Part shown: positions 1 to 64,000 of the stretch, one piece after another | Layout of the letters: every line of letters begins with the position of its first letter | How positions within the stretch are numbered: position 1 is the stretch's first letter | NCBI GenBank assembly: GCA_003278465.1 | Contig: QCFC01000005.1 | Location: 1-64,000 of the forward strand | Source of the DNA: Prochlorococcus sp. AG-363-B04 | Lineage (GTDB): Bacteria > Cyanobacteriota > Cyanobacteriia > PCC-6307 > Cyanobiaceae | Direction of reading: 5' to 3' | Length of the DNA: 64,000 nucleotides | Translations under genes and position numbers: made by a program | The notes under the pieces: model-generated | Databases searched by the model: none | Told to the model about the DNA's origin: nothing | The model's input: only the letters and a program-made list of their open reading frames with translations

Positions 1-2258
1 TCGCTAGGGATGTTAGTTATTGGTTGTGATCTTTTGCGTCTTAACCAATTAGATGCATTTGCTGGTTCCATTCCTTGTCTATGGACTTCTTTTTGGATCA
101 GCTGGGCACATTGAAAAAGATCACTTAGTATTCTTCCCTTCTTCGACAGGTCACTTAATGTTTTACCTTCTAGTAGTTCTGATAGGCAGCAAATAAGACC
201 AATCCTTGAAAAGTTTTTTGCCCAGTTTGTAAATTTAAGTGCTAGATCATCTAATTTCCCATTTTTTTCATTATCCAAAAGCTCTTGAGAAGTCCATTTT
301 AAAAGCGGTGAGCAGGCTACAAGCCTTAGTTTTTTGGAGTCGCTAGGTGAGGCAAGACAATCTATAAATAACTGCAATACTTGAGCAGCTTCCCCTGTAA
401 GAATATCTCCTTTTGATACTAGTTTTGTTGGAATACCAATCCTAGATAATGCTGATCGAATATTTTCTGCCTGTTCGTGCTTGCCAACTAAAACACATAT
501 ATCATTAGGGTCGATCTTGTTTTTATTCTGTTTTAACAATTTTAGAATTGAAGTAGCAACTATATTAGGAATTTGTTTCTCTACTTTTGTTTTTGATAAG
601 AGGTTTTTTTGTGAATCTTTGAGTTTGAGAAAAGTATCATCAAGTGTAATTAATTGTAGATGGTGTTGATTAACTGGTGGTAATATATGTGAGTGGTCAA
701 TTTTAGCTGATATTGCTGGTACATTTAATCCTGAATAACTAAGACCAGAAGACATTAAATTATTTAGAGAATGCATAAGTGGCGCCGCAGATCTGTAATT
801 ATCAAGTAGGTAGTCAATTCTATCTACGTCAGATCTTGCCTTGAGATATGTATTTATGTCTCCACCTCTAAATTGATATATCGCTTGTTTTGGGTCTCCT
901 ACCATTAATAAAAGATGCTGCGTTTTATTTGCAAATGCTTGTTTTAGAATTCTCCATTGAGTTGGATCTGTATCTTGAAATTCATCTATTAGTGCTACTT
1001 TGTATCGTGATTGAAGTGATTTAAATAAAGCTGATTTGCTATGAATAAGATTGGTTTGAGTTTCGTATTCTTTTCCTGGATCTAGCGAAGAAAGTAGATC
1101 ACTATAGTTTAGGATACCTTTTATTTTTCTATGTTCTTTAAGCGTTTTGATACCCCACCTCAAAGCATGACTCCAAACTTGTTCAGCTGGAGAATCCATG
1201 AGCAAAGCTATTGAATTGAATAGATTGAAATGTGAAATATTATCTTTAATACTACCTAGTCGCACGGATAATTTACTAATTATCGCTGGATGAAAATAAT
1301 TTTTGAGTGTAGATTGATTTCTGATATCTTCATATGAAGGACATGTAATCTGATCTGGATTCATATTCACTTGATAAGATGTGATCCATCGATCTACGAT
1401 TTCATTCCTATTGATTTTTGGTTTAAGACTATATGGTTTGGTATCTTTAATTCCTACTGATCTCCAATATTCAACTTGAGACCTGAGAAACATTTCAGCT
1501 TCTAGATTCTCGTGCTCCCAATTCCATAGAAAATTGTGCCAGTATCTATTCATTAGATCATCAATTTGATTGCGAAGTGGTTTTTGAATGTCAAAACTGT
1601 ATTCATCTGTTTTAATATATGCATTAGGTTGATTGTCTATTGTTGATAGCATTTCCTCAAATGTTTTAATATTTAACCCCGCATCTATAAGACCAGAAAG
1701 ATGCCCGGAATCTATATTTAAAAGTTCATTCTGCCAATATTCATAAGCAACATCAGAAATAATTTGTTTGCTTTCTCCTTCTAGAATAGGTTCAATTGCT
1801 ATCCCATTAGTTAAAGCTTCACGCTTTAATGTTCTATTACAAAAGCCATGTATTGTTGTTATATCTGCTCGGTCAATTTCTTCTAATGCAAGCATAATTC
1901 GTTGATTTATATATCTTAAATCAACCTCTTTTTTGTATATTTTTTGTGCCCAATCTTCTAAAACCTTATCAGGAATAGAAATATCATTACCTGTTTTAAG
2001 GGAATTCAAGGCCTGAAGACCATTTTCTAGACGTGAACTTATCCTTCCCTTTAATTCTGCAGCCGCAGCTTCCGTAAAGGTTACAACTAGGATTTCCTTG
2101 ATTGATAATTTCTTTTCAGTTATTAACCTTAGTACTAAATGGGCTAAAGCGAATGTTTTTCCTGTGCCAGCACTAGCTTCTATTAGTCGGACACCAGGAT
2201 CGAGAGGATAGGTGTTTGCATTGAATCTATATTTTAAATTATTAGTGAAATCATCCAT
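1..2258 (-). CDS. recB: RecB, exodeoxyribonuclease V beta subunit (N-terminal 752 residues, cut by window edge)
   Basis: This is the ATP-dependent 3'-5' helicase subunit of RecBCD, which processes double-strand breaks for homologous recombination. The frame is open from an ATG at 2258 to the window edge, so the C-terminal part, including the nuclease domain, is outside. Seen directly are Walker A (LIEASAGTGKTFALAHL, near residue 27), the Walker B/DEXX motif (VALIDEFQDTDPTQW) and GDPKQAIYQFRGGDI, all superfamily 1 UvrD/RecB helicase motifs. recC lies upstream on the same strand, about 1.2 kb away with an unrelated gene between, so the two are near each other but not tightly coupled. The identification is secure; only the end is missing. 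Confidence 0.95.
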   Translation of the reverse strand, partial: MDDFTNNLKYRFNANTYPLDPGVRLIEASAGTGKTFALAHLVLRLITEKKLSIKEILVVTFTEAAAAELKGRISSRLENGLQALNSLKTGNDISIPDKVLEDWAQKIYKKEVDLRYINQRIMLALEEIDRADITTIHGFCNRTLKREALTNGIAIEPILEGESKQIISDVAYEYWQNELLNIDSGHLSGLIDAGLNIKTFEEMLSTIDNQPNAYIKTDEYSFDIQKPLRNQIDDLMNRYWHNFLWNWEHENLEAEMFLRSQVEYWRSVGIKDTKPYSLKPKINRNEIVDRWITSYQVNMNPDQITCPSYEDIRNQSTLKNYFHPAIISKLSVRLGSIKDNISHFNLFNSIALLMDSPAEQVWSHALRWGIKTLKEHRKIKGILNYSDLLSSLDPGKEYETQTNLIHSKSALFKSLQSRYKVALIDEFQDTDPTQWRILKQAFANKTQHLLLMVGDPKQAIYQFRGGDINTYLKARSDVDRIDYLLDNYRSAAPLMHSLNNLMSSGLSYSGLNVPAISAKIDHSHILPPVNQHHLQLITLDDTFLKLKDSQKNLLSKTKVEKQIPNIVATSILKLLKQNKNKIDPNDICVLVGKHEQAENIRSALSRIGIPTKLVSKGDILTGEAAQVLQLFIDCLASPSDSKKLRLVACSPLLKWTSQELLDNEKNGKLDDLALKFTNWAKNFSRIGLICCLSELLEGKTLSDLSKKGRILSDLFQCAQLIQKEVHRQGMEPANASNWLRRKRSQPITNIPS

Positions 2259-2502
2259 TTAAGATAATAGACAAAATGGTGGAAATTTATTCTTGTATAA
2301 GAATGAATAAATGAGTTAATATTTTGATCATAAACTTTTTCTGCTTATAATCGAATGCTCTCTTTATAGATTTATACAATCCTGTAGTTTCAATTTTACT
2401 CACTTAGAGTAGAAAAAGGTATATTTTGTTTTGTTTTCGATGTTTAGAAACATTCACTAGATAATGATTATATAAAAGGTTTGAAGAGTTTGTTTTGAAA
2501 TA

Positions 2503-3060
2503 TTATTTTCTCCAGTCTAGAATTGGAATTCCTTTTATTATTGCAGGAGTGGAGTGCATATATTCTTTATAATCAGGATGGAGGGATTTTAAGGTTGTTT
2601 CTTCTCTAATAGCCTTTCCTTTTAATACTAAACATAGAATAATAAATAATATGCAATTAATTAGACTTCCTGATAAGAATATTGTTGAGAGAGAGCAGAT
2701 CAAGAGGGATCTATAGATAGGATGGCGACACCTTTTGTATTCACCTTTGGTAATTAATAGCGATCCTTGTATTGGTTCTGGTAATGGTGAAAGATTTTTG
2801 CCAAGATTAAGTCCAGCTTTTAATAGCAGTATTACACCAATAAGGAAAAGGATTAAGCTACATAGCTTGATTTGTATCGGCCATGAATAATTAACCACCA
2901 ACTTTTTAAATGACAGTGGTAGTAGGTGAGCAAATATGACTATTAATTGTGCAGCCAACCACCATTCACCTTGTCGATTATTAATTAGTCCCCCCCAAGA
3001 CAAGCCCCACCTGGAAAATGCTTTTAAATTAAATTTTATGCTTGCTTTGAGAATTGACAT
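2503..3060 (-). CDS. Isoprenylcysteine carboxyl methyltransferase-like membrane protein
   Basis: A 185-aa protein with several hydrophobic segments (around residues 35-50, 68-83 and 115-145). The sequence KRCRHPIYRSLL matches the RHPxY signature of the ICMT/PEMT/NnrU family of membrane-bound methyltransferases, which bind S-adenosylmethionine through the C-terminal part. The family usually has four to five membrane spans and 150-220 residues, so the length fits. The substrate in cyanobacteria is unknown; a lipid or a small isoprenoid is possible. It sits alone between recB and recC with spacers of 240-400 bases, so it is probably transcribed by itself. Confidence 0.7.
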   Translation of the reverse strand: MSILKASIKFNLKAFSRWGLSWGGLINNRQGEWWLAAQLIVIFAHLLPLSFKKLVVNYSWPIQIKLCSLILFLIGVILLLKAGLNLGKNLSPLPEPIQGSLLITKGEYKRCRHPIYRSLLICSLSTIFLSGSLINCILFIILCLVLKGKAIREETTLKSLHPDYKEYMHSTPAIIKGIPILDWRK

Positions 3061-3132
3061 TGTTAACTATTTTCTTTAAATGGACAATATTATATATTCT
3101 ATTTACTATCTTAGTCTGTTTAGCAGTGTTTA

Positions 3133-3297
3133 TTAATCAACATCTATTTTTTCTTCCATTTTTGGTCGTTTTTTTATAGGTCCATTTTCTGTCACGATGA
3201 AGCTTGTGAATACTGTTATTGAAATTCGTCTTCCTTCATCAATATATGTATTTCTGCACCATTTAAGACCAGTTTTTGATTTGACTTCTTTATTCAT
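3133..3297 (-). CDS. Small hypothetical protein, 54 aa
   Basis: An ATG-started frame in the spacer between the methyltransferase-like gene and recC. The product is hydrophilic and mixed-charge (starts MNKEVKSKTGLKWCRNTYID, ends with a KRPKMEEKIDVD tail), with a short central beta-like stretch ISITVFTSFIV and one Cys. I do not recognise a family. The composition looks protein-like rather than random AT-rich DNA, and the frame fills most of an otherwise empty 400-base gap. No strong ribosome-binding site was seen. Confidence 0.45.
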   Translation of the reverse strand: MNKEVKSKTGLKWCRNTYIDEGRRISITVFTSFIVTENGPIKKRPKMEEKIDVD

Positions 3298-3461
3298 AAC
3301 TTTGAAACTATCTTATATAAAAATACCAGCTAACTTATTTTTTAGTGTGTAAAATATAACATTGCATTTGTAGATTTATCACATGATTAGGTAGTTGTCT
3401 AAGAGGAAAATTTGTCAACAGCTTGAATTTATTTGTTTCGTATAGCCTTAGTATATTATTT

Positions 3462-6400
3462 TTATTTGACTAACTCATCAAATATTGGACCGTAGAATAT
3501 TTCCATACATTTGTTAAAATCTGACCTATCGAGAATATTTAACGAGCTGCATTTATCACCAAAACATATTTTCATTTCTCGCTGGTCTTTTTCTCCTTTA
3601 GACCAATTAGATCCTTCCCACCTATTAGAGAATGATTGATTACTTTTGATCACTCCTTTATTTAAATTAAGCATATATTCCCACCCACTTTTGGGTGGGA
3701 TAGGCCAGCATTTTTCTTGTCCGATTGCTGTTAAGGTTTTTAATTCCTGGAGTCTTAGTTTTGCTTTTTCATTAGAAATTGGATTCCATCCGAATTCAAT
3801 CTCAAATTTGCCTTTTCTGGATCCTGATGATCCAAGCCCTAGTATCAATGTTTGTTTATCAAACCTAATATCTAGACATGATTGTAAATGAATTAACCAT
3901 GCCTGGAGTGCAATTCTATGTGTTATGGAATATGGTTCTATTATGATTTGTTTGTTCACATTTGATAGTATGCTCTTATTACAGTTTTCGAAATCTAATT
4001 CATGTTTGTGATAGTTTTCTAGTTCTTCAAGTTTTTCTGTAAGTGATTTCCATATTTCTACCAATAATCTGCTTTCTATTTCACTAGCAGCTCCTTTAGG
4101 AAGTATTCCTTGTCCGGCATATCTTGCTTCCCAGCTCTTTGGTAACAAATATTTTTTCAGTATATGTTGTGAGTCCGAAAAATTATACATTAATTCCTGA
4201 ATACAATCCTGTACTAGAATACTCCTTTGCCAGTTTGAAAGATTAACTTCTTCTTGGTCTTCCAAAGTTTCTAGCCACTCTCTTGGATGTATTTTTAATT
4301 GTTCTAACCAAAACAATTGAGGGTTGATCATCCATGAACTAACTTTTTCCATTGTGATATTATCATTATTTAATTCTGAGATGTATTCCCATTCAGTATA
4401 ATCAAAAAGATGAATATTATCTACAGATAATGATTCATCTATGTATTTTCTCGCTAATAAATTTCGTTTATCACAACTACTTGGAGGGTTAATATCTAGG
4501 GAAATAAAATTAGTACGGTCAAGAGGATTTGCCGATGGTTTTCGTACTAGACCTTCAAATTCTCTGCTTTCTAATTTGTTCTTTAATTGCCCAATTATTT
4601 GTTGTATTGGGTTTGAGGGCGGTATTTCTTCTCCTGTTTTCTCATCTCGACAATTCCATGTTATTAGAAGATGTTGCCTTGTAGACATTATTGCTTCAAG
4701 TATTACATACCTATCCTGATAAGTGCTACTTGGGTCTCCTATCCTGTAGTCCTCTTCAAGTAGATTGAACTTTGGCCGTTGTTTATATCTAGGGAAGCAA
4801 TCACCATCTAACCCCATAAGAATAATAACCTTATAGGGTAAAGCTTTCATCGCTTCTAGAGCGCATATATTAATAATTCCATTGCGGTATCCTGACCTAC
4901 TTTGACGCTTTCCCAATTTTTCTTTCAGAATAGATAGAACTACTGCTGCATTTAGTTGGAGATCACAGTCAAATGATTGTTTCTCCCATTCTTCTAGTAT
5001 CTCAATAAGGTTATGATATTCCCATGAATTCTTATTGGAATCTACGAAAACATCATTTATAATAACTCTTAGTTCTTCTATCCATTCTTTAGAGGTTTTT
5101 GTTTCCCTCATCCTCTTTATCAAATTAGATAAATTTTCCAGTAATATTATCCATTTAATTATAAATGAAGGGTTTATCCCTTTATTTAATGGTGAAACAC
5201 CTTCAGGACTGAAGTATGAGCTCTCTGGCAGAATGAGTCCTAGTAGTAATCTGTCCAGGCACCATCTAAGACTGTGACAGTCGTCACCGCCTCTTTCTCT
5301 TTTGTCTATGCCCCATCGGAAACCAGCATCCTTAAGTATCTGATTAATATTGTTTACATCAGATGGATTAAAACCTTGTATATTTTGATATTCGGAATTA
5401 GATAGCAATGTTTCAAGTGAATTTGCCGTCAGTTTTTCAGTAGCAACAGACAAAAGGTTGAACAACCATTGCGTCAATCCAGGAGTATCTTCTAATGAAT
5501 TATCGCTAACACACCATGGAAGTTCTATACCAGTTGCCGATGAATCATTGAATACAGCTGATATTAGTGAAGAGTATTTACTAATTTGTGGGGTCATTAT
5601 CAATATATCTCTAGGTTGCAGGCTCCGATCACTAGACAGCCATTGAATAATCTGGTCTCTAACTAATTGAATTTGTCGTAATTCGCCTGGGCAGGCAATG
5701 AATACCAATGAAGAGTCTTTAGTGTCTCTATGCAATCGGAATGTTGTTTCAGATTCTATTAACATTTGTTGTATTTGCTCTATTAAGTAAGGTTCTCTAT
5801 TTAACTTATTAGCAATTGATAATTGATTAGCAAAAAGGTCTTCTTCGATTATTTTACCTAATTGAAATTCACCTGTACCCTCAAGTAACTGTTGAAAATC
5901 AGATCCCATCTTGCCAAGAGTTGCTTCGAGGAATGGTTCGTCTATTGATGTATATAAATGAGATTGCGTCTTAGAAAAAAAGTTATCCTCTTCATGTCTA
6001 CTCTTGAATCTTTTCCATGGTTCTGGGCTTGGTGTTGTTATAAATATTTTGATATCAATATAACCAGATAGAGCCTTGATTAAATTTACCTGACTAGGCG
6101 CCAGGCTGCTAACACCAAAGATATTTAGTTCCTTAGGTAATTTTTCCTTTATATCTATTTCCTCTTTGAGCATAGAAATGGATTTTTGAACTAGCAATCC
6201 AAATGGTTCAACTCCTATATGTTTGTCTAATAGTTTCGCTAATTCGACTTGCCATCTTATTGAATCATTAATTCCTTTATAGTTCGAACCACCATTTATC
6301 CATGCATTTAAAATTTCTGGACGGTATAGAGCATAGTCATCAAAGGCATCAGCAATTAAACGTGCCAGATGCCATTCATCAATATTTAGATTTCCCTTTG

Positions 6401-6761
6401 TTGAACCTCTACTTTCTAGCCACTGCTTCAATAGTAGCCCTTCATCTTTTTGCAGTAATTGTGGTAGTAGTTTAAGTATAGGCCATACAATTCGATTAGA
6501 TCTCCAGGGGTCTTCATCCTCGGGATTTAATCCAATTATTTTCCTTATAACTTCTCTTAGGCAGGAACCTGGAAATGGATATCTTATATTTGCATTGATA
6601 CCATTAACTTTAGCGATTTGTTCTCCAATCCATCTACTGGTCGCCCAACTGTTAACTACAATATCTATTGAATTAAATGGACCAGGAGGGTTAACTTTTA
6701 ACTGTTCAGCAAGAACTCTTGCTAACCACTCTGCTTTATTACTACGGTAAATCTTTAACAA
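3462..6761 (-). CDS. recC: RecC, exodeoxyribonuclease V gamma subunit
   Basis: A 1099-aa protein matching the RecC family length (about 1050-1150). RecC is the RecBCD scaffold that splits the duplex and, in E. coli, reads Chi. It has a degenerate helicase fold, so no working Walker motif is expected and none was seen. Recognisable family stretches include the N-terminal IYRSNKAEWLARVLAEQL, FIACPGELRQIQLVRDQI and VIILMGLDGDCFPR (the usual LLGLnDGvFPR region). The start at 6761 leaves a 12-base gap to pdxJ upstream, so the two may be cotranscribed. With recB nearby this suggests an AddAB-independent RecBCD pathway; recD was not found in this window. Confidence 0.93.
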   Translation of the reverse strand: MLKIYRSNKAEWLARVLAEQLKVNPPGPFNSIDIVVNSWATSRWIGEQIAKVNGINANIRYPFPGSCLREVIRKIIGLNPEDEDPWRSNRIVWPILKLLPQLLQKDEGLLLKQWLESRGSTKGNLNIDEWHLARLIADAFDDYALYRPEILNAWINGGSNYKGINDSIRWQVELAKLLDKHIGVEPFGLLVQKSISMLKEEIDIKEKLPKELNIFGVSSLAPSQVNLIKALSGYIDIKIFITTPSPEPWKRFKSRHEEDNFFSKTQSHLYTSIDEPFLEATLGKMGSDFQQLLEGTGEFQLGKIIEEDLFANQLSIANKLNREPYLIEQIQQMLIESETTFRLHRDTKDSSLVFIACPGELRQIQLVRDQIIQWLSSDRSLQPRDILIMTPQISKYSSLISAVFNDSSATGIELPWCVSDNSLEDTPGLTQWLFNLLSVATEKLTANSLETLLSNSEYQNIQGFNPSDVNNINQILKDAGFRWGIDKRERGGDDCHSLRWCLDRLLLGLILPESSYFSPEGVSPLNKGINPSFIIKWIILLENLSNLIKRMRETKTSKEWIEELRVIINDVFVDSNKNSWEYHNLIEILEEWEKQSFDCDLQLNAAVVLSILKEKLGKRQSRSGYRNGIINICALEAMKALPYKVIILMGLDGDCFPRYKQRPKFNLLEEDYRIGDPSSTYQDRYVILEAIMSTRQHLLITWNCRDEKTGEEIPPSNPIQQIIGQLKNKLESREFEGLVRKPSANPLDRTNFISLDINPPSSCDKRNLLARKYIDESLSVDNIHLFDYTEWEYISELNNDNITMEKVSSWMINPQLFWLEQLKIHPREWLETLEDQEEVNLSNWQRSILVQDCIQELMYNFSDSQHILKKYLLPKSWEARYAGQGILPKGAASEIESRLLVEIWKSLTEKLEELENYHKHELDFENCNKSILSNVNKQIIIEPYSITHRIALQAWLIHLQSCLDIRFDKQTLILGLGSSGSRKGKFEIEFGWNPISNEKAKLRLQELKTLTAIGQEKCWPIPPKSGWEYMLNLNKGVIKSNQSFSNRWEGSNWSKGEKDQREMKICFGDKCSSLNILDRSDFNKCMEIFYGPIFDELVK

Positions 6762-6773
6762 AATAGTTCGATA

Positions 6774-7526
6774 TTAGTAATTATTTGTTATACTAAAAAC
6801 TTTGTTATTACTTGGGTTCTTTATTAGGTCTTTCATTTCTTTTACAGCTTCTTTGAGGCCTACAGCAATTGAGCGTGAGATTATTGTATGTCCAATATTT
6901 AATTCTTCCATGCCTACTATTGAGGCAACTGGCTCAACATTTTGATATGTGAGGCCGTGTCCTGCATTTACCCGGAGACCTAGGCTGAGTGCTCTCGCGG
7001 TAGCCTCACTAATTTTTGCCAATTCTTGATGCTTTTCAGTCCACGATGCTTCCGCATATTTTCCAGTATGGAGTTCGACCCAAGCAGCCCCAATTCTTTT
7101 AGAAGCTTTTAATTGTTCTGGGATAGGGTCGATAAATAAACTCACGGGAATCCCTAACTTTTGAATTTCTTTAACAACCTTTTGAAGTTCATTTTCATTT
7201 GTAGAAATTGCTAGGCCTCCTTCAGTAGTTATTTCCTCTCTCTTCTCTGGAACTAATGTGACCATATCTGGAAGAATTTTGCTGGCTATATAAACCATCT
7301 CCTTTGTAGGTGCCATCTCCAGGTTTAGGCGACTTCTTACGGTTTGTTTTAGGAGCGTCAGGTCTCTCTCTTGAATATGCCTTCGGTCTTCACGTAAATG
7401 AACCGTAATGCAGTCAGCTCCGCCAAGTTCTGCCAGCAACGCCATTGTTACAGGGTCTGGCTCAGTTGTTTTCCGAGCTTCCCGTACATTTGCGATATGG
7501 TCGATATTTACACCCAAACTTGCCAT
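6774..7526 (-). CDS. pdxJ: Pyridoxine 5'-phosphate synthase PdxJ
   Basis: PdxJ condenses 1-deoxy-D-xylulose 5-phosphate with 3-amino-2-oxopropyl phosphate to make pyridoxine 5'-phosphate, the last step of de novo vitamin B6 synthesis. The 250-aa sequence begins with the family hallmark [16 protein letters not shown], then has [17 protein letters not shown] (active-site His/Arg region), TLVPEKREE and [10 protein letters not shown]. It is a full-length TIM-barrel protein. It lies immediately upstream of recC with a 12-base spacer; the plsC-like gene is divergent on the other side. Confidence 0.97.
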
Positions 7527-7626
7527 GGTTTTACCTATTTGTTCTTGAGTTTATTTGGGAGAAAGGCCTTCGTTGAAAATTACTTTTCTTTGGCCGCCGA
7601 GTTAACTGCCCAATGAGAATAGCTGG

Positions 7627-8373
7627 ATGAGCTTTTTGACTATTAAGTTCAGGTTGTTAGACCAGACTGTGATTGTGCAATCGGCTTTAGAGAAACGTGA
7701 AAATAACCTTTGCCTTGGAGTAGATCCTTTCTGGGGCTCCCTAGCAATGGTTGTTACTCAAGATTTGGTTTTAAGCAATTATTTTCGTCATAGAATTGTT
7801 TTAGGTAGTGAATTTTTGCCTAAAACAGGAGCAGTTGTGTTGGCTCCAACTCACCGCGCGCGTTGGGATGCACTTATGTTACCAATGGCTGCTGGTCGAC
7901 GAGTTACAGGTCGTGACTGCAGATTCATGGTCACCATTACAGAAATGACTGGAGTGCAAGGTTGGTTTTTAAATCGTTTGGGATGTTTTCCTGTAAATCA
8001 ATCTCGTCCTTCATTATCAAGTCTTCGTTATGCAATAGATTTATTACTAGATGGTCAACAATTAGTTGTTTTTCCAGAAGGCAAAATTAATCGCACTTCC
8101 AAAGCAGTAAAGTTACATCAAGGACTAGCACGTTTGTCTCTGCTGGCACAGGGGAAAGGGGTTCAAGTGCCTGTAGTACCAGTTGGTTTAGGTTATAGTG
8201 AAATCAGGCCAAGGCTTTTCAGCTCTGCTGCAATTTGTTTTGGTGAGCCAATTAAGGTCCAAGGTTCAGATAAAGAAGATATAAAGAATTTCAATGAGGA
8301 CCTTGCAAATAGGATGCAATCGGCTGAACAAGCGGCCCTTTTGGCTGTAGGTAGGTCTAGGTATAGAGCTTAA
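7627..8373 (+). CDS. plsC: 1-acyl-glycerol-3-phosphate acyltransferase (PlsC-type)
   Basis: Members of this family transfer an acyl group to lysophosphatidic acid in phospholipid and glycolipid synthesis at the membrane. The 248-aa protein has the catalytic HX4D motif in APTHRARWDAL, a second block GWFLNRLGCFPVN and the substrate-phosphate-binding block VVFPEGKINRTS, in the expected order and spacing. No clear N-terminal membrane anchor is visible, as in other cyanobacterial members. The next gene starts 30 bases downstream on the same strand, which suggests cotranscription. The exact acyl acceptor cannot be told from sequence. Confidence 0.85.
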   Translation: MSFLTIKFRLLDQTVIVQSALEKRENNLCLGVDPFWGSLAMVVTQDLVLSNYFRHRIVLGSEFLPKTGAVVLAPTHRARWDALMLPMAAGRRVTGRDCRFMVTITEMTGVQGWFLNRLGCFPVNQSRPSLSSLRYAIDLLLDGQQLVVFPEGKINRTSKAVKLHQGLARLSLLAQGKGVQVPVVPVGLGYSEIRPRLFSSAAICFGEPIKVQGSDKEDIKNFNEDLANRMQSAEQAALLAVGRSRYRA

Positions 8374-8403
8374 AGTTGCTTATAAGTATGTGTATGAATC
8401 ACC

Positions 8404-8922
8404 ATGGGTTGTAGGTCCCCGTTGTTGATGAGTGTCCTTTTAGGACTGTTTTTTGTTCCGGGCTCAATAAATGCTAAGGAAATAGATTCCTCAGTAGAGA
8501 GAGTTCTTGCAAATTCAAAAGCTGGTTTTAATATAGATTTTGTTCAAAATCTTTTAAACCGTGGAAATGCTGCTGTAGCAAAGGGCGATCTTGTTGAGGC
8601 TCGTATGAATTACGACAAGGCAAGGCAGGCTTCTAAGAAACTTTTAAATTTTTATAGGGACATAAGTGGATCTTTTAGGGGGCTCGACGCACGAATTCCA
8701 AGAGAGATGGATTCAAAAGGTAGAGAGGTTTTAGGACTTCTTGCGAAAGTTAACCTTCGTCTAGCGGCCCTTTTTAGGAAACAAAATGAACCAGAAGTCG
8801 CTGTCCCTTTGTTAATTGAGGTGGTTCAGTTGATGACACCTGCCAAACCTGAAGGGAAAAAGGCCTATCAGGGTCTGGTTGAGCTAGGTTTTGTTGATAC
8901 TCCTTATAAAGGAGGTAATTAA
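8404..8922 (+). CDS. Secreted conserved cyanobacterial hypothetical protein
   Basis: A 172-aa protein with an N-terminal signal peptide (LLMSVLLGLFFVPGSINA, likely cut after SINA). The mature part is helical, with alternating small and charged residues (GNAAVAKGDLVEARMNYDKA and later repeats), resembling a tetratricopeptide-like helical hairpin protein. No catalytic motif was seen. It follows the PlsC-type gene by 30 bases and precedes bolA by about 50 bases, so the four plus-strand genes here may form one operon. Function unknown. Confidence 0.75.
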   Translation: MGCRSPLLMSVLLGLFFVPGSINAKEIDSSVERVLANSKAGFNIDFVQNLLNRGNAAVAKGDLVEARMNYDKARQASKKLLNFYRDISGSFRGLDARIPREMDSKGREVLGLLAKVNLRLAALFRKQNEPEVAVPLLIEVVQLMTPAKPEGKKAYQGLVELGFVDTPYKGGN

Positions 8923-8974
8923 ATTAACTTTGTTATCTTATTATTTAAATCATTACCCTTTATACATTTTCTAA

Positions 8975-9208
8975 ATGGTTTGCCTTGAAACAGTTGAGGC
9001 CGCAATCTGTAGAGCAATCCCTGATGCACAGGTCATTGTAGAAGATCTCAATGGAGGAGGAGATCATCTTCAGGTAAATGTGGTTTCTAAATCTTTCGCT
9101 GGTTTACCTTTAGTTAGACAACATCAGCTTGTTTATGGGGCTCTTAAGAATGAATTAGCTAGCGAGGCAATTCATGCATTGGCCCTGAATACATCAACAC
9201 CAAACTAA
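8975..9208 (+). CDS. BolA family protein
   Basis: A 77-aa single-domain BolA protein. These small proteins bind monothiol glutaredoxins through a shared [2Fe-2S] cluster and act in iron-sulfur trafficking or iron sensing. Family features visible are the [20 protein letters not shown] core with the invariant His, and the [10 protein letters not shown] helix. The neighbour 19 bases downstream is a CGFS glutaredoxin, the usual physical partner, which supports both calls and suggests cotranslation. Confidence 0.92.
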
Positions 9209-9227
9209 GACTTTTACTTTCCCAACC

Positions 9228-9551
9228 ATGGATTCAAACACAAAGGCTCGAATAGAAGAATTAATTAATTCTAATCAGATCATTGTTTTTATGAAAGGCA
9301 CAAAGCTAATGCCCCAATGTGGATTTTCTAATAATGTTGTTCAGATTTTAAATTCGTTAGGAATGAGTTACGAAACATTTGATGTGCTCTCTGACATGGA
9401 AATTCGTCAAGGTATCAAAGATTACTCAAATTGGCCTACAATTCCACAAGTCTATGTAAAAGGAGAGTTCTTAGGAGGTTCAGATATTTTGATTGAAATG
9501 TACAATTCTGGTGAACTACGGGAGAAATTAGAAATTGCGCTAGCTTCTTAA
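9228..9551 (+). CDS. grxD: Monothiol glutaredoxin (CGFS type, Grx4/GrxD)
   Basis: A 107-aa monothiol glutaredoxin. The active site PQCGFSNNVV carries the single-Cys CGFS motif, preceded by MKGTK (glutathione-binding Lys) and followed by WPTIPQVYVKGEFLGGSDI with the cis-Pro and GG glutathione-binding turn. Such proteins assemble [2Fe-2S] clusters with glutathione and hand them on, often with BolA, encoded just upstream. The convergent gene at 9574 ends 22 bases away. Confidence 0.96.
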   Translation: MDSNTKARIEELINSNQIIVFMKGTKLMPQCGFSNNVVQILNSLGMSYETFDVLSDMEIRQGIKDYSNWPTIPQVYVKGEFLGGSDILIEMYNSGELREKLEIALAS

Positions 9552-9573
9552 TTTTTGTATATAAATTGATAAT

Positions 9574-9840
9574 TTATCTAGCTTTTTTTTGAAAGAGTGA
9601 ACTTATCTCACCATCAGGGCCAATAAAACTTGATGGGTCTTTAATCCACCTCTCTACAAGTTCTTCAAGTTTTATTTGTTCTCTTTGATCGAGTTGTCCA
9701 TTGCGCCTAAGGGCGTGAAGGTATCCATCTGCGTACAATTTGAGTTCATAAGGGCTGTGATGCCTTGTGGTGAGTTCCTGACAGGCATCGCACAAGGACT
9801 GGAAATGTCTGATTGAGTCTGGATGCTTTAGGTATGTCAT
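9574..9840 (-). CDS. Conserved cyanobacterial hypothetical protein, 88 aa
   Basis: A soluble, strongly helical 88-aa protein (HFQSLCDACQELTTRHHSPY near the start, ERWIKDPSSFIGPDGEI near the end). It is conserved-looking but I cannot assign a function; it may belong to a cyanobacteria-only domain family. It is convergent with the glutaredoxin gene and divergent from the response regulator at 9910, with a 69-base spacer that must hold both promoters. Confidence 0.75.
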   Translation of the reverse strand: MTYLKHPDSIRHFQSLCDACQELTTRHHSPYELKLYADGYLHALRRNGQLDQREQIKLEELVERWIKDPSSFIGPDGEISSLFQKKAR

Positions 9841-9909
9841 GGTCTTAGGGAATGACAGTCTTTGTTCTCAGGTTGCTCTTGCTTTTAGTTATGGTAGGCG
9901 AGTCTGAGA

Positions 9910-10677
9910 TTGCAAGTGACACCTCTCACACCAGATTTACTTCCATCTGAGCTTAGTCATGATCCTTTGACTTCGGCTCATACGATGCAGGCTCCTTCTC
10001 AAGGCCCGGCGAGGGTTCTTGTTGTAGAACCGCATCCAACCTTAAGAACTGTCTTGGTACAGCGTCTTCGTCAGGATCGTCATTTGACTGCTGCAGTAGC
10101 TTCTGCTGATGAAGCAATAAATTTATGCAGAGATCAGTCTCCTGATCTTCTTGTAAGTGCCGAGCTCCTAGAACAAAGTTCAGCTCTACGTCTTTCCCAA
10201 CAACTTGGATGTCCTGTAATAGTTTTAACAGCTAGGGCTGGTATTGAGTCTTTGGTAGGTTTGCTAGACGATGGTGCTGATGATGTTCTAAGAAAACCAT
10301 TTGGTCTTGAAGAACTTGCAGCCAGATGTCGGACTTTGCTTAAAAGAGGTCGTAGTGGATTACAAGAGCGTGTGTCGGTTGGCCCTTTAGAAGTTCATTT
10401 GTTACTCAGGCAAGTAACTTTAAGAGAGCAACCAGTTGAACTTAGCCCAAGAGAGTTTGCACTTCTTTGCGCTTTGTTAATGCCTCCGGGTATGGTCAGA
10501 AGTAGACAAGAATTACTTAGAATGGCATGGCCTCCTTTTAGTGGGGGACCTCGCTCTGTAGATACTCAAGTTCTTACTTTGCGCAGAAAATTAGAACAGG
10601 CAGGATTGGGTGAAGGTGGTGGAATTACAACGGTTAGACAACAGGGTTATAGATTCAGCCTTGATAATTTGTCATGA
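9910..10677 (+). CDS. OmpR-family response regulator with an atypical (phospho-acceptor-less) receiver
   Basis: A 255-aa protein: an unstructured leader (1-34), a receiver domain (about 35-150) and a winged-helix DNA-binding domain (about 155-252, with SPREFALLCALL, RSVDTQVLTLRRKLE and TVRQQGYRF). The conserved switch Thr107 and Lys129 (LRKPFG) remain. The acidic pocket is altered: VVEPHPTL replaces the usual VDDE, and PDLLVSAEL has Ala84 where the phospho-acceptor Asp normally sits. It therefore probably cannot be phosphorylated in the usual way and may act as a constitutive or ligand-gated regulator, as reported for other pseudo-receivers. No sensor kinase gene is adjacent. Confidence 0.88.
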   Translation: MQVTPLTPDLLPSELSHDPLTSAHTMQAPSQGPARVLVVEPHPTLRTVLVQRLRQDRHLTAAVASADEAINLCRDQSPDLLVSAELLEQSSALRLSQQLGCPVIVLTARAGIESLVGLLDDGADDVLRKPFGLEELAARCRTLLKRGRSGLQERVSVGPLEVHLLLRQVTLREQPVELSPREFALLCALLMPPGMVRSRQELLRMAWPPFSGGPRSVDTQVLTLRRKLEQAGLGEGGGITTVRQQGYRFSLDNLS

Positions 10678-10747
10678 TAGCTTTTTATAATTCATTAATT
10701 AAATATTAGTTTAACAGATAAAGATTAAATATTATTGAAGAATTTTA

Positions 10748-12310
10748 TTAATCAGGTAAGGCCCATTGATTGATCCCCAAACTTGAACCAATACGATGTG
10801 CACATGCATAACCGCTAAAGGCAACTGCATTTAGGCCCTGTCCAGGAAAACAAGAATCTCCAACACAAAATAAACCTTTTATACCTGTAGTGTTAAATGG
10901 CATTGGAAGTAGACCTGGTAGACGCTTTGAGGGAATAGGTCCATAGCTTCCTTGAAAGCGTCCTAGAAAGCGACGATGACTTCTTGGGGTGCCAACTTCA
11001 CGATGACTGATTGCATTTTTTAGTCCAGGGAAAATAGTCTCTAATTTCCTTATTAGCATATCTGAATCTTTATCTTTTTTTTGGGAATATTCCGACGGGC
11101 AAAGTCCTTTCCATTCTTTCATTGATGATGGTGCAAATGCATGAACAATATGATGCCCATCAGGTGCTAAAGAACCATCAAGTATTGTAGGTATTGAGAC
11201 AAAAGTAACACCTTGTTCTTCTTCCATTTTGTCCCAACTATTAAGTATTAGATGATGACAATGAGTATTTTCTGGGATACATTCTTTCCTTACTCCAAGA
11301 TGTAGTGAGATAAATGATGGAGAAGGAATGTATCTTTTTCTCCATATTTTTTCTGCCTTAGGAGTATTTTTTATGTCAACTAGAGGTCTCTTTGAACCTT
11401 CCCCCCCAAAGGTATCCCAGCGTGTTGCATTAGAGATAACGATTGGACTATGAATTTGCTCGCCGTTAGCCAGTTCTATCCCAATAACCCGGTTACCATT
11501 AAGTAGAATTTCTTTGACTCTTGATTGATATCTAATTTCACCTCCATGGGTATGTAACCCTTTAACTAATTTCTTAGCAATTGTCCCTACCCCACCCTTT
11601 GGATAGTTAATTCCACCTGCATGTCTATCAGAGAAGACCATGCCTGCATTAATCATAGGAGTTTTATCAGCCGGCATTACTGACCAACAGAAACATTCAA
11701 TATCAATAAAACGTAAGAGTAATTGATCTGTAATATATTTACGAGCAACTGCTCCAGCATTAATAGGAAGCCATCTAGCAAGACCTAAACATGAGAGTGG
11801 TGACTTGAAAAAAACCTTAGCTAAATAATTTGGATCCTCAATTGAAAGTAAAGGCATTGAATCCAGACATTTGAAAACTTGCCAACAAACACCATAAAAT
11901 TTTCTTATTCCTTCTTCCTCATGAGGGAAATATTTGATTAAACTATTTATAAAAGAATTATAATCTCTATCGACTGAAATTTTTAAATCATCAGGAAGAT
12001 GATATGTCAATTGGACTGGATCAGGTAGTGTTTCGCATTTCTCTCCAACATCATTTAGTGCTCTTGTGAGTAGATTTGTATATCCTTTCTGACCAAAACC
12101 AAATATCATTGAAGCTCCCACATCAAAGGTGTAGCCTTTTCTTTTAAAGGAACCTGCACTCCCACCTGGAATTGTGTACCTCTCAAGAACAAGGACCTTT
12201 GCTCCTTTGCTGGCAAGTTGTGTTGCTGTGACTAGACCTCCAATACCAGAACCAATCACAATTGCATCCCATTGTTTGTGTTCGCTTGATTTGGTGACTC
12301 TCTGATTCAT
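10748..12310 (-). CDS. crtH: Carotenoid cis-trans isomerase (prolycopene isomerase) CrtH
   Basis: CrtH converts poly-cis lycopene to all-trans lycopene, a step needed before cyclisation to the carotenes of photosystems. The 520-aa protein has an N-terminal FAD-binding Rossmann motif (AIVIGSGIGGLVTATQLAS, then VLVLERY and GGSAGSFKRKGYTFDVGASM) and the C-terminal FAD-closing region GLFCVGDSCFPGQGLNAVAF, typical of the phytoene-desaturase/CRTISO group. Length fits CRTISO (about 500). Other desaturase-like oxidases are the alternative, but the GSFKRKGYTFDVGASMIFG block is characteristic. Monocistronic by spacing. Confidence 0.93.
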   Translation of the reverse strand: MNQRVTKSSEHKQWDAIVIGSGIGGLVTATQLASKGAKVLVLERYTIPGGSAGSFKRKGYTFDVGASMIFGFGQKGYTNLLTRALNDVGEKCETLPDPVQLTYHLPDDLKISVDRDYNSFINSLIKYFPHEEEGIRKFYGVCWQVFKCLDSMPLLSIEDPNYLAKVFFKSPLSCLGLARWLPINAGAVARKYITDQLLLRFIDIECFCWSVMPADKTPMINAGMVFSDRHAGGINYPKGGVGTIAKKLVKGLHTHGGEIRYQSRVKEILLNGNRVIGIELANGEQIHSPIVISNATRWDTFGGEGSKRPLVDIKNTPKAEKIWRKRYIPSPSFISLHLGVRKECIPENTHCHHLILNSWDKMEEEQGVTFVSIPTILDGSLAPDGHHIVHAFAPSSMKEWKGLCPSEYSQKKDKDSDMLIRKLETIFPGLKNAISHREVGTPRSHRRFLGRFQGSYGPIPSKRLPGLLPMPFNTTGIKGLFCVGDSCFPGQGLNAVAFSGYACAHRIGSSLGINQWALPD

Positions 12311-12429
12311 TGTTAAAGGATCTAGTTGGAGTTAAACTTTTATTAAAGTTAAGAGTAGACGTTTTTGATGGATAGCATTTGATTTTGAACTTTAGAAACT
12401 GGATTACTAATCAAACTATTATATCTGAT

Positions 12430-13806
12430 TTATAGGTTTAGCTTTTTGATTAATACTTTTAGATCTTCAAGGGCTCTATCTTTATATGCAGAATATCTTT
12501 TACGTTTGTCTCTTATATGTTCAGAGAGTTCAGGTAAAAGCCCAAAGTTTGCTGGCATTGGTTGGAAACTTTTTCGCTTGTTTCTGTTGTTTTCAGAGTT
12601 GCTAACAAAGTTACAGAGTGCTCCTATCATTGTTGTATCAGGGAGTGTGACTAGTTCTTTGTTTAAGGCAATTCTTGCAGCATTTTTTCCAGCCAACCAG
12701 CCACCTGCAACAGCAGCTGCATACCCTTCAGTTCCAATAATTTGACCAGCAGCAATAAGATTACTTTGATTGCGAAATTGTAAGGTTGGTTTAAGTAACT
12801 TTGGAGACTCAAGGAAAGTGTTTCGGTGCATTACGCCGAAACGCACAAACTCTGCTTTTTTTAGGCCAGGAATCATTTGTAGAACCCGTTTCTGTTCTCC
12901 CCATTTCAAGTTCGTTTGAAAGCCAACTAGATTCCACAACCTTCCATTGAGATCTTCTTGGCGGAGTTGGACTATTGCATAAGCTCTTTTAGCTTTGCGC
13001 AAATCTTTATTGTGTAAGTCACCCCATCTAGGGTCCCAGAGACCAATGGGTTTTAAAGGTCCATATCTCATTGTTTCTTCTCCTCTTCTTGCAAGTTCCT
13101 CTATCGGTAAACAACCTTCATAGAATGTGGCAGATTCTTTATCAAAATCTTTTAATTCTGCTTGCTCTGCCTTAAGAAGAGCTTCCCTAAATTCTAGATA
13201 TTGTGTTTTATTCATTGGACAATTGATATAGTCTGCGTCTCCTTTGTCATATCTGCTGCCTCTAAAGGCAATTGAAAGATCGATACTTTGAGCTTCAATA
13301 ATTGGACTTGCTGCATCAAAAAAGTGGCAATATGAGACTCCCGTAAGAGATCTAATGTCATTTGCCAGGTCTTCGCTTGTAAGTGGGCCTGTGGCAATAA
13401 TTGTTATTTGGTTGTCTTGAGGTAGTTTTTTTTCTTCCCTTCTTTCAACTTTTATCAGAGGGTTTGAAGAAATTTCAGCTGTGAGTGCCTTGCTGAATTG
13501 GCCTCTATCAACTGCTAATGCTCCTCCAGCTGGTACTGAATGTTTATCAGCAGTTCGAATTACAAGTGAATTTAGGCTTCGTAATTCCTCTTGAAGTAGG
13601 CCAGCTGCTCTATCACTACTCATTGAGCCAAAGCTGTTGCTACATACAAGCTCTGCAAAATCTTGGGTGTGATGTGCAGGTGAGGCTTTGGCAGGTCTCA
13701 TCTCGACAAGAGTTACTGGCACCCCTGCTTGAGCGACCTGCCAAGCTGCCTCAGTGCCCGCCAAACCAGCGCCAATAACTTTTATGCAAGTAAGTTCTTG
13801 ACTCAA
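12430..13806 (-). CDS. trmFO: Methylenetetrahydrofolate-tRNA-(uracil-5-)-methyltransferase TrmFO
   Basis: TrmFO makes 5-methyluridine at position 54 of tRNA using methylene-THF and FADH2. The 458-aa sequence starts with an FAD-binding motif ([20 protein letters not shown]) and [10 protein letters not shown], then [17 protein letters not shown], a TrmFO signature, and ends with [20 protein letters not shown]. Length is normal. psbY lies upstream on the same strand, 54 bases away. Confidence 0.96.
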
Positions 13807-13860
13807 AGTTCTCAGCTTGATTTGTCTAGATTTGTAGATCTGAGATCAGTGTCGTTAGCC

Positions 13861-13986
13861 TTAGAAGGCTTTGTTGTTATCACCGAATTGCCTTGACCAC
13901 TGATCTCTAGCTGGTTTTTGGATGTTAAAGACAACCCAGGTGACTGCTGCAAGGATTGGAGCAACCACTATAAAAAGACTAAGCAT
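13861..13986 (-). CDS. psbY: Photosystem II protein PsbY
   Basis: A 41-aa single-span membrane protein starting [17 protein letters not shown] and continuing [13 protein letters not shown]. The pattern V-AP-hydrophobic-W-x3-NI-x4-A-x2-Q matches PsbY, a small peripheral photosystem II subunit at the cytochrome b559 side. The tail is rich in Asp, Asn and Lys and faces an aqueous phase. Start and stop are clear (ATG at 13986, TAA at 13861). PsbY is short and variable, so the call rests on the span pattern rather than catalytic residues. Confidence 0.75.
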
Positions 13987-14195
13987 GGCGTTTTTTGATG
14001 AAGTGAATTTGACTGAGATCTTACTGACTAACCCCTTTGCTTTGTTAGGGATGCCTCATCAGATCAAATTTCAAGCAAAATAACATGTTTGGCGGGGTAG
14101 ATGGCAATTGTTTTTCATGGAAAAGTAAGGAATTTCAAATGATTGGATAGTCCGCGTGATAATTTTCATTCGTGTTTCATCGCACGCTTCTAGAA

Positions 14196-14267
14196 GGGTC
14201 GCTAGCTCAGCGGTAGAGCATCCGGCTTTTAACCGGCTGGTCCTGAGTTCGAATCTCAGGCGACCCA
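14196..14267 (+). tRNA. trnK: tRNA-Lys (anticodon UUU)
   Basis: A 72-base cloverleaf. The acceptor arms gggtcgc and gcgaccc pair fully, the D arm gctc/gagc flanks a short loop, the anticodon loop reads cttttaa (anticodon TTT, lysine), and the T arm is ctgag-ttcgaat-ctcag. The discriminator base is A and CCA is not encoded. The outermost anticodon-stem pair is a T-C mismatch; the inner four pairs are G-C. Confidence 0.97.
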
Positions 14268-14535
14268 TTTGCAGAGCCCATTTTGGCTAGCTTGTTTTCG
14301 AAATTAGGTCTTTTGGTCTATAACAGGCTTTAAAGATCAACTGCTAATCGGAATCTGAGAGACCAAAACCATGCTTGCCGCCTAATTAACGTCCGATAAA
14401 GAACTTTTTTAGAGCATATTGAAATGTCATGGCTAATTTTTAGTCTATCCCCTAGTTTTTCTAGGCTTATGTCAAACCAATCTGTTGAATTGTGTATATG
14501 ATTGAATTAGACCCTAATCAGATTATTTTTTTAAC

Positions 14536-14658
14536 ATGCTCTTTGGTCTTAATAAAAAGCAATTGTTAGGCTGGGCAGTTTTACTAACAGCTATTAAGTT
14601 TGGATTTGGTATTTGGCTTTTAGGGCGCTTAGGTTTTCATCTACCTTTGTTAAATTAA
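14536..14658 (+). CDS. Small membrane protein, 40 aa
   Basis: ATG-started frame giving a one-span protein: a short basic N-terminus (MLFGLNKKQ), then LLGWAVLLTAIKFGFGIWLL, then GRLGFHLPLLN. The composition (Gly and Trp at the membrane ends, basic start) is that of a genuine small membrane protein, common in Prochlorococcus. No family recognised. It stands alone between tRNA-Lys and a convergent gene. Confidence 0.6.
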   Translation: MLFGLNKKQLLGWAVLLTAIKFGFGIWLLGRLGFHLPLLN

Positions 14659-14717
14659 TAATTCATTACCAATGATTTCTTTATAAGATTATTGTTTACT
14701 TTAGTAGATAAAAAATC

Positions 14718-15008
14718 TTATATGTTTCTTTTGGTTTTTACTCTGAACCGTGCCCCATTTGTTTTCTCATAGACCTCCTCTACTATTTGACCTTTGTGAA
14801 CAACTAGTGTCACAAGTTGAGCATCTCCTTCTTTAGGAATTCGTACTTCATCTTTCTGATGATATGTTTTTTGGTGAATAGTAGGATCTGAGCAATTTGA
14901 ATGATTATCTAAAGAAACTGATGAGAGTCGTTTGCTATGTTTTCGGTTTAATCTAAAAAACCAGAGACCTAGGAACAAAACCATTATTATCAAGTAAATT
15001 ATTCTCAT
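14718..15008 (-). CDS. Membrane-anchored hypothetical protein, 96 aa
   Basis: One N-terminal membrane anchor (IIYLIIMVLFLGLWFF) followed by a basic stop-transfer stretch and a soluble tail. The tail ends in a compact beta-rich segment (AQLVTLVVHKGQIVEEVYEK, then ARFRVKTKR) that looks like a small folded domain. No family or catalytic motif recognised. It is convergent with the 40-aa membrane gene. Confidence 0.6.
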   Translation of the reverse strand: MRIIYLIIMVLFLGLWFFRLNRKHSKRLSSVSLDNHSNCSDPTIHQKTYHQKDEVRIPKEGDAQLVTLVVHKGQIVEEVYEKTNGARFRVKTKRNI

Positions 15009-15604
15009 CTCACATTTGAATTAAATAGTTGTCTTTATATTAAGACACATTTCTGCACATAGAAGTGTCTTCGTAAAAATATAATGATTTACAGACAAAG
15101 ACTCCTTGAGATATTAAACAATTGTAAAAATAATAACTTCAAAAGTGGAAGCATTTATGATTTTAGATTTGTTGCATCGATTTATTGCTTTTAATTTTGA
15201 ATCTAACGTGTAAAAATATCTTAATAGAGGTAACTAGTAATCCTCAAAGAGATTATCAGATCCTTGATTTATTTGATTATTATAATTTGTATTTTTAGCC
15301 TGTTTTTGACTCCTTTAGATTTTTAATTGTAAAAATAATGAAAAGATCAAATCAATACTTACTTTAAGACTATTAGGAAGAATTATTTATAGTAAAGAGT
15401 GTTGACTTAAGCTGCAAGAATTAAGCGTCAAATGTTACTATGATGTCAATAGGTGCAGTTTCAAAGCAAACTAATATATACCTTCATAGCAAGTTTATAA
15501 AGTTGTATATTAATTTTATACAGAAGGATGCCTTGCTGAATATTTCACTCTTTTAAATGACTTTTCTTTTCTTTAATGATTTGCCATAATCATGAAGATA
15601 TATA
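15009..15604. other. Gene-poor AT-rich spacer
   Basis: About 600 bases with no convincing frame on either strand. The ORFs here are short with poor composition. I saw no tRNA, strong hairpin terminator or repeat. It must contain the promoter of the plus-strand gene at 15605 and that of the minus-strand gene at 15008. Confidence 0.6.
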
Positions 15605-15988
15605 TTGGTTTGGAAATCGTTAAATGAAATTAATTTATGCATTATGATTCTTTCATCTTTATTACTAGTTCTTTTGTTCCTTGGGGAATCTAATGCTATG
15701 GCAGATGATACTAAGGAAATTGCTGAATTTTGCATGGAGGCTAGTGATTTTGTTGGTTGTGTAAGATCTACTCAAGAATTACCAATCTTGCCTGCGTTAC
15801 CTTTTCCTGCAGCTTCTTCAACGGCTGGTGCACCAATAGCGATAGAGGTTATTCCATTCTTTGACCCGTCGACTAAGCCTCAAAAATTAATCCCACCTAA
15901 AAAAGTAAGAAGTTATCAGAGAAGTAGGAGGTTTAAAGGGAAACCTTGGGAAAGACAGAGGTTTATTTATAATATTCCAAATGAATAG
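15605..15988 (+). CDS. Secreted hypothetical protein with C-x2-A-x-D-x2-GCVR motif
   Basis: The real start is probably the ATG at 15644 (MILSSLLLVLLFLGESNA), which gives a classical signal peptide; the earlier GTG at 15605 adds 13 residues. After cleavage comes FCMEASDFVGCVRST, a two-Cys motif (C-x2-A-x-D-F-x-GCVR) shared with the protein at 17209-17610. Then follow a Pro/Ala linker and a basic tail (RSYQRSRRFKGKPWERQR). The Cys pair probably forms a disulfide in the periplasm. Function unknown. Confidence 0.65.
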   Translation: MVWKSLNEINLCIMILSSLLLVLLFLGESNAMADDTKEIAEFCMEASDFVGCVRSTQELPILPALPFPAASSTAGAPIAIEVIPFFDPSTKPQKLIPPKKVRSYQRSRRFKGKPWERQRFIYNIPNE

Positions 15989-16090
15989 TTCGTGTCAATT
16001 GGAATTAATTGTTTAAATAAATCTAATACCTTTATTCTTATTCTAATCTTTTAACCTTTCACTCTCTAAATTAAATTACAACAATTTTAT

Positions 16091-16561
16091 ATGGAGTTTA
16101 TTATTTTCCTAAGTGGCATAGATAAATTGATTTTGTCTTTTATTTATGATGCAAACTTTTCTGTGGTAGAGAATCATTCTCAATGCTTTCTTAATTATAG
16201 ATTTGTCGGTTTTTATCAATCCTCTAAACGAAAACTAATAATATGTACAGATAACATAAAGAGACAGACAGGTTATAAAAGAAATGGCAAATTTAGAAGA
16301 AAATCTGATTCATCAAATAAAACAGCCTTTTATATAAGACGTGCTTTTAGGCACGAAGTTACACATGCAATACAAGCATGTAATAAAGGCGAGGTTCTCG
16401 ATAAGAGTATTTTTGAGAATAGAAAACTTCATTCTAATAAACTTCAATCATTATATTCTTCTGCACGGTTTTCTGGAAAAAAACAAACAGAATATGAAGC
16501 CTATTGGATGGAAGATAGACCAAGGATAGTATTATCCATGATTAAGAAATATTGCTTATAG
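16091..16561 (+). CDS. Small HExxH putative metalloprotease
   Basis: A 156-aa protein with the zinc-binding motif H88-E89-V-T-H92 in AFRHEVTHAIQACNKG, followed about 42 residues later by EYEAYWMED, where a Glu could be the third zinc ligand as in gluzincins. The N-terminus has no clear signal peptide. Length is small for a secreted protease but similar to minimal HExxH proteins. I cannot name a family. The neighbours are other small hypothetical genes, so context does not help. Confidence 0.6.
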   Translation: MEFIIFLSGIDKLILSFIYDANFSVVENHSQCFLNYRFVGFYQSSKRKLIICTDNIKRQTGYKRNGKFRRKSDSSNKTAFYIRRAFRHEVTHAIQACNKGEVLDKSIFENRKLHSNKLQSLYSSARFSGKKQTEYEAYWMEDRPRIVLSMIKKYCL

Positions 16562-16819
16562 GCTTCTTTTAATAGAGTTATAATCCCAATTCATTCTTTT
16601 TAAAAGTCTTGCGAATCAAACCCTTTAGAGTTATATCGCTTTAGTTTATAGGTGCTTTTGTTCAAGTGACTCTGAAATTAGATTTATACAAAGGTTGAAT
16701 GCAGTAAAATATAATATGTATGCAATTTCCATCCCGTCACAATAGTCTTATTAGTGGCAGAGAATTACCTAGCATCAAATCATGGCATGGAATCTCTATT
16801 TCCTTTAGGGTCTTAAATA

Positions 16820-17155
16820 ATGAAAATGAACAAGAAATCTACAGGGCTCACTAAAATCAGGCCTAAATGGCTTTGGTCTCCCCCAAAGTCAGAAAATATT
16901 CCTAGTGTTCTCCCGAAGTCAAAAACAGCAAGACTGGCATTACAGGCAAAACTTGCAAACATAGCTGCTGAAAAATCAATAAGTAGAGCTTATTATTTAG
17001 AGCTAGAAAGAATTAAGGCTCTAGGAGATGCGATGTTCAAGTCAGGCAAGGCTCTTCGTTATTCAATTATTAGCTCGGGACGACAAATACTTCTTAGAAC
17101 AGAAGCGGCTAGGAGAAGTTTTGAACCTGGATATCGCAATCGTTTTTTACCTTAA
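16820..17155 (+). CDS. Basic hypothetical protein, 111 aa
   Basis: A very basic, mostly helical protein (start MKMNKKSTGLTKIRPKWLW; middle ARLALQAKLANIAAEKSIS; end RRSFEPGYRNRFLP). Charge suggests nucleic-acid or membrane-surface binding, which is inference only. No domain recognised. It stands alone, convergent with the gene at 17209. Confidence 0.55.
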   Translation: MKMNKKSTGLTKIRPKWLWSPPKSENIPSVLPKSKTARLALQAKLANIAAEKSISRAYYLELERIKALGDAMFKSGKALRYSIISSGRQILLRTEAARRSFEPGYRNRFLP

Positions 17156-17208
17156 TTAAAAATTTAGAAGCAATTCCTTTTTTAATATAATATATTTACA
17201 TGTAATTT

Positions 17209-17610
17209 TTAATCTAGAGGGATTTTACATAGATCATTGATCATTTTTATTTCAAAGGTATCTGTGGGACTATTCCATCCCTTCCAGTTTCCATTAGCTC
17301 CAGTTACATTGATTTTTTGTGCTAAACAATTTATAGCAAGATAAATACCTTTATCTTGTCCATTAAGTGCCTGTGCTACTTGACTACCTTGCATATTTCT
17401 CCACACAGACCAGTCTATTTTTAGCGGACCGTAACTCTTCCATTTCGGTGGCTTACCCTTTATAGATCTTACGCATCCCCAATAATCTTTGGCATTTGTA
17501 CAAATGTTATTTACATAGTCATCAGTTGGCTCTTGAGCTAGGATTTTATTAGAAAATGATAGTGTAAATAAAATTATTAGCCTGGTCAGATAATAAGTTA
17601 ATTTTCTCAT
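17209..17610 (-). CDS. Secreted hypothetical protein with C-x2-A-x-D-x2-GCVR motif
   Basis: A 133-aa protein with a signal peptide (LTRLIILFTLSFSNKILA). The mature N-terminus holds NICTNAKDYWGCVRSIKG, the same Cys-pair motif as the protein at 15605-15988, so the two are distant paralogues or share an exported domain. The rest is Trp- and Asn-rich (KWKSYGPLKIDWSVWRNM, then CLAQKINVTGANGNWKGW), consistent with an extracellular fold with a second disulfide. Function unknown; probably envelope or periplasm. Confidence 0.65.
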   Translation of the reverse strand: MRKLTYYLTRLIILFTLSFSNKILAQEPTDDYVNNICTNAKDYWGCVRSIKGKPPKWKSYGPLKIDWSVWRNMQGSQVAQALNGQDKGIYLAINCLAQKINVTGANGNWKGWNSPTDTFEIKMINDLCKIPLD

Positions 17611-17654
17611 TTTATTAAAATTGTTTTTGGGAAATTTACTCTTTTAATTAGACA

Positions 17655-18113
17655 TTAAAAATAATCATCTATTTCTTTTATTGTGCCAGATTTAACTTGG
17701 AGCATTAATTCTTTAATTAAGTTCCACATCCAAATACATACTGGCATTGTAAGTATTAGTGAAATTAACAGTGATTTTGAAAATACAAAACCTAAGAAAA
17801 GCAAAACACCAGTAAATAGTATAGTTAATCCGAAGAAAATTGCAATCCAGCTTGTTTTTTCAAATAAGCTTATCTTTATATCTGATGATGTATTTTGTTC
17901 CTTAAGTTTACTAAATCTATCTTGTAGATTTTTTGCGTAAGCATATCCGAAAACTAGACTAATTAATATTCCAGCAGTAATTAGATAGTTGGGTTGACTA
18001 AGACGATCGTATGGAATGTAGTTACCGCTAGTTAAATTTGTATCCATGCTTAGCTGCGCCGCGAAATCTAAATTTTTCATTAATTTTACAAGTAAGGATA
18101 GTGCTTGAATCAT
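17655..18113 (-). CDS. Membrane protein, 152 aa, three spans
   Basis: Hydrophobic segments YLITAGILISLVFGYAYA, TSWIAIFFGLTILFTGVLLF and SLLISLILTMPVCIWMW alternate with charged loops. The first 35 residues are soluble and may not all be translated; an internal Met at about residue 12 or 23 is possible as the start. No family recognised. The next minus-strand gene, a secreted protein, starts about 45 bases downstream, so cotranscription is possible. Confidence 0.55.
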   Translation of the reverse strand: MIQALSLLVKLMKNLDFAAQLSMDTNLTSGNYIPYDRLSQPNYLITAGILISLVFGYAYAKNLQDRFSKLKEQNTSSDIKISLFEKTSWIAIFFGLTILFTGVLLFLGFVFSKSLLISLILTMPVCIWMWNLIKELMLQVKSGTIKEIDDYF

Positions 18114-18591
18114 GTTTTAATCGTACGATGACATCTTAATTAAGAGTTCGTACTTTGCATGAAAATAATTATTAGTGTTTTGATTCATTAGCTTTTCAGG
18201 TTTTTCATGTGACTATATTCAACTATCTGATGATATGCATGCATTGACTTTTAAAAGGCAAATCTAGATTCTCTTAAATTTAACAGTGCAATACCCTTAT
18301 CGTGTGAGCTTAAAGGATGTAGAAAATTAAATTTTCATACATGTCGCTATGGAATTTTTAGATTTCATGCGTACAATTACTTAACTGCCTCATTTTGTCG
18401 ATTTTTTCTTCCTTGGGCTTTATTCTATTTATTCAATGAATTTGAGAGGAATAACAAGTCATTTATTTGACCCAGCAATTGAAATTTCATTGCTTTCAAT
18501 ACCCACTGGGATTCGATAATTGCTTTTGCCTTCTATTCATCCAAGTGAATTAAATTCATTTCAATTCTATTTATCTACACGCATTAAGTCC
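18114..18591. other. Intergenic spacer
   Basis: About 480 bases between a minus-strand membrane gene and the DUF2862 gene. No convincing small frame or structured RNA was seen. It holds divergent promoters by position. Confidence 0.5.
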
Positions 18592-19014
18592 ATGCATGAT
18601 AAAACAAATCTATTAAGGGTTGGAACCAAGGTAGAAGTAGGACTTGATTTGATTAGAGATCAAGTACCCTTTAAAGTGACAAATCTAATAGCTAATAATC
18701 CAAGCTGTATTGTCGTTGATTACAAGATGACAGATGGTATGGGGATAGGTTATATAGTTCAATTTTCAGATGGTTCAAGATATTGGTTTTTTGCAAATGA
18801 AATTATCTATTTTGATTCTGAATACCAATCGATTGAACAACTTAACAGTAAAAATAGTTTAATTTCTTATTCGGATAATAGTGACCTTGCAGAGAATGAT
18901 AATAGAGACTCATATTTTAATGCTTTTAATAATAGGGGTAATGAAATACTATATTGCTTGAACCCTCTAAACTTTATAAGGTGGTATATATACGCAACCA
19001 AAGACATTCTTTAA
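18592..19014 (+). CDS. DUF2862-domain protein with C-terminal extension
   Basis: The likely start is the ATG at 18592 (MHDKTNLLRVGTKVEV); an upstream TTG in frame at 18520 would add 24 residues without domain value. Residues 8-75 match DUF2862, a small SH3-like cyanobacterial domain (VGTKVEVGLDLIRDQVPFKV, VVDYKMTDGMGIGYIVQF, RYWFFANEI). The normal protein ends soon after that Trp-Phe-Phe-x2-Glu segment; here about 65 more residues follow, Asn- and Ser-rich, ending in a hydrophobic NPLNFIRWYIYATKDIL. Function of the domain is unknown. Confidence 0.7.
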   Translation: MHDKTNLLRVGTKVEVGLDLIRDQVPFKVTNLIANNPSCIVVDYKMTDGMGIGYIVQFSDGSRYWFFANEIIYFDSEYQSIEQLNSKNSLISYSDNSDLAENDNRDSYFNAFNNRGNEILYCLNPLNFIRWYIYATKDIL

Positions 19015-19078
19015 TTACTTCAGCCATTATTAGCAATTTTAGGTATTAATTTAGAGAATCAGTAATCAGCCACCATGG

Positions 19079-19264
19079 TTAACTTTCATAACGTAAGCAT
19101 GCAATAGCTGTCGGGTTTTCTTCGCATTCTCTTTCCCAGAAATCATTTCTAATACTGTCCTTCTTGAATTTTGGAGCACCTAGAGTAATTGGCGCTAGCC
19201 CTATGCTATCTCCATAATATGCTGTAGAGGCCTCTAGCATTCCAGCAAAAAGGATCTTAAGCAT
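19079..19264 (-). CDS. Small protein with CP12-like C-terminal Cys loop, 61 aa
   Basis: I take the internal ATG at 19264 (MLKILFAGMLEAS) as start because the upstream extension to 19369 has poor composition. The C-terminus WERECEENPTAIACLRYES matches the C-terminal hairpin of CP12 (C-x8-C with ENP inside and an acidic Tyr tail), the part that binds GAPDH in the Calvin-cycle regulator. The N-terminal Cys pair and the AWD core of true CP12 are missing, so this is a CP12-tail-like protein rather than CP12. A second example is at 53668-53832. Confidence 0.6.
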   Translation of the reverse strand: MLKILFAGMLEASTAYYGDSIGLAPITLGAPKFKKDSIRNDFWERECEENPTAIACLRYES

Positions 19265-19517
19265 AATTGAATTTGGATAGTTTTTACTTCTTAATGAAAG
19301 CGTCTTGGTTTCAAATATCCATCCGAAGGAATGCTTATCTTTAAATTTACGTTCTTCTGATACTAGCAACCCTACTAGCTAATCATTTATTGATTCGAGC
19401 AGGATAGCTTTTTAAACGTGGACTAAGCTTAATTGGACAGCTTATAAGCAAATCCTATCCATCCATCGAATTATATATGTATATAAATCTGAGGAAACCC
19501 TTGCTAGTTTATTTTTC

Positions 19518-20225
19518 TTAGACACTAAGAAATTCATCTATAACAGACTTGCTCAGCTCACTTGTCTGACCACTGGCAACAATTCCTCCGCGTTGCATTG
19601 CATAATATCTATTTGCTTGCCGGACAAAATGTAGATGCTGTTCTACAAGTAATACTCCAATACCAGTCTCCTTGATTATATGTTTAACAGCGGACTCTAT
19701 GTCTTGGACTATATTGGGTTGTATGCCTTCAGTTGGTTCATCTAATAATAGAAGTTTAGGTCTCCCAAGTAGTGCTCTGGCGATAGCAAGTTGTTGTTGT
19801 TGACCTCCACTTAAGTCTCCCCCATTCCTGTTTAGAAATGTTTTTAGGATAGGAAAAAGCTCGAAAATTCCTGGATCAATTCTTTTTTTTCTGGTTAGTC
19901 CTCCTGGTAATGCTTCCATACCAAGTAATAGATTCTCCTCAACACTTAGATAGGGGATAATTTCTCTACCTTGTGGGACATATGCTATGCCTTCTTGGGC
20001 TCTTTGATGAGGTGGTTTTCTTATTAATGTTTCTCCATTGAAATTAAGTTCTCCACTTCTCGGATTTAATAATCCTATAATCGATTTTAATAATGTAGTT
20101 TTACCGACTCCATTCCTACCAATGATACATACCATTTCTCCAGAGTTGATGCTTATATCAATTTCTCTGAGAATGTGACTCTCACCGTAGTAGGTATTTA
20201 AACCTCTAACTTCTAGAAGACTCAT
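19518..20225 (-). CDS. urtE: Urea ABC transporter ATP-binding protein UrtE
   Basis: One of the two ATPases driving urea import. The 235-aa LivF-type protein has Walker A (IIGRNGVGKTTLL), the ABC signature LSGGQQQQLAIARAL and Walker B LLLLDEPTEG, plus the switch His in VLLVEQHLHF. Gene order urtABCDE on one strand identifies it among branched-chain-type ATPases. Its start overlaps the stop of urtD by 4 bases (ATGA), implying translational coupling. It is the last gene of the operon. Confidence 0.95.
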   Translation of the reverse strand: MSLLEVRGLNTYYGESHILREIDISINSGEMVCIIGRNGVGKTTLLKSIIGLLNPRSGELNFNGETLIRKPPHQRAQEGIAYVPQGREIIPYLSVEENLLLGMEALPGGLTRKKRIDPGIFELFPILKTFLNRNGGDLSGGQQQQLAIARALLGRPKLLLLDEPTEGIQPNIVQDIESAVKHIIKETGIGVLLVEQHLHFVRQANRYYAMQRGGIVASGQTSELSKSVIDEFLSV

Positions 20226-20977
20226 TCATTTACCTCCTCTGGTTTACCTAGATAAACTTCTATCACTTGTGGATTGTTTTGAATGCTATCCATTGATCCT
20301 TCGCAAAGAACTTTACCTTGGTGTAGAACAGAAACAGGGCTTTCTAATTTGCGTATGAATTCCATGTCATGGTCTATTACTAAAATTGTGTGATCACCTG
20401 ATAATGATTTAAGTAAATCAGCTGTTAAATCTGTCTCTTCGTCAGTAAGTCCTGCTACAGGCTCATCAACAAGAAGTAGATCAGGATTTTGACCAACTAG
20501 CATGGATATTTCTAACCATTGTTTTTGGCCATGAGAGAGTGAACCAGCTTTTAGGTTGGCCATTGACTGCAAATTAATTATATTCATAAGGTGAATTATT
20601 TGATCTCTTTGAACGTTACTTTGTTTACCTATTAATATAGGCCAGGGTGATTTTGGATTGCTAATTGCCAGAGCTAAATTTTCATAGACAGTTAAATTAT
20701 TAAATACTCTAGGACTTTGAAACTTTCTTCCAATACCTAGCCTAGCTATTTTATGTTCTTTCTTACCTGTAATTGAACGTCCTTTAAATATTACCTTCCC
20801 AGATGTTGGCTTGATTTTTCCTGTAATAACATCAAGAAAAGTTGTTTTTCCTGCTCCATTGGGTCCTATAACGGCTCTAAGTTCTCCTGTGTTTAGTTTT
20901 AGGTCTAAATTGTTCAAGGCATAGAGCCCATCAAAACTTACTGTAATTTGACTTAATTCTAGAAGTGGAATATTCAT
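20222..20977 (-). CDS. urtD: Urea ABC transporter ATP-binding protein UrtD
   Basis: A 251-aa LivG-type ATPase. Walker A is AVIGPNGAGKTTFLDVI, the signature is LSHGQKQWLEISMLV (an LSHGQ variant common in LivG/UrtD) and Walker B LLLVDEPVAG, then VIDHDMEF with the switch His. It pairs with UrtE on the cytoplasmic face of the UrtBC permease. Starts and stops overlap by 4 bases with both neighbours. Confidence 0.95.
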   Translation of the reverse strand: MNIPLLELSQITVSFDGLYALNNLDLKLNTGELRAVIGPNGAGKTTFLDVITGKIKPTSGKVIFKGRSITGKKEHKIARLGIGRKFQSPRVFNNLTVYENLALAISNPKSPWPILIGKQSNVQRDQIIHLMNIINLQSMANLKAGSLSHGQKQWLEISMLVGQNPDLLLVDEPVAGLTDEETDLTADLLKSLSGDHTILVIDHDMEFIRKLESPVSVLHQGKVLCEGSMDSIQNNPQVIEVYLGKPEEVNE

Positions 20978-22101
20978 GGCTTCACCTCTTCTTTCCCATC
21001 TGCTTCTAGGCTCGGATATGTACTTAGTGGTCTTCTTAGACCTAACCTTACCATAATATTTCTAGGCCCATCACTTTGTATCCAGCCTAGGAATCCTTCA
21101 GGCAAAGTTGTAACTACAAAGATAAATAATCCCCCCTGTATAAACATCCAACTTGCTGGCAAGGCTTCACTTACAAGACTTTTTGCATAATTGATTATGA
21201 CTGCCCCTAAAATCGCACCAAGTAATGTCCCTCTTCCGCCTACAGCAACCCATATCACCATTTCTATTGAAAACGGGACTGTCATGAATTGGGGAGAAAC
21301 TATTCCTGATTGAACAGTGTATAAAGCACCAGATATTCCAGCAAGGGCACCAGCTATACCAAATACTATTGTTTTAAAGTAAGTAGGGTTGTAACCCATA
21401 AAACGTACTCTAGGCTCATCATCTCTTATCCCAATTAATACGTTCCCAAATCGTTCTCTAACTATCCACCTTGAGAAGAACCATGCCATAATAACTATTA
21501 TGGCTGTTAGCCAGAAAAATAATCTTTGCATTGAATCTGAACCCACCATTTGTCCAAATAATTGGGTTACATCTGTCTTTAAACCGTTGGTTCCATTTAT
21601 AAGTTTCTGCTGCCCGTTGAAGAAATTAAAGAAAACCAGCAGAGCTGCTTGAGTGAGAATTGAGAAATAGACCCCTTTTATTCGATTTCGAAAAACTAAG
21701 AATCCAAGAAATGCTGAAATTAAAGCAGGTATCAGCCATATTGCTATAAGAGTGAAAATAGGTGATTTAAAAGGTTCCCAGAAAAAGGGTAATTTTGTTA
21801 CACCATATAGACCAAAAAATTCAGGTATATTATTAGGGAAGTCTTGAGAACTATTTAGTTGCAAATACATTGCAGAGCAATAGCCACCTAAAGCAAAAAA
21901 TATTCCTTGACCTAGGCTTAGTAGACCTGTATATCCCCATATGAGATCAACTCCTAATGCAACAATTGCCAGAGATAAATAACGACCTAGCAAATTGAGT
22001 CTGAAGACAGGCAATATCGAAGGTGCTGAGATAATAAATGCAATAATTAATACCCATATTAGAAAGGATAACCAACGTTTGTTTTTAGTGATTTTGTTCA
22101 T
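20974..22101 (-). CDS. urtC: Urea ABC transporter permease UrtC
   Basis: A 375-aa LivM-type inner-membrane permease with many spans. It carries the family loops GYTGLLSLGQGIFFALGGY, RIKGVYFSILTQAALLVF and GIRDDEPRVRFMGYN (the cytoplasmic coupling helix), and VGGRGTLLGAILGAV. It forms the urea channel with UrtB. It is 3 bases from urtB upstream and overlaps urtD by 4 bases downstream. Confidence 0.95.
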   Translation of the reverse strand: MNKITKNKRWLSFLIWVLIIAFIISAPSILPVFRLNLLGRYLSLAIVALGVDLIWGYTGLLSLGQGIFFALGGYCSAMYLQLNSSQDFPNNIPEFFGLYGVTKLPFFWEPFKSPIFTLIAIWLIPALISAFLGFLVFRNRIKGVYFSILTQAALLVFFNFFNGQQKLINGTNGLKTDVTQLFGQMVGSDSMQRLFFWLTAIIVIMAWFFSRWIVRERFGNVLIGIRDDEPRVRFMGYNPTYFKTIVFGIAGALAGISGALYTVQSGIVSPQFMTVPFSIEMVIWVAVGGRGTLLGAILGAVIINYAKSLVSEALPASWMFIQGGLFIFVVTTLPEGFLGWIQSDGPRNIMVRLGLRRPLSTYPSLEADGKEEVKP

Positions 22102-22104
22102 GAA

Positions 22105-23259
22105 TTAACCCTCCACCATTCTGCCTTTTTGTGGAAATAATCCAGTTGGTCGGAATTGCAAAAAGATTACTATTAAGGCAAAGATCAATACTCTTGCCAT
22201 GCTTGTAGTAGCAAAGAAATCGATAATTGTTGATAATGAATCAGGCATGTCTGGCCAGACAGTAAGTAACCTTCCTGCTCCAATAAGATCAGTCATTATC
22301 CCTATAGCAAATGAAGCGATTATTGTTCCAAGTAAATTTCCTACCCCCCCTAGTACTACAACCATAAAACACCCAACGATATAATTACTTCCAACATTTG
22401 GACCTACAGAACCAAGAAGTGAAACTGCGACTCCTGCGATCCCTGCAAGTCCAGATCCAATACCAAAAGTAAGAACATCAACTTTCTCGGTCGAAATCCC
22501 TAGACAATCACTCATCGATCTGTTTTGAGTAACTGCTCGGATTCTCATACCCCATACACTTTTATTTAAAAAATAAGTAACACCTATAATAGAAATAATT
22601 GTTATTACGATAATAACAATGCGTGTGATTGGAAAGGTAATCCCTATGAATTCGACACCACCCCTCATCCATGAAGGAGCTGTTACATCTACATTCCTAG
22701 CACTTGCTCTTCCTAACTTGCTAATTGTGGATGATAGGCAATTAGCAATTAGCAAGCCAGAAAATATAGAAATAATCCATGTGATCAGTTTTACAAATTT
22801 TTTATGTTTATATTTTAGGATGTTCTCTGGAAGAAAAAATGAGCTGAGTAATCCAATTAAAAGTGTGACGATAAGGCCAGAAGCATAAGCAAGAGGAACA
22901 CTTCTGACGAACTGTTGAAGGATTAGGCTGACTCCCCAAGTGGCCAGTAATGTTTCTAGAGGGCTTCCATATAAACGTCTTATTATAGTTTTTTCAAGAA
23001 GAATACCTACAACTGCACTAACTACAAATGCTATTGCTAGGGCTACTATTACATAAGTGCTGTAGAAGAATTTAAGTGCAGGTAATCTGAATACCAGTTG
23101 AGTTACATATGTTGAATATGCACCAATCATCATTAGCTCACCATGAGCAAGATTGATTACTCCCATTAGACCAAATACTATTGCCAACCCCAGTGCAGCA
23201 ATTAGTAAAACAGATCCAATAGCTGCTCCATTAAAGAGACTTTCGAGAATTAGTTGCAC
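22105..23259 (-). CDS. urtB: Urea ABC transporter permease UrtB
   Basis: A 384-aa LivH-type permease. Family features include LGLAIVFGLMGVINLAHGEL, LETLLATWGVSLILQQFVRS, MRIRAVTQNRSMSDCLGIS (coupling helix) and FMVVVLGGVGNLLGTIIAS. A polar insert near residues 150-200 resembles that of other UrtB proteins. It is separated from urtA by 83 bases containing a stem-loop, unlike the overlapping junctions downstream. Confidence 0.95.
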   Translation of the reverse strand: MQLILESLFNGAAIGSVLLIAALGLAIVFGLMGVINLAHGELMMIGAYSTYVTQLVFRLPALKFFYSTYVIVALAIAFVVSAVVGILLEKTIIRRLYGSPLETLLATWGVSLILQQFVRSVPLAYASGLIVTLLIGLLSSFFLPENILKYKHKKFVKLITWIISIFSGLLIANCLSSTISKLGRASARNVDVTAPSWMRGGVEFIGITFPITRIVIIVITIISIIGVTYFLNKSVWGMRIRAVTQNRSMSDCLGISTEKVDVLTFGIGSGLAGIAGVAVSLLGSVGPNVGSNYIVGCFMVVVLGGVGNLLGTIIASFAIGIMTDLIGAGRLLTVWPDMPDSLSTIIDFFATTSMARVLIFALIVIFLQFRPTGLFPQKGRMVEG

Positions 23260-23287
23260 TGATGTTTAGAAGAGAAATCTAAATAAG

Positions 23288-23317
23288 AGTGGAGGAGATT
23301 TTTTTGACTCCTCCACT
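23288..23317 (-). promoter_or_regulatory. Intercistronic stem-loop between urtA and urtB
   Basis: Perfect 10-base arms agtggaggag (23288-23297) and ctcctccact (23308-23317) enclose a 10-base loop. Read on the minus strand it lies just after the urtA stop. Such hairpins after binding-protein genes commonly stabilise the upstream transcript or terminate partially, giving more binding protein than permease. The run of T after the hairpin is weak, so partial termination or mRNA protection is more likely than full termination. Confidence 0.6.
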
Positions 23318-23342
23318 TTTACAAAAGAAATGGATTTAGATA

Positions 23343-24638
23343 TCAAAGACGATATCTTTCTCCTTTACGCGAGTCAGTCCAATCACAAGCATATCCTTTA
23401 GAGCTTGGCTCAAATTGATTCCAAGCTTGAGGTGAAACTGGTCCGTTAGTTGATTCTAGGATTTTGAATTGACCATTTGAGGTGATCTGACCAATCCGCA
23501 CTGTTTGTGATAAGTGATGATTTGCCATTACTTCTACAGGGCCCTGTGGAGCATCGAATTTGACACCCACTAGAGCTTTACGTACTTCATTGTCATCAAA
23601 GGTCCCTGCTTTTTCAACAGCTGCTTTCCAAAGGTAAACCATGTTGTAGGCAGACTCTTGAGGATCTGCTACAACTCTGTCGCTACCCCATCTCTTTTTG
23701 AAATTATTGGCAAATCTCTTAGAGGCAGGTGTATTAATCGACATCATGTAATTCCATGCACCGTAATGACCAGTTAAAAATTCAGGTCCAATAGTACTTA
23801 TTTCTTCCTCAGCTATTGAATAACTCATTACATAGTAACCATTTTTTGGTGTTATTCCAACGTCTTGAATTTGCTTAAAGAAAGCAACATTTTGGTCTCC
23901 ATTGAGAGTATTTATGATTACACCACCATCAGGAAGTGCTTTCTTTATTTTGGAGATAATTGGAGCAACTTCTGTATTCCCTAGGGGAAGATAATCTTCT
24001 CCTACCACTGAACCACCAAGTGCTTTAACTTGTTCTTTCGTTATGGTATTTGATGTACGGGGGAAAACATAATCAGAACCAACTAGGAAGAATGGTTTTC
24101 CAGCTGCTGGAGAACGTTTGAACATGAATTCGGTAGCTGGCTCCGATTGTTGGTTAGGAGTAGCACCTGTATAAAAGATATTGTTAGAGCATTCTTGAGC
24201 CTCATATTGGATTGGGTAATATAGAAATGCGTCTTTGGATTCATATACGGGAAGCATGGCTTTTCTGCTAGCAGATGTCCAGCCACCAAAAACTACAGGT
24301 ACTTTGTCCTGGTCAATTAGTTTCTTGGATTTCTCTGCAAAGGTTGGCCAGTCAGAAGCACCATCTTCAACGATGTATTGGATTTCATAGTTTTTACCTC
24401 CTACTGATATTCCGCCAGCTGCATTGATTTCTTCAATTGCCATCTTTTCAGTATCCACCAAGGTTGATTCTGAAATGGCCATTGTTCCTGAGAGCGAATG
24501 CAGAATACCTACAGTTACTGACTCAGTGCAGTCTTCGCAGCCTGAAGAAGTATTCCCTCCATCGCATGCGGTAAGAGAGGCGCCAATTGCTATTGACCCT
24601 AGGCCGGCGAACAAACGCTTGGTGATAGACATTTTCAT
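23343..24638 (-). CDS. urtA: Urea ABC transporter substrate-binding protein UrtA
   Basis: The 431-aa high-affinity urea receptor outside the inner membrane. The N-terminus is a lipoprotein signal ending in a lipobox (ASLTAC, lipidated Cys25). The mature domain contains VTVGILHSLSGTMAISESTL, VFGGWTSASRK, YYPIQYEAQECSNNIFYTGA and QESAYNMVYLWKAAVE, the UrtA/AmiC-like type I periplasmic-binding fold. It is the first gene of the importer operon, about 110 bases after ureG. Confidence 0.96.
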   Translation of the reverse strand: MKMSITKRLFAGLGSIAIGASLTACDGGNTSSGCEDCTESVTVGILHSLSGTMAISESTLVDTEKMAIEEINAAGGISVGGKNYEIQYIVEDGASDWPTFAEKSKKLIDQDKVPVVFGGWTSASRKAMLPVYESKDAFLYYPIQYEAQECSNNIFYTGATPNQQSEPATEFMFKRSPAAGKPFFLVGSDYVFPRTSNTITKEQVKALGGSVVGEDYLPLGNTEVAPIISKIKKALPDGGVIINTLNGDQNVAFFKQIQDVGITPKNGYYVMSYSIAEEEISTIGPEFLTGHYGAWNYMMSINTPASKRFANNFKKRWGSDRVVADPQESAYNMVYLWKAAVEKAGTFDDNEVRKALVGVKFDAPQGPVEVMANHHLSQTVRIGQITSNGQFKILESTNGPVSPQAWNQFEPSSKGYACDWTDSRKGERYRL

Positions 24639-24709
24639 TTAAATTTGAGAGTGAACGATATTTGTCGTTCAATGATTTAGACCGTAATTTTTTGAGCTAT
24701 GTAATGTTT

Positions 24710-24723
24710 GTATCAAATCAAAC
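24710..24723 (-). promoter_or_regulatory. NtcA-like half-conserved site upstream of urtA
   Basis: On the minus strand the sequence reads GTT-N8-TAC, one mismatch from the NtcA box GTA-N8-TAC, about 70 bases before the urtA start. NtcA is the cyanobacterial nitrogen regulator and controls urt genes in several strains (established). No clean TANNNT minus-10 box was seen at the usual distance, so the site is tentative. Confidence 0.35.
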
Positions 24724-24751
24724 TTTTTCAATATTTTTTTTTATCCAATGC

Positions 24752-25354
24752 TTAATTAGGTATCTGCTGTAACAGAAATTGGATCACTTCATCCAATCCA
24801 TCTAAGGAATGAAGGTTAGTGAAACACCAAGGTCGGCCTCCTCTCATGCGAGATGTATCTTGTTCCATTAGATCTAAATTGGCTCCAACCATTTCAGCCA
24901 GATCAATTTTATTTATTACAAGTAAGTCAGAGCGAGTTATTCCTGGCCCCCCTTTCCGTGGAATTTTGTCACCTGCAGCGACATCAATTACATATATGCA
25001 AAGATCTACAAGCTCAGGGCTAAAACTCGCAGCAAGATTGTCGCCGCCGCTTTCTACAAAAACGCAATCGAGATTTGGAAATAGTTCCTCTAGCTCTTCA
25101 ACTGCTGCTCGGTTGATTGAGCAATCTTCTCTAATAGCAGTATGAGGGCATCCCCCTGTCTCTACTCCTCTGATCCTTTCTGGATCGAGTGCACCAGAAT
25201 TAGTTAAAAACTTTGCATCCTCTTGTGTATAGATGTCATTAGTAACAACAGCTAATTGGAATTGTCCTCTAAGTTTTTTACAGAGTGCTTCAACTAGCGC
25301 TGTCTTTCCAGACCCTACAGGTCCAGCAACACCTATTCGTAGTTTGCTACTCAT
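24752..25354 (-). CDS. ureG: Urease accessory GTPase UreG
   Basis: UreG is the SIMIBI-class GTPase whose GTP hydrolysis drives nickel insertion into apo-urease. The 200-aa protein has the P-loop [17 protein letters not shown], the nickel-binding Cys-Pro-His motif in [13 protein letters not shown], the metal-switch region [17 protein letters not shown], and NKID for guanine recognition. It overlaps ureF by 1 base. The order ureE-ureF-ureG is that of other marine picocyanobacteria. Confidence 0.97.
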
Positions 25355-26028
25355 TAGCTTCTGAATAATTTTGAATAGAGTTCAGCATGAGATTGTTGAG
25401 CCATAGTGGCACCAATATCACCAGTCCAAAGTTGGTGAGGATCTTTATTTAATAAATGTTTTGCTTGTGTAGTTATCATAGGGTTTAGGTTGAATTGAAT
25501 TGTTTGGACTTTGTTGGGGCCAATAGGAATAACTCTAAGTGCTACGTTTAATTGATTGGAAACCCAGCTATATAAATAACCTTGTACCATTTCGATTTTA
25601 GGTAGTGACCAATTAACTCCAGCCCATGCCCAAGCTATTGTCCAGGTTAAATTCTTTGTATTATTTGGTAAAGGGAAATTAAGTTCTGAAAGTATTTGCA
25701 AGAGTGATTGGCCCATTTGACGTTGTTGGAAACGAACTTCTTCAGAATCTCTTAAAGCTTGTAGCCAACTATTCCATTCATATACCCTTTCCCTTGATGC
25801 ATTTGTTTTATTATCTTTCCAATCCTTTAAACAATCCATAATTGGAGATATTGCAGAAGCTTCAAGCCTTAATTGTCCTCTTTCAAGTTCACTTTGAATC
25901 CAAATAATTAGTTCATCTTCATTTGTAATTTTTTCAGATTGCGCTAAATATTCAATGCCTTCTGAATAGCTGAATGCACCTACTGGAAGGGAAGGGCTGA
26001 CAAGTTGCAGGATGGCCGGTAATGACAT
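25354..26028 (-). CDS. ureF: Urease accessory protein UreF
   Basis: A 224-aa all-helical UreF, which bridges UreG and UreD on the urease apoprotein. Recognisable is the N-terminal [20 protein letters not shown] motif, typical of the family, and the C-terminal [19 protein letters not shown]. Length is normal. It starts 4 bases after the ureE stop and overlaps ureG by 1 base, so the three accessory genes are tightly linked. Confidence 0.95.
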
Positions 26029-26032
26029 TTAT

Positions 26033-26491
26033 TTAGTGAGGGTTATTATGAAAGTGTGAGTAGGCACCATGTTCTGGGAAAAATGGTTTTTTTATTTGTT
26101 TCAAATTAAGTCCCCTTTCTATTAGCATTTGTTCTAGTACCGGATCTTTTAATAGATAAATTAAGTTGTCATGTAACTCAAGATTTACATGTCTATTCCC
26201 TAAGTGATAAGCGGCTTTGATCAGTTGTAAATACGAACTAGATTCAACTTGTATTAAATTTTCAATTGATGCAACGACAATGATTTTGAAAACAGGATTC
26301 TCTCCAATTAAGACCTCTCCAGGTTGCAATGAACCCTCTCTTGGTAATTGAAGAAGTACTTTTTTCCCACACTCTGTGACTCTAGAACCTCTTAATTTGG
26401 TTCTTTCTTCTGCAGATAGAGGCAGTTTTATATAATTTTCTCCGATAACCTTTGAGGTTCTTCGGGTTAGAACAATTTGTTGATCAGACAA
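26033..26491 (-). CDS. ureE: Urease nickel metallochaperone UreE
   Basis: A 152-aa UreE that delivers nickel to the UreDFG complex. Family features: the N-terminal peptide-binding domain (LPLSAEERTKLRGSRV) and a C-terminal metal-binding domain with YHLGNRHVNLEL, containing the conserved His of the dimer nickel site. The C-terminus is short with scattered His (PEHGAYSHFHNNPH) rather than a long poly-His tail. It is the first gene of the minus-strand urea block, divergent from ureD. Confidence 0.94.
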   Translation of the reverse strand: MSDQQIVLTRRTSKVIGENYIKLPLSAEERTKLRGSRVTECGKKVLLQLPREGSLQPGEVLIGENPVFKIIVVASIENLIQVESSSYLQLIKAAYHLGNRHVNLELHDNLIYLLKDPVLEQMLIERGLNLKQIKKPFFPEHGAYSHFHNNPH

Positions 26492-26579
26492 TTTTTAAAT
26501 ATTATTCCATTTACCAAAATACAATATCTTTGGTGTTTTTCTGCTAGATATAGCAATTGGACTGGTTTAAGTTTCTGTT
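26492..26579. promoter_or_regulatory. Divergent promoter region between ureE and ureD
   Basis: An 88-base AT-rich spacer from which ureEFG(-urtABCDE) and ureDABC leave in opposite directions. It must hold two promoters. I found no GTA-N8-TAC NtcA box here and no clear pair of minus-35/minus-10 elements. Confidence 0.5.
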
Positions 26580-27518
26580 ATGCGCCAAGAAGTAAAGGCC
26601 TGGCATGGAATATGTGATCTTCGTTTTATTAATAGGCATCCTTCCCATAGTTTGCGTCCTTACACAATTCATCAAGCCACTTGTAAAGCTCCATTTAAGT
26701 TATTGCGATCTTCCCGGGATTTAGATGGGCGTTGTGAGATCCCAATACTTCACACAGCAGGAGGGATAGTCGGTGGTGATTTACTAACACTAAATGTAAC
26801 TGTTGAGAAAGGAGCTAGTTGCCATATAACAAGTGTTGCTGCACAAAAAGTTTATGGGTCAGTTGGACGAACTAAGGCTTTCCCTAAAGGGCAGTGGGCT
26901 AAGCAAAGTTCCTATTTCAGAATCTCTGAAGGTTCGGATATGGAATGGATGCCCCAGGAGGTAGTTGTCTTTGCAGATGGTCTTTTTGAACAGAAATTTC
27001 AAGTAGATCTCTCACCTTTAGCTACTTTCCTTAGTGCAGATGTTGTTCGTTTAGGACGAACAGCAACTGGTGAAACTTTAAATTCAGGATGCTGGCGCTC
27101 CAGCATAGAGATTTCTAGAGAGCTTTCTAATGGGAAGTTATGGGAATTTGTTGATCGTTTAGAGCTGACTGGGGAAGCTTTGTCTTCAAAGCATGGAATG
27201 GCTAATAATCCTGTTTTGGGATCATTAGTGTGGGTTGCTCCAAATTCCTTATCAAGGAATGAATTAGGGAATTTGTTAACTGCTTGTAGAGAAGATAGGC
27301 TTGGTTTAGAAGGTTTTATGAGTTGTAGTGCAATAGGTCATGGAATATCTGCAAGGTATGTGGGATCATCAACTCAAGCAGCAAGATTTTGGTTCTTTAG
27401 AATTTGGAGACATATAAGAGAGTTGCGTGGATTAACAAAACCAGCACCTTTAAGGATTTGGCCAATTCAAGAAAATCCTTTTATAGAAAGTTTTCTAAAC
27501 CAAACTGATAAGAGGTGA
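26580..27518 (+). CDS. ureD: Urease accessory protein UreD (UreH)
   Basis: A 312-aa UreD, which docks on apo-urease and channels nickel from UreG. Family features: LHTAGGIVGGDLLTLNVTVE, SCHITSVAAQKVYGS and MEWMPQEVVVFADGLFEQ. Length is normal (270-310). It begins the plus-strand structural operon; ureA starts 35 bases after its stop. Confidence 0.95.
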   Translation: MRQEVKAWHGICDLRFINRHPSHSLRPYTIHQATCKAPFKLLRSSRDLDGRCEIPILHTAGGIVGGDLLTLNVTVEKGASCHITSVAAQKVYGSVGRTKAFPKGQWAKQSSYFRISEGSDMEWMPQEVVVFADGLFEQKFQVDLSPLATFLSADVVRLGRTATGETLNSGCWRSSIEISRELSNGKLWEFVDRLELTGEALSSKHGMANNPVLGSLVWVAPNSLSRNELGNLLTACREDRLGLEGFMSCSAIGHGISARYVGSSTQAARFWFFRIWRHIRELRGLTKPAPLRIWPIQENPFIESFLNQTDKR

Positions 27519-27553
27519 AATACTTGTAATAATACAAATCTTGTTACTAAGTT

Positions 27554-27856
27554 ATGCATCTCAGCCCGCAGGAAAAAGACAAGCTCCTTGTTGTGACAGC
27601 AGCACTTTTAGCAGAGCGTAGATTAAATCGTGGGTTGCAGCTTAATCATCCAGAAGCTGTTGCTTGGCTTAGCTTTCAGGTCCTTGAAGGAGCTAGAGAT
27701 GGTAAGAGTGTTTCTGATTTAATGGCTGAGGGAACTACTTGGTTAAAACGTGAACAGGTTATGGAAGGAGTTCCAGAACTAATTGAAGAGGTTCAGATAG
27801 AGGCTGTATTTCCTGATGGCAGCAAACTTGTCACGCTTCATGACCCCATTCGCTGA
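27554..27856 (+). CDS. ureA: Urease gamma subunit UreA
   Basis: The 100-aa small structural subunit. It begins [20 protein letters not shown] and contains [20 protein letters not shown] and [10 protein letters not shown], all family hallmarks. It assembles with UreB and UreC into the (ABC)3 trimer. It lies 8 bases before ureB. Confidence 0.98.
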
Positions 27857-27864
27857 TTCAACAA

Positions 27865-28182
27865 ATGTCTAATTTGATACCAGGAGAACTAATTCCAGAG
27901 GATGGTGAGATCGAATTAAACTTTGGCCGCTCTGTGACTACACTTTCTGTTTCCAATACTGGAGATAGACCTATTCAAGTGGGTTCCCATTTTCATTTTT
28001 ATGAATCAAATAAAGCTCTTAGATTTCCTCGAGAGAAATCACTTGGTAAAAGATTAGATATACCTGCAGGAACAGCAATTAGATTCGAACCTGGAGACGA
28101 ACGAGAAGTAAATCTTGTTCCTTTTGCTGGAGCCCGACGAGCTATTGGGTTCAATGCATTAATTAATGGACCTCTTGATTGA
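27865..28182 (+). CDS. ureB: Urease beta subunit UreB
   Basis: A 105-aa beta subunit starting with [19 protein letters not shown], then [19 protein letters not shown] and [18 protein letters not shown], the conserved UreB blocks. It is a separate polypeptide, as in most bacteria, not fused to UreA. ureC starts 6 bases downstream. Confidence 0.98.
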
Positions 28183-28188
28183 TTTATT

Positions 28189-29898
28189 ATGCCCTACAAA
28201 ATCACTCGTCGAGCTTACGCAGAAACTTATGGACCCACAAAAGGCGATAGATTGAGATTAGCTGACACAGACTTAATACTTGAGGTAGAGAAGGATTACA
28301 CAATTTATGGAGATGAGGTGAAGTTTGGGGGAGGAAAAGTTATAAGGGATGGAATGGGACAGTCCCAACAAACTAGAGAAGAAGAAGCTGTCGATACAGT
28401 TATTACTAATGCAGTAGTTTTAGACTGGTGGGGAATAATTAAGGCTGATATTGGGATTAAAGATGGAAGAATTGTCGGTATAGGTAAAGCAGGTAATCCA
28501 GATACTCAGGAAGGCGTATCTATTGTAATAGGTCCAGGCACTGAGGCTATTGCTGGAGAAGGTCACATCCTTACTGCAGGAGGGATTGATTCACACATTC
28601 ATTTCATATGTCCCCAGCAAATAGAGACTTCTTTAGCAAGTGGGATTACAACAATGCTAGGAGGAGGTACTGGTCCCGCAACTGGTACTAATGCAACGAC
28701 TTGTACACCTGGTGCATTTCATATTGCACGAATGCTAGAAGCAGCAGAATCTTTTCCAATGAACTTAGGTTTTTTTGGTAAAGGAAATGCTAGTAATCCT
28801 AGAGCCTTAGAAGAACAAGTTAATGCGGGTGCTTGTGGTTTGAAATTACATGAGGATTGGGGAACCACTCCATCTTCTATTAATTGTTGTTTGGAAGTGG
28901 CTGATGATATGGATGTACAGGTTTGTATTCATACTGATACTCTTAATGAAGCTGGCTTTGTAGAAGATACTATTAATGCAATTAATGGAAGAACTATACA
29001 TACATTTCATACTGAAGGTGCTGGTGGTGGACATGCTCCAGATATCATCAAAATATGTGGTGAATCAAATGTGATTCCAAGTAGTACAAATCCTACGAGA
29101 CCATATACCAAAAATACACTTGAAGAGCATTTAGATATGTTGATGGTTTGTCATCATCTAGACCCTAAAATCCCAGAAGATATTGCTTTTGCAGAATCAA
29201 GAATTAGACGAGAAACTATAGCGGCTGAAGACATACTGCATGATATAGGTGCATTTTCAATTATTGCTAGCGACTCACAAGCAATGGGTAGGGTGGGAGA
29301 AGTAATTACGCGTACTTTCCAAACAGCTCATAAAATGAAAGTTCAGAGAGGCCCTTTGGGTAGTGACACTGATAGAAATGATAATTTTCGTTTGAAAAGA
29401 TATATCGCAAAAGTAACAATTAATCCTGCTATTGCTCATGGAATAAGTGAGCACGTTGGATCTATTGAGTGCGGGAAGATTGCTGATATGGTTTTGTGGA
29501 AACCAGGCTTTTTTGGTGTTAAGCCTGAATTGATTATTAAGTCTGGTTCTATTGCTTGGGCACAGATGGGTGACGCTAATGCATCAATCCCAACCCCTGA
29601 ACCTGTTCATGGAAGACCAATGTTTGGGGCATATGGAAAATCACTTTCTTCGAGTTCTATTACCTTTCTAAGTCATGCTGGAATGGCATCGGGTATACCT
29701 CAAGCCCTAGGACTTCAAAGAATCTGCCTACCTGTCCATAACACCAGATCTATTTCTAAGGAAAGCATGAAAGTAAATGATGCCCTTCCTTCTATTCGAG
29801 TTAACCCTGAAACATACGAGGTGTTTGCTGATGGAGAACTATTAACTTGCGAAGCAGCGGACTCACTTCCTTTAGCCCAGAGATATCTCTTGCTTTAG
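28189..29898 (+). CDS. ureC: Urease alpha (catalytic) subunit UreC
   Basis: The 569-aa nickel amidohydrolase that splits urea into ammonia and carbamate. All active-site residues are visible: His136 and His138 (DSHIHFICP), the carbamylated nickel-bridging Lys219 (GLKLHEDWG), His248 (CIHTDTLNE), His274 ([12 protein letters not shown]), flap Cys321 with catalytic His322 (MVCHHL) and Asp362 (ASDSQAMGR). Numbering is offset by about two from Klebsiella. It ends the structural operon and is followed by a strong terminator. Confidence 0.99.
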
Positions 29899-29953
29899 GT
29901 TTTATTACCTATTATTTGAAGAAAAATTTTTATTATTTTAATTGGCACCGCGA

Positions 29954-29987
29954 AAAAGGCAATCAGTCTTATTACTGATTGCCTTTT
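29954..29987 (+). terminator. Rho-independent terminator of the urease operon
   Basis: A perfect 14-base inverted repeat, aaaaggcaatcagt and actgattgcctttt, with a 6-base loop, 56 bases after the ureC stop. The arms begin and end with A and T runs, so it may work in both directions. Confidence 0.92.
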
Positions 29988-29989
29988 CT

Positions 29990-30257
29990 CTCGAAACAGA
30001 TCAATATGTTGTTATCGAACTCGGAGGCGTCAATGGACGATACACCACCTGAGTATCTAAAAGAAGTTATTGATTAAACGCCCTGCTCCAACAGTCTCAA
30101 TAAATCGTGGGCTAGTCGTCTGAATTGACAAAATTGGTACGTCAGCTCAGTCGACACTTCTCTGCATCGTTTAGGTGCCCTTATAGATTAAAAAGCCCTA
30201 CACCTGGACACTAGGCCCCAGGAACGTTTATCAAAACTTCCAAAAAACTAATCTCGA
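29990..30257 (+). ncRNA. Candidate small RNA (or short-ORF transcript) between two terminators
   Basis: This stretch is clearly richer in G and C than the flanking AT-rich DNA (for example ctcggaggcgtcaatggac and ccctacacctggacactag) and ends in its own strong terminator at 30258-30299, although ureC was already terminated at 29954-29987. That layout implies an independent transcript of about 250-300 bases. Near its start is a 23-codon frame (ATG at 30006, MLLSNSEASMDDTPPEYLKE...) preceded by no strong ribosome-binding site. I do not recognise tmRNA, 6S, SRP RNA or the Yfr families in it. Confidence 0.45.
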
Positions 30258-30299
30258 AATAAAACCAACTGCTTATCTCTATAAGTAGTTGGTTTTATT
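30258..30299 (+). terminator. Strong Rho-independent terminator
   Basis: 19-base arms (30258-30276 and 30281-30299, core aaaaccaact/agttggtttt) with one G-T pair and a 4-base loop ctct, followed by attattttt. It does not serve an annotated coding gene, which supports a separate transcript upstream. Confidence 0.9.
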
Positions 30300-30943
30300 A
30301 TTTTTCTATGCTCTGAATTAAGACCTTTTATCTTCTATAAATAGATTTTAAGATTTGTTGTACAGTCTATTTTGTTTCGACGTATGATTTTCATGACAAA
30401 TGATACTTATTGAAGTGACTATGTAAATCGGGAATAATCATCTCTTCAAATATAAGCCTCTTCTTTTTCATTGTGATATCAAGAATGTATTCCACTACTT
30501 TAATACTTATTGAATCAAAAGACCAATGATATAGGAATATTGGTATGAACTAACCTCAAGTCTAATTGTGACTTACTGTGACCCCTTAACAAATAATACA
30601 AACTCAGATATCAATTAACTTTTCATTAGGGTGTATATTAGATCTATATTGATTAGAACTAATATACACCTTGATAAATGATTACAAAATTTCAAGAAAT
30701 GTTTAAATGGATTAATGCTTTACATAGGAATAGAACGTAGTAGCTAGATAAATTCAGGGAATGGTAATTAAACAACTTGCCAATAACTACTATCAAAATC
30801 TAATTATATATCATAATTTATTTGAAAAACTGAACAGAATACTTTAGTAGTTTCATTTTATATAGTTTTTCATTTAAATTACATAAATTGTATGATTTTG
30901 TTAGTATAAGATATTGATATAATTTTCTATAGGTGATAGATTA
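30300..30943. other. Long AT-rich spacer at the core/island boundary
   Basis: About 640 bases without a convincing gene. The only structure seen is the inverted repeat at 30630-30670. The coding density drops here and stays low downstream, so I place the start of the variable region in this stretch. Confidence 0.55.
30630..30670. repeat. Perfect 12-base inverted repeat
   Basis: Arms ggtgtatattag (30630-30641) and ctaatatacacc (30659-30670) match perfectly across a 17-base loop. No T run follows on the plus strand, so it is not a typical terminator. It could be an RNA hairpin or a protein-binding palindrome; about 270 bases upstream of the gene at 30944. Confidence 0.6.
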
Positions 30944-31294
30944 TTGAAAAAAGAATCTCGCCCCACAAGATTCATTATAAGATTAGCTATCTTTCTATTG
31001 TCATTTTATCCAAGACCTCTTTTATCTGGATTAGATAGGTTTACACCTTTAGACAAGGTGGATAATTGGATAATAGAACAAAGAATTGACTCAAGAAACT
31101 ATTTTGTGAGATGTAGAGCTTCAGTTGCAAGCTTTTATAATTGGTTTGGGCAAAGTATATATTTAGACAGTAAAGATCAATTAGTAGTACCGGATGAATT
31201 TGCCGACAAGAAAAACAAGCATGATGTATCAATAAACAAGGTCAAGACAGCTCTTGAACGATGTCGCTCTGGAGTACTTTATTTGCCAGAGTGA
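30944..31294 (+). CDS. Hypothetical protein with N-terminal hydrophobic segment, 116 aa
   Basis: TTG start. The first 30 residues (FIIRLAIFLLSFYPRPLLSG) look like a signal peptide or membrane anchor. The soluble part (VDNWIIEQRIDSRNYFVRCR, then VKTALERCRSGVLYLP) has a pair of Cys that may form a disulfide. No family recognised. A Met start upstream is not available, and no strong ribosome-binding site was seen. Confidence 0.5.
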   Translation: MKKESRPTRFIIRLAIFLLSFYPRPLLSGLDRFTPLDKVDNWIIEQRIDSRNYFVRCRASVASFYNWFGQSIYLDSKDQLVVPDEFADKKNKHDVSINKVKTALERCRSGVLYLPE

Positions 31295-31340
31295 AAAATG
31301 TCCAACAATAACAAAATTATTGGTAGCTCTTTAGAGATAG

Positions 31341-31430
31341 TTAATCAATAGGTGTTAGAAGGTATGCCCCCCAGGCAAACAATGAAAGGTTCATTGCTAT
31401 GGCCATGACGACAGATAAATTTTTAGACAT
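31341..31430 (-). CDS. Tiny membrane protein, 29 aa
   Basis: ATG at 31430, stop TAA at 31341. A single span: MSKNLSVVMAIAMNLSLFAW followed by GAYLLTPID. The basic N-terminus, one hydrophobic helix with Trp and short polar tail are typical of genuine picocyanobacterial micro-membrane proteins. It is not one of the small photosystem or cytochrome b6f subunits I can recall. Function unknown. Confidence 0.5.
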   Translation of the reverse strand: MSKNLSVVMAIAMNLSLFAWGAYLLTPID

Positions 31431-31706
31431 TGAATAGTATTTTTTTTATGTATAGCATAAGTTCTAGGCTTGAAAAGCTATTGTTTTAGATCGCTAGCAG
31501 TATTGCAAAATTTATTTTCCTCAGTAATTAAAATTTATACTTAATTTAATGTTTGAAATAATGTATATTTCTAGGATGAATTTTTTCGTTAAACGATTTG
31601 TCTATTATTTATCATGGGACAGATAATACCCATGGATAAACAAAATTAATAACTTTACAATTAAAGGATTGCTACCTTTGAGAAGATTGTGAGCAAGCTA
31701 ATAGAA

Positions 31707-31728
31707 AAGGCGCCTGGGATGACGCCTT
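31707..31728 (-). terminator. Terminator for the Nif11-like gene
   Basis: On the minus strand aaggcg and cgcctt pair across a 10-base loop, followed by ttct. It lies 22 bases after the stop of the Nif11-like gene. Confidence 0.6.
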
Positions 31729-31749
31729 GTAACTGTTTTGTTTAGTTGT

Positions 31750-31923
31750 TTAATTATGGTCCCTCCTCCATCTGCTAACTCTTGCTGGGGAGAATTTATG
31801 TCCATATCTTTTCCCCACTGCAACGACGCAACTATTGTTAGATCCACATTCATCTATTTGACTTCTCAATCGCTTATCTGTCTCGGCTTTTACAAAAAAT
31901 GATTCCAGTTGCTTTTGTGACAT
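31750..31923 (-). CDS. Nif11-like small protein, 57 aa
   Basis: The frame gives MSQKQLESFFVKAETDKRLR then IDECGSNNSCVVAVGKRYGH and KFSPARVSRWRRDH. This matches the Nif11 pattern (MSxxQLxxFxxKxxxDxxLxxxL, then VVxxxxxxG). In marine picocyanobacteria this fold occurs as leader of lanthipeptide precursors (prochlorosins) and in stand-alone proteins. Here there is no double-Gly cleavage site and no Ser/Thr/Cys-rich core after the domain, so it is a stand-alone member. Its basic tail differs from true leaders. Confidence 0.75.
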   Translation of the reverse strand: MSQKQLESFFVKAETDKRLRSQIDECGSNNSCVVAVGKRYGHKFSPARVSRWRRDHN

Positions 31924-32304
31924 GATTACCTCATGGGTATCTAATGCATAACTAGCAAAGGTTCATTTGATTAGCATCACATTTGTAATATAATTAATAG
32001 TTTAAATTACTTCTTTTTTATCATTAATTTTATAGATTTGTAGATATCTTTGTAAATTCTACTTTTTAATTATTATCTGCAGTCTAAATTTACTAGTGTT
32101 TCATGCGTATCAGTAAAAATTCCATAAAAAAACAATTAGACTCAAATCACTCATTTGATTGTATTGTTGGTATCAGCTGCGATAAAATTTTGGTTTTTCC
32201 TCCAATGACTGCAATTATTGGTACCCTTTTGATTTCGATAGGAATCGTGGTGAGATTTGATGTCCGCATTAAATCTGATGAGTAGATTTACATCAGATTT
32301 TGAT
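31924..32304. other. Spacer between the Nif11-like gene and psbN
   Basis: AT-rich, about 380 bases. A plus-strand frame at 32103-32285 (60 aa, with hydrophobic stretch MTAIIGTLLISIGIVV) is possible but overlaps a similar-length frame on the other strand; I do not call it. Confidence 0.4.
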
Positions 32305-32445
32305 TTAGTCATCATGTTCATCAAAAGGATCATCTAATAATTTAGAGGGAGGGCCAAATGATGTATAGATTCCATAGCCTGTAAAGCCAAATACAAGAAC
32401 TATTAAACCTAATATCAGTGGGAATGCTGGGGACGAAGAGTCCAT
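32305..32445 (-). CDS. psbN: PsbN (photosystem II assembly factor)
   Basis: A 46-aa single-span protein: [20 protein letters not shown] then [19 protein letters not shown] and an acidic DEHDD end. The TGFGIYTxFGPPSKxLxDPF block is the PsbN hallmark. PsbN is needed for photosystem II assembly and repair and is not a subunit of the mature complex (established). In cyanobacteria and plastids psbN normally lies opposite psbH; here no psbH is within several hundred bases on either side, so this copy is displaced. Confidence 0.93.
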
Positions 32446-32633
32446 TATTTGTTCCTATTGCGGGGTAGATCATTTTATATTAACAAATTAAATTGAATCA
32501 GAGGACTTTGTGTTATGAAAACCTTTTTTTCATTTTGAAGGTGGACAATTACCTTTTATGAATTATCTATCAGGTATTATTTCTTGACTGGCTTGCTATT
32601 TTCTATGATAGCAAATTTATTGATAGTCCACCT

Positions 32634-32843
32634 ATGGTCAATTTTAATGCCATTGTTCAGGATTTAATATCAAATTACTTACCATTTTTGCTGTCATTGT
32701 ATATTCTCTTTGGTTCATTATTATTGATTGGATTAATATTTCTTTTGCGTAGAATGTTAGATCAACAGATCGAAATTCAAATAGATAAGAAATTTCCTAA
32801 GTTTGTCAAAAGGTTCATCAATATAAAAATCAGCTGGAGATAG
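32634..32843 (+). CDS. Membrane protein, 69 aa
   Basis: One long hydrophobic stretch (LPFLLSLYILFGSLLLIGLI, then FLLRRML) followed by a basic amphipathic tail (DKKFPKFVKRFINIK). The product probably sits in the membrane with the tail in the cytoplasm. No family recognised. It is not PsbH, although it lies near psbN in the divergent position psbH would have. Confidence 0.45.
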   Translation: MVNFNAIVQDLISNYLPFLLSLYILFGSLLLIGLIFLLRRMLDQQIEIQIDKKFPKFVKRFINIKISWR

Positions 32844-33355
32844 GCTAATTTTATTTTATCTACATTAATATCTTGCTAGTATAGATCTCAATGGATTATG
32901 AGGCATTATAAGTATATTGTAGGGAATTGCTTTGCATAGAATCTACAAAAAGTTAGCTAATAGTAAGGTAATAATGAATCGATTATTTTGATCACTATAC
33001 TTGAATTAGGAATCATTACCTTTACTTACTAAGATGTTGTCTGGCCAAAGAAATGTGATAAGTCGACCAAAGAAATAGCTCCCTAGCAATATCTCTATAA
33101 AGCAATTAAAAATAGGGCTCTTTCTTTGCTTATTGTGGCAAGAATTGTATGCATATAATAAGTATACAGCATAAGCAATGAACTAAAAAGTATCTTTTTT
33201 TTAACTGCACTCAGCTCCGCATTCCTATCCTCCTATAAAAATCCTTTTCTACTTCACAGTACTTAAAGAAGGACGTTCTAGAATTTAAAAGTAATGATGA
33301 GTAAAATCGAGAAGCTCATTCTGCATTTTGTGATTAAATTGTAAACGCATATTAA
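32844..33355. other. Non-coding spacer
   Basis: About 510 AT-rich bases with stop codons in all frames. No hairpin, repeat or RNA gene was seen. Confidence 0.55.
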
Positions 33356-33565
33356 ATGGTTCAAATGCCTGTAAAGCCAGCAACCGAAAAAAAACCTGTA
33401 GCTACAAAATCAACCGCCAGATTGGTTTTTGGAGCGAAATCACTAATAGCATCAAGGCAATCTCGTTTTACGACCTCTAAGCTTATACAGAATTTAGGTT
33501 CGGGAAATGATGGAGTGCAATTTGATTTCCTAGGAGACCTAAGATCGATTCATGGTAGAGATTGA
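33356..33565 (+). CDS. Basic hypothetical protein, 69 aa
   Basis: A Lys/Ala/Thr-rich leader (MPVKPATEKKPVATKSTARL) is followed by a more ordered part (IASRQSRFTTSKLIQNLG, then VQFDFLGDLRSIHGRD). The start may be the first or second Met (residue 4). The basic leader resembles histone-like tails; the rest is unrecognised. The next frame starts 5 bases after its stop. Confidence 0.45.
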   Translation: MVQMPVKPATEKKPVATKSTARLVFGAKSLIASRQSRFTTSKLIQNLGSGNDGVQFDFLGDLRSIHGRD

Positions 33566-33570
33566 GTTAA

Positions 33571-33753
33571 TTGGTGCCAGGACGGATAACGACTACTCTG
33601 GTTTTTTTAGATATGCAAGCCATTTCTGAATTTGGTGGTATATTAGTTCTTATCTTTTTTTTCTATTCCTATAGCTTTAGGGTAAAAACTTACTTTTATA
33701 ATCAATATGAGATGGCTTCCCAACAAAGCATGGACTTAAAGGTAAAGAAATGA
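33571..33753 (+). CDS. Small membrane protein, probably 46 aa
   Basis: A GTG-started frame of 60 codons. The ATG at 33613 (MQAISEFGGILVLIFFFYSY) is the better start: it gives one membrane span and a polar tail (QQSMDLKVKK). It ends in an ATGA overlap with the next gene, suggesting translational coupling, which raises the chance that both are real. Confidence 0.45.
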   Translation: MVPGRITTTLVFLDMQAISEFGGILVLIFFFYSYSFRVKTYFYNQYEMASQQSMDLKVKK

Positions 33754-33941
33754 AAGGTTATAGACATTTTGAAGTTAATCAATATTGTGGAAGGAATGAA
33801 GAACGATGTGTTAAATTATTCCCAGTCAATAACAAGGATATTCGAGTTCGTATTTCTTGGACTGGATTAAGGACTCTTAGCGTGTGGACAAGTGGTTGGT
33901 TACAACTCCCCAACGATGAGAGTTGTACCATTGAAATTTAA
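33750..33941 (+). CDS. Small soluble protein, 63 aa
   Basis: Starts in a 4-base ATGA overlap with the membrane gene upstream. The sequence (YCGRNEERCVKLFPVNNKDI, RVRISWTGLRTLSVWTSGW) has alternating hydrophobic and charged residues typical of a beta-barrel or OB-like fold, with two Cys. No family recognised. Confidence 0.45.
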   Translation: MKGYRHFEVNQYCGRNEERCVKLFPVNNKDIRVRISWTGLRTLSVWTSGWLQLPNDESCTIEI

Positions 33942-34069
33942 GTATTTAATTAATTTCTGTTGAACAAACCAACATTCTCGAGATTGTTTTTCTGTACTCT
34001 TAGAAATCAGTGCGGTTGTGTTGAACTTTTTCACTTCTTACAAGTCTCCTTCTTGGTAATCATTCCTCA

Positions 34070-34372
34070 ATGGATATTAAGAATCTAATAACCTCTGATA
34101 CCTTTGGCTTTATAGCTGCTGCACTAACAACCATTGCTTTCCTACCTCAAGTCATAAAGACATGGAGAACTAAAAAGGCTGAGGATGTATCAATCGTGAT
34201 GCTCTTGATGTTCATCACTGGGCTGTTGTTTTGGATCGTCTATGCAATACAAGCTCATGCTCTTCCTGTTCTTATCGCAAATGTAATTACCTTCATCCTT
34301 AACGTGATTATCCTTACTCTTAAGTTGATCTACGGTAAACAACCTAGTAGTAGTACACGAATAACTCAGTAA
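34070..34372 (+). CDS. SemiSWEET (PQ-loop/MtN3) sugar transporter
   Basis: A 100-aa three-helix protein. The first helix carries the family motif LTTIAFLPQVIKTWRTK (PQ motif) and then AEDVSIVMLLMFITGLLFW, followed by a third span. SemiSWEETs dimerise to make a passive channel for small sugars in the inner membrane (established). It is one of few metabolically readable genes here; the substrate cannot be told. A degraded copy of the tiny-gene cassette follows 47 bases later. Confidence 0.88.
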   Translation: MDIKNLITSDTFGFIAAALTTIAFLPQVIKTWRTKKAEDVSIVMLLMFITGLLFWIVYAIQAHALPVLIANVITFILNVIILTLKLIYGKQPSSSTRITQ

Positions 34373-34419
34373 TAACTCTTACCCCGCATAGACAACACAA
34401 GATTTACCTTTCGGCAACG

Positions 34420-34536
34420 ATGGGATACGGGCTGGGTTCGGATGATGCTCAAGAGATCGCTTATTAAAATAAGGTCAAGGAGGAGATTAGTAAAGACAAA
34501 AAGAACAAAAATATGGGTATAGCCAGAGAGGACTAA
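34420..34536 (+). pseudogene. Decayed copy of the 38-aa cassette gene (one nonsense codon)
   Basis: Same length (117 bases) and closely similar to the intact gene at 51618-51734, including about 35 bases of upstream sequence (agacaacacaagatttacc). The start MGYGLGSDDAQEIAY is followed by TAA where the intact copy has a Tyr codon; the frame then continues to the same TAA-ATG junction with the next gene. A single substitution thus broke it. Confidence 0.8.
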
Positions 34537-34700
34537 TGCGCTACGTCTGGTCTATTGCCTGTAACGTCTTTTGCTTATTCACAATTTTCTGTCTCGACCT
34601 TTCCAGTACCATCTCACCTTACACAGCATTTCTCAAAATATTGGATAGAGGTCAATTGAGCATTGACTTTTCAGCGCCAAATTCACCAAAGGCTTTATAA
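34536..34700 (+). CDS. Diverged copy of the 50-aa cassette membrane protein, 54 aa
   Basis: Starts in a TAATG junction with the upstream pseudogene, as in the copy at 51734. The first 20 residues (MRYVWSIACNVFCLFTIFCL) align with MRYFWPIARIVFCPLTILFL of that copy; the rest has no similarity and is probably a run-on. Likely non-functional. Confidence 0.5.
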   Translation: MRYVWSIACNVFCLFTIFCLDLSSTISPYTAFLKILDRGQLSIDFSAPNSPKAL

Positions 34701-34886
34701 GGAAAATACGTTTCACTTTGAATTATCGGACAAGAGAGTTGACAACCACTCCTCAGTCGTGCTAGTACAGGTGTACTGCTACACAAGGATGAGTAAGGCC
34801 ATGATTCCATCTGCATCTCCCTATGCGGTCTTTCGTGCGGAGGACTGGAGAGTTGTAGCACCATCATTCCCGCAACACACAAAAGT

Positions 34887-35135
34887 ATGCAGAGGCAAGG
34901 TTGGTTACAAGACCCGAAAACTAAGAACACCAAGCGTTTCCATCGAGATGAAAAAAGCTGGATCCGCTATCCAAAAGTGTTTATTGACTCAGGACGACCA
35001 CTTCCAAATGACCATGCCCTTTTAAAGAGTCGTTGCTATGTCGCCTTGCGTGAAGCGGAAGAAGAATGGATCAAACTGCGAATGAAGGGTTGGATGGAAG
35101 TCAGGCCTCAATGGGGCCCTGATGTTGATGTTTAG
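34887..35135 (+). CDS. DUF1651-family protein, 82 aa
   Basis: A family confined, as far as I know, to marine picocyanobacteria. Typical blocks are QGWLQDPKTKNTKRFHRDEK, then VFIDSGRPLPNDHALLKSR and EEEWIKLRMKGWMEVRPQW. Length is normal. Function unknown. The next gene begins 12 bases downstream after a strong Shine-Dalgarno site. Confidence 0.75.
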   Translation: MQRQGWLQDPKTKNTKRFHRDEKSWIRYPKVFIDSGRPLPNDHALLKSRCYVALREAEEEWIKLRMKGWMEVRPQWGPDVDV

Positions 35136-35147
35136 TTCGGAGGAGTC

Positions 35148-35327
35148 ATGACTAGAGAAAAACTAGCGCTACAAGTAGCCAGGGCCATGTATACAGACTG
35201 TGGACAATTAGAAAGTTTTAAGGCATATCAATGCGTTAAAGCCTATTTCTTGGACCATGAGATGGCCGACTTAATCGGTATTGCAGAGCGATACGGGATT
35301 GTTGTTACCGGGCCAGATGGTACATAA
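35148..35327 (+). CDS. Small hypothetical protein, 59 aa
   Basis: ATG at 35148 preceded by the strong ribosome-binding site ggaggag. Sequence MTREKLALQVARAMYTDCGQ, then YQCVKAYFLDHEMADLIGIA: a compact helical protein. Too short to appear in many gene predictions but composition and start site are good. No family recognised. Probably cotranscribed with the DUF1651 gene. Confidence 0.6.
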   Translation: MTREKLALQVARAMYTDCGQLESFKAYQCVKAYFLDHEMADLIGIAERYGIVVTGPDGT

Positions 35328-35427
35328 GTTCTCGCTATTTGTATCTTTACTTCTCCTCTGAATAGGTAATCATTTAACACATTGCATAAAATGTGCTAGG
35401 TGTACTAGGTGAGGAATTACTAACTGA

Positions 35428-35949
35428 ATGTCTAATTTAACCATCAAAGTGAGCGCTAAGGCAGACGCCATGATCGCTGCACTACAAAAAGAAATCTTCA
35501 ATCGTCGCCGTAAGAAGATTACGGCTCAAGGCGTAGTTGAATCCCTTGTTGAAAGTGGAGCCAAGTCGCAGTCTGACAAGCGCTATGCAGCTTCTTGGAA
35601 AAACCTAATCAAGGACATAGAGAAGGCAGCAAAGCTTTCTGAAGTTCATGGCGCTAAGCCTGCGAATATCTCTGCAGAAGAGTGGGCACTAATTCTTTCC
35701 CACCGCACTCGAAAAGGCACGACACCTAAGGCAGCTCCTAAGAAGAGTGCTAAGTCAACCAAGGTGACTACAAAGAAGACAGCAGCTAAAAAGCCTACAG
35801 TTAAAAAGGCTGTAGTAAAGAAAACTGCTTCTAAGAAGCCAGTAGCTAAGAAAGCTGTCGCTAAATCAACTACTGTAGCTAAGTCAGCAGGAAGACCTGC
35901 CAGACGAGCCAGAAGAGCTACTAAGGCTGTTGCAGTAGCGGCTAAGTAA
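35428..35949 (+). CDS. Histone H1-like protein with Lys/Ala-rich tail
   Basis: 173 aa. Residues 1-95 form a structured, mostly helical domain (LTIKVSAKADAMIAALQKEI, then ITAQGVVESLVESG). Residues 96-173 are a low-complexity tail of Lys, Ala, Pro and Thr (for example KKTAAKKPTVKKAVVKKTAS) ending RPARRARRATKAVAVAAK. Such tails bind DNA non-specifically, as in bacterial H1-like proteins. The N-terminal domain resembles those of plasmid or island DNA-binding proteins but I cannot name it. Followed directly by a terminator. Confidence 0.75.
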   Translation: MSNLTIKVSAKADAMIAALQKEIFNRRRKKITAQGVVESLVESGAKSQSDKRYAASWKNLIKDIEKAAKLSEVHGAKPANISAEEWALILSHRTRKGTTPKAAPKKSAKSTKVTTKKTAAKKPTVKKAVVKKTASKKPVAKKAVAKSTTVAKSAGRPARRARRATKAVAVAAK

Positions 35950-35968
35950 ACTTTTTCGGTAGATAGTC

Positions 35969-36003
35969 AAAAGGGGCTAGTCACTATGTGGCTGGCCCCT
36001 TTT
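35969..36003 (+). terminator. Terminator after the H1-like gene
   Basis: 16-base arms (35969-35984 and 35988-36003, core aaaaggggc/gcccctttt) with two G-T pairs and a 3-base loop, 20 bases after the stop codon. The A and T runs at the ends make it likely bidirectional. Confidence 0.9.
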
Positions 36004-36208
36004 GAGTTGGCTGGATCTGATTGTCGTAGAACGATTCAATACCCTTTGAGGAGATATAGATATATTGCAAAACTACAGCTCACTTTTTGCTTTGCTACTC
36101 ATATTGCTTCGTGTCAGCTTTTAATTCTTTCTAACACTACCTCTTTTCTTGAAAGAATTAATCAATAGCCTTCAGTCATAGCTGTTGTAGGCAATGAAAA
36201 TGAAGCGA

Positions 36209-36529
36209 CTAGCGGAAGTGGTAAGAGGGCATATGGTTTGGTTGTTTAATTCCTCTTGGGTTATCCGTCAAGACGTTCCTATAAACCCAATATCCAGCGT
36301 ATAAAGTAATAGCTATAGGAAGCAAGAACCCTACGAGTTGGAAGATGGCATATAAGGCAATGGAAGCAACACCTATCTTCTTGATAAGAAGCCTGTTTTC
36401 GGATGTTAGTTTTTGCCTGATGCCAGTGATCTTTTCAACCATATGAAATTGCCAAATCAACATGTACTGCTCTTGTTGTAGCGCCTTTTGTAGTAACGGA
36501 CATGCTTGGTAATGTGTTTTGGCAAGCAT
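36209..36529 (-). CDS. Membrane protein, about 77-106 aa
   Basis: A frame of 106 codons. The best start is the internal MVEKITGIRQKL (residue 30), because the preceding part is rich in Gln and aromatic residues without structure. Two hydrophobic helices follow (IGVASIALYAIFQLVGFLL and PIAITLYAGYWVYRNV). Unrecognised. It is convergent with the terminator after the H1-like gene. Confidence 0.45.
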   Translation of the reverse strand: MLAKTHYQACPLLQKALQQEQYMLIWQFHMVEKITGIRQKLTSENRLLIKKIGVASIALYAIFQLVGFLLPIAITLYAGYWVYRNVLTDNPRGIKQPNHMPSYHFR

Positions 36530-36787
36530 GTCGCATGCTTGGGACTTTAGGGATTCGTAGCCTCAGTAATGATTCGAGTGCTAATCACCTGTAGGAATGT
36601 TGCCATCGCTTAGTTAATGGTAGTAATAAAATCTGGGTTCATCCTCGACCATGGAAAAAGAAAACTATGTCTATTCATTTATAATTCTGGTGTATATACT
36701 TTATTGGCTACGAGAAATTATAAAATAAAAGAACCATGAAGTACCCAAATTGCAACCACATCTTATTTAATCTCACTAAATATAATA

Positions 36788-37906
36788 ATGAATAAGAAAA
36801 CATACAAGAAAAATAATCTGTCAAAACGGATTAATAGAATAAATACAGAAGCGAAGGAAGGTATATATAGATTAAGAGAATATGTTGCTCAAGAATTTCC
36901 TCGGAATCAATTAGAAGATGCATGTGATGATCTTAAAGTTGGTACATTCGCATTTGAAAGTTTGCTACGGTCGGGCGAGCCTAACGAATATCTACATGAA
37001 ATTGGTAAATTTTTTTTAAAAGGAAATTTACACCTGTCGACAATATCATTTGATATTGTCGATGGCTGCCAGCTGCGTTGCATTGGATGCCCTAACTCAA
37101 CTTACAAACCAAAGGTTAATCCTGTAAACATAGAAGACATACATAGAAGAGTTGCCAACATCAACATTAAAGAAGTAGATAGAATACGTTTATATAGATA
37201 TGGTGAGCCATTATTCCACAATAATTTAAAGGAAGTCTTGGAGATATTCAAAGTTGAATCTGAATTTAAAATTGGCTCAATTGTATTATCGACAAATGCT
37301 CAATATCATAATTTCGATTCATTGATGCCAGCATTAGATTCTGGATTGCTTGATGAACTTTCTATAAGCGCTGACGGAGATGGTACTCCTGAAAGTTATG
37401 AATATTACCGCCCTCCTGGTAAGTGGGATAGATTGATAGAGTTTATTTCTAAAGTATCAAGCTATATAACTATGAATAATATCAATACTAAGTTAACTTT
37501 AGGAACAATCTTGCCAACAGTTACTACTCAAAGTAAACTTATAGCAGATACAAGAATGATTGATAAATGGAAGAAAATCATGCAACCTTATAATATTAGT
37601 TCTTATGATTTTAGGCCGATGTTATTAATGCCTGGGTCAAGTTTAAGTGATAATCAAACATTTGATACGCAATCAGACTTTTATAAACCAGGTAATGGTC
37701 TCTGTAAATCTGTGATGTCAAAAAATTTATATGTCGATGGTAAGGGATTTGTACAGCCTTGTTGCCATGCCCTTCATGTCCGAAGGATAGGAGATTTAAA
37801 CACTACAAAATATACCGATATATTGTTTACATCATTTTTTGATTTTTATGATGAGCTAAGGGATAAAAGGTCTCAGATTCCAGGTTGTAGTGTATGTCCT
37901 CAATAA
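36788..37906 (+). CDS. Radical SAM protein with SPASM-type C-terminus
   Basis: 372 aa. The cluster motif C94-x3-C98-x2-C101 (VDGCQLRCIGCPNSTYK) binds the [4Fe-4S] that cleaves S-adenosylmethionine. The core TIM-barrel shows RLYRYGEPLFHNN (the usual GGEP-like segment) and ISADGDGTPESYEYYR. The C-terminus has spaced Cys (GLCKSVMSKNLYVDGKGFVQ, PCCHALHVRR, GCSVCPQ), as in SPASM proteins that hold auxiliary clusters and modify peptides, sugars or nucleosides. No precursor peptide gene is adjacent. Low-GC codon use like its neighbours. A glycan or small-molecule role is an alternative to peptide modification. Confidence 0.85.
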   Translation: MNKKTYKKNNLSKRINRINTEAKEGIYRLREYVAQEFPRNQLEDACDDLKVGTFAFESLLRSGEPNEYLHEIGKFFLKGNLHLSTISFDIVDGCQLRCIGCPNSTYKPKVNPVNIEDIHRRVANINIKEVDRIRLYRYGEPLFHNNLKEVLEIFKVESEFKIGSIVLSTNAQYHNFDSLMPALDSGLLDELSISADGDGTPESYEYYRPPGKWDRLIEFISKVSSYITMNNINTKLTLGTILPTVTTQSKLIADTRMIDKWKKIMQPYNISSYDFRPMLLMPGSSLSDNQTFDTQSDFYKPGNGLCKSVMSKNLYVDGKGFVQPCCHALHVRRIGDLNTTKYTDILFTSFFDFYDELRDKRSQIPGCSVCPQ

Positions 37907-38295
37907 ATTTTAACCTTTAAGATTGTAGCCATATTACTAATCCTGATCCTCAACTGAATTTTTCAGCAGCTTACTAAAGACGACAGAAAGTTCTATTGCT
38001 TTCCAACATACTCTAACTGGTTTCAATTCATTCGAACTGTTCATTCAAAAATTATAGAGATAGTAAGAGGAAAATTGGATCATTTTTTTGAGGCAGTTCA
38101 CTAGGAATGAGACCATGTGATACTGTCCTTAGAAATAAACCTCAATACTAGATGATGTATGTGAAACTTCCTTTTCAAAATTATAAATTATAATGCATGC
38201 TGGAGGAACTTTAAAGATGATTTTAGATGAATATTTTAAGAAGCATTAACAACTTTTAGAAGATCCAGACAAAATTCGTAGACAGAAAATACTTG
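37907..38295. other. Spacer downstream of the radical SAM gene
   Basis: About 390 bases with stop codons in all frames and no evident gene, repeat or RNA. Confidence 0.5.
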
Positions 38296-38631
38296 TTAAT
38301 CGGTGGCCTTTTCTAGTTGGTTCAACAAATAGTTAATTCTTCCTCGATTAACCCCTAGATCACTCGCACCAATTCTTGAGGCAGATTTGATTTGAATAAC
38401 TCTTTTATTTACTTTTAATATTTCAAGGTCATCTGGAAATCTGAAAATTAAACTTCGGCAAACGCCTTTCCAATAATTATTGCTTTCTTCTAAAATTGTT
38501 GTTCTGGGAATCTTACTAGCAATTTTTTTTAGGTAATTAAAGGCCTTATCGGCATCCGTAAATTGTTTCTGAACAAAAATGCAATTCAGAGGGCTAATGC
38601 AAGCAGTTAGAGCAGATCTAGCAGGTGCCAT
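38296..38631 (-). CDS. DUF1499-family protein
   Basis: Start taken at the ATG 38631 (MAPARSALTACISPLNC). The family core is visible: SPLNCIFVQKQ near the N-terminus, then CRSLIFRFPDDLEILK and VIQIKSASRIGASDLGVNRG, with the RSASRxGxxDxGxNRxR signature kept as KSASRIGASDLGVNRGR. DUF1499 proteins are small, often membrane- or lipid-associated; function unknown. Length (111 aa) is normal. Confidence 0.85.
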   Translation of the reverse strand: MAPARSALTACISPLNCIFVQKQFTDADKAFNYLKKIASKIPRTTILEESNNYWKGVCRSLIFRFPDDLEILKVNKRVIQIKSASRIGASDLGVNRGRINYLLNQLEKATD

Positions 38632-38646
38632 ATCAAAGTAATGCAA

Positions 38647-39513
38647 TTAGTAAGTGTTGCATGATTAGAAAGCCTGAGTTGGCCTCCGTAGAGGTTGACT
38701 ATTAATCAAAAGTAGACTAGCTATTTGGTTATTGATGGCACCTACAATATAGAGTAAGGCGTATCTATTTGCTCTGTTAGTTAATGGTTGCTTGAGGCTC
38801 GTAGGCTTTCCAGTACTGTCGATTTTAAAATTAAGAAAGGAACACAAGTAATGACTTAACACGAAAACAGGTTTAATTGAGACTCCTAGGAAGGAGTAGA
38901 AGAAAGAGTTAGGGCTGAAGATCTAGAGGTCTCCTCTTCAAAATTTTTGAAACTAAGAATTACTATAGCAGTAAATAAAATGTTAAATCTGCTACCTAAA
39001 TCTTTTTCTTTGCTTCTTCGAAGGCTCAAAATCTTCCTAGGATCGATCTTTAATTATTATGGACAGTTTGTTAATCAATGGAGTTAATGTCCATATATTG
39101 CATTTTATGAGCATAGCAAGGTATAAGAGATCAGGTACTCTTTTAATCATTATATTTATGCAACTTCTGTCTAATAGATTGGTGTAACTAGAATCTTTGT
39201 CCACCTTGGTTAATCTTTGTATAAAGATTTGATATGTCTACACTAAGTAAAATTAGACAGAACTATGTAGCACCATCATCAATACTAAGGAGGTTGCAAA
39301 GGTGTAACCACTGAGCTTCGTTAATATTTTTCTATATGGGTTAGTGATATTGTTGGCATCAATGTGGATTGCAATTTCATAATGAAAGCAAGGCTTGCAG
39401 CTAATCACTCGTTGCTATTTTTAGGCAAGAATGAAGGAATGACAGGTGAAATGATTGGAACTTAGCAAAGAAGATAATACATCAGGTTAATACTGGGATC
39501 TTAGGCATCTAAT
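38647..39513. other. Long spacer, nothing identifiable
   Basis: About 870 bases. A minus-strand frame at 38665-38862 (65 aa) has poor composition and is not called. No hairpins or repeats stood out. The end of this stretch borders a recombinase remnant. Confidence 0.5.
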
Positions 39514-39579
39514 GAGAAAGAAGAACTTACCTTTTACAGCTTCAGATCTCGTTATGCCTATTCTTTGCAAAATCGTAGC
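39514..39579 (+). pseudogene. Tyrosine recombinase C-terminal remnant
   Basis: In one frame this reads EKEELTFYSFRSRYAYSLQN, close to EKEELTPYSFRHRYAYYGHN of the better-preserved fragment at 62540. The catalytic-box His after the Arg is replaced by Ser. Downstream of residue 22 the similarity ends. A scar of an integrase gene. Confidence 0.75.
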
Positions 39580-39803
39580 CAAGACGTCAAAGGAACGCAG
39601 AACACACTCTTTCTACACCTCATCATCATCACTATTCATCACGTCACCTCTTTCAAATCGATTAACTATTTCTGTGGGTTTCCTCGACCTTTTAGTTGTA
39701 CTAACCGAAGTCAGTGATCTTTACCGTACAAATTACTTCGGTTTACAACATTAGCTCTTGCTGAAACTTAAGGCAAAGTAATTGTGTTCACGCACAGAAC
39801 ATT

Positions 39804-40097
39804 ATGTACACATCTTTATTCGACACAATCTTTGCTGACTCATTCTTTTCTTCAATGAGGACTGTTTATGTTGTCTCTGATAGCCAACTTGAGGAGATCA
39901 AGCGTAAGCAACGTCAAGAAGAACTCGACAATCTTGAGGCTTCTCGAAAAAGACTAGAACAGAGTTATCACTCACGCATCAAAATCATTGATGAACGAGA
40001 GCATGAGCTGCAAGAAGAGCTAAAAGCGCTAGGACCAGTAGAAAACAAAATCGAACATCTTTCTGAAAAAACAGAAAAGTGCCCTGTTAAGAGTTAA
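39804..40097 (+). CDS. Coiled-coil protein, 97 aa (paralogue of 53167-53460)
   Basis: After an N-terminal segment (MYTSLFDTIFADSFFSSMRT, VYVVSDSQLEEI) follows a heptad-rich helix of charged residues (KRKQRQEELDNLEASRKRLE and onward to about residue 80). It is about 80% identical to the inverted copy at 53167, and the sequence after the stop (ctgagtg..ggatcacta) is shared too. A terminator follows. Function unknown; the VYVVSDSQLEEI start is typical of the family in picocyanobacteria. Confidence 0.7.
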   Translation: MYTSLFDTIFADSFFSSMRTVYVVSDSQLEEIKRKQRQEELDNLEASRKRLEQSYHSRIKIIDEREHELQEELKALGPVENKIEHLSEKTEKCPVKS

Positions 40098-40142
40098 TCC
40101 TTTCAGTTGCCTGAGTGCTAGGGATCACTAAGGAGGTATTCA

Positions 40143-40166
40143 GGGGGTCTGATTGGCCCCCTTTTT
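40143..40166 (+). terminator. Terminator after the coiled-coil gene
   Basis: A 7-pair stem gggggtc/ggccccc with loop tgatt, followed by a run of five T, 45 bases after the stop codon. Confidence 0.85.
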
Positions 40167-40241
40167 CTTGCTGAGAAAATTAAAAATAATTGAGACCACC
40201 AAGCTCAAAATAATGCAACTTACTATTGAGAAGGAAAAGGT

Positions 40242-40370
40242 TTAGTTTTCACCTCTCAAGACCATGTCGCCTGTGAGTTGCCCTAAAAGCTCCTTTAGAC
40301 AGGGATAGAGGATTCCTCTGGCAGCAATACCACCAATACCAAGCCCAAGAGAAATTAGTAGTTTCTGCAT
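40242..40370 (-). pseudogene. Truncated DUF2905 copy, 42 aa
   Basis: Reads MQKLLISLGLGIGGIAARGI, then LYPCLKELLGQLTGDMVLRG and stops at EN. It aligns with the intact 66-aa DUF2905 protein at 51905 up to the RGEN segment, where a TAA replaces the second membrane span, and it has a 3-residue insertion. A third copy, also broken, is at 55478. Confidence 0.75.
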
Positions 40371-40579
40371 TTTCTTTATGCCGCTATTAGCTACGTCTTC
40401 TTGTTTTTAGAATGCTTCTCGGCTTTATATAGATGATTTGCTCTTGGTTATGTTCTGATGGCTCAGTGATGTTGCGCTAAATATGCATTTGTCTACTTCT
40501 TAACAGGCTATTGCCTCAACAAACTTGAGGTCTTGAATTGGCTACATCTCTGTGGTACTCATTGTTCTTAAGAAATATG

Positions 40580-40676
40580 CTAGAGAGGAGTTAAGAAGTA
40601 TTTAGAACCTGTCGCTACGTCAATCTTTTTTCATTGAATAATCTCGGTCCTGCTTGGGTTCACAAGAGGCAGGATA
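40580..40676 (+). pseudogene. Tyrosine recombinase remnant (DNA-level similarity)
   Basis: The bases around tttagaacctgtcgctacgt and ggttcacaagaggcagg match the segment 62510-62610, just before and inside the integrase fragment (acttagaacatgtcgctacg, ggattcacaagaggctgg). Frames are broken. It lies about 1 kb from the other remnant at 39514 and in reversed order relative to the intact fragment, so rearrangement occurred. Confidence 0.65.
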
Positions 40677-40873
40677 TGAACACCCGAAGCTTGAAAATCG
40701 CGATGTTTTATGGATGAACTAATCCACATACTAGAAGAGGGGATAATGCCGATCATTGAAAAAATGTTGCTATTAAACCTAGCTGTGACCAGCAATGAGG
40801 AGCAATCCAAGATCTCCCATTCTTATAAGAAAGATAGGGCAGGAAACAACTCTCCAAGAGATTTTTTAGTTGG

Positions 40874-41146
40874 TTAGCCGTAGATCTTTGCGCAAATAGG
40901 ACCAGCCTCTTCATCAGTGAAAACTGGAGTCGTTTCCCAGTCAAGGAACTCAGCCCATTCAGCAGCGTGTTCATATAAAGCTTTTGGATTATCTGTTTCA
41001 ACAACAATCCAACCCTCTAAGGAGCCTGGTGCGTGATAACGCGAAAATGATTTAACTTCTGGATAGGGAGCACCAGTAGCCAAAAATTTCTCTGCACTTT
41101 TTTGGTGATAACCTGATTTGATCTTCCAGTGCTGAATGTAGAGCAT
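40874..41146 (-). CDS. DUF3303-family protein, 90 aa
   Basis: A ferredoxin-like small protein: MLYIQHWKIKSGYHQKSAEK, FLATGAPYPEVKSFSRYHAP, GSLEGWIVVETDN and AEWAEFLDWETTPVFTDEEA. This is the DUF3303 pattern (MLFxVxWxxKPG... GRWHxxGxxxGxxVxETDD... W.DLLxxxxxPVxxDEEA). Function unknown; cyanobacterial members are common. Complete, with its own start. Confidence 0.85.
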   Translation of the reverse strand: MLYIQHWKIKSGYHQKSAEKFLATGAPYPEVKSFSRYHAPGSLEGWIVVETDNPKALYEHAAEWAEFLDWETTPVFTDEEAGPICAKIYG

Positions 41147-41661
41147 GATTTTTTTTTAATGCAGTTATTAATAGCAGAGAGAGAAGCTATTAGTATAGAT
41201 TAATGAAATACTGATTTAATTTTCACGATATAAGATGGCTTAATATTATTTTAAAAACTAGGTGGTAAAAAATGTCTTTTTCCGCTAGTTTGAAAGACAT
41301 ATGTTTTTTGATGAGCTTGGCATTATAAAATTTCGCAAGATCAATACCTATAGATTAGAAGTCTCCGTGATAACCTTCAGATATTTGTTGGTAATGTAGA
41401 TGATATTGGGATAGAGATTTGATTACAGTATACCAACTAGTAATTAATTAGTACAATAACTGTTGGTTAATTTCAAAGAGAATCATTTAATAGTCAATTT
41501 TTTACTTAAACAAAACCAAAACAATACTCCAATCAAACCCTATTTATTAATTTATTATTAAATGTAATTAAGTCGCTCAATTGTGTTCTGATAGCAACCA
41601 TTGCGACTTTCTTTACTCCTATAAGACTGGTCGTTGTCTAATAAACCTCATTAGAAAATTC
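41147..41661. other. Spacer, AT-rich
   Basis: About 515 bases upstream of the DUF3303 gene and downstream of the DLH pseudogene. No convincing frame or RNA. Confidence 0.5.
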
Positions 41662-42350
41662 CTAGTTCAATTCTGCTAGTAATACTTGCCAACCAAGTTC
41701 AGCGGCTTTGGTATTAAACCTTGGACGATGTTCGCACATAAAGCCATGATCAGCTCCATCAATTTCGATATATCTGAGCCGTTTGTTATCAGGATTTTCT
41801 TTCGTCAATGCCTCTTGTATTTTTTCTCGATCCGATGCAGGAATTAATGGATCAGCAGTACCACAAAGACAAGTTTATTTTCCGGGAACTCTTGATATTA
41901 AATCCAAACTGGGTGGTACACCACCAGGTCGAGTAGCGCTGACAGCAGCTCCATAAAAACAAAGGTTGCGCTGATTTCAGGGAGTGTTGAAGTGATGAAT
42001 GCTGCATGACCACCAAAACAAAAACCAGCCCCTATGATTTTTGATTGCTGATTCTGCTGTTTCAACCATTGAATTACGATGGACCTATCAGTAAGGAGCT
42101 GCTCAGTTGTAGTGAGTTCTTTGTGTCTTCGCCCCTCAATGAAATCGTTTTCGCTATCTAACTCTGGAACCGTACGAGCAAAAAGTGGCATAGTCAAAGA
42201 AGCGATGCTCTTCTCTTGTAATCGGTCAACAACAGAGCGGACCCAATTATCAATTCCGTAAACCTCAGGCAAGACCAAAGCAACGTTGTTGTTGTTTTTG
42301 TTTGGGTTGGCCCACCAGCAGCGCAATGGTATTTGGTCACCTTTGATCAC
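41662..42350 (-). pseudogene. Dienelactone hydrolase family gene, frameshifted
   Basis: The N-terminal frame (42350 down to about 41955) shows VALVLPEVYGIDNWVRSVVD and GAGFCFGGHAAF with the nucleophile Cys. The frame then shifts: in the next frame the DLH sequence continues (YGAAVSATRPGGVPPSLDLI), meets a stop (PGK-stop-TCLCGT) and goes on with CGTADPLIPASDREKIQEAL and DGADHGFMCEHRPRFNTKAA, which carry the triad Asp and His. So every part of the alpha/beta hydrolase is present but broken by at least one frameshift and one stop. Confidence 0.88.
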
Positions 42351-42478
42351 TTCTCATTTTCGTGTCATGAGTAAGAACTAAAAAGGAATCAACTCACTCC
42401 ACAGCCTATGTAAGCAACGTTTTAGTTTGTTAGTTATTTAACTTTCGAATAAGCTACTGATTTAAGAGTTGACCCAAA

Positions 42479-43426
42479 ATGGTCTGGTCAATTGATTCAG
42501 TTCCAGATCAATCCGGGCGGATAGCTCTGATTACTGGCGCAAATAGTGGTCTAGGTTTTGATACTGCGAGAGCCTTACTTCAAAAGAATGCAACAGTGAT
42601 CCTCGGTTGTAGGTCTATTAAAAAAGCCATAGAAGCCAGTGAGAGACTACTTTCTAGAACTGATTGTGGAATTATTGAATTATTAGAAATAGACTTGTCT
42701 GATTTAATTCAAGTAAATAAGGCAGCAGATCAAGTTGAGAGTAGATTTAAAAAATTAGATTTGCTAATTAATAACGCTGGTGTCATGGCTCCACCTCGCA
42801 CATTTAGCAAGCAAGGACTGGAGCTTCAGTTCGCGGTTAATCATCTAAGCCATATGGCTCTTACTCTTAAATTATTGCCATTAATGAATTATCAGTCTGA
42901 CGCTAGAGTTGTAACAGTCACCTCTGGCGCTCAGTACATGGGAAAAATAAACTGGAGTGATTTACAGGGAGAAGATAATTATGATCCTTGGGCTTCTTAC
43001 TCTCAAAGTAAACTTGCCAATGTAATGTTTGCTATGGAGCTGGATCAGAGATTAAAGGAATCAGATATAGATATTGCTTCACTCTCTGCTCATCCTGGTC
43101 TGGCTAAAACAAACTTGCAGCCGACAACTATTGCCGCAAATGGATCTTGGCAGGCCTCTATTGTTTACAAAATAATGAGTCCAATTTTTCAAAGTTCAAG
43201 TATGGGGGCCTTGCCCCAACTGCTTGCTGCAACTGATCCAAATGCAAAAAGTGGTGAGCAATATGGACCTCGTTTTAATTTAAGAGGTTACCCTAGGCTT
43301 TGCGAAATAGCTTCATTGGCTTTGGATAAGAAGGCAAGGGAACGATTATGGAAAGCAAGTGAAAAAATCATTGAAGATAAAGTCAACTTTAAACGAACGA
43401 AAGAAATTCTTAGCAGAAAAAAATAA
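42479..43426 (+). CDS. Short-chain dehydrogenase/reductase (retinol dehydrogenase-like)
   Basis: 315 aa. The NAD(P)-binding motif is ALITGANSGLGFDTARALL, with GCRS after the second strand (Arg suggests NADP). NNAGVMAPP and the catalytic YSQSK (Tyr-x3-Lys, with upstream Ser in VTVTSGAQY) are present. The C-terminal SAHPGLAKTNL is typical of the light-dependent protochlorophyllide-reductase/retinol dehydrogenase-like group. Complete. The substrate is unknown. It is divergent from the DLH pseudogene. Confidence 0.93.
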   Translation: MVWSIDSVPDQSGRIALITGANSGLGFDTARALLQKNATVILGCRSIKKAIEASERLLSRTDCGIIELLEIDLSDLIQVNKAADQVESRFKKLDLLINNAGVMAPPRTFSKQGLELQFAVNHLSHMALTLKLLPLMNYQSDARVVTVTSGAQYMGKINWSDLQGEDNYDPWASYSQSKLANVMFAMELDQRLKESDIDIASLSAHPGLAKTNLQPTTIAANGSWQASIVYKIMSPIFQSSSMGALPQLLAATDPNAKSGEQYGPRFNLRGYPRLCEIASLALDKKARERLWKASEKIIEDKVNFKRTKEILSRKK

Positions 43427-43526
43427 TTTGTACTATTTAATTAATAATGATTCTTATTTGTGATATTAAATTGAAATGGTGTATATAGTTATTTATCCAA
43501 ATAACTGCAAATTATTTGTTTGAAAA

Positions 43527-43961
43527 TCATTGACTACTCCCATGAGTCGCACATGGCATCCATAGATTACCCATCTTGTGAACACCTAAACAACCGAGGT
43601 TTTTGGCTGCTGATTCTGCTTCGGTTCTGGTGGGATATGCGTAGATATTCTTTGAGGATGAAGTATTTGAGTTCTCATAAATTTTTTCTATAGTAGAGCC
43701 TTCTGGGCTCCAGACTTTGAGGCCCATTGTTGTTATGCCAGCCGAAAAGATTCCCATGCCAACAATAGAAGCATTAACGACTCCCATTGCTACAATTCCA
43801 AGCGAGACAACTCCCATTGGGACTATTCCTATAGTCACAATTCCCATTGGGACTACTCCAATGGAAATAACACCAAGCGGCGCTATTCCTATGGCAATTT
43901 TCTTAGGTTTACTTCCGCAATGTGAAGAGCCCTCTGATTGAGGCTGAGTAGAATTGGACAT
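43527..43961 (-). CDS. Glycine-repeat protein with C-terminal DUF3721 domain
   Basis: 144 aa. Residues 20-85 are hydrophobic repeats of the type G-[IV]-[VI]-[PA]-M-G-[IV]-V (for example GIVPMGVVSLGIVAMGVVN), likely forming a membrane-associated or beta-solenoid-like segment. The C-terminus (AYPTRTEAESAAKNLGCLGV, HKMGNLWMPCATH) is a DUF3721 domain with the paired Cys and MGxxWMPC motif. The neighbouring gene at 43988 encodes a second DUF3721 protein. Function unknown; metal binding by the Cys/His is possible. Confidence 0.75.
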   Translation of the reverse strand: MSNSTQPQSEGSSHCGSKPKKIAIGIAPLGVISIGVVPMGIVTIGIVPMGVVSLGIVAMGVVNASIVGMGIFSAGITTMGLKVWSPEGSTIEKIYENSNTSSSKNIYAYPTRTEAESAAKNLGCLGVHKMGNLWMPCATHGSSQ

Positions 43962-43987
43962 AATTCCAAATGAGTTGTTGATGTTAT

Positions 43988-44182
43988 TTAGGGGTGGTGA
44001 TGTCCTTGCCCACTTTGCCCTTTGTTTTCTTGTTGGTGTTTATGACTTTTACAGGGCATCCATTTGTCACCCATTTGGTGTGCGCCTCTGCAATTAAAGT
44101 TCTTAGCTGCTTTTTCAGCTTCTGCTTTGGTATTGAAAAGTACAGGAGTACCGTTTTGAGTACTTCCTGTAGAGCATCCCAT
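43988..44182 (-). CDS. DUF3721 protein, probable lipoprotein with hidden start
   Basis: From the ATG at 44182 the protein has 64 aa: MGCSTGSTQNGTPVLFNTKA, then AKNFNCRGAHQMGDKWMPCK and a His-rich tail. The frame upstream to 44257 reads KDKNKRLKAIKKFLSLIAAS then TAFALMGC, a basic, hydrophobic stretch ending in a lipobox-like LMGC, so the true protein is probably a lipoprotein starting upstream. No ATG, GTG or TTG exists there; an unusual start (ATC, CTG) or a mutated start codon is implied. Confidence 0.65.
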   Translation of the reverse strand: MGCSTGSTQNGTPVLFNTKAEAEKAAKNFNCRGAHQMGDKWMPCKSHKHQQENKGQSGQGHHHP

Positions 44183-44501
44183 TAATGCAAATGCAGTAGA
44201 AGCAGCGATTAGGCTCAGAAATTTTTTGATGGCTTTAAGTCTCTTGTTTTTATCTTTTTAATCCTAGCCATAACAACTCGGATGTCATCATTACTCTTGA
44301 AAAATTAGTATTTTTGAGAAAATCCTTGACTTTGCTGATGATTATTTAATCAACTCAAGCTAATACTAGGTTTTATTGATTTACATCGTTTCCTTAGTTG
44401 TATAAGATTATTTGAGGAATAGCTCGATAACAAAAGCGAATATTTAGTATGGGAATTTTTTCTTATTTACTAGGATAGTCGATTTCCTTCTGAGGAGATC
44501 A

Positions 44502-44639
44502 ATGAAGCTCTTTTCGTTTATTGCTAGTACTTATTTGGGTGATTACATTTTCAATTTCTTGACTTATGCAGGAGTGAACCCTGCAGGTAGTAAAGCAATC
44601 GGGCAGCATGAGGTGTCCCCTACTCAAAAGATTAATTGA
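44502..44639 (+). CDS. Small hypothetical protein, 45 aa
   Basis: ATG preceded by tgaggagatca (good ribosome-binding site). The product starts MKLFSFIASTYLGDYIFNFL and ends TYAGVNPAGSKAIGQHEVSP-TQKIN, with one weak hydrophobic stretch. No family recognised. Confidence 0.45.
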   Translation: MKLFSFIASTYLGDYIFNFLTYAGVNPAGSKAIGQHEVSPTQKIN

Positions 44640-45075
44640 GTACATCAATTCTCTTCCTTTCAGCTAAGCAGATCATTTATCTTAAGGGAGCTCACTGAAG
44701 AAGCTTCTGATGAAATAATTGTGCAATTTGCTTGGAATGGAGACCAGTTCACAATTGCTTCCTTTTATACCAACTTTGATGAAGGAAATAGAATAAATCA
44801 TGCAAAAATAAAATATCTATGATGCTTCAAGCGTTGTTGAATACACTTTGTTCATTTGTATGGTTTGGGGCGATGCGTTGACAGAAGACAACTCAATAGA
44901 TATCACTTATAATATAGCTTAAGGTAATTTAGACGATTTTAGTTATAAAGAACCTATTGCTATTTATGAAAAGTTTTCAAGGTTAGGTCGCTACCAAAAT
45001 ATTGATAAAAGTATTGCTTCTCTTAAAATAGACCCTATAAAGAAACATGAACATGAGACTGCGAGTAACTCCTAA
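44640..45075 (+). pseudogene. Putative decayed gene, unrecognised
   Basis: Three consecutive segments have protein-like composition, separated by stops: SSFQLSRSFILRELTEEASD and IIVQFAWNGDQFTIASFYTN; then VEYTLFICMVWGDALTEDNS; then GNLDDFSYKEPIAIYEKFSR up to a TAA at 45073. The pattern suggests one broken gene, but no homologue is recognised, so this is tentative. From 45076 to 45306 nothing is seen. Confidence 0.3.
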
Positions 45076-45306
45076 ACAAAGGGCTACAAAAGCCAAAGCG
45101 ATACAAATAGTGCAGTGTGGAAATCCCATTTGTATTAGTCACGCACATTCATTCTAATTTTACCATCTAGTAAGAAGCTAAAGATAAGCTGGATACTGAT
45201 CCTTTTGTTTATAATTTGTAAATAAGTATTTTTTTTCTATTTGCCGAGAAAATAGTCGGTAAGACAGGAGTAAAATCTTTAATCTAGTGCTCACAATGCA
45301 AATTAA

Positions 45307-45630
45307 TCAAGCCTCTTCCTTTGAGATTACTTCTGTATCAACTACATCTTGCATATCAATAAAGTCATTGGTTTTCCGATCTATCCAATTATTAATTTTA
45401 TTTACTAGAGGCTGAGAACCTCGGTAAATAAAAACTGTAGTTGGTAGAACACTAATAATTCCAACCACTGGATTCTTAAAAATTAATCGGCCAGCTTTCA
45501 CATTGAAAAGGATTATTAATATTGATGGGATCAATACAGCCAGAATTGTTTTAAGGGCTCCCAGCCAACCGATTCGATAGATCCACCAAATTGAAGCAAT
45601 ACCAGCAACGTATAAGACTAGATAGGTCAT
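45307..45630 (-). CDS. Membrane protein, 107 aa
   Basis: Three hydrophobic segments (YLVLYVAGIASIWWIYRIGW, TILAVLIPSILIILFNV, VVGIISVLPTTVFIYRG) and an acidic cytoplasmic tail (RKTNDFIDMQDVVDTEVISK). No family recognised. Complete start and stop; appears functional. Confidence 0.6.
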   Translation of the reverse strand: MTYLVLYVAGIASIWWIYRIGWLGALKTILAVLIPSILIILFNVKAGRLIFKNPVVGIISVLPTTVFIYRGSQPLVNKINNWIDRKTNDFIDMQDVVDTEVISKEEA

Positions 45631-45914
45631 AAAACAATTATAGTTAAATAATCTACGGAGACCAATGAGAACATAACTAAATCATCACAAGTTTTATACC
45701 TAAAGGCAGAGAGAACGTTAGATAAAAATCTGAAACCTTCCTTTTCTCATTCCGTTCGGAGAATGTCAGGCGATTGACTGAGAATTTCAGACTTGTTACG
45801 CCAAAAAAAAGATTTGTCACGTCATCAACAGAACAATATTTAAAGGCATACCAGTTGAAAACAACAGAACAACGCAAGATAGCTGTTAAATATTTAATTA
45901 CCAAGATTCAGACT

Positions 45915-46019
45915 CTATTCATCAGGCTTCTCTTCCTCGTCTTTTTTTGGCATTGCAAAAATGAAAAAGAAGGCCACAAAACCAACAGCTAAAAGTGCAT
46001 CCCCAAGCCAGTGGCTCAC
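45915..46019 (-). CDS. Small membrane protein, 34 aa (GTG start)
   Basis: GTG at 46019, stop TAG at 45915. MSHWLGDALLAVGFVAFFFI then FAMPKKDEEEKPDE: one span with an acidic tail. The pattern is that of a genuine micro-membrane protein, seen often in Prochlorococcus islands. Function unknown. Confidence 0.55.
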   Translation of the reverse strand: MSHWLGDALLAVGFVAFFFIFAMPKKDEEEKPDE

Positions 46020-46275
46020 GTTTTCTCTTCAATTACTTGGTTAATTTAACTGACTACCTGGAGAGCAAGAGATTCATAAAGTAGAAAACTTGCAAAAAAT
46101 GAGATGGGTACAACAAGGATGCAGATGAATGCACAAAATTGGCCAGGGATAGCCCGCTTAGGATAAAGCAAATAAGAAACCAGTTGAACTTCTTTCCTTG
46201 GCCGGGACTTTCTAAAAGTGTTTTATGTAGTCAGAGGGACCGTCGAAAATCTCTAAACTTGTTTTTGAATTGACT

Positions 46276-46447
46276 ATGGCTGCTAATCGAAAGGGCCCAT
46301 CGGTGGTAAGGCATTTCTAAAAATGGTGTTTTTTCGATTAGAGCAATTACTCGTTCTCGCTTTAAAAAGCGAGCTGAGATTTTGGCCAAGTTGCCAAATG
46401 TCGAAATTGTTATAGGTAACCTACTGGAACGTAAAAGTTTAGAGTGA
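46276..46447 (+). pseudogene. NmrA-like NAD(P)-binding gene remnant
   Basis: The start MAANRKGPSVVRHF, then after a frameshift NGVFSIRAITRSRFKKRAEI and LAKLPNVEIVIGNLLERKSL, match the N-terminus of NmrA/isoflavone-reductase-like proteins (usual form: MxxNRxxxVTGATGxQGGSVVRHL...VRAxTRxxxSxxAxxLAxLPxVEVVxGDLxDxxSL). The Gly-rich Rossmann loop between NRK and SVVRH is deleted and the gene is cut after about 55 residues. A remnant only. Confidence 0.7.
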
Positions 46448-46849
46448 TGTTTTTCAGGGGTTTATTTGGATATTTGGGAATACCCCTCCCAGAAAAGGGT
46501 GGATATTGGGCCGTGGAAGCATGGTTTGTGATTCTGAGATTGAGCAAGATACAATTTAGTAGACGTTGTAAAAATAAACTTGCCGACTTTGGAACCTTAA
46601 AGCACTTTGTTTTTAGTTCGGTTTGTAAGCTCAAAGACCCGATAAAAAGTATGTCGGCTCAAACTTATGAAATTCATTGATTATAACTATGACTCCTCTT
46701 TGATGTTGGCTTGGGGAAAAGACCTTATCAATAAATACTCAGAAAAGGTTTCCAGATATTGATTTCAAAAGAAGATAATTAGCTTTAACATAGTCCTTAT
46801 AACGTAAATCGCAGAAAGACCTAGCTGTAAATCTTCTTGATTGAAATTT
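46448..46849. other. Spacer
   Basis: About 400 bases. A plus-strand frame at 46444-46680 overlaps the NmrA-like remnant and begins MFFRGLFGYLGIPLPEKGGY; its composition is mixed and I do not call it. Nothing else was seen. Confidence 0.4.
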
Positions 46850-46948
46850 TCAAGGAAGGATTGATATAGATAAACTTCTCTCCCCTACATAGGTTTTGAT
46901 GGTGAGCTGGCAGAAAACGATACGAGCTATAGGCAAGAAGTAGGGCAT
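46850..46948 (-). CDS. Diverged copy of the MRYFW-type cassette protein, 32 aa
   Basis: Starts in a TAATG junction with the gene upstream (46948-47088). MPYFLPIARIVFCQLTI matches MRYFWPIARIVFCPLTI of the copy at 51734; about 50 bases are closely similar at DNA level. The C-terminal half is unrelated and short. Probably decaying. Confidence 0.5.
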   Translation of the reverse strand: MPYFLPIARIVFCQLTIKTYVGERSLSISILP

Positions 46949-47088
46949 TAGCTATCCAGCCTATCTGCGTAATCTCTGAGAACCTCAGCAATTTTGTTCG
47001 GAGGTATTTCTTGCTGGTATTCCCTACATAGGTCAAAAAGCTTGTCAGTGAAATTCTTCATTGGACTTGGTTTCTTGTCTTGTGCCAT
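46948..47088 (-). CDS. Small soluble protein, 46 aa
   Basis: ATG at 47088. MAQDKKPSPMKNFTDKLFDL, CREYQQEIPPNKIAEVLRDY, ADRLDS: amphipathic helices, good composition. It takes the place, upstream of the TAATG junction, that the 38-aa gene has at 51618, though their sequences differ. Function unknown. Confidence 0.6.
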   Translation of the reverse strand: MAQDKKPSPMKNFTDKLFDLCREYQQEIPPNKIAEVLRDYADRLDS

Positions 47089-47167
47089 AGATCACTCTTG
47101 TAAATAAGTAATACTGGCATGGATAGCAATGTCTAGAATGGAAGCTTGAGCCCTCTCACGGCTACCT

Positions 47168-47292
47168 ACATCGATTTAATCCCAACCATTGGCGTCTTGG
47201 TGATCTTTGGTGTTGTTGCCTATTAGGTTAAACAGATGCTGGCTAAAGTTGACCAGTGGATAGAACCAGTTGATGTGAGGGTTGAGGAGTGA
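47168..47292 (+). pseudogene. Broken small membrane protein gene
   Basis: One frame reads IDLIPTIGVLVIFGVVAY, a stop (TAG at 47224), then VKQMLAKVDQWIEPVDVRVE and a TGA. The pieces look like one small membrane protein with an internal nonsense codon. No start codon is evident at the front (the first codon in frame with good composition is at about 47167). Confidence 0.5.
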
Positions 47293-47394
47293 GCATGCTC
47301 AACATCTATTTATTTATTGATTGATTGATAGCAGTCTGATGCTCGTAGGGTTGCCATTGTTACTTATTTGGAAAAGCAGAAAGGGTCATAAATA

Positions 47395-47526
47395 ATGATC
47401 ACTCGCGAATGGAACTTTGGTGACGACTCATATGACGAGCTAGAAGAACGCCTCAGAGCTCAAGATCCGGACGAAGAAGATCGTGCTTACTACCCTGTAG
47501 AAGACTCAAAACCTCCGCATTATTGA
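47395..47526 (+). CDS. Acidic small protein, 43 aa (paralogue of 63896-64000)
   Basis: ATG at 47395: MITREWNFGDDSYDELEERL, RAQDPDEEDRAYYPVEDSKP and HY. The closing 33 residues are about 85% identical to the partial gene at the right window edge (DDSYDEVEERLREQDPDEED). Strongly acidic, helical, unknown function. Such acidic micro-proteins are common in the mobile gene pool of picocyanobacteria. Confidence 0.7.
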   Translation: MITREWNFGDDSYDELEERLRAQDPDEEDRAYYPVEDSKPPHY

Positions 47527-47745
47527 ATCATGGTAGAAAGCAAAAATGATTCGGAGAATCTACCTTCGTGCCCGGATACATTAGTTCTTGCTATTAGGGG
47601 CACGAATAGGGAACAAGGTTAAACAATGATTGAAATTCTTGATCAGCATTTGGCTCTTAAAACAGAGCGAGTTGATATATCTTGCTTGAGGCGGTTATCA
47701 AAGCACTCACGGGTAAGTTTGAAAAACTTACTTTTATCTATCTAG

Positions 47746-47928
47746 CTAAGCCAAGAGTTCTTGAAAGATAAGTTGCAAGGTTTCCTTCACTGAATCCTGT
47801 GCCAATGAGATCTTTGAAGTAATTGTGAACGCAACTATTGGAAGGCCTAAAGCAAGTCCCAGACCAATAAGAATAATTACCACGGAGGCTACTCTGATCA
47901 ACCACTTGGTTATTGGATCTAATTCCAT
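47746..47928 (-). CDS. Membrane protein, 60 aa
   Basis: MELDPITKWLIRVASVVIIL then IGLGLALGLPIVAFTITSKI and a polar tail SLAQDSVKETLQLIFQELLA. A hydrophobic hairpin with a cytoplasmic amphipathic end. Unrecognised. Confidence 0.5.
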   Translation of the reverse strand: MELDPITKWLIRVASVVIILIGLGLALGLPIVAFTITSKISLAQDSVKETLQLIFQELLA

Positions 47929-48161
47929 TAGTGCTTTACATCAGAAAACAATGGCAGAATCATAAATGCTATTAAGAAAAGGTCATCAAACAACAGCAGA
48001 TTCAACAGTTGGCTTCAGGGGGTATCTAAAAGCGCCCTTACCTTTAGAGCAATAAGATAACAGGAGGTCTTAGAAGGCATAAAGTTCACCAACGCTGAGA
48101 TCTTCAAGTTCAGGAGGGCCCAATGAAGGCCCATTACAAATTTATGGTCGTCTAAAAGGAA

Positions 48162-48200
48162 GTCGTCTTGACAGGGTTCGAACCTGTGACCAAGTCCTCT
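48162..48200 (-). other. tRNA 3'-end remnant (T arm and acceptor part)
   Basis: On the minus strand: ttggtcacaggttcgaaccctgtc, with a perfect 5-pair T stem (acagg/cctgt) and the T-loop ttcgaac-type sequence, then an acceptor-like aagacgac. The D arm and anticodon arm are missing. The GGTCACAGG context is like tRNA-Arg, but identity is uncertain. It lies about 100 bases from a repeat shared with 61812, next to a tRNA-Pro remnant. Confidence 0.6.
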
Positions 48201-48293
48201 TAAAGAATATTGGCTCAAAGAAACAGACTTGATCAGAACATTGCCATCAGAGATGAGCTGTACAGGTTATGAATATCCATCATGACTCAATAT

Positions 48294-48356
48294 TGCAAGA
48301 AATTAGAACGTATTTAGAGGGTTCGAATCACCCAGCTACCTCTATAGCTACCTAGT
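48294..48356. repeat. Direct repeat copy A (shared with 61812-61890)
   Basis: Matches the second copy in gactcaatattgcaag, attagaa, ttcgaatcaccc/ttctaatcactc, and a doubled agctacc...agctacc segment. Both copies follow a tRNA 3' remnant at about the same distance. The doubled agctacc may be a recombinase-binding site; this is inference. Confidence 0.7.
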
Positions 48357-48434
48357 ACTTCGGGAAACTAGGGAACTTCAAATTTGAGCTATCAGGCGAC
48401 CTACAATGAAGACTTTAGTAAGGATTTTTAATTT

Positions 48435-48827
48435 TTATAGCCTGCTATATCCACACTTGCTCTCGAAGATTTTCAGAGGAAGACCTGTTGCCTCCATAGC
48501 AGCTTTGCATCTATCTCCAACTGTTCCATAAACCTCAACGGTGAATCCATCTCCTAACTGCGCATGACTTTGCAAATATTCTCCAACTTGTGGATTAGCT
48601 AAGTGTGCAAGAAAAGCATCATCGTTTTTATAGACCTCTGACCATGTAAAGCAAAGAGGATTCTCTGGGTCTTGATCAAAAGTGTGATGTAACATCCCTT
48701 GTTCAGAAGCTCTGACAGCAGCATCAGTTTTAGTGGCAAGGTCTAAATATTCCTGAATTTTTCCTGGTTTAACTCGAATACGAGCGATAAGGATGAAAGG
48801 AGTTGAACTATCAAATTTAGCCATCAA
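48435..48827 (-). CDS. Antibiotic biosynthesis monooxygenase (ABM)-domain protein
   Basis: 130 aa with the ABM ferredoxin-like fold: FILIARIRVKPGKIQEYLDL, LHHTFDQDPENPLCFTWSEV and YKNDDAFLAHLANPQV, the pattern of YgiN-like quinol monooxygenases. There are no metal ligands in this family, as expected. Likely a redox or small-molecule enzyme in the cytoplasm; substrate unknown. Confidence 0.8.
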   Translation of the reverse strand: MMAKFDSSTPFILIARIRVKPGKIQEYLDLATKTDAAVRASEQGMLHHTFDQDPENPLCFTWSEVYKNDDAFLAHLANPQVGEYLQSHAQLGDGFTVEVYGTVGDRCKAAMEATGLPLKIFESKCGYSRL

Positions 48828-49394
48828 ATGAAATTACAACTCGAAGGAGCCTTACATATCTCTCTTGAATTTGGTGATTTAAAAGGCATTTCTTCAGGCT
48901 CCACTGACAAACCATTTTCAAAATCTAATGCTTATTACTGAAATGTCGGTAAGGAAGAGGGAAATATAGGGAGAAGTCCTATAGCATAAAGAAGATGAAG
49001 TACGGTCTAAAAATTTATCTTTATGGTCCCTAGTATGAAGACAATATTGGCTTATTAATTGTGGAGGAAGATGAGAAATGGAAGTTTGCTATTCAGTTGT
49101 TTGTGGTCTAAGGTTGTGTCCGTGGGTTACCAGAGAAAAAACTCTAGGAAGGACATAGTTTGTTCAGAATTGGATTTATTAAGTATGTTTGCAGAGTTAC
49201 ATCTGCATTAGTAGAAGTCATCACGACAAATAATCGAGTATGATTTTCGTCAGTATCTAGATGCATCGTTTGTTGTAATTTCTTCTACTTGAATGGTAGC
49301 CGAGTGGACCTTTATTAACCCGTGCCTTTCTAAATATTCCATGGAGAAAGCTTTATAAATCATTCTGGACTGTTAAATTAAAACAATTCTGAAA
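48828..49394. other. Spacer upstream of the 2OG-oxygenase-like gene
   Basis: About 570 bases with no convincing frame or structured RNA on either strand. Confidence 0.5.
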
Positions 49395-50261
49395 ATGCTT
49401 CATGCAATGCATTACAATATGAACTTGTTGGCAAATGCCACGCCTAGGGATATTAATAAATTTCCCTTCCCGCATTTAGTCATAGAGAATGCATTACCAT
49501 TAGATTTGTATCAAGAACTTGAAAGTACACATCCTTTATCTTCCAATAGCTTGAATCAGAAAAACATATTAAAAGGTGATGACATCATAAATAAGTATAT
49601 TGTTGATGATAGATTACATACAACTCGCTTTTATCCTAGGATTGGTGTAAAAGAGAATTTACTCAGTCAGGTCTGGATTGATTTCATAAATTTTCATACC
49701 AGTGATTTTTTCTTTCGCTATGTAGTTAACCATTTATTTGGTAGAGATATTCATACTACTTATCCTGGCCTTCTTGAATATGTTGATAATAACAAAGTAA
49801 CTTTACGAAAAGTCATTCCTTCGGAACAAATAGAAAGGGTCAGCAGAAATAAGAATCTTGTTACTCATTCAGTATTTGTTAATAATAGGCCTCGGAATTA
49901 TCAAGGATTTACAAGCAGAACTCCACATATAGATGATCCTCGCCAAATCTATTCAATTTTGTTCTACATGCGAAGTAAAATGGACCAATCTTCTGGAGGA
50001 GGTTTGGAAATCTATAGTAAGAATAATATGTCTGAGTGTCTTAAATATGATTTGAGTAAAGGGTCAGGTAGATCTATAGTTAATGGCTTAGGAGAAAGAT
50101 ATTCGTTAATACCATATAAGGCTAATACAGTTGTTGCATTTATAAATACCCCAGAAAGTATTCATGGTGTAGAGCCTATATTTAATCAGGCTCTTGATCG
50201 GAGGAGCTTTGTTTTGACTGGTGAGATTCTCCACAAACAACTATTTTCTCTTAGTGATTAA
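49395..50261 (+). CDS. 2-oxoglutarate/Fe(II)-type oxygenase
   Basis: 288 aa. A prolyl-4-hydroxylase-like double-stranded beta-helix is indicated: the iron ligands H178-x-D180 (RTPHIDDPRQIYSILFYM), distal His257 (ESIHGVEPIFN) and Arg269/270 for 2-oxoglutarate (DRRSFVLTG), in the right order and spacing. The N-terminus (FPFPHLVIENALP) is the typical entry to such enzymes. The target (sugar, lipid, peptide) is unknown. A methyltransferase-like gene follows about 110 bases later, and codon use is as AT-rich as the neighbours. Confidence 0.72.
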   Translation: MLHAMHYNMNLLANATPRDINKFPFPHLVIENALPLDLYQELESTHPLSSNSLNQKNILKGDDIINKYIVDDRLHTTRFYPRIGVKENLLSQVWIDFINFHTSDFFFRYVVNHLFGRDIHTTYPGLLEYVDNNKVTLRKVIPSEQIERVSRNKNLVTHSVFVNNRPRNYQGFTSRTPHIDDPRQIYSILFYMRSKMDQSSGGGLEIYSKNNMSECLKYDLSKGSGRSIVNGLGERYSLIPYKANTVVAFINTPESIHGVEPIFNQALDRRSFVLTGEILHKQLFSLSD

Positions 50262-50370
50262 GAGGATCATATAGAGACTTTTGTCTATTGATATATTTTC
50301 AAAGTATGAATACCTTATTAGATATGCCTTTTATGTGATATGTTAAGCAAACAAATTTTAAGATTATGAT

Positions 50371-51222
50371 ATGGGCTTTAATCAAACTGCCGGATTGGCA
50401 GTGGCAGAATGCATGCTCCATTTAAAAAAACATAAAAACCTAAGTGTAATAGAGTTTGGCAATCAAAGATTCAAGTTAAATAAAAAAACATTAGAGAGGA
50501 TAAGCTCTAAGACGGGTGTATCATTTAACTTCTCAAAAGATAAGCAGGAATATTTGAGATCAACTAATCTATTCTATGAGCAGTTAGGTTTTAAGGAATA
50601 TTTGGCTATTGATCTAAATACTAATATGAATGCAATTGTTCTTGACTTGAATTATAATTGTAAATCAAAGTATGGCTTTAACAAACAATTTGATCTTGTC
50701 ACTAACTCTGGAACTGGTGAGCATATTTTTAATCAATATGAGGTTTTTCGTAATATGCATGAAATGACTAAGGTTGGAGGGATAATGCTAAATATATTAC
50801 CAATGGGGCCTTGGATTAATCACGGATTTTATAACTACCATCCAGTATTATTTAGAGATCTTGCATACGCCAATAATTATAAGTGGTGCTTTTTCTGGGT
50901 TGGAGATATGCTTGGTCATCTTAAGGCTGGCAACCCAAATATGGATATCAGCAAGGAGGTGCCTCGCACATATCCGTATTTATTTTATTCAGGAAATAAT
51001 CCTTCGCCGAGGGAAGAGTCATCTATAGAAAACTTTGTTAATGTTGAGATGAGAAAACATGGTCATGTTGTAATAGTTTCAGCATTTCGCAAACTAAATA
51101 ATGATGATTTTAAAATCCCTCTCCAAGGTAAATGGATTCATAATATAGAAGATGAACAACTAACTGATATAAAAGGTAGATATGCTCATCAGCCTGACAC
51201 GTTTGATGAATTTCATAGTTAG
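50371..51222 (+). CDS. Class I-like SAM methyltransferase
   Basis: 283 aa. The N-terminus MGFNQTAGLAVAE resembles the protein at 57430 (MGFSQSLCKLLAQ). A degenerate Rossmann core is visible: SVIEFGNQRF, EYLAIDLNTNMNAIVLDLNY (motif II region), FDLVTNSGTGEHIFNQYEVF, and MTKVGGIMLNILPM (after the usual post-II helix). The Gly-rich motif I is weak. Probably cotranscribed with the oxygenase upstream. Substrate unknown. Confidence 0.65.
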   Translation: MGFNQTAGLAVAECMLHLKKHKNLSVIEFGNQRFKLNKKTLERISSKTGVSFNFSKDKQEYLRSTNLFYEQLGFKEYLAIDLNTNMNAIVLDLNYNCKSKYGFNKQFDLVTNSGTGEHIFNQYEVFRNMHEMTKVGGIMLNILPMGPWINHGFYNYHPVLFRDLAYANNYKWCFFWVGDMLGHLKAGNPNMDISKEVPRTYPYLFYSGNNPSPREESSIENFVNVEMRKHGHVVIVSAFRKLNNDDFKIPLQGKWIHNIEDEQLTDIKGRYAHQPDTFDEFHS

Positions 51223-51256
51223 TTCTACTTTGTAAAACACGAAGTCCACTACCTCC

Positions 51257-51367
51257 ATGGCTTATTTAGATTTTGTCGCTACTGAGAGACCAGAATCTTT
51301 GGAGAATTTAGAACAAGACAACTCTCTTCTAAGACTTCAAGCATATATAGATCTTTCCCACACTTGA
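51257..51367 (+). CDS. Small hypothetical protein, 36 aa
   Basis: ATG at 51257, MAYLDFVATERPESLENLEQ then DNSLLRLQAYIDLSHT. Acidic and helical. Start and composition acceptable, but short and unrecognised. The DFVAT stretch recalls NFVAT in the cupin-like domain at 54255, possibly by chance. Confidence 0.35.
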   Translation: MAYLDFVATERPESLENLEQDNSLLRLQAYIDLSHT

Positions 51368-51440
51368 GAACACCAGGTTTTAACCAAGCGCTAGGGTTTA
51401 TTGGACGTAGCTTTCATGCTTATTTTTCTTGGTAAAAAGG

Positions 51441-51563
51441 ATGGATAACTGGCCAACTGTTGAAGCCGCTAATCGAGCAGTAGGGACTGTCGGTTTACTT
51501 TTGTTCGCTGGAACTTTTGCCTATCTGGTTTGGCAGTTCAAAAGGTTTTTTAGTAAGCAATAA
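51441..51563 (+). CDS. Small membrane protein, 40 aa (cassette gene 1)
   Basis: MDNWPTVEAANRAVGTVGLL then LFAGTFAYLVWQFKRFFSKQ: one membrane span with a basic end. Its paralogue at 55356-55469 shares ANRAVGT-[VI]-GL and AYLV-x-QFK. It is the first gene of a compact set with 51618, 51734 and 51905. Confidence 0.7.
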   Translation: MDNWPTVEAANRAVGTVGLLLFAGTFAYLVWQFKRFFSKQ

Positions 51564-51617
51564 AGATCGGTGGCTCTTACCTCTCATAGACAACACAAGA
51601 TTTACCTCGCAGCAACG

Positions 51618-51734
51618 ATGGGATACGGACTTGGTTCAGATGATCCTGAAGAGATCGCTTACTACAAAAAGGTCAAGGAGGAGGTCAGTAAGGACAAGAA
51701 GAGCAGAAATATGGGAATGCCCAGGGAGGACTAA
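51618..51734 (+). CDS. Small hydrophilic protein, 38 aa (cassette gene 2)
   Basis: MGYGLGSDDPEEIAYYKKVK then EEVSKDKKSRNMGMPRED. Charged helical peptide. The stop shares a base with the start of the next gene (TAATG), which implies translational coupling. A one-mutation dead copy lies at 34420-34536 with similar flanks. Confidence 0.7.
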   Translation: MGYGLGSDDPEEIAYYKKVKEEVSKDKKSRNMGMPRED

Positions 51735-51886
51735 TGCGCTACTTCTGGCCTATCGCTCGAATCGTTTTCTGTCCGCTCACAATCCTGTTTCTTTACCTCA
51801 GCTTCACTGAGCCACCAGCAGATAAGCAAGAACAAAGCATCCGCATGCATCACGAAGTCATTCTGAAAATAGAAAGGTTGGTTTAA
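51734..51886 (+). CDS. Small membrane protein, 50 aa (cassette gene 3)
   Basis: MRYFWPIARIVFCPLTILFL then YLSFTEPPADKQEQSIRMHH. One span, cytoplasmic polar tail. Coupled to the preceding gene by TAATG. Related copies occur at 34536 and 46850, both diverged after the first 20 residues. Confidence 0.7.
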   Translation: MRYFWPIARIVFCPLTILFLYLSFTEPPADKQEQSIRMHHEVILKIERLV

Positions 51887-51904
51887 AAGCGGCATAATTA
51901 GCTA

Positions 51905-52105
51905 ATGCAAAAACTGTTAATTATTTTTGGGCTTGGTATTGCTGCTATCGGAGTTTTTTATCCCTATCTGAAGAATTTGGGGTTAGGGCAATTCCCAGGC
52001 GACATTGTTTTGAGGGGTGAGAACTCAACCTTTTATTTTCCAATCGTGAGTTGTATTGTTTTGAGTTTGGTTATTTCAGTCATTTTTAATTTGCTCAGCC
52101 AATAG
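51905..52105 (+). CDS. DUF2905 membrane protein (intact copy)
   Basis: 66 aa: MQKLLIIFGLGIAAIGVFYP, then LKNLGLGQFPGDIVLRGENS, FYFPIVSCIVLSLVISVIFN. The LGRLPGDIxxxxxNxxFYFPI pattern is DUF2905, a two-span small membrane protein of unknown function. Two broken copies are at 40242 and 55478. The next gene starts 1 base after the stop. Confidence 0.85.
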   Translation: MQKLLIIFGLGIAAIGVFYPYLKNLGLGQFPGDIVLRGENSTFYFPIVSCIVLSLVISVIFNLLSQ

Positions 52106-52106
52106 G

Positions 52107-52292
52107 GTGACTACATCTTCAATTATTGGAATTGGGTTGTGTGTTCTATGGCTCTTAGGCCATGCAGGTTTTACCTTTTGGGCTGGAGGATTTGAACCAG
52201 GGAGCCCAACTGCAAACGTTTTCGTAGCTTTAGATTCCCTGGTGTCACTAGCCTTAGCCTTTTTCATCTACAGGAGAACTATTAATACCTAG
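52107..52292 (+). CDS. Membrane protein, 61 aa
   Basis: GTG start 1 base after the DUF2905 stop. MTTSSIIGIGLCVLWLLGHA then GFTFWAGGFEPGSPTANVFV and LDSLVSLALAFFIYRRTIN: two spans with a Gly/Pro loop. Tight spacing says it belongs to the same transcript. Unrecognised. Confidence 0.6.
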   Translation: MTTSSIIGIGLCVLWLLGHAGFTFWAGGFEPGSPTANVFVALDSLVSLALAFFIYRRTINT

Positions 52293-53166
52293 TTACTCAG
52301 TTTTCAAGGTTCTACCGTCTACCTCCTATCAGTGGTGACTTAAACGTTGTCCTTATCTGCGAGATATTTGGCAAGCTCTGCAGCCAATAAAAAAGGCCCT
52401 AGCGAAACGCTACGGACCTGGGTGATGGGGACTTTATTTCTAAGGCTGATTCGCCTCAAAATCAACCCCCATTTGTAGCGTTTTTTCTTATCACATACAT
52501 TAAGAAACGCCATAAATAGCGTGTATCTACCGATGACAAATCACTTGACAGTGTGTAAGCTCCCGTTAACGGCCGGGTGATGGGGATCAGACGGTCTTAA
52601 TAAAAGAGCCTCTTTTCTGCATGGGGGGCTTTTTTTGTGGAATTCCGGGGTATGGATAGTGTTATTCAGTTTTCAAAGTGCGATGAGATAAATAGTAGTG
52701 ATACTGCTGCACAATAGAAGGAGTGTCGACTCCAGATAGAAGATGAGCCGGACGAACCAAAATTAGATTTACTGATAATAGATGTGAAGAGCATCCAACT
52801 AATTTTCATTGCAATGTTTCTGACGGATAACTTAAGTCGTAATTGGTCTTCATCGAAAAGTTGGTCTTGGAACTCAGAGCCGTCTTGCTTTTAGTTTTTT
52901 AGGTGCTTTGCCTTAATTGGAAATTGCTCATGCAATGGAATATTACTGGCTTGGATATTCATGGATATTTTGCTTCTCAATTTTAATTGTTGGAAATCAA
53001 GCGTTGGCTTCTAAGACATCAAGGTTTGATTTCAATTTAGCTATTTGTTTATGTATTTCTTCGTTGACTTCTATTTGCTTCTGTCTATCTGAAACCTATA
53101 GAAGTGGCCAGTCAAGGCACCTAAGCACGTCTTTAGTGATCCCCATCACTCAGCTAGCCGAAAGGC
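52293..53166. other. Region with repeated GTGATGGGGA motifs and a terminator
   Basis: Mostly non-coding. The motif ggtgatgggga occurs at about 52411 and 52576, and its relative gtgatccccatcac lies at about 53138. The last is just after the coiled-coil gene end and recurs, altered, after its paralogue at 39804. A plus-strand TTG frame at 52917-53177 (86 aa, one hydrophobic stretch) overlaps the convergent gene and is not called. Confidence 0.5.
52602..52636 (+). terminator. Terminator-like hairpin
   Basis: Arms aaaagagcctc and ggggctttttt pair with G-T wobbles over about a 12-base loop and end in a T run. It may terminate the 51441-52292 transcript, although it lies about 310 bases after the last stop. 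Confidence 0.6.
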
Positions 53167-53460
53167 TTAAGCCTTAACAGCACACTTTTCAGTTTCTTCT
53201 GTAGAGAGTTCAGTTTTTTTTTCTGCTGGGGCTAACGCTTTGAGTTTTTTTTGAAGCTCATGCTTGCGTTCATCAATAATTTTGAGACGAGATTGATAGC
53301 TCTCTTCGAGCCTCTTACGGGAAGCTTCAAGATTGTCGAGTTCCTCTTGCCGTTGCTTACGCTTGATCTCCTCTAGTTGGCTATCAGAGACCACATAAAC
53401 AGTCCTATTAGGTAAGAAGAAAGAGTCGGCAAAGAAAGTGTCGAATAAAGAGGTGTACAT
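53167..53460 (-). CDS. Coiled-coil protein, 97 aa (paralogue of 39804-40097)
   Basis: MYTSLFDTFFADSFFLPNRT, VYVVSDSQLEEIKRKQRQEE and LDNLEASRKRLEESYQSRLK, then a charged helix and a KCAVKA end. Same architecture as the copy at 39804 in opposite orientation. The two differ mainly in the last 25 residues. Both look functional. Confidence 0.72.
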   Translation of the reverse strand: MYTSLFDTFFADSFFLPNRTVYVVSDSQLEEIKRKQRQEELDNLEASRKRLEESYQSRLKIIDERKHELQKKLKALAPAEKKTELSTEETEKCAVKA

Positions 53461-53667
53461 GATTACCCTTGCGAGACCCCCTTACTTTGCTCTAGATCTG
53501 TAGTATTACTAATACTGGGAACCGAATAAATTGATTCGGTAAGTATCACCCAATTCGGTTAACAACACTTTAGTTAGAAAGAACCGTAAAGCCTAAATAC
53601 TTGAGTAAAAGCCCTATATGTAATTCTTACAGATGTGTTAGAAAGGAAGTAACCAAATAGGAGAGTT

Positions 53668-53832
53668 ATGAAACTAAGAACTCCTTTTACTGTTGTTGCT
53701 AACCCACTTAGAGATATTGGTCATATTCATGATTTCTTTTACAAGTTGCCGAATGAAAAACGTGGTGACTTTTGGGAAAGCGAATGCAAACTTCATCCCA
53801 CAAAATCCTCTTGTAAGCTCTACGAAGTGTAG
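53668..53832 (+). CDS. Small protein with CP12-like C-terminal Cys loop, 54 aa
   Basis: ATG at 53668 after the site ggagag. MKLRTPFTVVANPLRDIGHI, HDFFYKLPNEKRGDFWESEC then KLHPTKSSCKLYEV. The C-terminus has C-x8-C with an acidic Tyr tail (WESEC-8-C-KLYEV), the pattern of the CP12 C-terminal hairpin, also seen at 19079. The rest does not look like CP12. Possibly a phage- or island-type Calvin-cycle regulator. Confidence 0.6.
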   Translation: MKLRTPFTVVANPLRDIGHIHDFFYKLPNEKRGDFWESECKLHPTKSSCKLYEV

Positions 53833-53861
53833 ACAGGATTATTTGTCGATATCTAGGAGAT

Positions 53862-54764
53862 TTGCATACAGAAGCTAAGCATGTGAAGTCTGGAGAAACT
53901 CTTAGGACAGATGCACCTATTGACCATGCAGGTAAAGGAGAGAATTTTGCTCCTACTGATTTATTGGCTACGGCTGTAGGGACTTGTTTCCTTACAGTGA
54001 TGGGAATCACTGCTAAAGAAAAAGGGTGGAAATTAGATGAAATAACAGTTGCAATTGACAAGAAGATGACAACTCAGGGGCCTCGCAAGATTAGATCTTT
54101 ATTACTTCAAATTGAGATGCCAACTAATTTAGGAGCTGATCAATTAAAGGTCCTTCAAAAGGCAACGAAAGACTGTCCTGTTTTGAGAAACTTAAATCAT
54201 TCAATAAAAATCAAAGTTGAGTGGAATCAATTAAAAAAAGAAAAAAAGACTTCTCTGAATTTTGTCGCTACTAATGTCTTTCGTGAAACTCCTGATGTCA
54301 CGTTCTTTGATGCAGGAGTCGATGGCTCTAATGGATCTGATGTGGTGATTCATCACGGAGCTGCAATTTCTCCTCCTAACGACAATGAATTTGAGCAGTA
54401 TTACGTTCATTACCATCAAATTGATCACAACTTAGTTTTAGAAGGAAGCCGCACTTTTACTCTCCTCAATCCTGCATGGGATGAGCCTCATCACGTGATT
54501 TACCTCAATCCAAAAATGGGTGCTCTTCAAATACCTATTGGGACTTATCACCAATCTGTTTCAGGGACAGAGGGCAGCATGGTATTGAACCAAGCAGTAA
54601 GAGATAGGGATTTTGATCCAAGTAAGGAATTTATTCCTGTCAGTTTGCGAGATAGGGCTGATTTGCGAAATGCAAAAGCAGCTGAGCCTGTTTATTGGAT
54701 TTGGGATGATGGAAGAATCAGAAGATTGAAAGTACGTCGGGCTAGCAAAGCTAATGTTTTTTGA
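53862..54764 (+). CDS. OsmC-cupin fusion protein
   Basis: Residues 1-120 are an OsmC domain: ENFAPTDLLATAVGTCFLTV (first reactive Cys) and ATKDCPVLRNLNHS (second Cys), a thiol peroxidase pair. Residues 130-300 form a cupin-like domain: VIHHGAAISPPND, HYHQIDHNLVLEGSRTF, GTYHQSVSGTEGS, WIWDDGRIRRLK, with His that could bind metal. TTG is the annotated start, but the upstream frame reads IICRYLGDL directly before, the usual OsmC beginning (RYLGDL), without a canonical start codon. So the N-terminus is probably longer, starting at an ATT. The fusion itself is unusual. Confidence 0.75.
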   Translation: MHTEAKHVKSGETLRTDAPIDHAGKGENFAPTDLLATAVGTCFLTVMGITAKEKGWKLDEITVAIDKKMTTQGPRKIRSLLLQIEMPTNLGADQLKVLQKATKDCPVLRNLNHSIKIKVEWNQLKKEKKTSLNFVATNVFRETPDVTFFDAGVDGSNGSDVVIHHGAAISPPNDNEFEQYYVHYHQIDHNLVLEGSRTFTLLNPAWDEPHHVIYLNPKMGALQIPIGTYHQSVSGTEGSMVLNQAVRDRDFDPSKEFIPVSLRDRADLRNAKAAEPVYWIWDDGRIRRLKVRRASKANVF

Positions 54765-55038
54765 AAAAGAAACGCTGCCCCAAATTGGCATGATGGATTG
54801 ATGAATAGAGATAAAAAGCTTTTATTTACTTTCCTTAGTGCCCTGGAGGTCTCTGATTATTGCGTCTTGCTGATCGACCAACTCGCAGCAGAAGTAATCA
54901 CCTCGTCCTTAAGGCACGTTTCAGTGATGTTCATTGGTTTGAAAAATGCTTTTTGTTAGTGGAACCTGAAGAGTTGCCCTCAGATATTTCAAATTTATGT
55001 CAAATATGAGATGCTCCTCATGTTTATACAAAATTTTC

Positions 55039-55338
55039 ATGTCTAAGGGGTATTGGATCGTTACAACAACAGTCACGAATCCCGAAGGGTTTGGAGAATA
55101 TGTACAAGCCTTTGCCTCCTGGATTGAATCAATTGGTGGCAAGGTTGCTGCTAAAGATCTAGATGCAAAAACTGTTGAAGGTAAAGGCGGCCACCTCGCT
55201 GTGATTATTGAATTTCCATCTAAGGAAGTAGCTTCAGAGGCTTATAACAGAGCCGACTATCAAGAGTTAAGTAAATTACGCTGGGCTAACTCTAGTGATA
55301 CCAACATTACGATTATGGATGGCTTAGTAACTCACTAA
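55039..55338 (+). CDS. DUF1330-family protein
   Basis: The start ATG at 55039 (MSKGYWIVTTTVTN) is preferred over the upstream 54997 because the family begins MxKGYWIxxxxVxxPE. Then AFASWIESIGGKVAAKDLDA, VEGKGGHLAVIIEFPSKEVA and YNRADYQELSKLRWANS. The DUF1330 pattern is clear. A ferredoxin-like dimer of unknown function. 17 bases before the small membrane gene. Confidence 0.88.
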   Translation: MSKGYWIVTTTVTNPEGFGEYVQAFASWIESIGGKVAAKDLDAKTVEGKGGHLAVIIEFPSKEVASEAYNRADYQELSKLRWANSSDTNITIMDGLVTH

Positions 55339-55355
55339 AAGTAAAGGAGAAAATC

Positions 55356-55469
55356 ATGGCAGAGATGCTAACAATAAAAGTAGCAAATAGAGCAGTTGGA
55401 ACTATTGGACTGTTTTTGTTCATTGGAACCTCTGCCTATTTGGTTAGGCAGTTCAAAGGATTTTTTTGA
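55356..55469 (+). CDS. Small membrane protein, 37 aa (paralogue of 51441-51563)
   Basis: MAEMLTIKVANRAVGTIGLF then LFIGTSAYLVRQFKGFF. Shares the ANRAVGT-GL and AYLV-QFK segments with cassette gene 1, one span. Good ribosome-binding site (aaaggag). The following DUF2905 copy is dead. Confidence 0.65.
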   Translation: MAEMLTIKVANRAVGTIGLFLFIGTSAYLVRQFKGFF

Positions 55470-55477
55470 AATAAATA

Positions 55478-55665
55478 ATGTAAAAACTGCTAATCACTTT
55501 CGGGTTTGGAATTGCCGCTATAGGTGTTTTCTACCCTTATTTAAGGCAATTAGGTTTAGGGCAACTGCTAGGCGACATAATTCTGTAGGGAGAAAACTCA
55601 ACTTTTTATTTTCCAATAGTTAGTTCATTGCTATTAGTTTGATTGTTTAGGTTCTCTTTAACTTG
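55478..55665 (+). pseudogene. Nonsense-mutated DUF2905 copy
   Basis: The ATG is followed directly by TAA, where the intact gene (51905) has a Gln codon. The rest keeps KLLITFGFGIAAIGVFYPYL, LGQLLGDIIL, a TAG, ENSTFYFPIVSSLLLV and a TGA. So it has three stops but no frameshift up to about 55640: a recent copy killed by substitutions. Confidence 0.85.
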
Positions 55666-55679
55666 TTCCGGTCCTCCTA

Positions 55680-55841
55680 ATGCCTCTTAAAAAGCCTATT
55701 CCTGATTCAGTTATCCGCCTGTGGCGGCGTATTCGCAGGTTTGAATTAACACGCACTCTTCGTGCAACTGAGAAGAGGATGGAATACGTAAAAAAATCAT
55801 TGGCTTATATAGATCGAGTAGAAGGCAGAATACCGAAATAG
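55680..55841 (+). CDS. Basic hypothetical protein, 53 aa
   Basis: MPLKKPIPDSVIRLWRRIRR, FELTRTLRATEKRMEYVKKS and LAYIDRVEGRIPK. Highly basic, helical, good composition. No family recognised. It directly follows the DUF2905 pseudogene and could be reading material from an upstream promoter. Confidence 0.5.
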   Translation: MPLKKPIPDSVIRLWRRIRRFELTRTLRATEKRMEYVKKSLAYIDRVEGRIPK

Positions 55842-55907
55842 AGGGCCCTTCCTAGTGCTTTCTCTGTGAGTCATCCGAAGCTGAGGCTTCACCTAGATCT
55901 AAACCGC

Positions 55908-56145
55908 TCAATTTAGAGACACCACTGTCTTTAATTCTTTGATGGGATTACTGGGTCGCCATTGGATAATTCCCATGATGTGATTGTTGAGGGACTCCTG
56001 CCCTATGGGCTGTAGATCGAAGTAGTTTTTACCAGCAATCTCAACGAGTAGTCGTTCAACTAACCACACGCTTGAGTTTGTAGAGCTATGACCTGCTTTT
56101 ATATCCCATTAGTTTTGCAGCTTCTGAGAAGGTCGCTAAAGGCAT
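55908..56145 (-). pseudogene. Excisionase/MerR-like HTH gene, frameshifted
   Basis: The first frame reads MPLATFSEAAKLMGYKSRS and stops; a second frame continues SSTNSSVWLVERLLVEIAGK, NYFDLQPIGQESLNNHIMGI and IQWRPSNPIKEL. The first part matches the gene at 62404 (MTFATISRTARILGFKSRS). So one frameshift separates the helix-turn-helix start from the rest. HTH proteins of this type serve as recombination-directionality or regulatory factors on mobile elements. Confidence 0.75.
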
Positions 56146-56382
56146 CTTCTAACGTTTTTATGGAGTGAGTTAACTTCGCCAGGAGTGTTCTAAAGACTTG
56201 GTTATTGGGAATATAGTAGTCAGCTTTCTTGTTAACTATCTCCAACTTTGAAAACCTGCGCTAACGAATAAGAGACTTTGAATACCCCTCTTGCACAAAA
56301 AACTAGAAAGGCCCCAAGGAAGACCTCCATAGATAATCATTGTTCCAGCATTAAATATCTTCTTTTAAATGTTCTTAGCTTC

Positions 56383-56655
56383 CTATGATCTCGACAATGG
56401 AATTTGCATTAGTGCCATTGGCAACAAGGTTCGTTTGGGATGAATTTTGTTTTGATCCTGGACAAAAATAAATATCATCACGATCAACGGAGTTATAAAT
56501 GCGCTAGCTGTAACGAGTGCAAAAATTTGAGTTGGCTTAATAAATGGAACTTTGATTAATCGGTCACCACATTGACCACAGACCATCACACCATCGGCTC
56601 GTTCTATATGGATCTGATAACGCGGTGAGCAATATGGACAATGGTACTTAGTCAT
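56383..56655 (-). CDS. Zinc-ribbon membrane protein, 90 aa
   Basis: MTKYHCPYCSPRYQIHIERA, DGVMVCGQCGDRLIKVPFIK: two Cys pairs (CPYC, CGQC) form a zinc ribbon, followed by a membrane helix (FALVTASAFITPLIVMIFIF). The pattern CPYCSPRYQ...VCGQCGD occurs in marine picocyanobacteria. Function unknown. Its start overlaps the stop of the gene upstream (ATGA at 56652). Confidence 0.75.
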   Translation of the reverse strand: MTKYHCPYCSPRYQIHIERADGVMVCGQCGDRLIKVPFIKPTQIFALVTASAFITPLIVMIFIFVQDQNKIHPKRTLLPMALMQIPLSRS

Positions 56656-57005
56656 TCCAGTTCACCTTTCTTGATTTTCTCTCTAATTAGTCTGATAACT
56701 GCTTTTGTTCGTGGCTCTTGATGTGAGTCATTATATGCCGATCGTACATGTCGTTGAATGAGAAAAAGTACGCAACGCATTTGAGTCAAAGTAGCTTTTT
56801 CTTTTTCGCTAAGCACCTGACTGTCGCATTTCGAGCAAGCTTCCCAACCACCTGTAACGTTATATCCATCAATTATTAGAGCAAATCTTTGCAAACCCAG
56901 TTCAGATTTGGAAGGTTCACTTTCAAAGTCAAATGACTCATTATCTGGATTAGGGATCTTGTCTAATTCGAGATCCTTATTAGGAATATATTTAATCTTC
57001 ACCAC
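56652..57005 (-). CDS. Hypothetical protein, 117 aa
   Basis: An acidic N-terminal half (KDLELDKIPNPDNESFDFES) and a basic helical C-terminal half (KAVIRLIREKIKKGELE), with CSKCDSQVLSEKE that could be half of a zinc site. It overlaps the zinc-ribbon gene by 4 bases, so the two are probably translated together. No family recognised. Confidence 0.55.
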   Translation of the reverse strand: MVKIKYIPNKDLELDKIPNPDNESFDFESEPSKSELGLQRFALIIDGYNVTGGWEACSKCDSQVLSEKEKATLTQMRCVLFLIQRHVRSAYNDSHQEPRTKAVIRLIREKIKKGELE

Positions 57006-57046
57006 TTAAGGAATCCTGGTCGACTTTGGCGATTTGAATTGTCTTC

Positions 57047-57262
57047 TTAACTTGTACCCCTACATAATATTCGATCATTACCTTTACTAAGCCAACCCTT
57101 TAAGGCATTGTTTGAACCTGTTAGCACCGTAACCCACTTAAACAATTGCCTTTGAGCTTGGGATTCATTCTCAGGAGTTTCTGGGATTACTGTTTTAATT
57201 GCACTTTTTGCACTCATCTTGTTGAGATCTTTATCGACACCACTGATTGCCTGCGCAAACAT
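57047..57262 (-). CDS. Hypothetical protein, 71 aa
   Basis: MFAQAISGVDKDLNKMSAKS, AIKTVIPETPENESQAQRQL, FKWVTVLTGSNNALKGWLSK. The start could also be the second Met (57217). Mixed helical composition, no family known. It lies just upstream of the 117-aa gene in the same direction. Confidence 0.45.
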   Translation of the reverse strand: MFAQAISGVDKDLNKMSAKSAIKTVIPETPENESQAQRQLFKWVTVLTGSNNALKGWLSKGNDRILCRGTS

Positions 57263-57289
57263 GACATAGGTAACACCAAATACTTTCGG

Positions 57290-57410
57290 CTAACTTCCCA
57301 CCAAGGGAATCAACATGACTAGGGCAATTATTTGTAGAAGAGTTCCTACCCAGAGAGTGAGGCGCAGCCCATACTGCGCTCCAATCCATCCACCATCAAG
57401 AATGGTTAAT
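57290..57410 (-). pseudogene. MFS transporter C-terminal remnant
   Basis: Reads GWIGAQYGLRLTLWVGTLLQ then IIALVMLIPLVGS and a stop. This matches the last two membrane helices of MFS proteins (G-G-x-L-G-x-x-x-G-L-R-x-T-L-W-V-x-A). The rest of the transporter is missing and the methyltransferase-like gene begins on the opposite strand from 57430. Confidence 0.6.
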
Positions 57411-57429
57411 GTAGAATGAAAGAAAAAAG

Positions 57430-58314
57430 ATGGGGTTCTCGCAATCTCTTTGCAAACTATTAGCCCAAGAACATGCATATAAACCTTTTGAAGGAAATTT
57501 TGTTTTATTAGGTCGCCAAACTACTGGCATAACTTTCGAGGAAGCAATTGATATAATAAAAAAAGCAGGTCTGGAACCCAGATCATCAGTTGATATAGTT
57601 TATGATAGTCAAACCAAGGGCCAAAAAAAATCAAATGAGGCTTATATAACTGAAAAAACATTTCTTACTCTTCTATCAGATGTTCAAGTTTTGACAATTG
57701 ACGTTACTAGTTACGAAAGCTGCGATATTATTCATGATTTTACAAAACCAATACCTGATGAATTGAAAAATATTGCTGATGTTTTTTGGCTAGGTTCATG
57801 CTTGGACAATATGTCAAATCCATCAGCAGCATTAAACAATGCTTTCCAAATTGTAAAGCCAAATGGCAGGATAATTGATTTTGAATGTTCTCAGATGAAA
57901 TTGAGTGCTTATGTAGCGTTTTCTCCATGTTTTTTCATAGATTGGCTTGCCATTAATGAATTTAAGGATGTAAGGTTATATCTACTAGGACTAAAAAGAT
58001 CTGAAGTTTTCCGTGGACAATGGGATATTTATACGGTTTATGACTCGGGAGCTGCAGCCTATAAATACAATTTTCAGAATTTGCCTTCAGATTACATAAT
58101 TCTTACTTACTGGATTGGAGAAAAAGGAAGTTTAAGGCCATTTGCTAAGGATCCAATTCAAGCTAAATACAGACCCAAAAAAGATAATAAACCTTACATT
58201 AAGCATTTACGGTTATGGCGACAATCAAATAATAGGCCACTTATAAAGCCTACTTCTCCAGATAATATCGATCATCATGAAATCAAATACTATAAATACT
58301 TGGGGAAAATATAG
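57430..58314 (+). CDS. Methyltransferase-like protein, 294 aa
   Basis: MGFSQSLCKLLAQEHAYKPF, FVLLGRQTTGITFEEAIDII, then a Rossmann-like part DVFWLGSCLDNMSNPSAALN, FQIVKPNGRIIDFECSQM. The N-terminal MGFSxS...LLxGRQTxxxTxEEAIxxxKK pattern is a known family in picocyanobacteria, linked with sugar or lipid methylation. The Gly-rich motif I is replaced, so activity is uncertain. It resembles 50371 in its start. No close neighbour on the strand. Confidence 0.65.
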   Translation: MGFSQSLCKLLAQEHAYKPFEGNFVLLGRQTTGITFEEAIDIIKKAGLEPRSSVDIVYDSQTKGQKKSNEAYITEKTFLTLLSDVQVLTIDVTSYESCDIIHDFTKPIPDELKNIADVFWLGSCLDNMSNPSAALNNAFQIVKPNGRIIDFECSQMKLSAYVAFSPCFFIDWLAINEFKDVRLYLLGLKRSEVFRGQWDIYTVYDSGAAAYKYNFQNLPSDYIILTYWIGEKGSLRPFAKDPIQAKYRPKKDNKPYIKHLRLWRQSNNRPLIKPTSPDNIDHHEIKYYKYLGKI

Positions 58315-58451
58315 ATGCAATTAAGGACGAAGAACCCTGCCTAAATGCCTAAACCCATAGACGAAGTATTCATGAATAAGTAGTTTCAAGAAGATAGGAA
58401 TTAATGAGCTAGATCATCTAGGTTCATTATTAGAAGAGATTTGCGTTAAAT

Positions 58452-58622
58452 ATGGCTTGGCTGCAGGTCGGCTCTGATATTGATAGAGAAGATAATTGGG
58501 ACTCTTCAGGTGACTCAGTCAGTCTTTCCAGTGATAGCTACGTTGTTGCTATTGGAGCCCATTATAACTATGGCAATGGATGGGGGAGTGGTCATGTAGG
58601 ACTGGTCGCTACTGGATATTGA
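58452..58622 (+). CDS. Short fragment of a WxQ-GSDIDGE-type repeat protein, 56 aa
   Basis: MAWLQVGSDIDREDNWDSSG, DSVSLSSDSYVVAIGAHYNY, GNGWGSGHVGLVATGY. This is a single beta-propeller-like repeat of the large marine surface proteins (W-x-Q-x-GSDIDGE...GxSVSLSSDGxxVAIGAxxNDGNG). One unit with a start and stop: a broken piece of a larger gene, or a decoy leftover. Probably not functional alone. Confidence 0.6.
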   Translation: MAWLQVGSDIDREDNWDSSGDSVSLSSDSYVVAIGAHYNYGNGWGSGHVGLVATGY

Positions 58623-58679
58623 TCAAATGATTCAGCCTTATCTCGCGTATTAAGCATGAAGGGTTAATTACAGATTTAT

Positions 58680-59354
58680 CTAATTATTTAAAACTGCAAG
58701 ATAATAGGTTTCTTCATATATTTTTGAATCCTTCCTGATGCTGGTTTTTAAGTGTTCCTGTATAATTTTATCACCTAGTAGTTCTCTTATTTCTTCAAGA
58801 TTAAATTCTTTAATATGATATTTAGAGACTAATTCCTTAGAAATAAAAAGAGGTGTGCCAACAAGTGCAGTTCCTCCAGGCTTTAGGAGAAATTTTATTA
58901 GCTCAATCAGTTGCTTAGGGTTGGGGAGGTGTTCTATGACATCTACTGAGAATATAAAATCAAATGAATGAGGAGGTAGACCTGTAAAAGCATTTTTTAG
59001 AAGAAAGCAGGACAGAATTACGTTATTTATTTGGTAGAGTCTTAATGCCTCTCTACCATATTTAATTGCATCTGGTTCTGCATCAAAACCATATATTTGT
59101 GAATTAGGAAGCTTTTCAGCGAGTAACCCACATGTCGCACCATCACCACACCCAATATCTAAAATTCTTTTAGGGTTGATCTTTAGGGCTGTTTCAAGGA
59201 CAGTATTTGCTATGTCTACATATTCCTGTCGAGGCTGCTTCTTGTCGGTACCTCTTAAAAGTTTCCAGTGATAATAACCTTTTATAGTATATTTATCAAA
59301 ACCTATGAAATTTTCATCATCTCGATAACTATTAATTTCAGATTCGGAATTCAT
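58680..59354 (-). CDS. Class I SAM-dependent methyltransferase
   Basis: 224 aa. Motif I is RILDIGCGDGATCGLLAEKL (the Gly-rich SAM loop), then IYGFDAEPDAIKYG (motif Post I), FDFIFSVDVIEHLPNPKQLI and LKPGGTALVGTP. This is the UbiG/Methyltransf_11 pattern. Length is normal. It is convergent with the repeat fragment and follows the FkbM fusion gene in the same direction (96 bases apart), so both may be cotranscribed. Substrate unknown; glycan or lipid. Confidence 0.88.
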   Translation of the reverse strand: MNSESEINSYRDDENFIGFDKYTIKGYYHWKLLRGTDKKQPRQEYVDIANTVLETALKINPKRILDIGCGDGATCGLLAEKLPNSQIYGFDAEPDAIKYGREALRLYQINNVILSCFLLKNAFTGLPPHSFDFIFSVDVIEHLPNPKQLIELIKFLLKPGGTALVGTPLFISKELVSKYHIKEFNLEEIRELLGDKIIQEHLKTSIRKDSKIYEETYYLAVLNN

Positions 59355-59450
59355 ACCTGTAAACTATATCAATACATCTATAGAATATATCACGAAAATT
59401 ACAAAAGGTCTGATCGAAGCTTTTGTAATAATGCTGAGTATCAAAATCTT

Positions 59451-61247
59451 TTAGAGAAAATCAGATATTTCTCCTAGATTGATGAGAAATTCATTTTGCT
59501 TTATATTATTGATTAGATTATGCATTACCTTCCTTTCTCTTAGAAGATAGTCTACTAATATTAAAGGTCTTGCAATATCTGTAATAGGAGGAAACAATGC
59601 ATGCCCGGAATTATTTTTATAAATAGAAAGAGAATTAGAGTCAAGATTAAATAGATCACATTCAGGATTTACTAGAAGGATTGCTTGTCCTTCGTCTAAT
59701 TGCACCTTCTTATTCCTAAATAATTTTAAGTTATTGGACTCATTTCCATGATCTTCGATGTAGATTTCTTTTTTGTAATTAATCGCATGATAATTTGCAT
59801 AATGTGAAGGATATTTAGTGAACCCTTGAGGATTAATCCTAGAAAAGCTGGCGCTTTCTGTCTCGGAAATTATAGAAGTAGAAGTTGAAAATGGTAAGAC
59901 TGGTATGATAAGTGCACATAGAGTGATAGTACTATCGTTATGACGTGTTAGATATTGACCTGGAAAATCAACAAAATGTCTGATACGGCAAGTCAGTAAA
60001 TAATTAGGCTTAGTAAATTCTTTGTTATATGCAGATCTCTTTTTTGGGTTATTCACCAAACTAAAGTTTGAATAGAGAATAATTTCTTTTATTAATTTGG
60101 GATCTGTAAAAGTATTAGTAATAAATTCATAATATTCTGGATTTGAAGCCTGAATTTGATTGGAGTTTAGACTAATACGACATGATTTTACTGACTTTTG
60201 ATATTGCGGAGTTCCTACATTGAATTCAATTATATTATTGGAATCTGTAATTTGATTCAGCAGTAATTTCCTAGCTTGCTTGACCTGCTTAGGACTTAAT
60301 AAGTCGCTAACAATTGCTACTGGAGGAACTTTGCTAAATTCAAGAAGTTTGGTTTCCCTATTAATAAACTCGTTTGTGACAAAAGTTTTATGTGATTCGT
60401 TACCTGATTCATTTCCATATTTTGCGTAGAGTTTTAGATGTTGTTTTTTTATGGCATCAGAGATTAAGAATGCAGATATTTGTTCTGGTGTAAATGATGG
60501 AATAAAAACATGTTCAGCAAACCCAATATATGGCCCATCTTTCCTAATTGCTTTTTCTACTTGTTCATACGAACATATAAATCCTGCTGAATAAAGCTTA
60601 TTAATTAGAGCCTTATGAGAATGAATTAAAGGATTTAATTCAACCTGAATGCTACTAATCCTGTGAATTAAACTAGAAGAAAATAGGCTTTCACAAACAT
60701 CTTCCTCTATCCCATCTACATCTAACTTGATATGTAGTGGAGCATCGTTAGGTGCATGTATAGAGGATATAAGCTGTTCTAATGAAATGTAATAAACTGA
60801 CTTGTAAAGTCTATCTTTATGATGAGGGTTAAGCATGTAATCTTGATTTTTACCCAATTGATGTTGGCTTTTCCCTGGCTCATCGCTAGCTATATATAGT
60901 TGTTGAATTTGATCTGAATATTTAGTAGAAATTGCTAGCGGTAAGACGTCTAACTTTCCATGTGTATCTGAATTGCGCTCCCGATTAGCTAATAATTCAA
61001 TATAATTTTTAGGCTCTGGCTCTATGGCTATTACTTTCTGTGCATGAAATAATGCAGCTGGGATAGAATAGATTCCAATATTTGCGCCTATATCAATTAG
61101 CCAGGAATCATTGGTGAAACACTGAAGCCATTCAAGTATTGTAGGCTCCTTAAACTTTAAGGTAGCTGCTCGCCAAGCAGTTGTTTTATTAGTACCACGT
61201 ATCTTGAAAACACCAAATGGTGAGTAATCTACGTTGATGAAATCCAA
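59451..61247 (-). CDS. FkbM methyltransferase fused to a 2OG-Fe(II) oxygenase
   Basis: 598 aa, two enzymes in one chain. Residues 1-250: FkbM methyltransferase (IDIGANIGIYSIPAALF with D52; IAIEPEPKNYIELLA; IKLDVDGIEEDVCESL). Residues 300-570: 2OG oxygenase (IVSDLLSPKQ, then HFVDFPGQYLTRHNDSTITL with iron ligands H436 and D438, and NNSGHALFPPITDIARPLIL with H549 and R560). Both have their key residues. The fusion suggests consecutive O-methylation and hydroxylation of one substrate. Rare in the family as far as I know. Its downstream neighbour is a separate methyltransferase. Confidence 0.82.
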   Translation of the reverse strand: MDFINVDYSPFGVFKIRGTNKTTAWRAATLKFKEPTILEWLQCFTNDSWLIDIGANIGIYSIPAALFHAQKVIAIEPEPKNYIELLANRERNSDTHGKLDVLPLAISTKYSDQIQQLYIASDEPGKSQHQLGKNQDYMLNPHHKDRLYKSVYYISLEQLISSIHAPNDAPLHIKLDVDGIEEDVCESLFSSSLIHRISSIQVELNPLIHSHKALINKLYSAGFICSYEQVEKAIRKDGPYIGFAEHVFIPSFTPEQISAFLISDAIKKQHLKLYAKYGNESGNESHKTFVTNEFINRETKLLEFSKVPPVAIVSDLLSPKQVKQARKLLLNQITDSNNIIEFNVGTPQYQKSVKSCRISLNSNQIQASNPEYYEFITNTFTDPKLIKEIILYSNFSLVNNPKKRSAYNKEFTKPNYLLTCRIRHFVDFPGQYLTRHNDSTITLCALIIPVLPFSTSTSIISETESASFSRINPQGFTKYPSHYANYHAINYKKEIYIEDHGNESNNLKLFRNKKVQLDEGQAILLVNPECDLFNLDSNSLSIYKNNSGHALFPPITDIARPLILVDYLLRERKVMHNLINNIKQNEFLINLGEISDFL

Positions 61248-61405
61248 ATGAATCTCATTGCTAATCTACTAATCTAGATTATATGATAAAAAATTTCAAT
61301 GCGATTAAGCTATCTCTAAAGGAGGTATAGAGACAAGCAAAAACTAGAGCTGCAAGACATGGCAGTTTGCTTCCTTATCTGCAGAAATCTATCTTATAAA
61401 CTAAA

Positions 61406-61741
61406 TTAAACATCGAGAGAAATTTCTAATAATCGATTGGCTACTGCTGGAGCAGCATTCATAAGAATGCTATGGCTTTGATCCAGGGCATCTTTTGTTT
61501 GTTCCGCTAAAAATTGCAGGCTGTCTGGATGAGATCTGACATATCGAAGCAACATTCGGTATTCCATATCGGCTGCGGCAGCTTCATCTTTCCATGACGC
61601 ACCACCACTCCTCATAGTTAATACCCTTTGGACATTTGGAGGCAGAGGTATTTCATCTATAGTTTGACAATCGCTAAAAACCCAATCGGGGCGACAGGAT
61701 TCGAACCTGCGATCTAGTGCTCCCAAAGGACAAGGCCTCAA
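61406..61741 (-). CDS. Small-terminase/HTH-like protein; start uncertain (tRNA remnant lies within the frame)
   Basis: The body of the protein (IPLPPNVQRVLTMRSGGASW, KDEAAAADMEYRMLLRYVRS, HPDSLQFLAEQTKDALDQSH) looks like a helix-turn-helix unit such as a phage small terminase: SW-x2-EAAxxxxxxxxxLxRYxxxHPDxLxF. The frame upstream crosses the tRNA-Pro remnant at 61686-61730, so the first 40 residues are not original. The ATG at 61615 (MRSGGASW) would remove conserved-looking residues. The gene may have lost its own start at an integration point. Confidence 0.5.
   Translation of the reverse strand: MRPCPLGALDRRFESCRPDWVFSDCQTIDEIPLPPNVQRVLTMRSGGASWKDEAAAADMEYRMLLRYVRSHPDSLQFLAEQTKDALDQSHSILMNAAPAVANRLLEISLDV
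61686..61730 (-). other. tRNA-Pro (UGG) 3'-end remnant
   Basis: On the minus strand: anticodon-loop part ctttgggag (TGG anticodon at 61723-61725), then gatcgcagg-ttcgaat-cctgtcgccccga, the T arm and 3' acceptor half with discriminator A at 61686. The 5' half (acceptor, D arm) is missing. This is the shape of an attachment-site scar: a tRNA 3' end left or carried by a tRNA-targeting integrase. Confidence 0.8.
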
Positions 61742-61811
61742 AGGATTAGACTTTCTCAGAACCTTTGCAGTTAAATGGTATTTAGAAGTCAGGTAAGTCG
61801 ATTATAGACTC

Positions 61812-61890
61812 AATATTGCAAGGAATTAGAATTTTTTTAAAGGGGTTCTAATCACTCAGCTACCCCTACAGCTACCCCCGCCACCTAGTG
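61812..61890. repeat. Direct repeat copy B (shared with 48294-48356)
   Basis: Same layout as copy A: gactcaatattgcaagga, attagaa, ttctaatcactcagctaccc and a second agctaccc. It lies about 125 bases from the tRNA-Pro remnant, just as copy A follows its tRNA remnant, and about 750 bases from the integrase fragment. Confidence 0.7.
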
Positions 61891-61922
61891 CTTTGTGAGC
61901 ACTAACAAAATAAACTTCTGAA

Positions 61923-62222
61923 GTGAAACTTCCCCAGAACAAAGCTGCTCGTCTTGCTATCAACGTTGGCTTCGTTGTTGTTTGGATCTTCTTATGGCTT
62001 CCAATAGGTAACGCGATCGCATATGAGGTAGTTGGTCATGTTGGGAGTTCATTAGGAAGGATCCTTGCTCTCTTGACTCTCTTCGTTCCAATGGTCTTGG
62101 CGACTAGATACATCTGGTGGGGACGTATCAGGCCACGGCCAAGAATCACTGGAAGCCGTGAACAAGAGCGAGCAGGTAAAAAGTGGGACGCTGTTGTTGA
62201 AGAATTGATGAGCAGGAAGTAA
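61923..62222 (+). CDS. Membrane protein, 99 aa
   Basis: MKLPQNKAARLAINVGFVVV, WIFLWLPIGNAIAYEVVGHV, then ILALLTLFVPMVLATRYIWW and a basic end (GRIRPRPRITGSREQERAGK). Two membrane spans with the end in the cytoplasm. Good composition. It overlaps the tail of the HTH frame on the other strand (62036-62404) by 187 bases. Confidence 0.6.
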   Translation: MKLPQNKAARLAINVGFVVVWIFLWLPIGNAIAYEVVGHVGSSLGRILALLTLFVPMVLATRYIWWGRIRPRPRITGSREQERAGKKWDAVVEELMSRK

Positions 62223-62404
62223 GCAGTTGGCACGGTATTGGCGACCATAAATTCACGCAAACTTTCTTGTTTTAAATACGTACGACCTTGTGCATCTTCA
62301 TATAAAAAGTCATCTATGTAACCCTTATCGATCCATGAGTAAAGAGTTGATCTACTTTTAAATCCTAAAATTCTTGCAGTTCTACTAATCGTTGCAAACG
62401 TCAT
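62036..62404 (-). CDS. Excisionase/MerR-like HTH protein with run-on end
   Basis: The start MTFATISRTARILGFKSRST then LYSWIDKGYIDDFLYEDAQG is a winged HTH of the excisionase type (ATxSxxARxLGxKSRSTLYxWxDxG). The homologous pseudogene at 55908 shows that the natural protein is about 75 residues. Beyond residue 60 the frame runs antisense to the membrane gene at 61923, so the natural end is lost. Probably the functional part is the HTH only. Confidence 0.6.
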   Translation of the reverse strand: MTFATISRTARILGFKSRSTLYSWIDKGYIDDFLYEDAQGRTYLKQESLREFMVANTVPTAYFLLINSSTTASHFLPARSCSRLPVILGRGLIRPHQMYLVAKTIGTKRVKRARILPNELPT

Positions 62405-62539
62405 ACGATTAATTAACTAGTTGTCTATAGCTAAAAATTCTATCGCTAGAGAATTGACGTGGTCCGAATTTACCCGCATACCTTTTGCCAGTAAGGACCC
62501 AAGAAACACGTTAGACAGGAGTGGAGAAGTACTTAGAAC

Positions 62540-62836
62540 ATGTCGCTACGTCATCCTCTTTTTCATCGAACAATCTTGGCTCTTTTTTGGGATTCACAAG
62601 AGGCTGGTCTTCGTTCTGAGGCTGCCAAAGAGAAGGAGGAACTTACCCCTTACAGCTTTAGGCATCGTTATGCCTATTACGGTCACAACCGTCCTCAGTT
62701 AGATGGGAGTTACAGAGCACCCAAGCAAATAGCTGATGCAATGGGGCACACCTTGGATACTCATCTCTTGAGCTACGCCAGGTTTAAAACAAGAGATTTG
62801 GCTGAATCATTCGATCAATATCCAGTAGCGAAATGA
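62540..62836 (+). pseudogene. Tyrosine recombinase, C-terminal fragment
   Basis: 98 residues: KEELTPYSFRHRYAYYGHNR and PKQIADAMGHTLDTHLLSYA. The catalytic R-H-R (Arg and His of SFRHRYA), H (MGHTLDTH) and Y (LLSYARF) of the integrase family are all here, but the N-terminal domain and first catalytic Arg are absent, and a TAG lies immediately upstream in frame. A decayed integrase whose copies remain at 39514 and 40580. It ends in a 4-base overlap with the next frame. Confidence 0.8.
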
Positions 62837-62997
62837 CGATCAGAGTTTTAGAGCTTGCTGAGCAGCTCAAAGTTGGCACGGATGACTTGCTAGCTGTTTG
62901 CACGCTTCTAGAAATACCAGCGACTTCAAGGATTAGTTGCCTCAGCCCTGAGCACATCAAAATTCTGACGGCCTACTACCAAAAGAAGTCAGATTAA
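62833..62997 (+). CDS. Small IF2_N-like protein, 54 aa
   Basis: MTIRVLELAEQLKVGTDDLL, AVCTLLEIPATSRISCLSPE, HIKILTAYYQKKSD. This is the IF-2 N-terminal fold (VRVxELAxxLxVxxxELLxxxxxLxIxxxSxxSxLS), a 50-residue helical module, here alone. It starts inside the stop of the recombinase fragment (ATGA), so it was the recombinase's partner gene. A DNA- or protein-binding role is possible. Confidence 0.7.
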   Translation: MTIRVLELAEQLKVGTDDLLAVCTLLEIPATSRISCLSPEHIKILTAYYQKKSD

Positions 62998-63034
62998 TGA
63001 GCAAAAACCTTTTCAAGGGCGACATTCAGGGCAC

Positions 63035-63673
63035 TTAAAACAAACTCATTTGAGACAAAGGTGGTTTGTTTATTGGTTCTGCTATCCATTCATCAGGACT
63101 CCATCCAATTAACATTGGCTCCAATGCTTTGAGCTCAGGCCCATCTTTTACTGGTGATATCCAATCTTCTTCCAATTTATTAGGAATAATCACTGGCATT
63201 CGGCTATGAAGAGGTCTTACTAACTCATTTGGTTCAGTTGTTAATACACAGCAAGTTTCTAGTTCACTACCTTCAGGACTCATCCATCTGTTCCAAATCC
63301 CTGCAAGCCAAAACGGTTGAGAATCTTTCCTGCTTATGCGATGACCTTTTTCAAAAAATCCACTAGCTGGTAAAACACATCTTTTATGTCTCCAACTTCC
63401 TCTGAACAATTTTTTTTCTCCAACAGTTTCAGCCTTTGCATTGAAAGGTTTTGGCCTTGAAGGATCAAAGGGATCTTTAGCCCACTCAGAAATAAATCCC
63501 CAAAGCATTAAGGAAGTAGTTATTTTGCCCTCGTTCTTTAGAACAAGTACAGGATCAGTTGGTCTGATTAATTGCTGTTGTGCATACTTCTTTTCAAGAC
63601 CTTTTGGCAGATCTTTCTTTAAGATTGCAGGTAGGTTTTCAAAGCTTGTTGTTAGCTCATATCTTCCGCACAT
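63035..63673 (-). CDS. HMCES/YedK-type abasic-site protein (SRAP family)
   Basis: The start is taken at 63673 so that Cys is the second residue: MCGRYELTTS, the catalytic Cys2 that bonds abasic DNA after Met removal. Then RPTDPVLVLKNEG, LMLWGFISEWAKDP, KPFNAKAETVGEKKLFRGSW, RCVLPASGFFEKG (the Glu) and LHSRMPVIIP (the His). All active residues are present. It shields abasic sites in single-stranded DNA (established). About 212 aa, normal. Confidence 0.94.
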   Translation of the reverse strand: MCGRYELTTSFENLPAILKKDLPKGLEKKYAQQQLIRPTDPVLVLKNEGKITTSLMLWGFISEWAKDPFDPSRPKPFNAKAETVGEKKLFRGSWRHKRCVLPASGFFEKGHRISRKDSQPFWLAGIWNRWMSPEGSELETCCVLTTEPNELVRPLHSRMPVIIPNKLEEDWISPVKDGPELKALEPMLIGWSPDEWIAEPINKPPLSQMSLF

Positions 63674-63709
63674 ATGCAAATTAGAACTCGACTAGTAAGC
63701 AACGCATAA

Positions 63710-63880
63710 TTATTTAACCTCTGAGATTTCATAGTAGGGACGGTCGTCATAGTCTGCATCTGAGCAGCAAAGATCTGCATATATCTCTTCAAGTAAGTCA
63801 TATGCATCGTCATAGTTATCAAAAGCCTGGTTCGTAATATCATCTTCTTCTTTATCTTGCCTAGTGATTACGTACTTCAT
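63710..63880 (-). CDS. Acidic small protein, 56 aa
   Basis: MKYVITRQDKEEDDITNQAF, DNYDDAYDLLEEIYADLCCS, DADYDDRPYYEISEVK. A compact acidic helical protein with a Cys pair and a DDRPYYEI end; the pattern is common in marine picocyanobacteria, function unknown. The next gene at the window edge has a similar acidic style. Confidence 0.75.
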   Translation of the reverse strand: MKYVITRQDKEEDDITNQAFDNYDDAYDLLEEIYADLCCSDADYDDRPYYEISEVK

Positions 63881-63895
63881 TCCTTCGCTCCTTTT

Positions 63896-64000
63896 CTAGT
63901 AATGCGGAGGTTTTGACTCCTCAACAGGGAAGTAAGCACGATCTTCTTCGTCTGGATCCTGCTCCCTGAGCCGTTCTTCTACCTCGTCATACGAATCGTC
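63896..64000 (-). CDS. Acidic small protein (cut by window edge; paralogue of 47395-47526)
   Basis: The last 34 residues: DDSYDEVEERLREQDPDEED, RAYFPVEESKPPHY. About 85% identical to the gene at 47395. The start lies beyond the window. Confidence 0.75.
   Translation of the reverse strand, partial: DDSYDEVEERLREQDPDEEDRAYFPVEESKPPHY

Follow-up and report, generated by a model that had tools for sequence, protein, structure and literature searches.

An OmpR/PhoB-type regulator without acceptor aspartate, conserved throughout the picocyanobacteria and probably independent of phosphorylation

The window analysed here, a stretch of 64,000 nucleotides from Prochlorococcus sp. AG-363-B04 (contig QCFC01000005.1), contains an intact open reading frame of 255 codons without internal stops, whose product matches the Pfam families Response_reg (PF00072) with 47.8 bits (cut-off 30.2) and Trans_reg_C (PF00486) with 59 bits (cut-off 26.2). 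With a receiver followed by an OmpR-type winged helix, the protein has the architecture of the OmpR/PhoB family (Table 1), and the second match agrees with a reading made earlier from the sequence alone, in which the winged helix was described as intact. Translation is predicted to start probably at the GTG at 9916 rather than at the TTG at 9910. At the corresponding residue 3, Val is found in 65 of 89 distinct rows of the alignment and a gap in 22, GTG stands at this codon in 67 of 152 loci (at ungapped offset), and a shorter N-terminus with ATG is seen in a number of rows from AT-rich Prochlorococcus, such as L058, L060, L082 and L084. With a start at GTG 9916, the residue termed Ala84 in the following would be numbered Ala82. 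An AlphaFold model based on 32 close sequences is poor (mean pLDDT 56.5, pTM 0.41). The genome (1.50 Mb, 78% complete) contains five receiver matches, among which this regulator is the weakest, a number that, for this incomplete genome, is in accordance with the earlier remark that response regulators are few in Prochlorococcus; excerpts of published work put their number in the strain MED4 at seven (PMC2663038) or six (PMC9321951).

Table 1. Features of the regulator locus, in positions of the window.
Feature	Position	Strand	Basis
bolA (8975-9208) and glutaredoxin (9228-9551), conserved neighbourhood	8975..9551	+	
DUF6761 protein (PF20547), divergent neighbour of the regulator	9574..9840	-	domain match, neighbourhood comparison
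Degenerate counterpart of the upstream element, candidate	9854..9871	+	by eye
Asp-less OmpR/PhoB-type response regulator	9910..10677	+	ORF, Pfam, alignments
Receiver (pseudo-receiver) domain, residues 36-139	10015..10326	+	Pfam PF00072
Glu40-Pro41, first acidic residue present, second replaced by Pro	10027..10032	+	alignment
Ala84 codon (GCC), phospho-acceptor position	10159..10161	+	alignment
Thr107 codon, conserved T position	10228..10230	+	alignment
Val126 codon, K-3 position (Tyr in 57/57 outside orthologues)	10285..10287	+	alignment
Lys129 codon, conserved K position	10294..10296	+	alignment
Winged-helix DNA-binding domain, residues 174-249	10429..10656	+	Pfam PF00486

The sequence-only reading had placed an alanine at the position of the phospho-acceptor, an assignment that was borne out when the protein was aligned with the remaining four receiver proteins of the same genome, whose Asp coincides with Ala84. 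The comparison was extended to orthologues from Prochlorococcus, Synechococcus and other Cyanobiaceae, with residues recounted over positions 34-252 in distinct sequences only (89 of 108 rows in a first orthologue set, 126 of 136 rows in a set that also includes deeper Cyanobiaceae lineages, and 57 of 57 rows from outside the family). In the first set, the acceptor position is occupied by Ala in 87 and by Ser in two sequences, and Thr107 and Lys129 are found in 89 of 89. Among the 126 Cyanobiaceae sequences, it holds Ala in 120, Thr in four, Ser in two and Asp in none and, being lineage-wide, the loss is neither an error nor the quirk of a single strain. A conserved Asp in this column, the alignment outcome that would have contradicted the earlier reading, was thus looked for and not found in the 126 sequences. 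Thr in place of Ala characterizes all four rows of genus g22 (L213-L216). The acidic pair, in the same reading described as replaced by the residues VVEP, has lost its second, metal-binding member (Pro41; Pro in 122 and Ala in four of the 126 sequences), whereas its first position is still held by the acceptable Glu40 (Glu in 113, Asp in 13). The retention of Thr107 and Lys129 was confirmed, with Thr in 125 sequences and Ser in one in the former and Lys in 126 in the latter position. The K-3 residue, which is the Y of the Y-T coupling, is Val in 126/126, D+4 is Glu in 110 and Asp in 16, D+8 is Ala in 121 and Gly in five, and both Phe at K+2 and Glu85 are found throughout. With regard to the canonical features of a response regulator, the protein thus lacks the acceptor Asp and carries an incomplete Mg2+-binding acidic pair, with Thr/Ser and Lys present. 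Further support for the predicted DNA binding in the absence of a phospho-switch comes from features that the sequence-only reading did not include, namely the Val at K-3, the Glu/Asp at D+4, the mostly Ala D+8 and a winged helix more conserved than the receiver.

The earlier assignment of the gene to the core genome also holds in a wider sample, since 197 of the 200 genomes searched in the order, that of the window included, contain the regulator, with best E-values of 2.7e-100 or lower. The three others (G129, G147 and G195) contain weaker, paralogous matches only, and they equally lack the adjacent gene encoding the DUF6761 protein, which is present in the control genome G007. Because this neighbour is missing as well, a gap between contigs is likelier than a true absence, and a real loss of the gene in these genomes is disfavoured. 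A contig of 3.8 kb filed under a metagenome-assembled genome of the planctomycete Rubripirellula (L051) bears the regulator with 83% identity and is most likely a mis-binned picocyanobacterial contig.

Outside of the Cyanobiaceae, we have hand-picked 57 matches, roughly one for each genus, among the top-scoring matches listed for 255 non-family genomes, a selection that leans towards clear orthologues and surveys gene-bearing genomes only. We regard these matches as probable orthologues on account of a gap in bit scores, their branch in the tree and a recurring gene neighbourhood. In three outside genomes, the best match scores 124, 120 and 116 bits compared to 83, 90 and 87 bits for the second. 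The aligned relatives are 33-41% identical to the protein of the window and resemble it in the region of the recognition helix. In the tree, whose bootstrap was not fully settled, the family constitutes one side of a 100/100 branch that separates it from 25 other regulators, of which 22 are paralogues from the three outside genomes. On the strength of the tree, the score gap and the neighbourhood together, we reject replacement of the orthologue by a paralogue. L138 is placed beside the Cyanobiaceae, a position that depends on long branches and calls for caution. When compared to curated families (the best 25 for each), the two outside relatives tested reach none of the cut-offs. The gene for the DUF6761 protein lies in divergent orientation within 1.2 kb of the regulator at 152 of 153 Cyanobiaceae loci and at 28 of 57 outside loci, counts in which the window occurs twice (as WIN and L086) and some species repeatedly. 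Ten of these 28 outside loci also show glutaredoxin and bolA within the short stretch of DNA compared. The DUF6761 protein, whose name was not found in the open-licence literature, is a predicted candidate for a functional partner of the regulator.

The outside orthologues display a different pattern of switch residues. Their acceptor position is Asp in 50 of 57 sequences, Ser in three (L151, L164 and L168), Ala in two (L139 and L158) and Glu in two (L162 and L177), and all 57 contain Tyr at K-3, Ser at the T position and the conserved Lys, with Pro at D+4 in 44 and Gly at D+8 in 46 cases. Only two of the 57 have an acid at the second position of the pair, which is lost in the other 55. On another tree, three changes of the Asp state are needed. 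Seen across the family, the comparison shows a phospho-switch dismantled in steps in a protein that was then conserved anew, a stepwise history newly recognized here, with the second acidic residue already missing in the outside orthologues. In a first step, this metal-binding residue disappeared early in the family, as seen in the alignment from its absence in 55 of 57 outside rows, most of which keep the Asp. Its loss makes efficient phosphorylation of the Asp doubtful even in members that bear it. The second step, likewise seen in the alignment and placed on the stem of the Cyanobiaceae, comprised the exchange of the acceptor Asp for Ala (in few cases Thr or Ser), of the Tyr of the Y-T coupling for Val, of the Pro at D+4 for Glu or Asp and of the Gly at D+8 for mostly Ala. 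By the criteria given in an excerpt of PMC12632262, the Cyanobiaceae and the outside group both look like pseudo-receivers, the outside group being a mostly Asp-bearing one. The absence of the Asp from some of the outside lineages suggests that the acceptor is dispensable more widely in the family. As a separate observation, 55 of the 57 outside orthologues have a Cys in the column of residue 96, which is lost in the Cyanobiaceae.

The two domains differ in their conservation. Within the Cyanobiaceae, the mean pairwise identity amounts to 95% in the winged helix (residues 158-252) and 81% in the receiver, and a uniformity of at least 98% is reached by 74 of 95 columns in the former compared to 46 of 114 in the latter. 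The regulators of 13 Cyanobiaceae genomes are 72-87% identical to the protein of the window, compared to 72-90% for RpaA and 81-96% for RpaB, with the genome of genus g22 accounting for the lowest value of each protein. The RpaA reference (L004) was defined by similarity to the RpaA structure 9dvt (E 1.5e-120) and the RpaB reference (L002) by a score of 396.1 versus a curated cut-off of 330. In three outside genomes, the identity of the regulator drops to 36-40%, whereas RpaA and RpaB remain at 72-73% and 85-86%, which points to fast change on the picocyanobacterial stem. The length of this stem was estimated in two trees as 2.06 to 4.84 changes per column, values that are saturated and indicative only, compared to a few tenths inside the family. 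Rapid change with strong conservation thereafter is better explained by an altered function or an altered mode of control than by decay.

The region between the DUF6761 gene and the regulator contains an element near GGCAKCSYCTGNTACCRG (GGCA..CTG.TACC(A/G)G), which is common to Synechococcus/Cyanobium loci (e.g. L045, L046 and L209) and located, as judged by eye, about 20 bases before the -10-like sequence TTAGCGTAAG. Inspection by eye did not reveal it in the AT-rich Prochlorococcus rows, and the window contains a degenerate sequence that is a candidate counterpart. With one mismatch allowed, the element was found at the regulator's own promoter in 12 of 18 chosen genomes and elsewhere in 15 matches over the 18 genomes together, compared to seven for a reversed control. 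Recurring among the matches elsewhere are TGCAGCCCCTGGTACCGG, in G062 and G029, and GGCATCCCCTGGCACCRG, in G086, G045 and G144. The seven of the 15 outlying matches that were examined fall within frames that run for 343-816 codons free of stops and are thus probably located inside genes. No regulon emerged from this search of 18 genomes at one mismatch. As a candidate, the element may be an autoregulatory site, the site of another regulator or part of the core promoter.

We propose, with a probability of about two in three, that the protein is the phosphorylation-independent picocyanobacterial orthologue of a cyanobacteria-wide OmpR/PhoB-family regulator that has lost its switch in two steps. 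With neither an acceptor nor the metal-binding acid, phosphorylation of an Asp is very unlikely, and the strong conservation of the protein despite the lost acceptor suggests that genes are probably controlled by other means. Precedents for OmpR-type regulators that act independently of phosphorylation are described in excerpts of PMC12632262 and PMC4395418. In the proposed mode of action, the receiver would now serve as a fixed module for dimerisation and positioning, and phosphorylation would not be required for the regulator to bind its DNA sites. The abundance of the protein would set its output, with possible autoregulation via the divergent promoter shared with the DUF6761 gene and possible further input from a partner or a signal other than phosphate, and no histidine kinase would be expected as its driver. 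The residues V116, L119, D124, D125, E135, R139 and R146, which we take to form the α4-β5-α5 dimer face of the OmpR family, are retained in 126, 123, 121, 125, 126, 126 and 125 of 126 Cyanobiaceae sequences, respectively, and continued dimerisation through the receiver therefore seems likely. Not kept, however, is one further position, presumably the equivalent of the salt-bridge residue K/R91 of PhoB, which is occupied by Leu in 60, Val in 58, Ile in three, Thr in three and Met in two of the 126, and by Lys in one of 57 outside sequences. The invariant Phe at K+2 is a feature that biases CheY towards inactive conformations (PMC12632262, in excerpt), so that constitutive activity cannot be plainly read from the sequence. 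Since a passive scaffold would not require Thr107 and Lys129 to be invariant, their retention raises the possibility that the pocket may still bind something.

Within the proposed phosphorylation-independent regulation, two alternatives are special cases that overlap with the main explanation. One of them, which we consider rather unlikely, invokes a thiol-redox switch as replacement of the phospho-switch, where Cys73, Cys140, Cys187 and, in most sequences, Cys101, which became fixed on the very stem where Asp and Tyr disappeared, would sense the redox state and change the oligomeric state and DNA binding, perhaps with glutaredoxin/BolA from the neighbourhood or thioredoxin as mediator. These cysteines are present in 126, 122, 126 and 109 of the 126 Cyanobiaceae sequences, respectively, and the same columns hold Cys in only 1, 0, 1 and 5 of 57 outside orthologues. 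However, the stem is so long in both trees (2.06 and 4.84 changes per column) that some newly frozen cysteines are expected, and the seven outside rows without acceptor Asp contain none of Cys73, Cys140 and Cys187 and in one case Cys101, so that the loss of Asp and the gain of Cys are not tied in these lineages. The conserved bolA and glutaredoxin neighbours, found also in some distant cyanobacteria, would suit such a mechanism, but the same neighbourhood accompanies outside relatives that keep their Asp. Thiol-dependent oligomers of Synechocystis RpaA, RpaB and Rre1 (PMC9321951) and the redox-controlled RitR, HP1021 and Cj1608 (PMC12632262, PMC5965902) provide precedents in excerpts of the literature. 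RitR from Streptococcus, an OmpR-type protein that is Asp-less like the regulator and serves as a model for redox control, switches by a single linker cysteine, Cys128 (PMC5965902, in excerpt), for which the regulator has no counterpart at matching distance. With Tyr100 of RitR taken as K-3, Cys128 is by count K+25, and the corresponding residue 154 is Arg or Lys in 88 and Cys in one of 89 sequences. Similarly, the redox cysteine of HP1021 and Cj1608 at DD+19 (PMC12632262, in excerpt) is absent, since residues 58-60 are His/Gln, Leu and Ala/Thr in 108 of 108 rows (repeats included). We deem it still less probable that an old regulator of the glutaredoxin/BolA neighbourhood, which was (weakly) phosphorylatable, has been rebuilt on the picocyanobacterial stem as a cysteine-based redox regulator, with loss of the Asp and the coupling Tyr and with four cysteines becoming fixed or almost so. 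If so, the product would now belong to the small, strongly conserved set of regulators in the most abundant phototrophs.

The other special case assigns control to a partner protein, perhaps the DUF6761 protein, or to a small ligand in the old pocket lined by Glu40, Thr107 and Lys129. Pseudo-receivers under control of ligands or partners exist (PMC12632262, in excerpt), and a near-invariant Thr107 and invariant Lys129 in a protein without acceptor would be consistent with an occupied pocket, as would the long-lived divergent pairing with the DUF6761 gene at 152/153 and 28/57 loci with a partner. Still, the divergent order may reflect just a shared promoter and the pairing is missing in 29 of 57 outside loci in the DNA stretch compared, and we thus judge this possibility to be slim. 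Slimmer still is the chance that the receiver is a decaying relic without role, with the winged helix alone being of importance. Although the receiver is the more variable of the two domains (81% versus 95% mean identity), its 46 uniform columns out of 114 include the surroundings of the pocket and the presumed dimer face, and the range of identities of the whole protein in the 13 Cyanobiaceae genomes (72-87%) is close to that of RpaA (72-90%). Residual phosphorylation, on Thr/Ser or on another acidic residue by the old site, appears hardly credible; it could draw on the Thr found at the acceptor position in four rows of one genus, on the Ser in two and on Glu85 in 126/126, but the position is Ala in 120 of 126 sequences and the second acidic, metal-binding residue is absent from all of them.

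Judged by its sequence, the phosphorylation-independent regulator proposed here belongs to the Asp-less pseudo-receiver class of OmpR-type regulators, with whose members, as portrayed in excerpts of PMC4395418 and PMC12632262, it shares a Pfam receiver match, the missing acceptor Asp, the lost second acid and a broken Y-T pair. This class is no single family, and in the picocyanobacteria the loss is lineage-wide and was followed by strong conservation. HP1043 from Helicobacter (PMC8345958) and ChxR from Chlamydia (PMC3960148) are OmpR/PhoB-type proteins that, according to excerpts, act without phosphorylation. By analogy, the regulator should act as they do, a likeness drawn at the level of the superfamily. 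A cyanobacterial example is NblR from Synechococcus elongatus, for which phosphorylation is not needed (PMC12632262, in excerpt). Response regulators are few in Prochlorococcus and, since one of them is present in 197 of 200 genomes and should not respond to the usual phosphate, two-component signalling probably does not account for one of the organism's few regulatory channels. The case is of moderate interest for the position of the protein within a minimal regulatory network and for its stepwise history.

The identity of the protein with better-known regulators was examined by comparison with curated NCBIfam models. With the NblR model NF045914, it scores 74.1, and two outside relatives score 124.8 and 120.4, compared to a cut-off of 300; with the RpaB model NF045944, it scores 95.2 compared to 330, a value exceeded by the genome's own RpaB (L002, 396.1); and with the PhoB model TIGR02154, it scores 121.8 compared to 296.2. 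All three identities were thus rejected. We take PMM1113 to be the locus of the regulator in MED4, a name that was not found in the open-licence literature, and the regulator is undescribed in the titles and abstract starts among the matches listed from this literature. We do not equate it with PMT9312_0717, whose gene number presumably indicates another place in the chromosome. PMT9312_0717 is described in an excerpt of PMC6365647 as an orphan PhoB-like regulator of Prochlorococcus. A further protein of the window's own genome (L001, in the region C3:83214-83540) scores 353.9 with the RpaB model, above its cut-off and below the 396.1 of L002, and the curated model seems to cover two paralogues.
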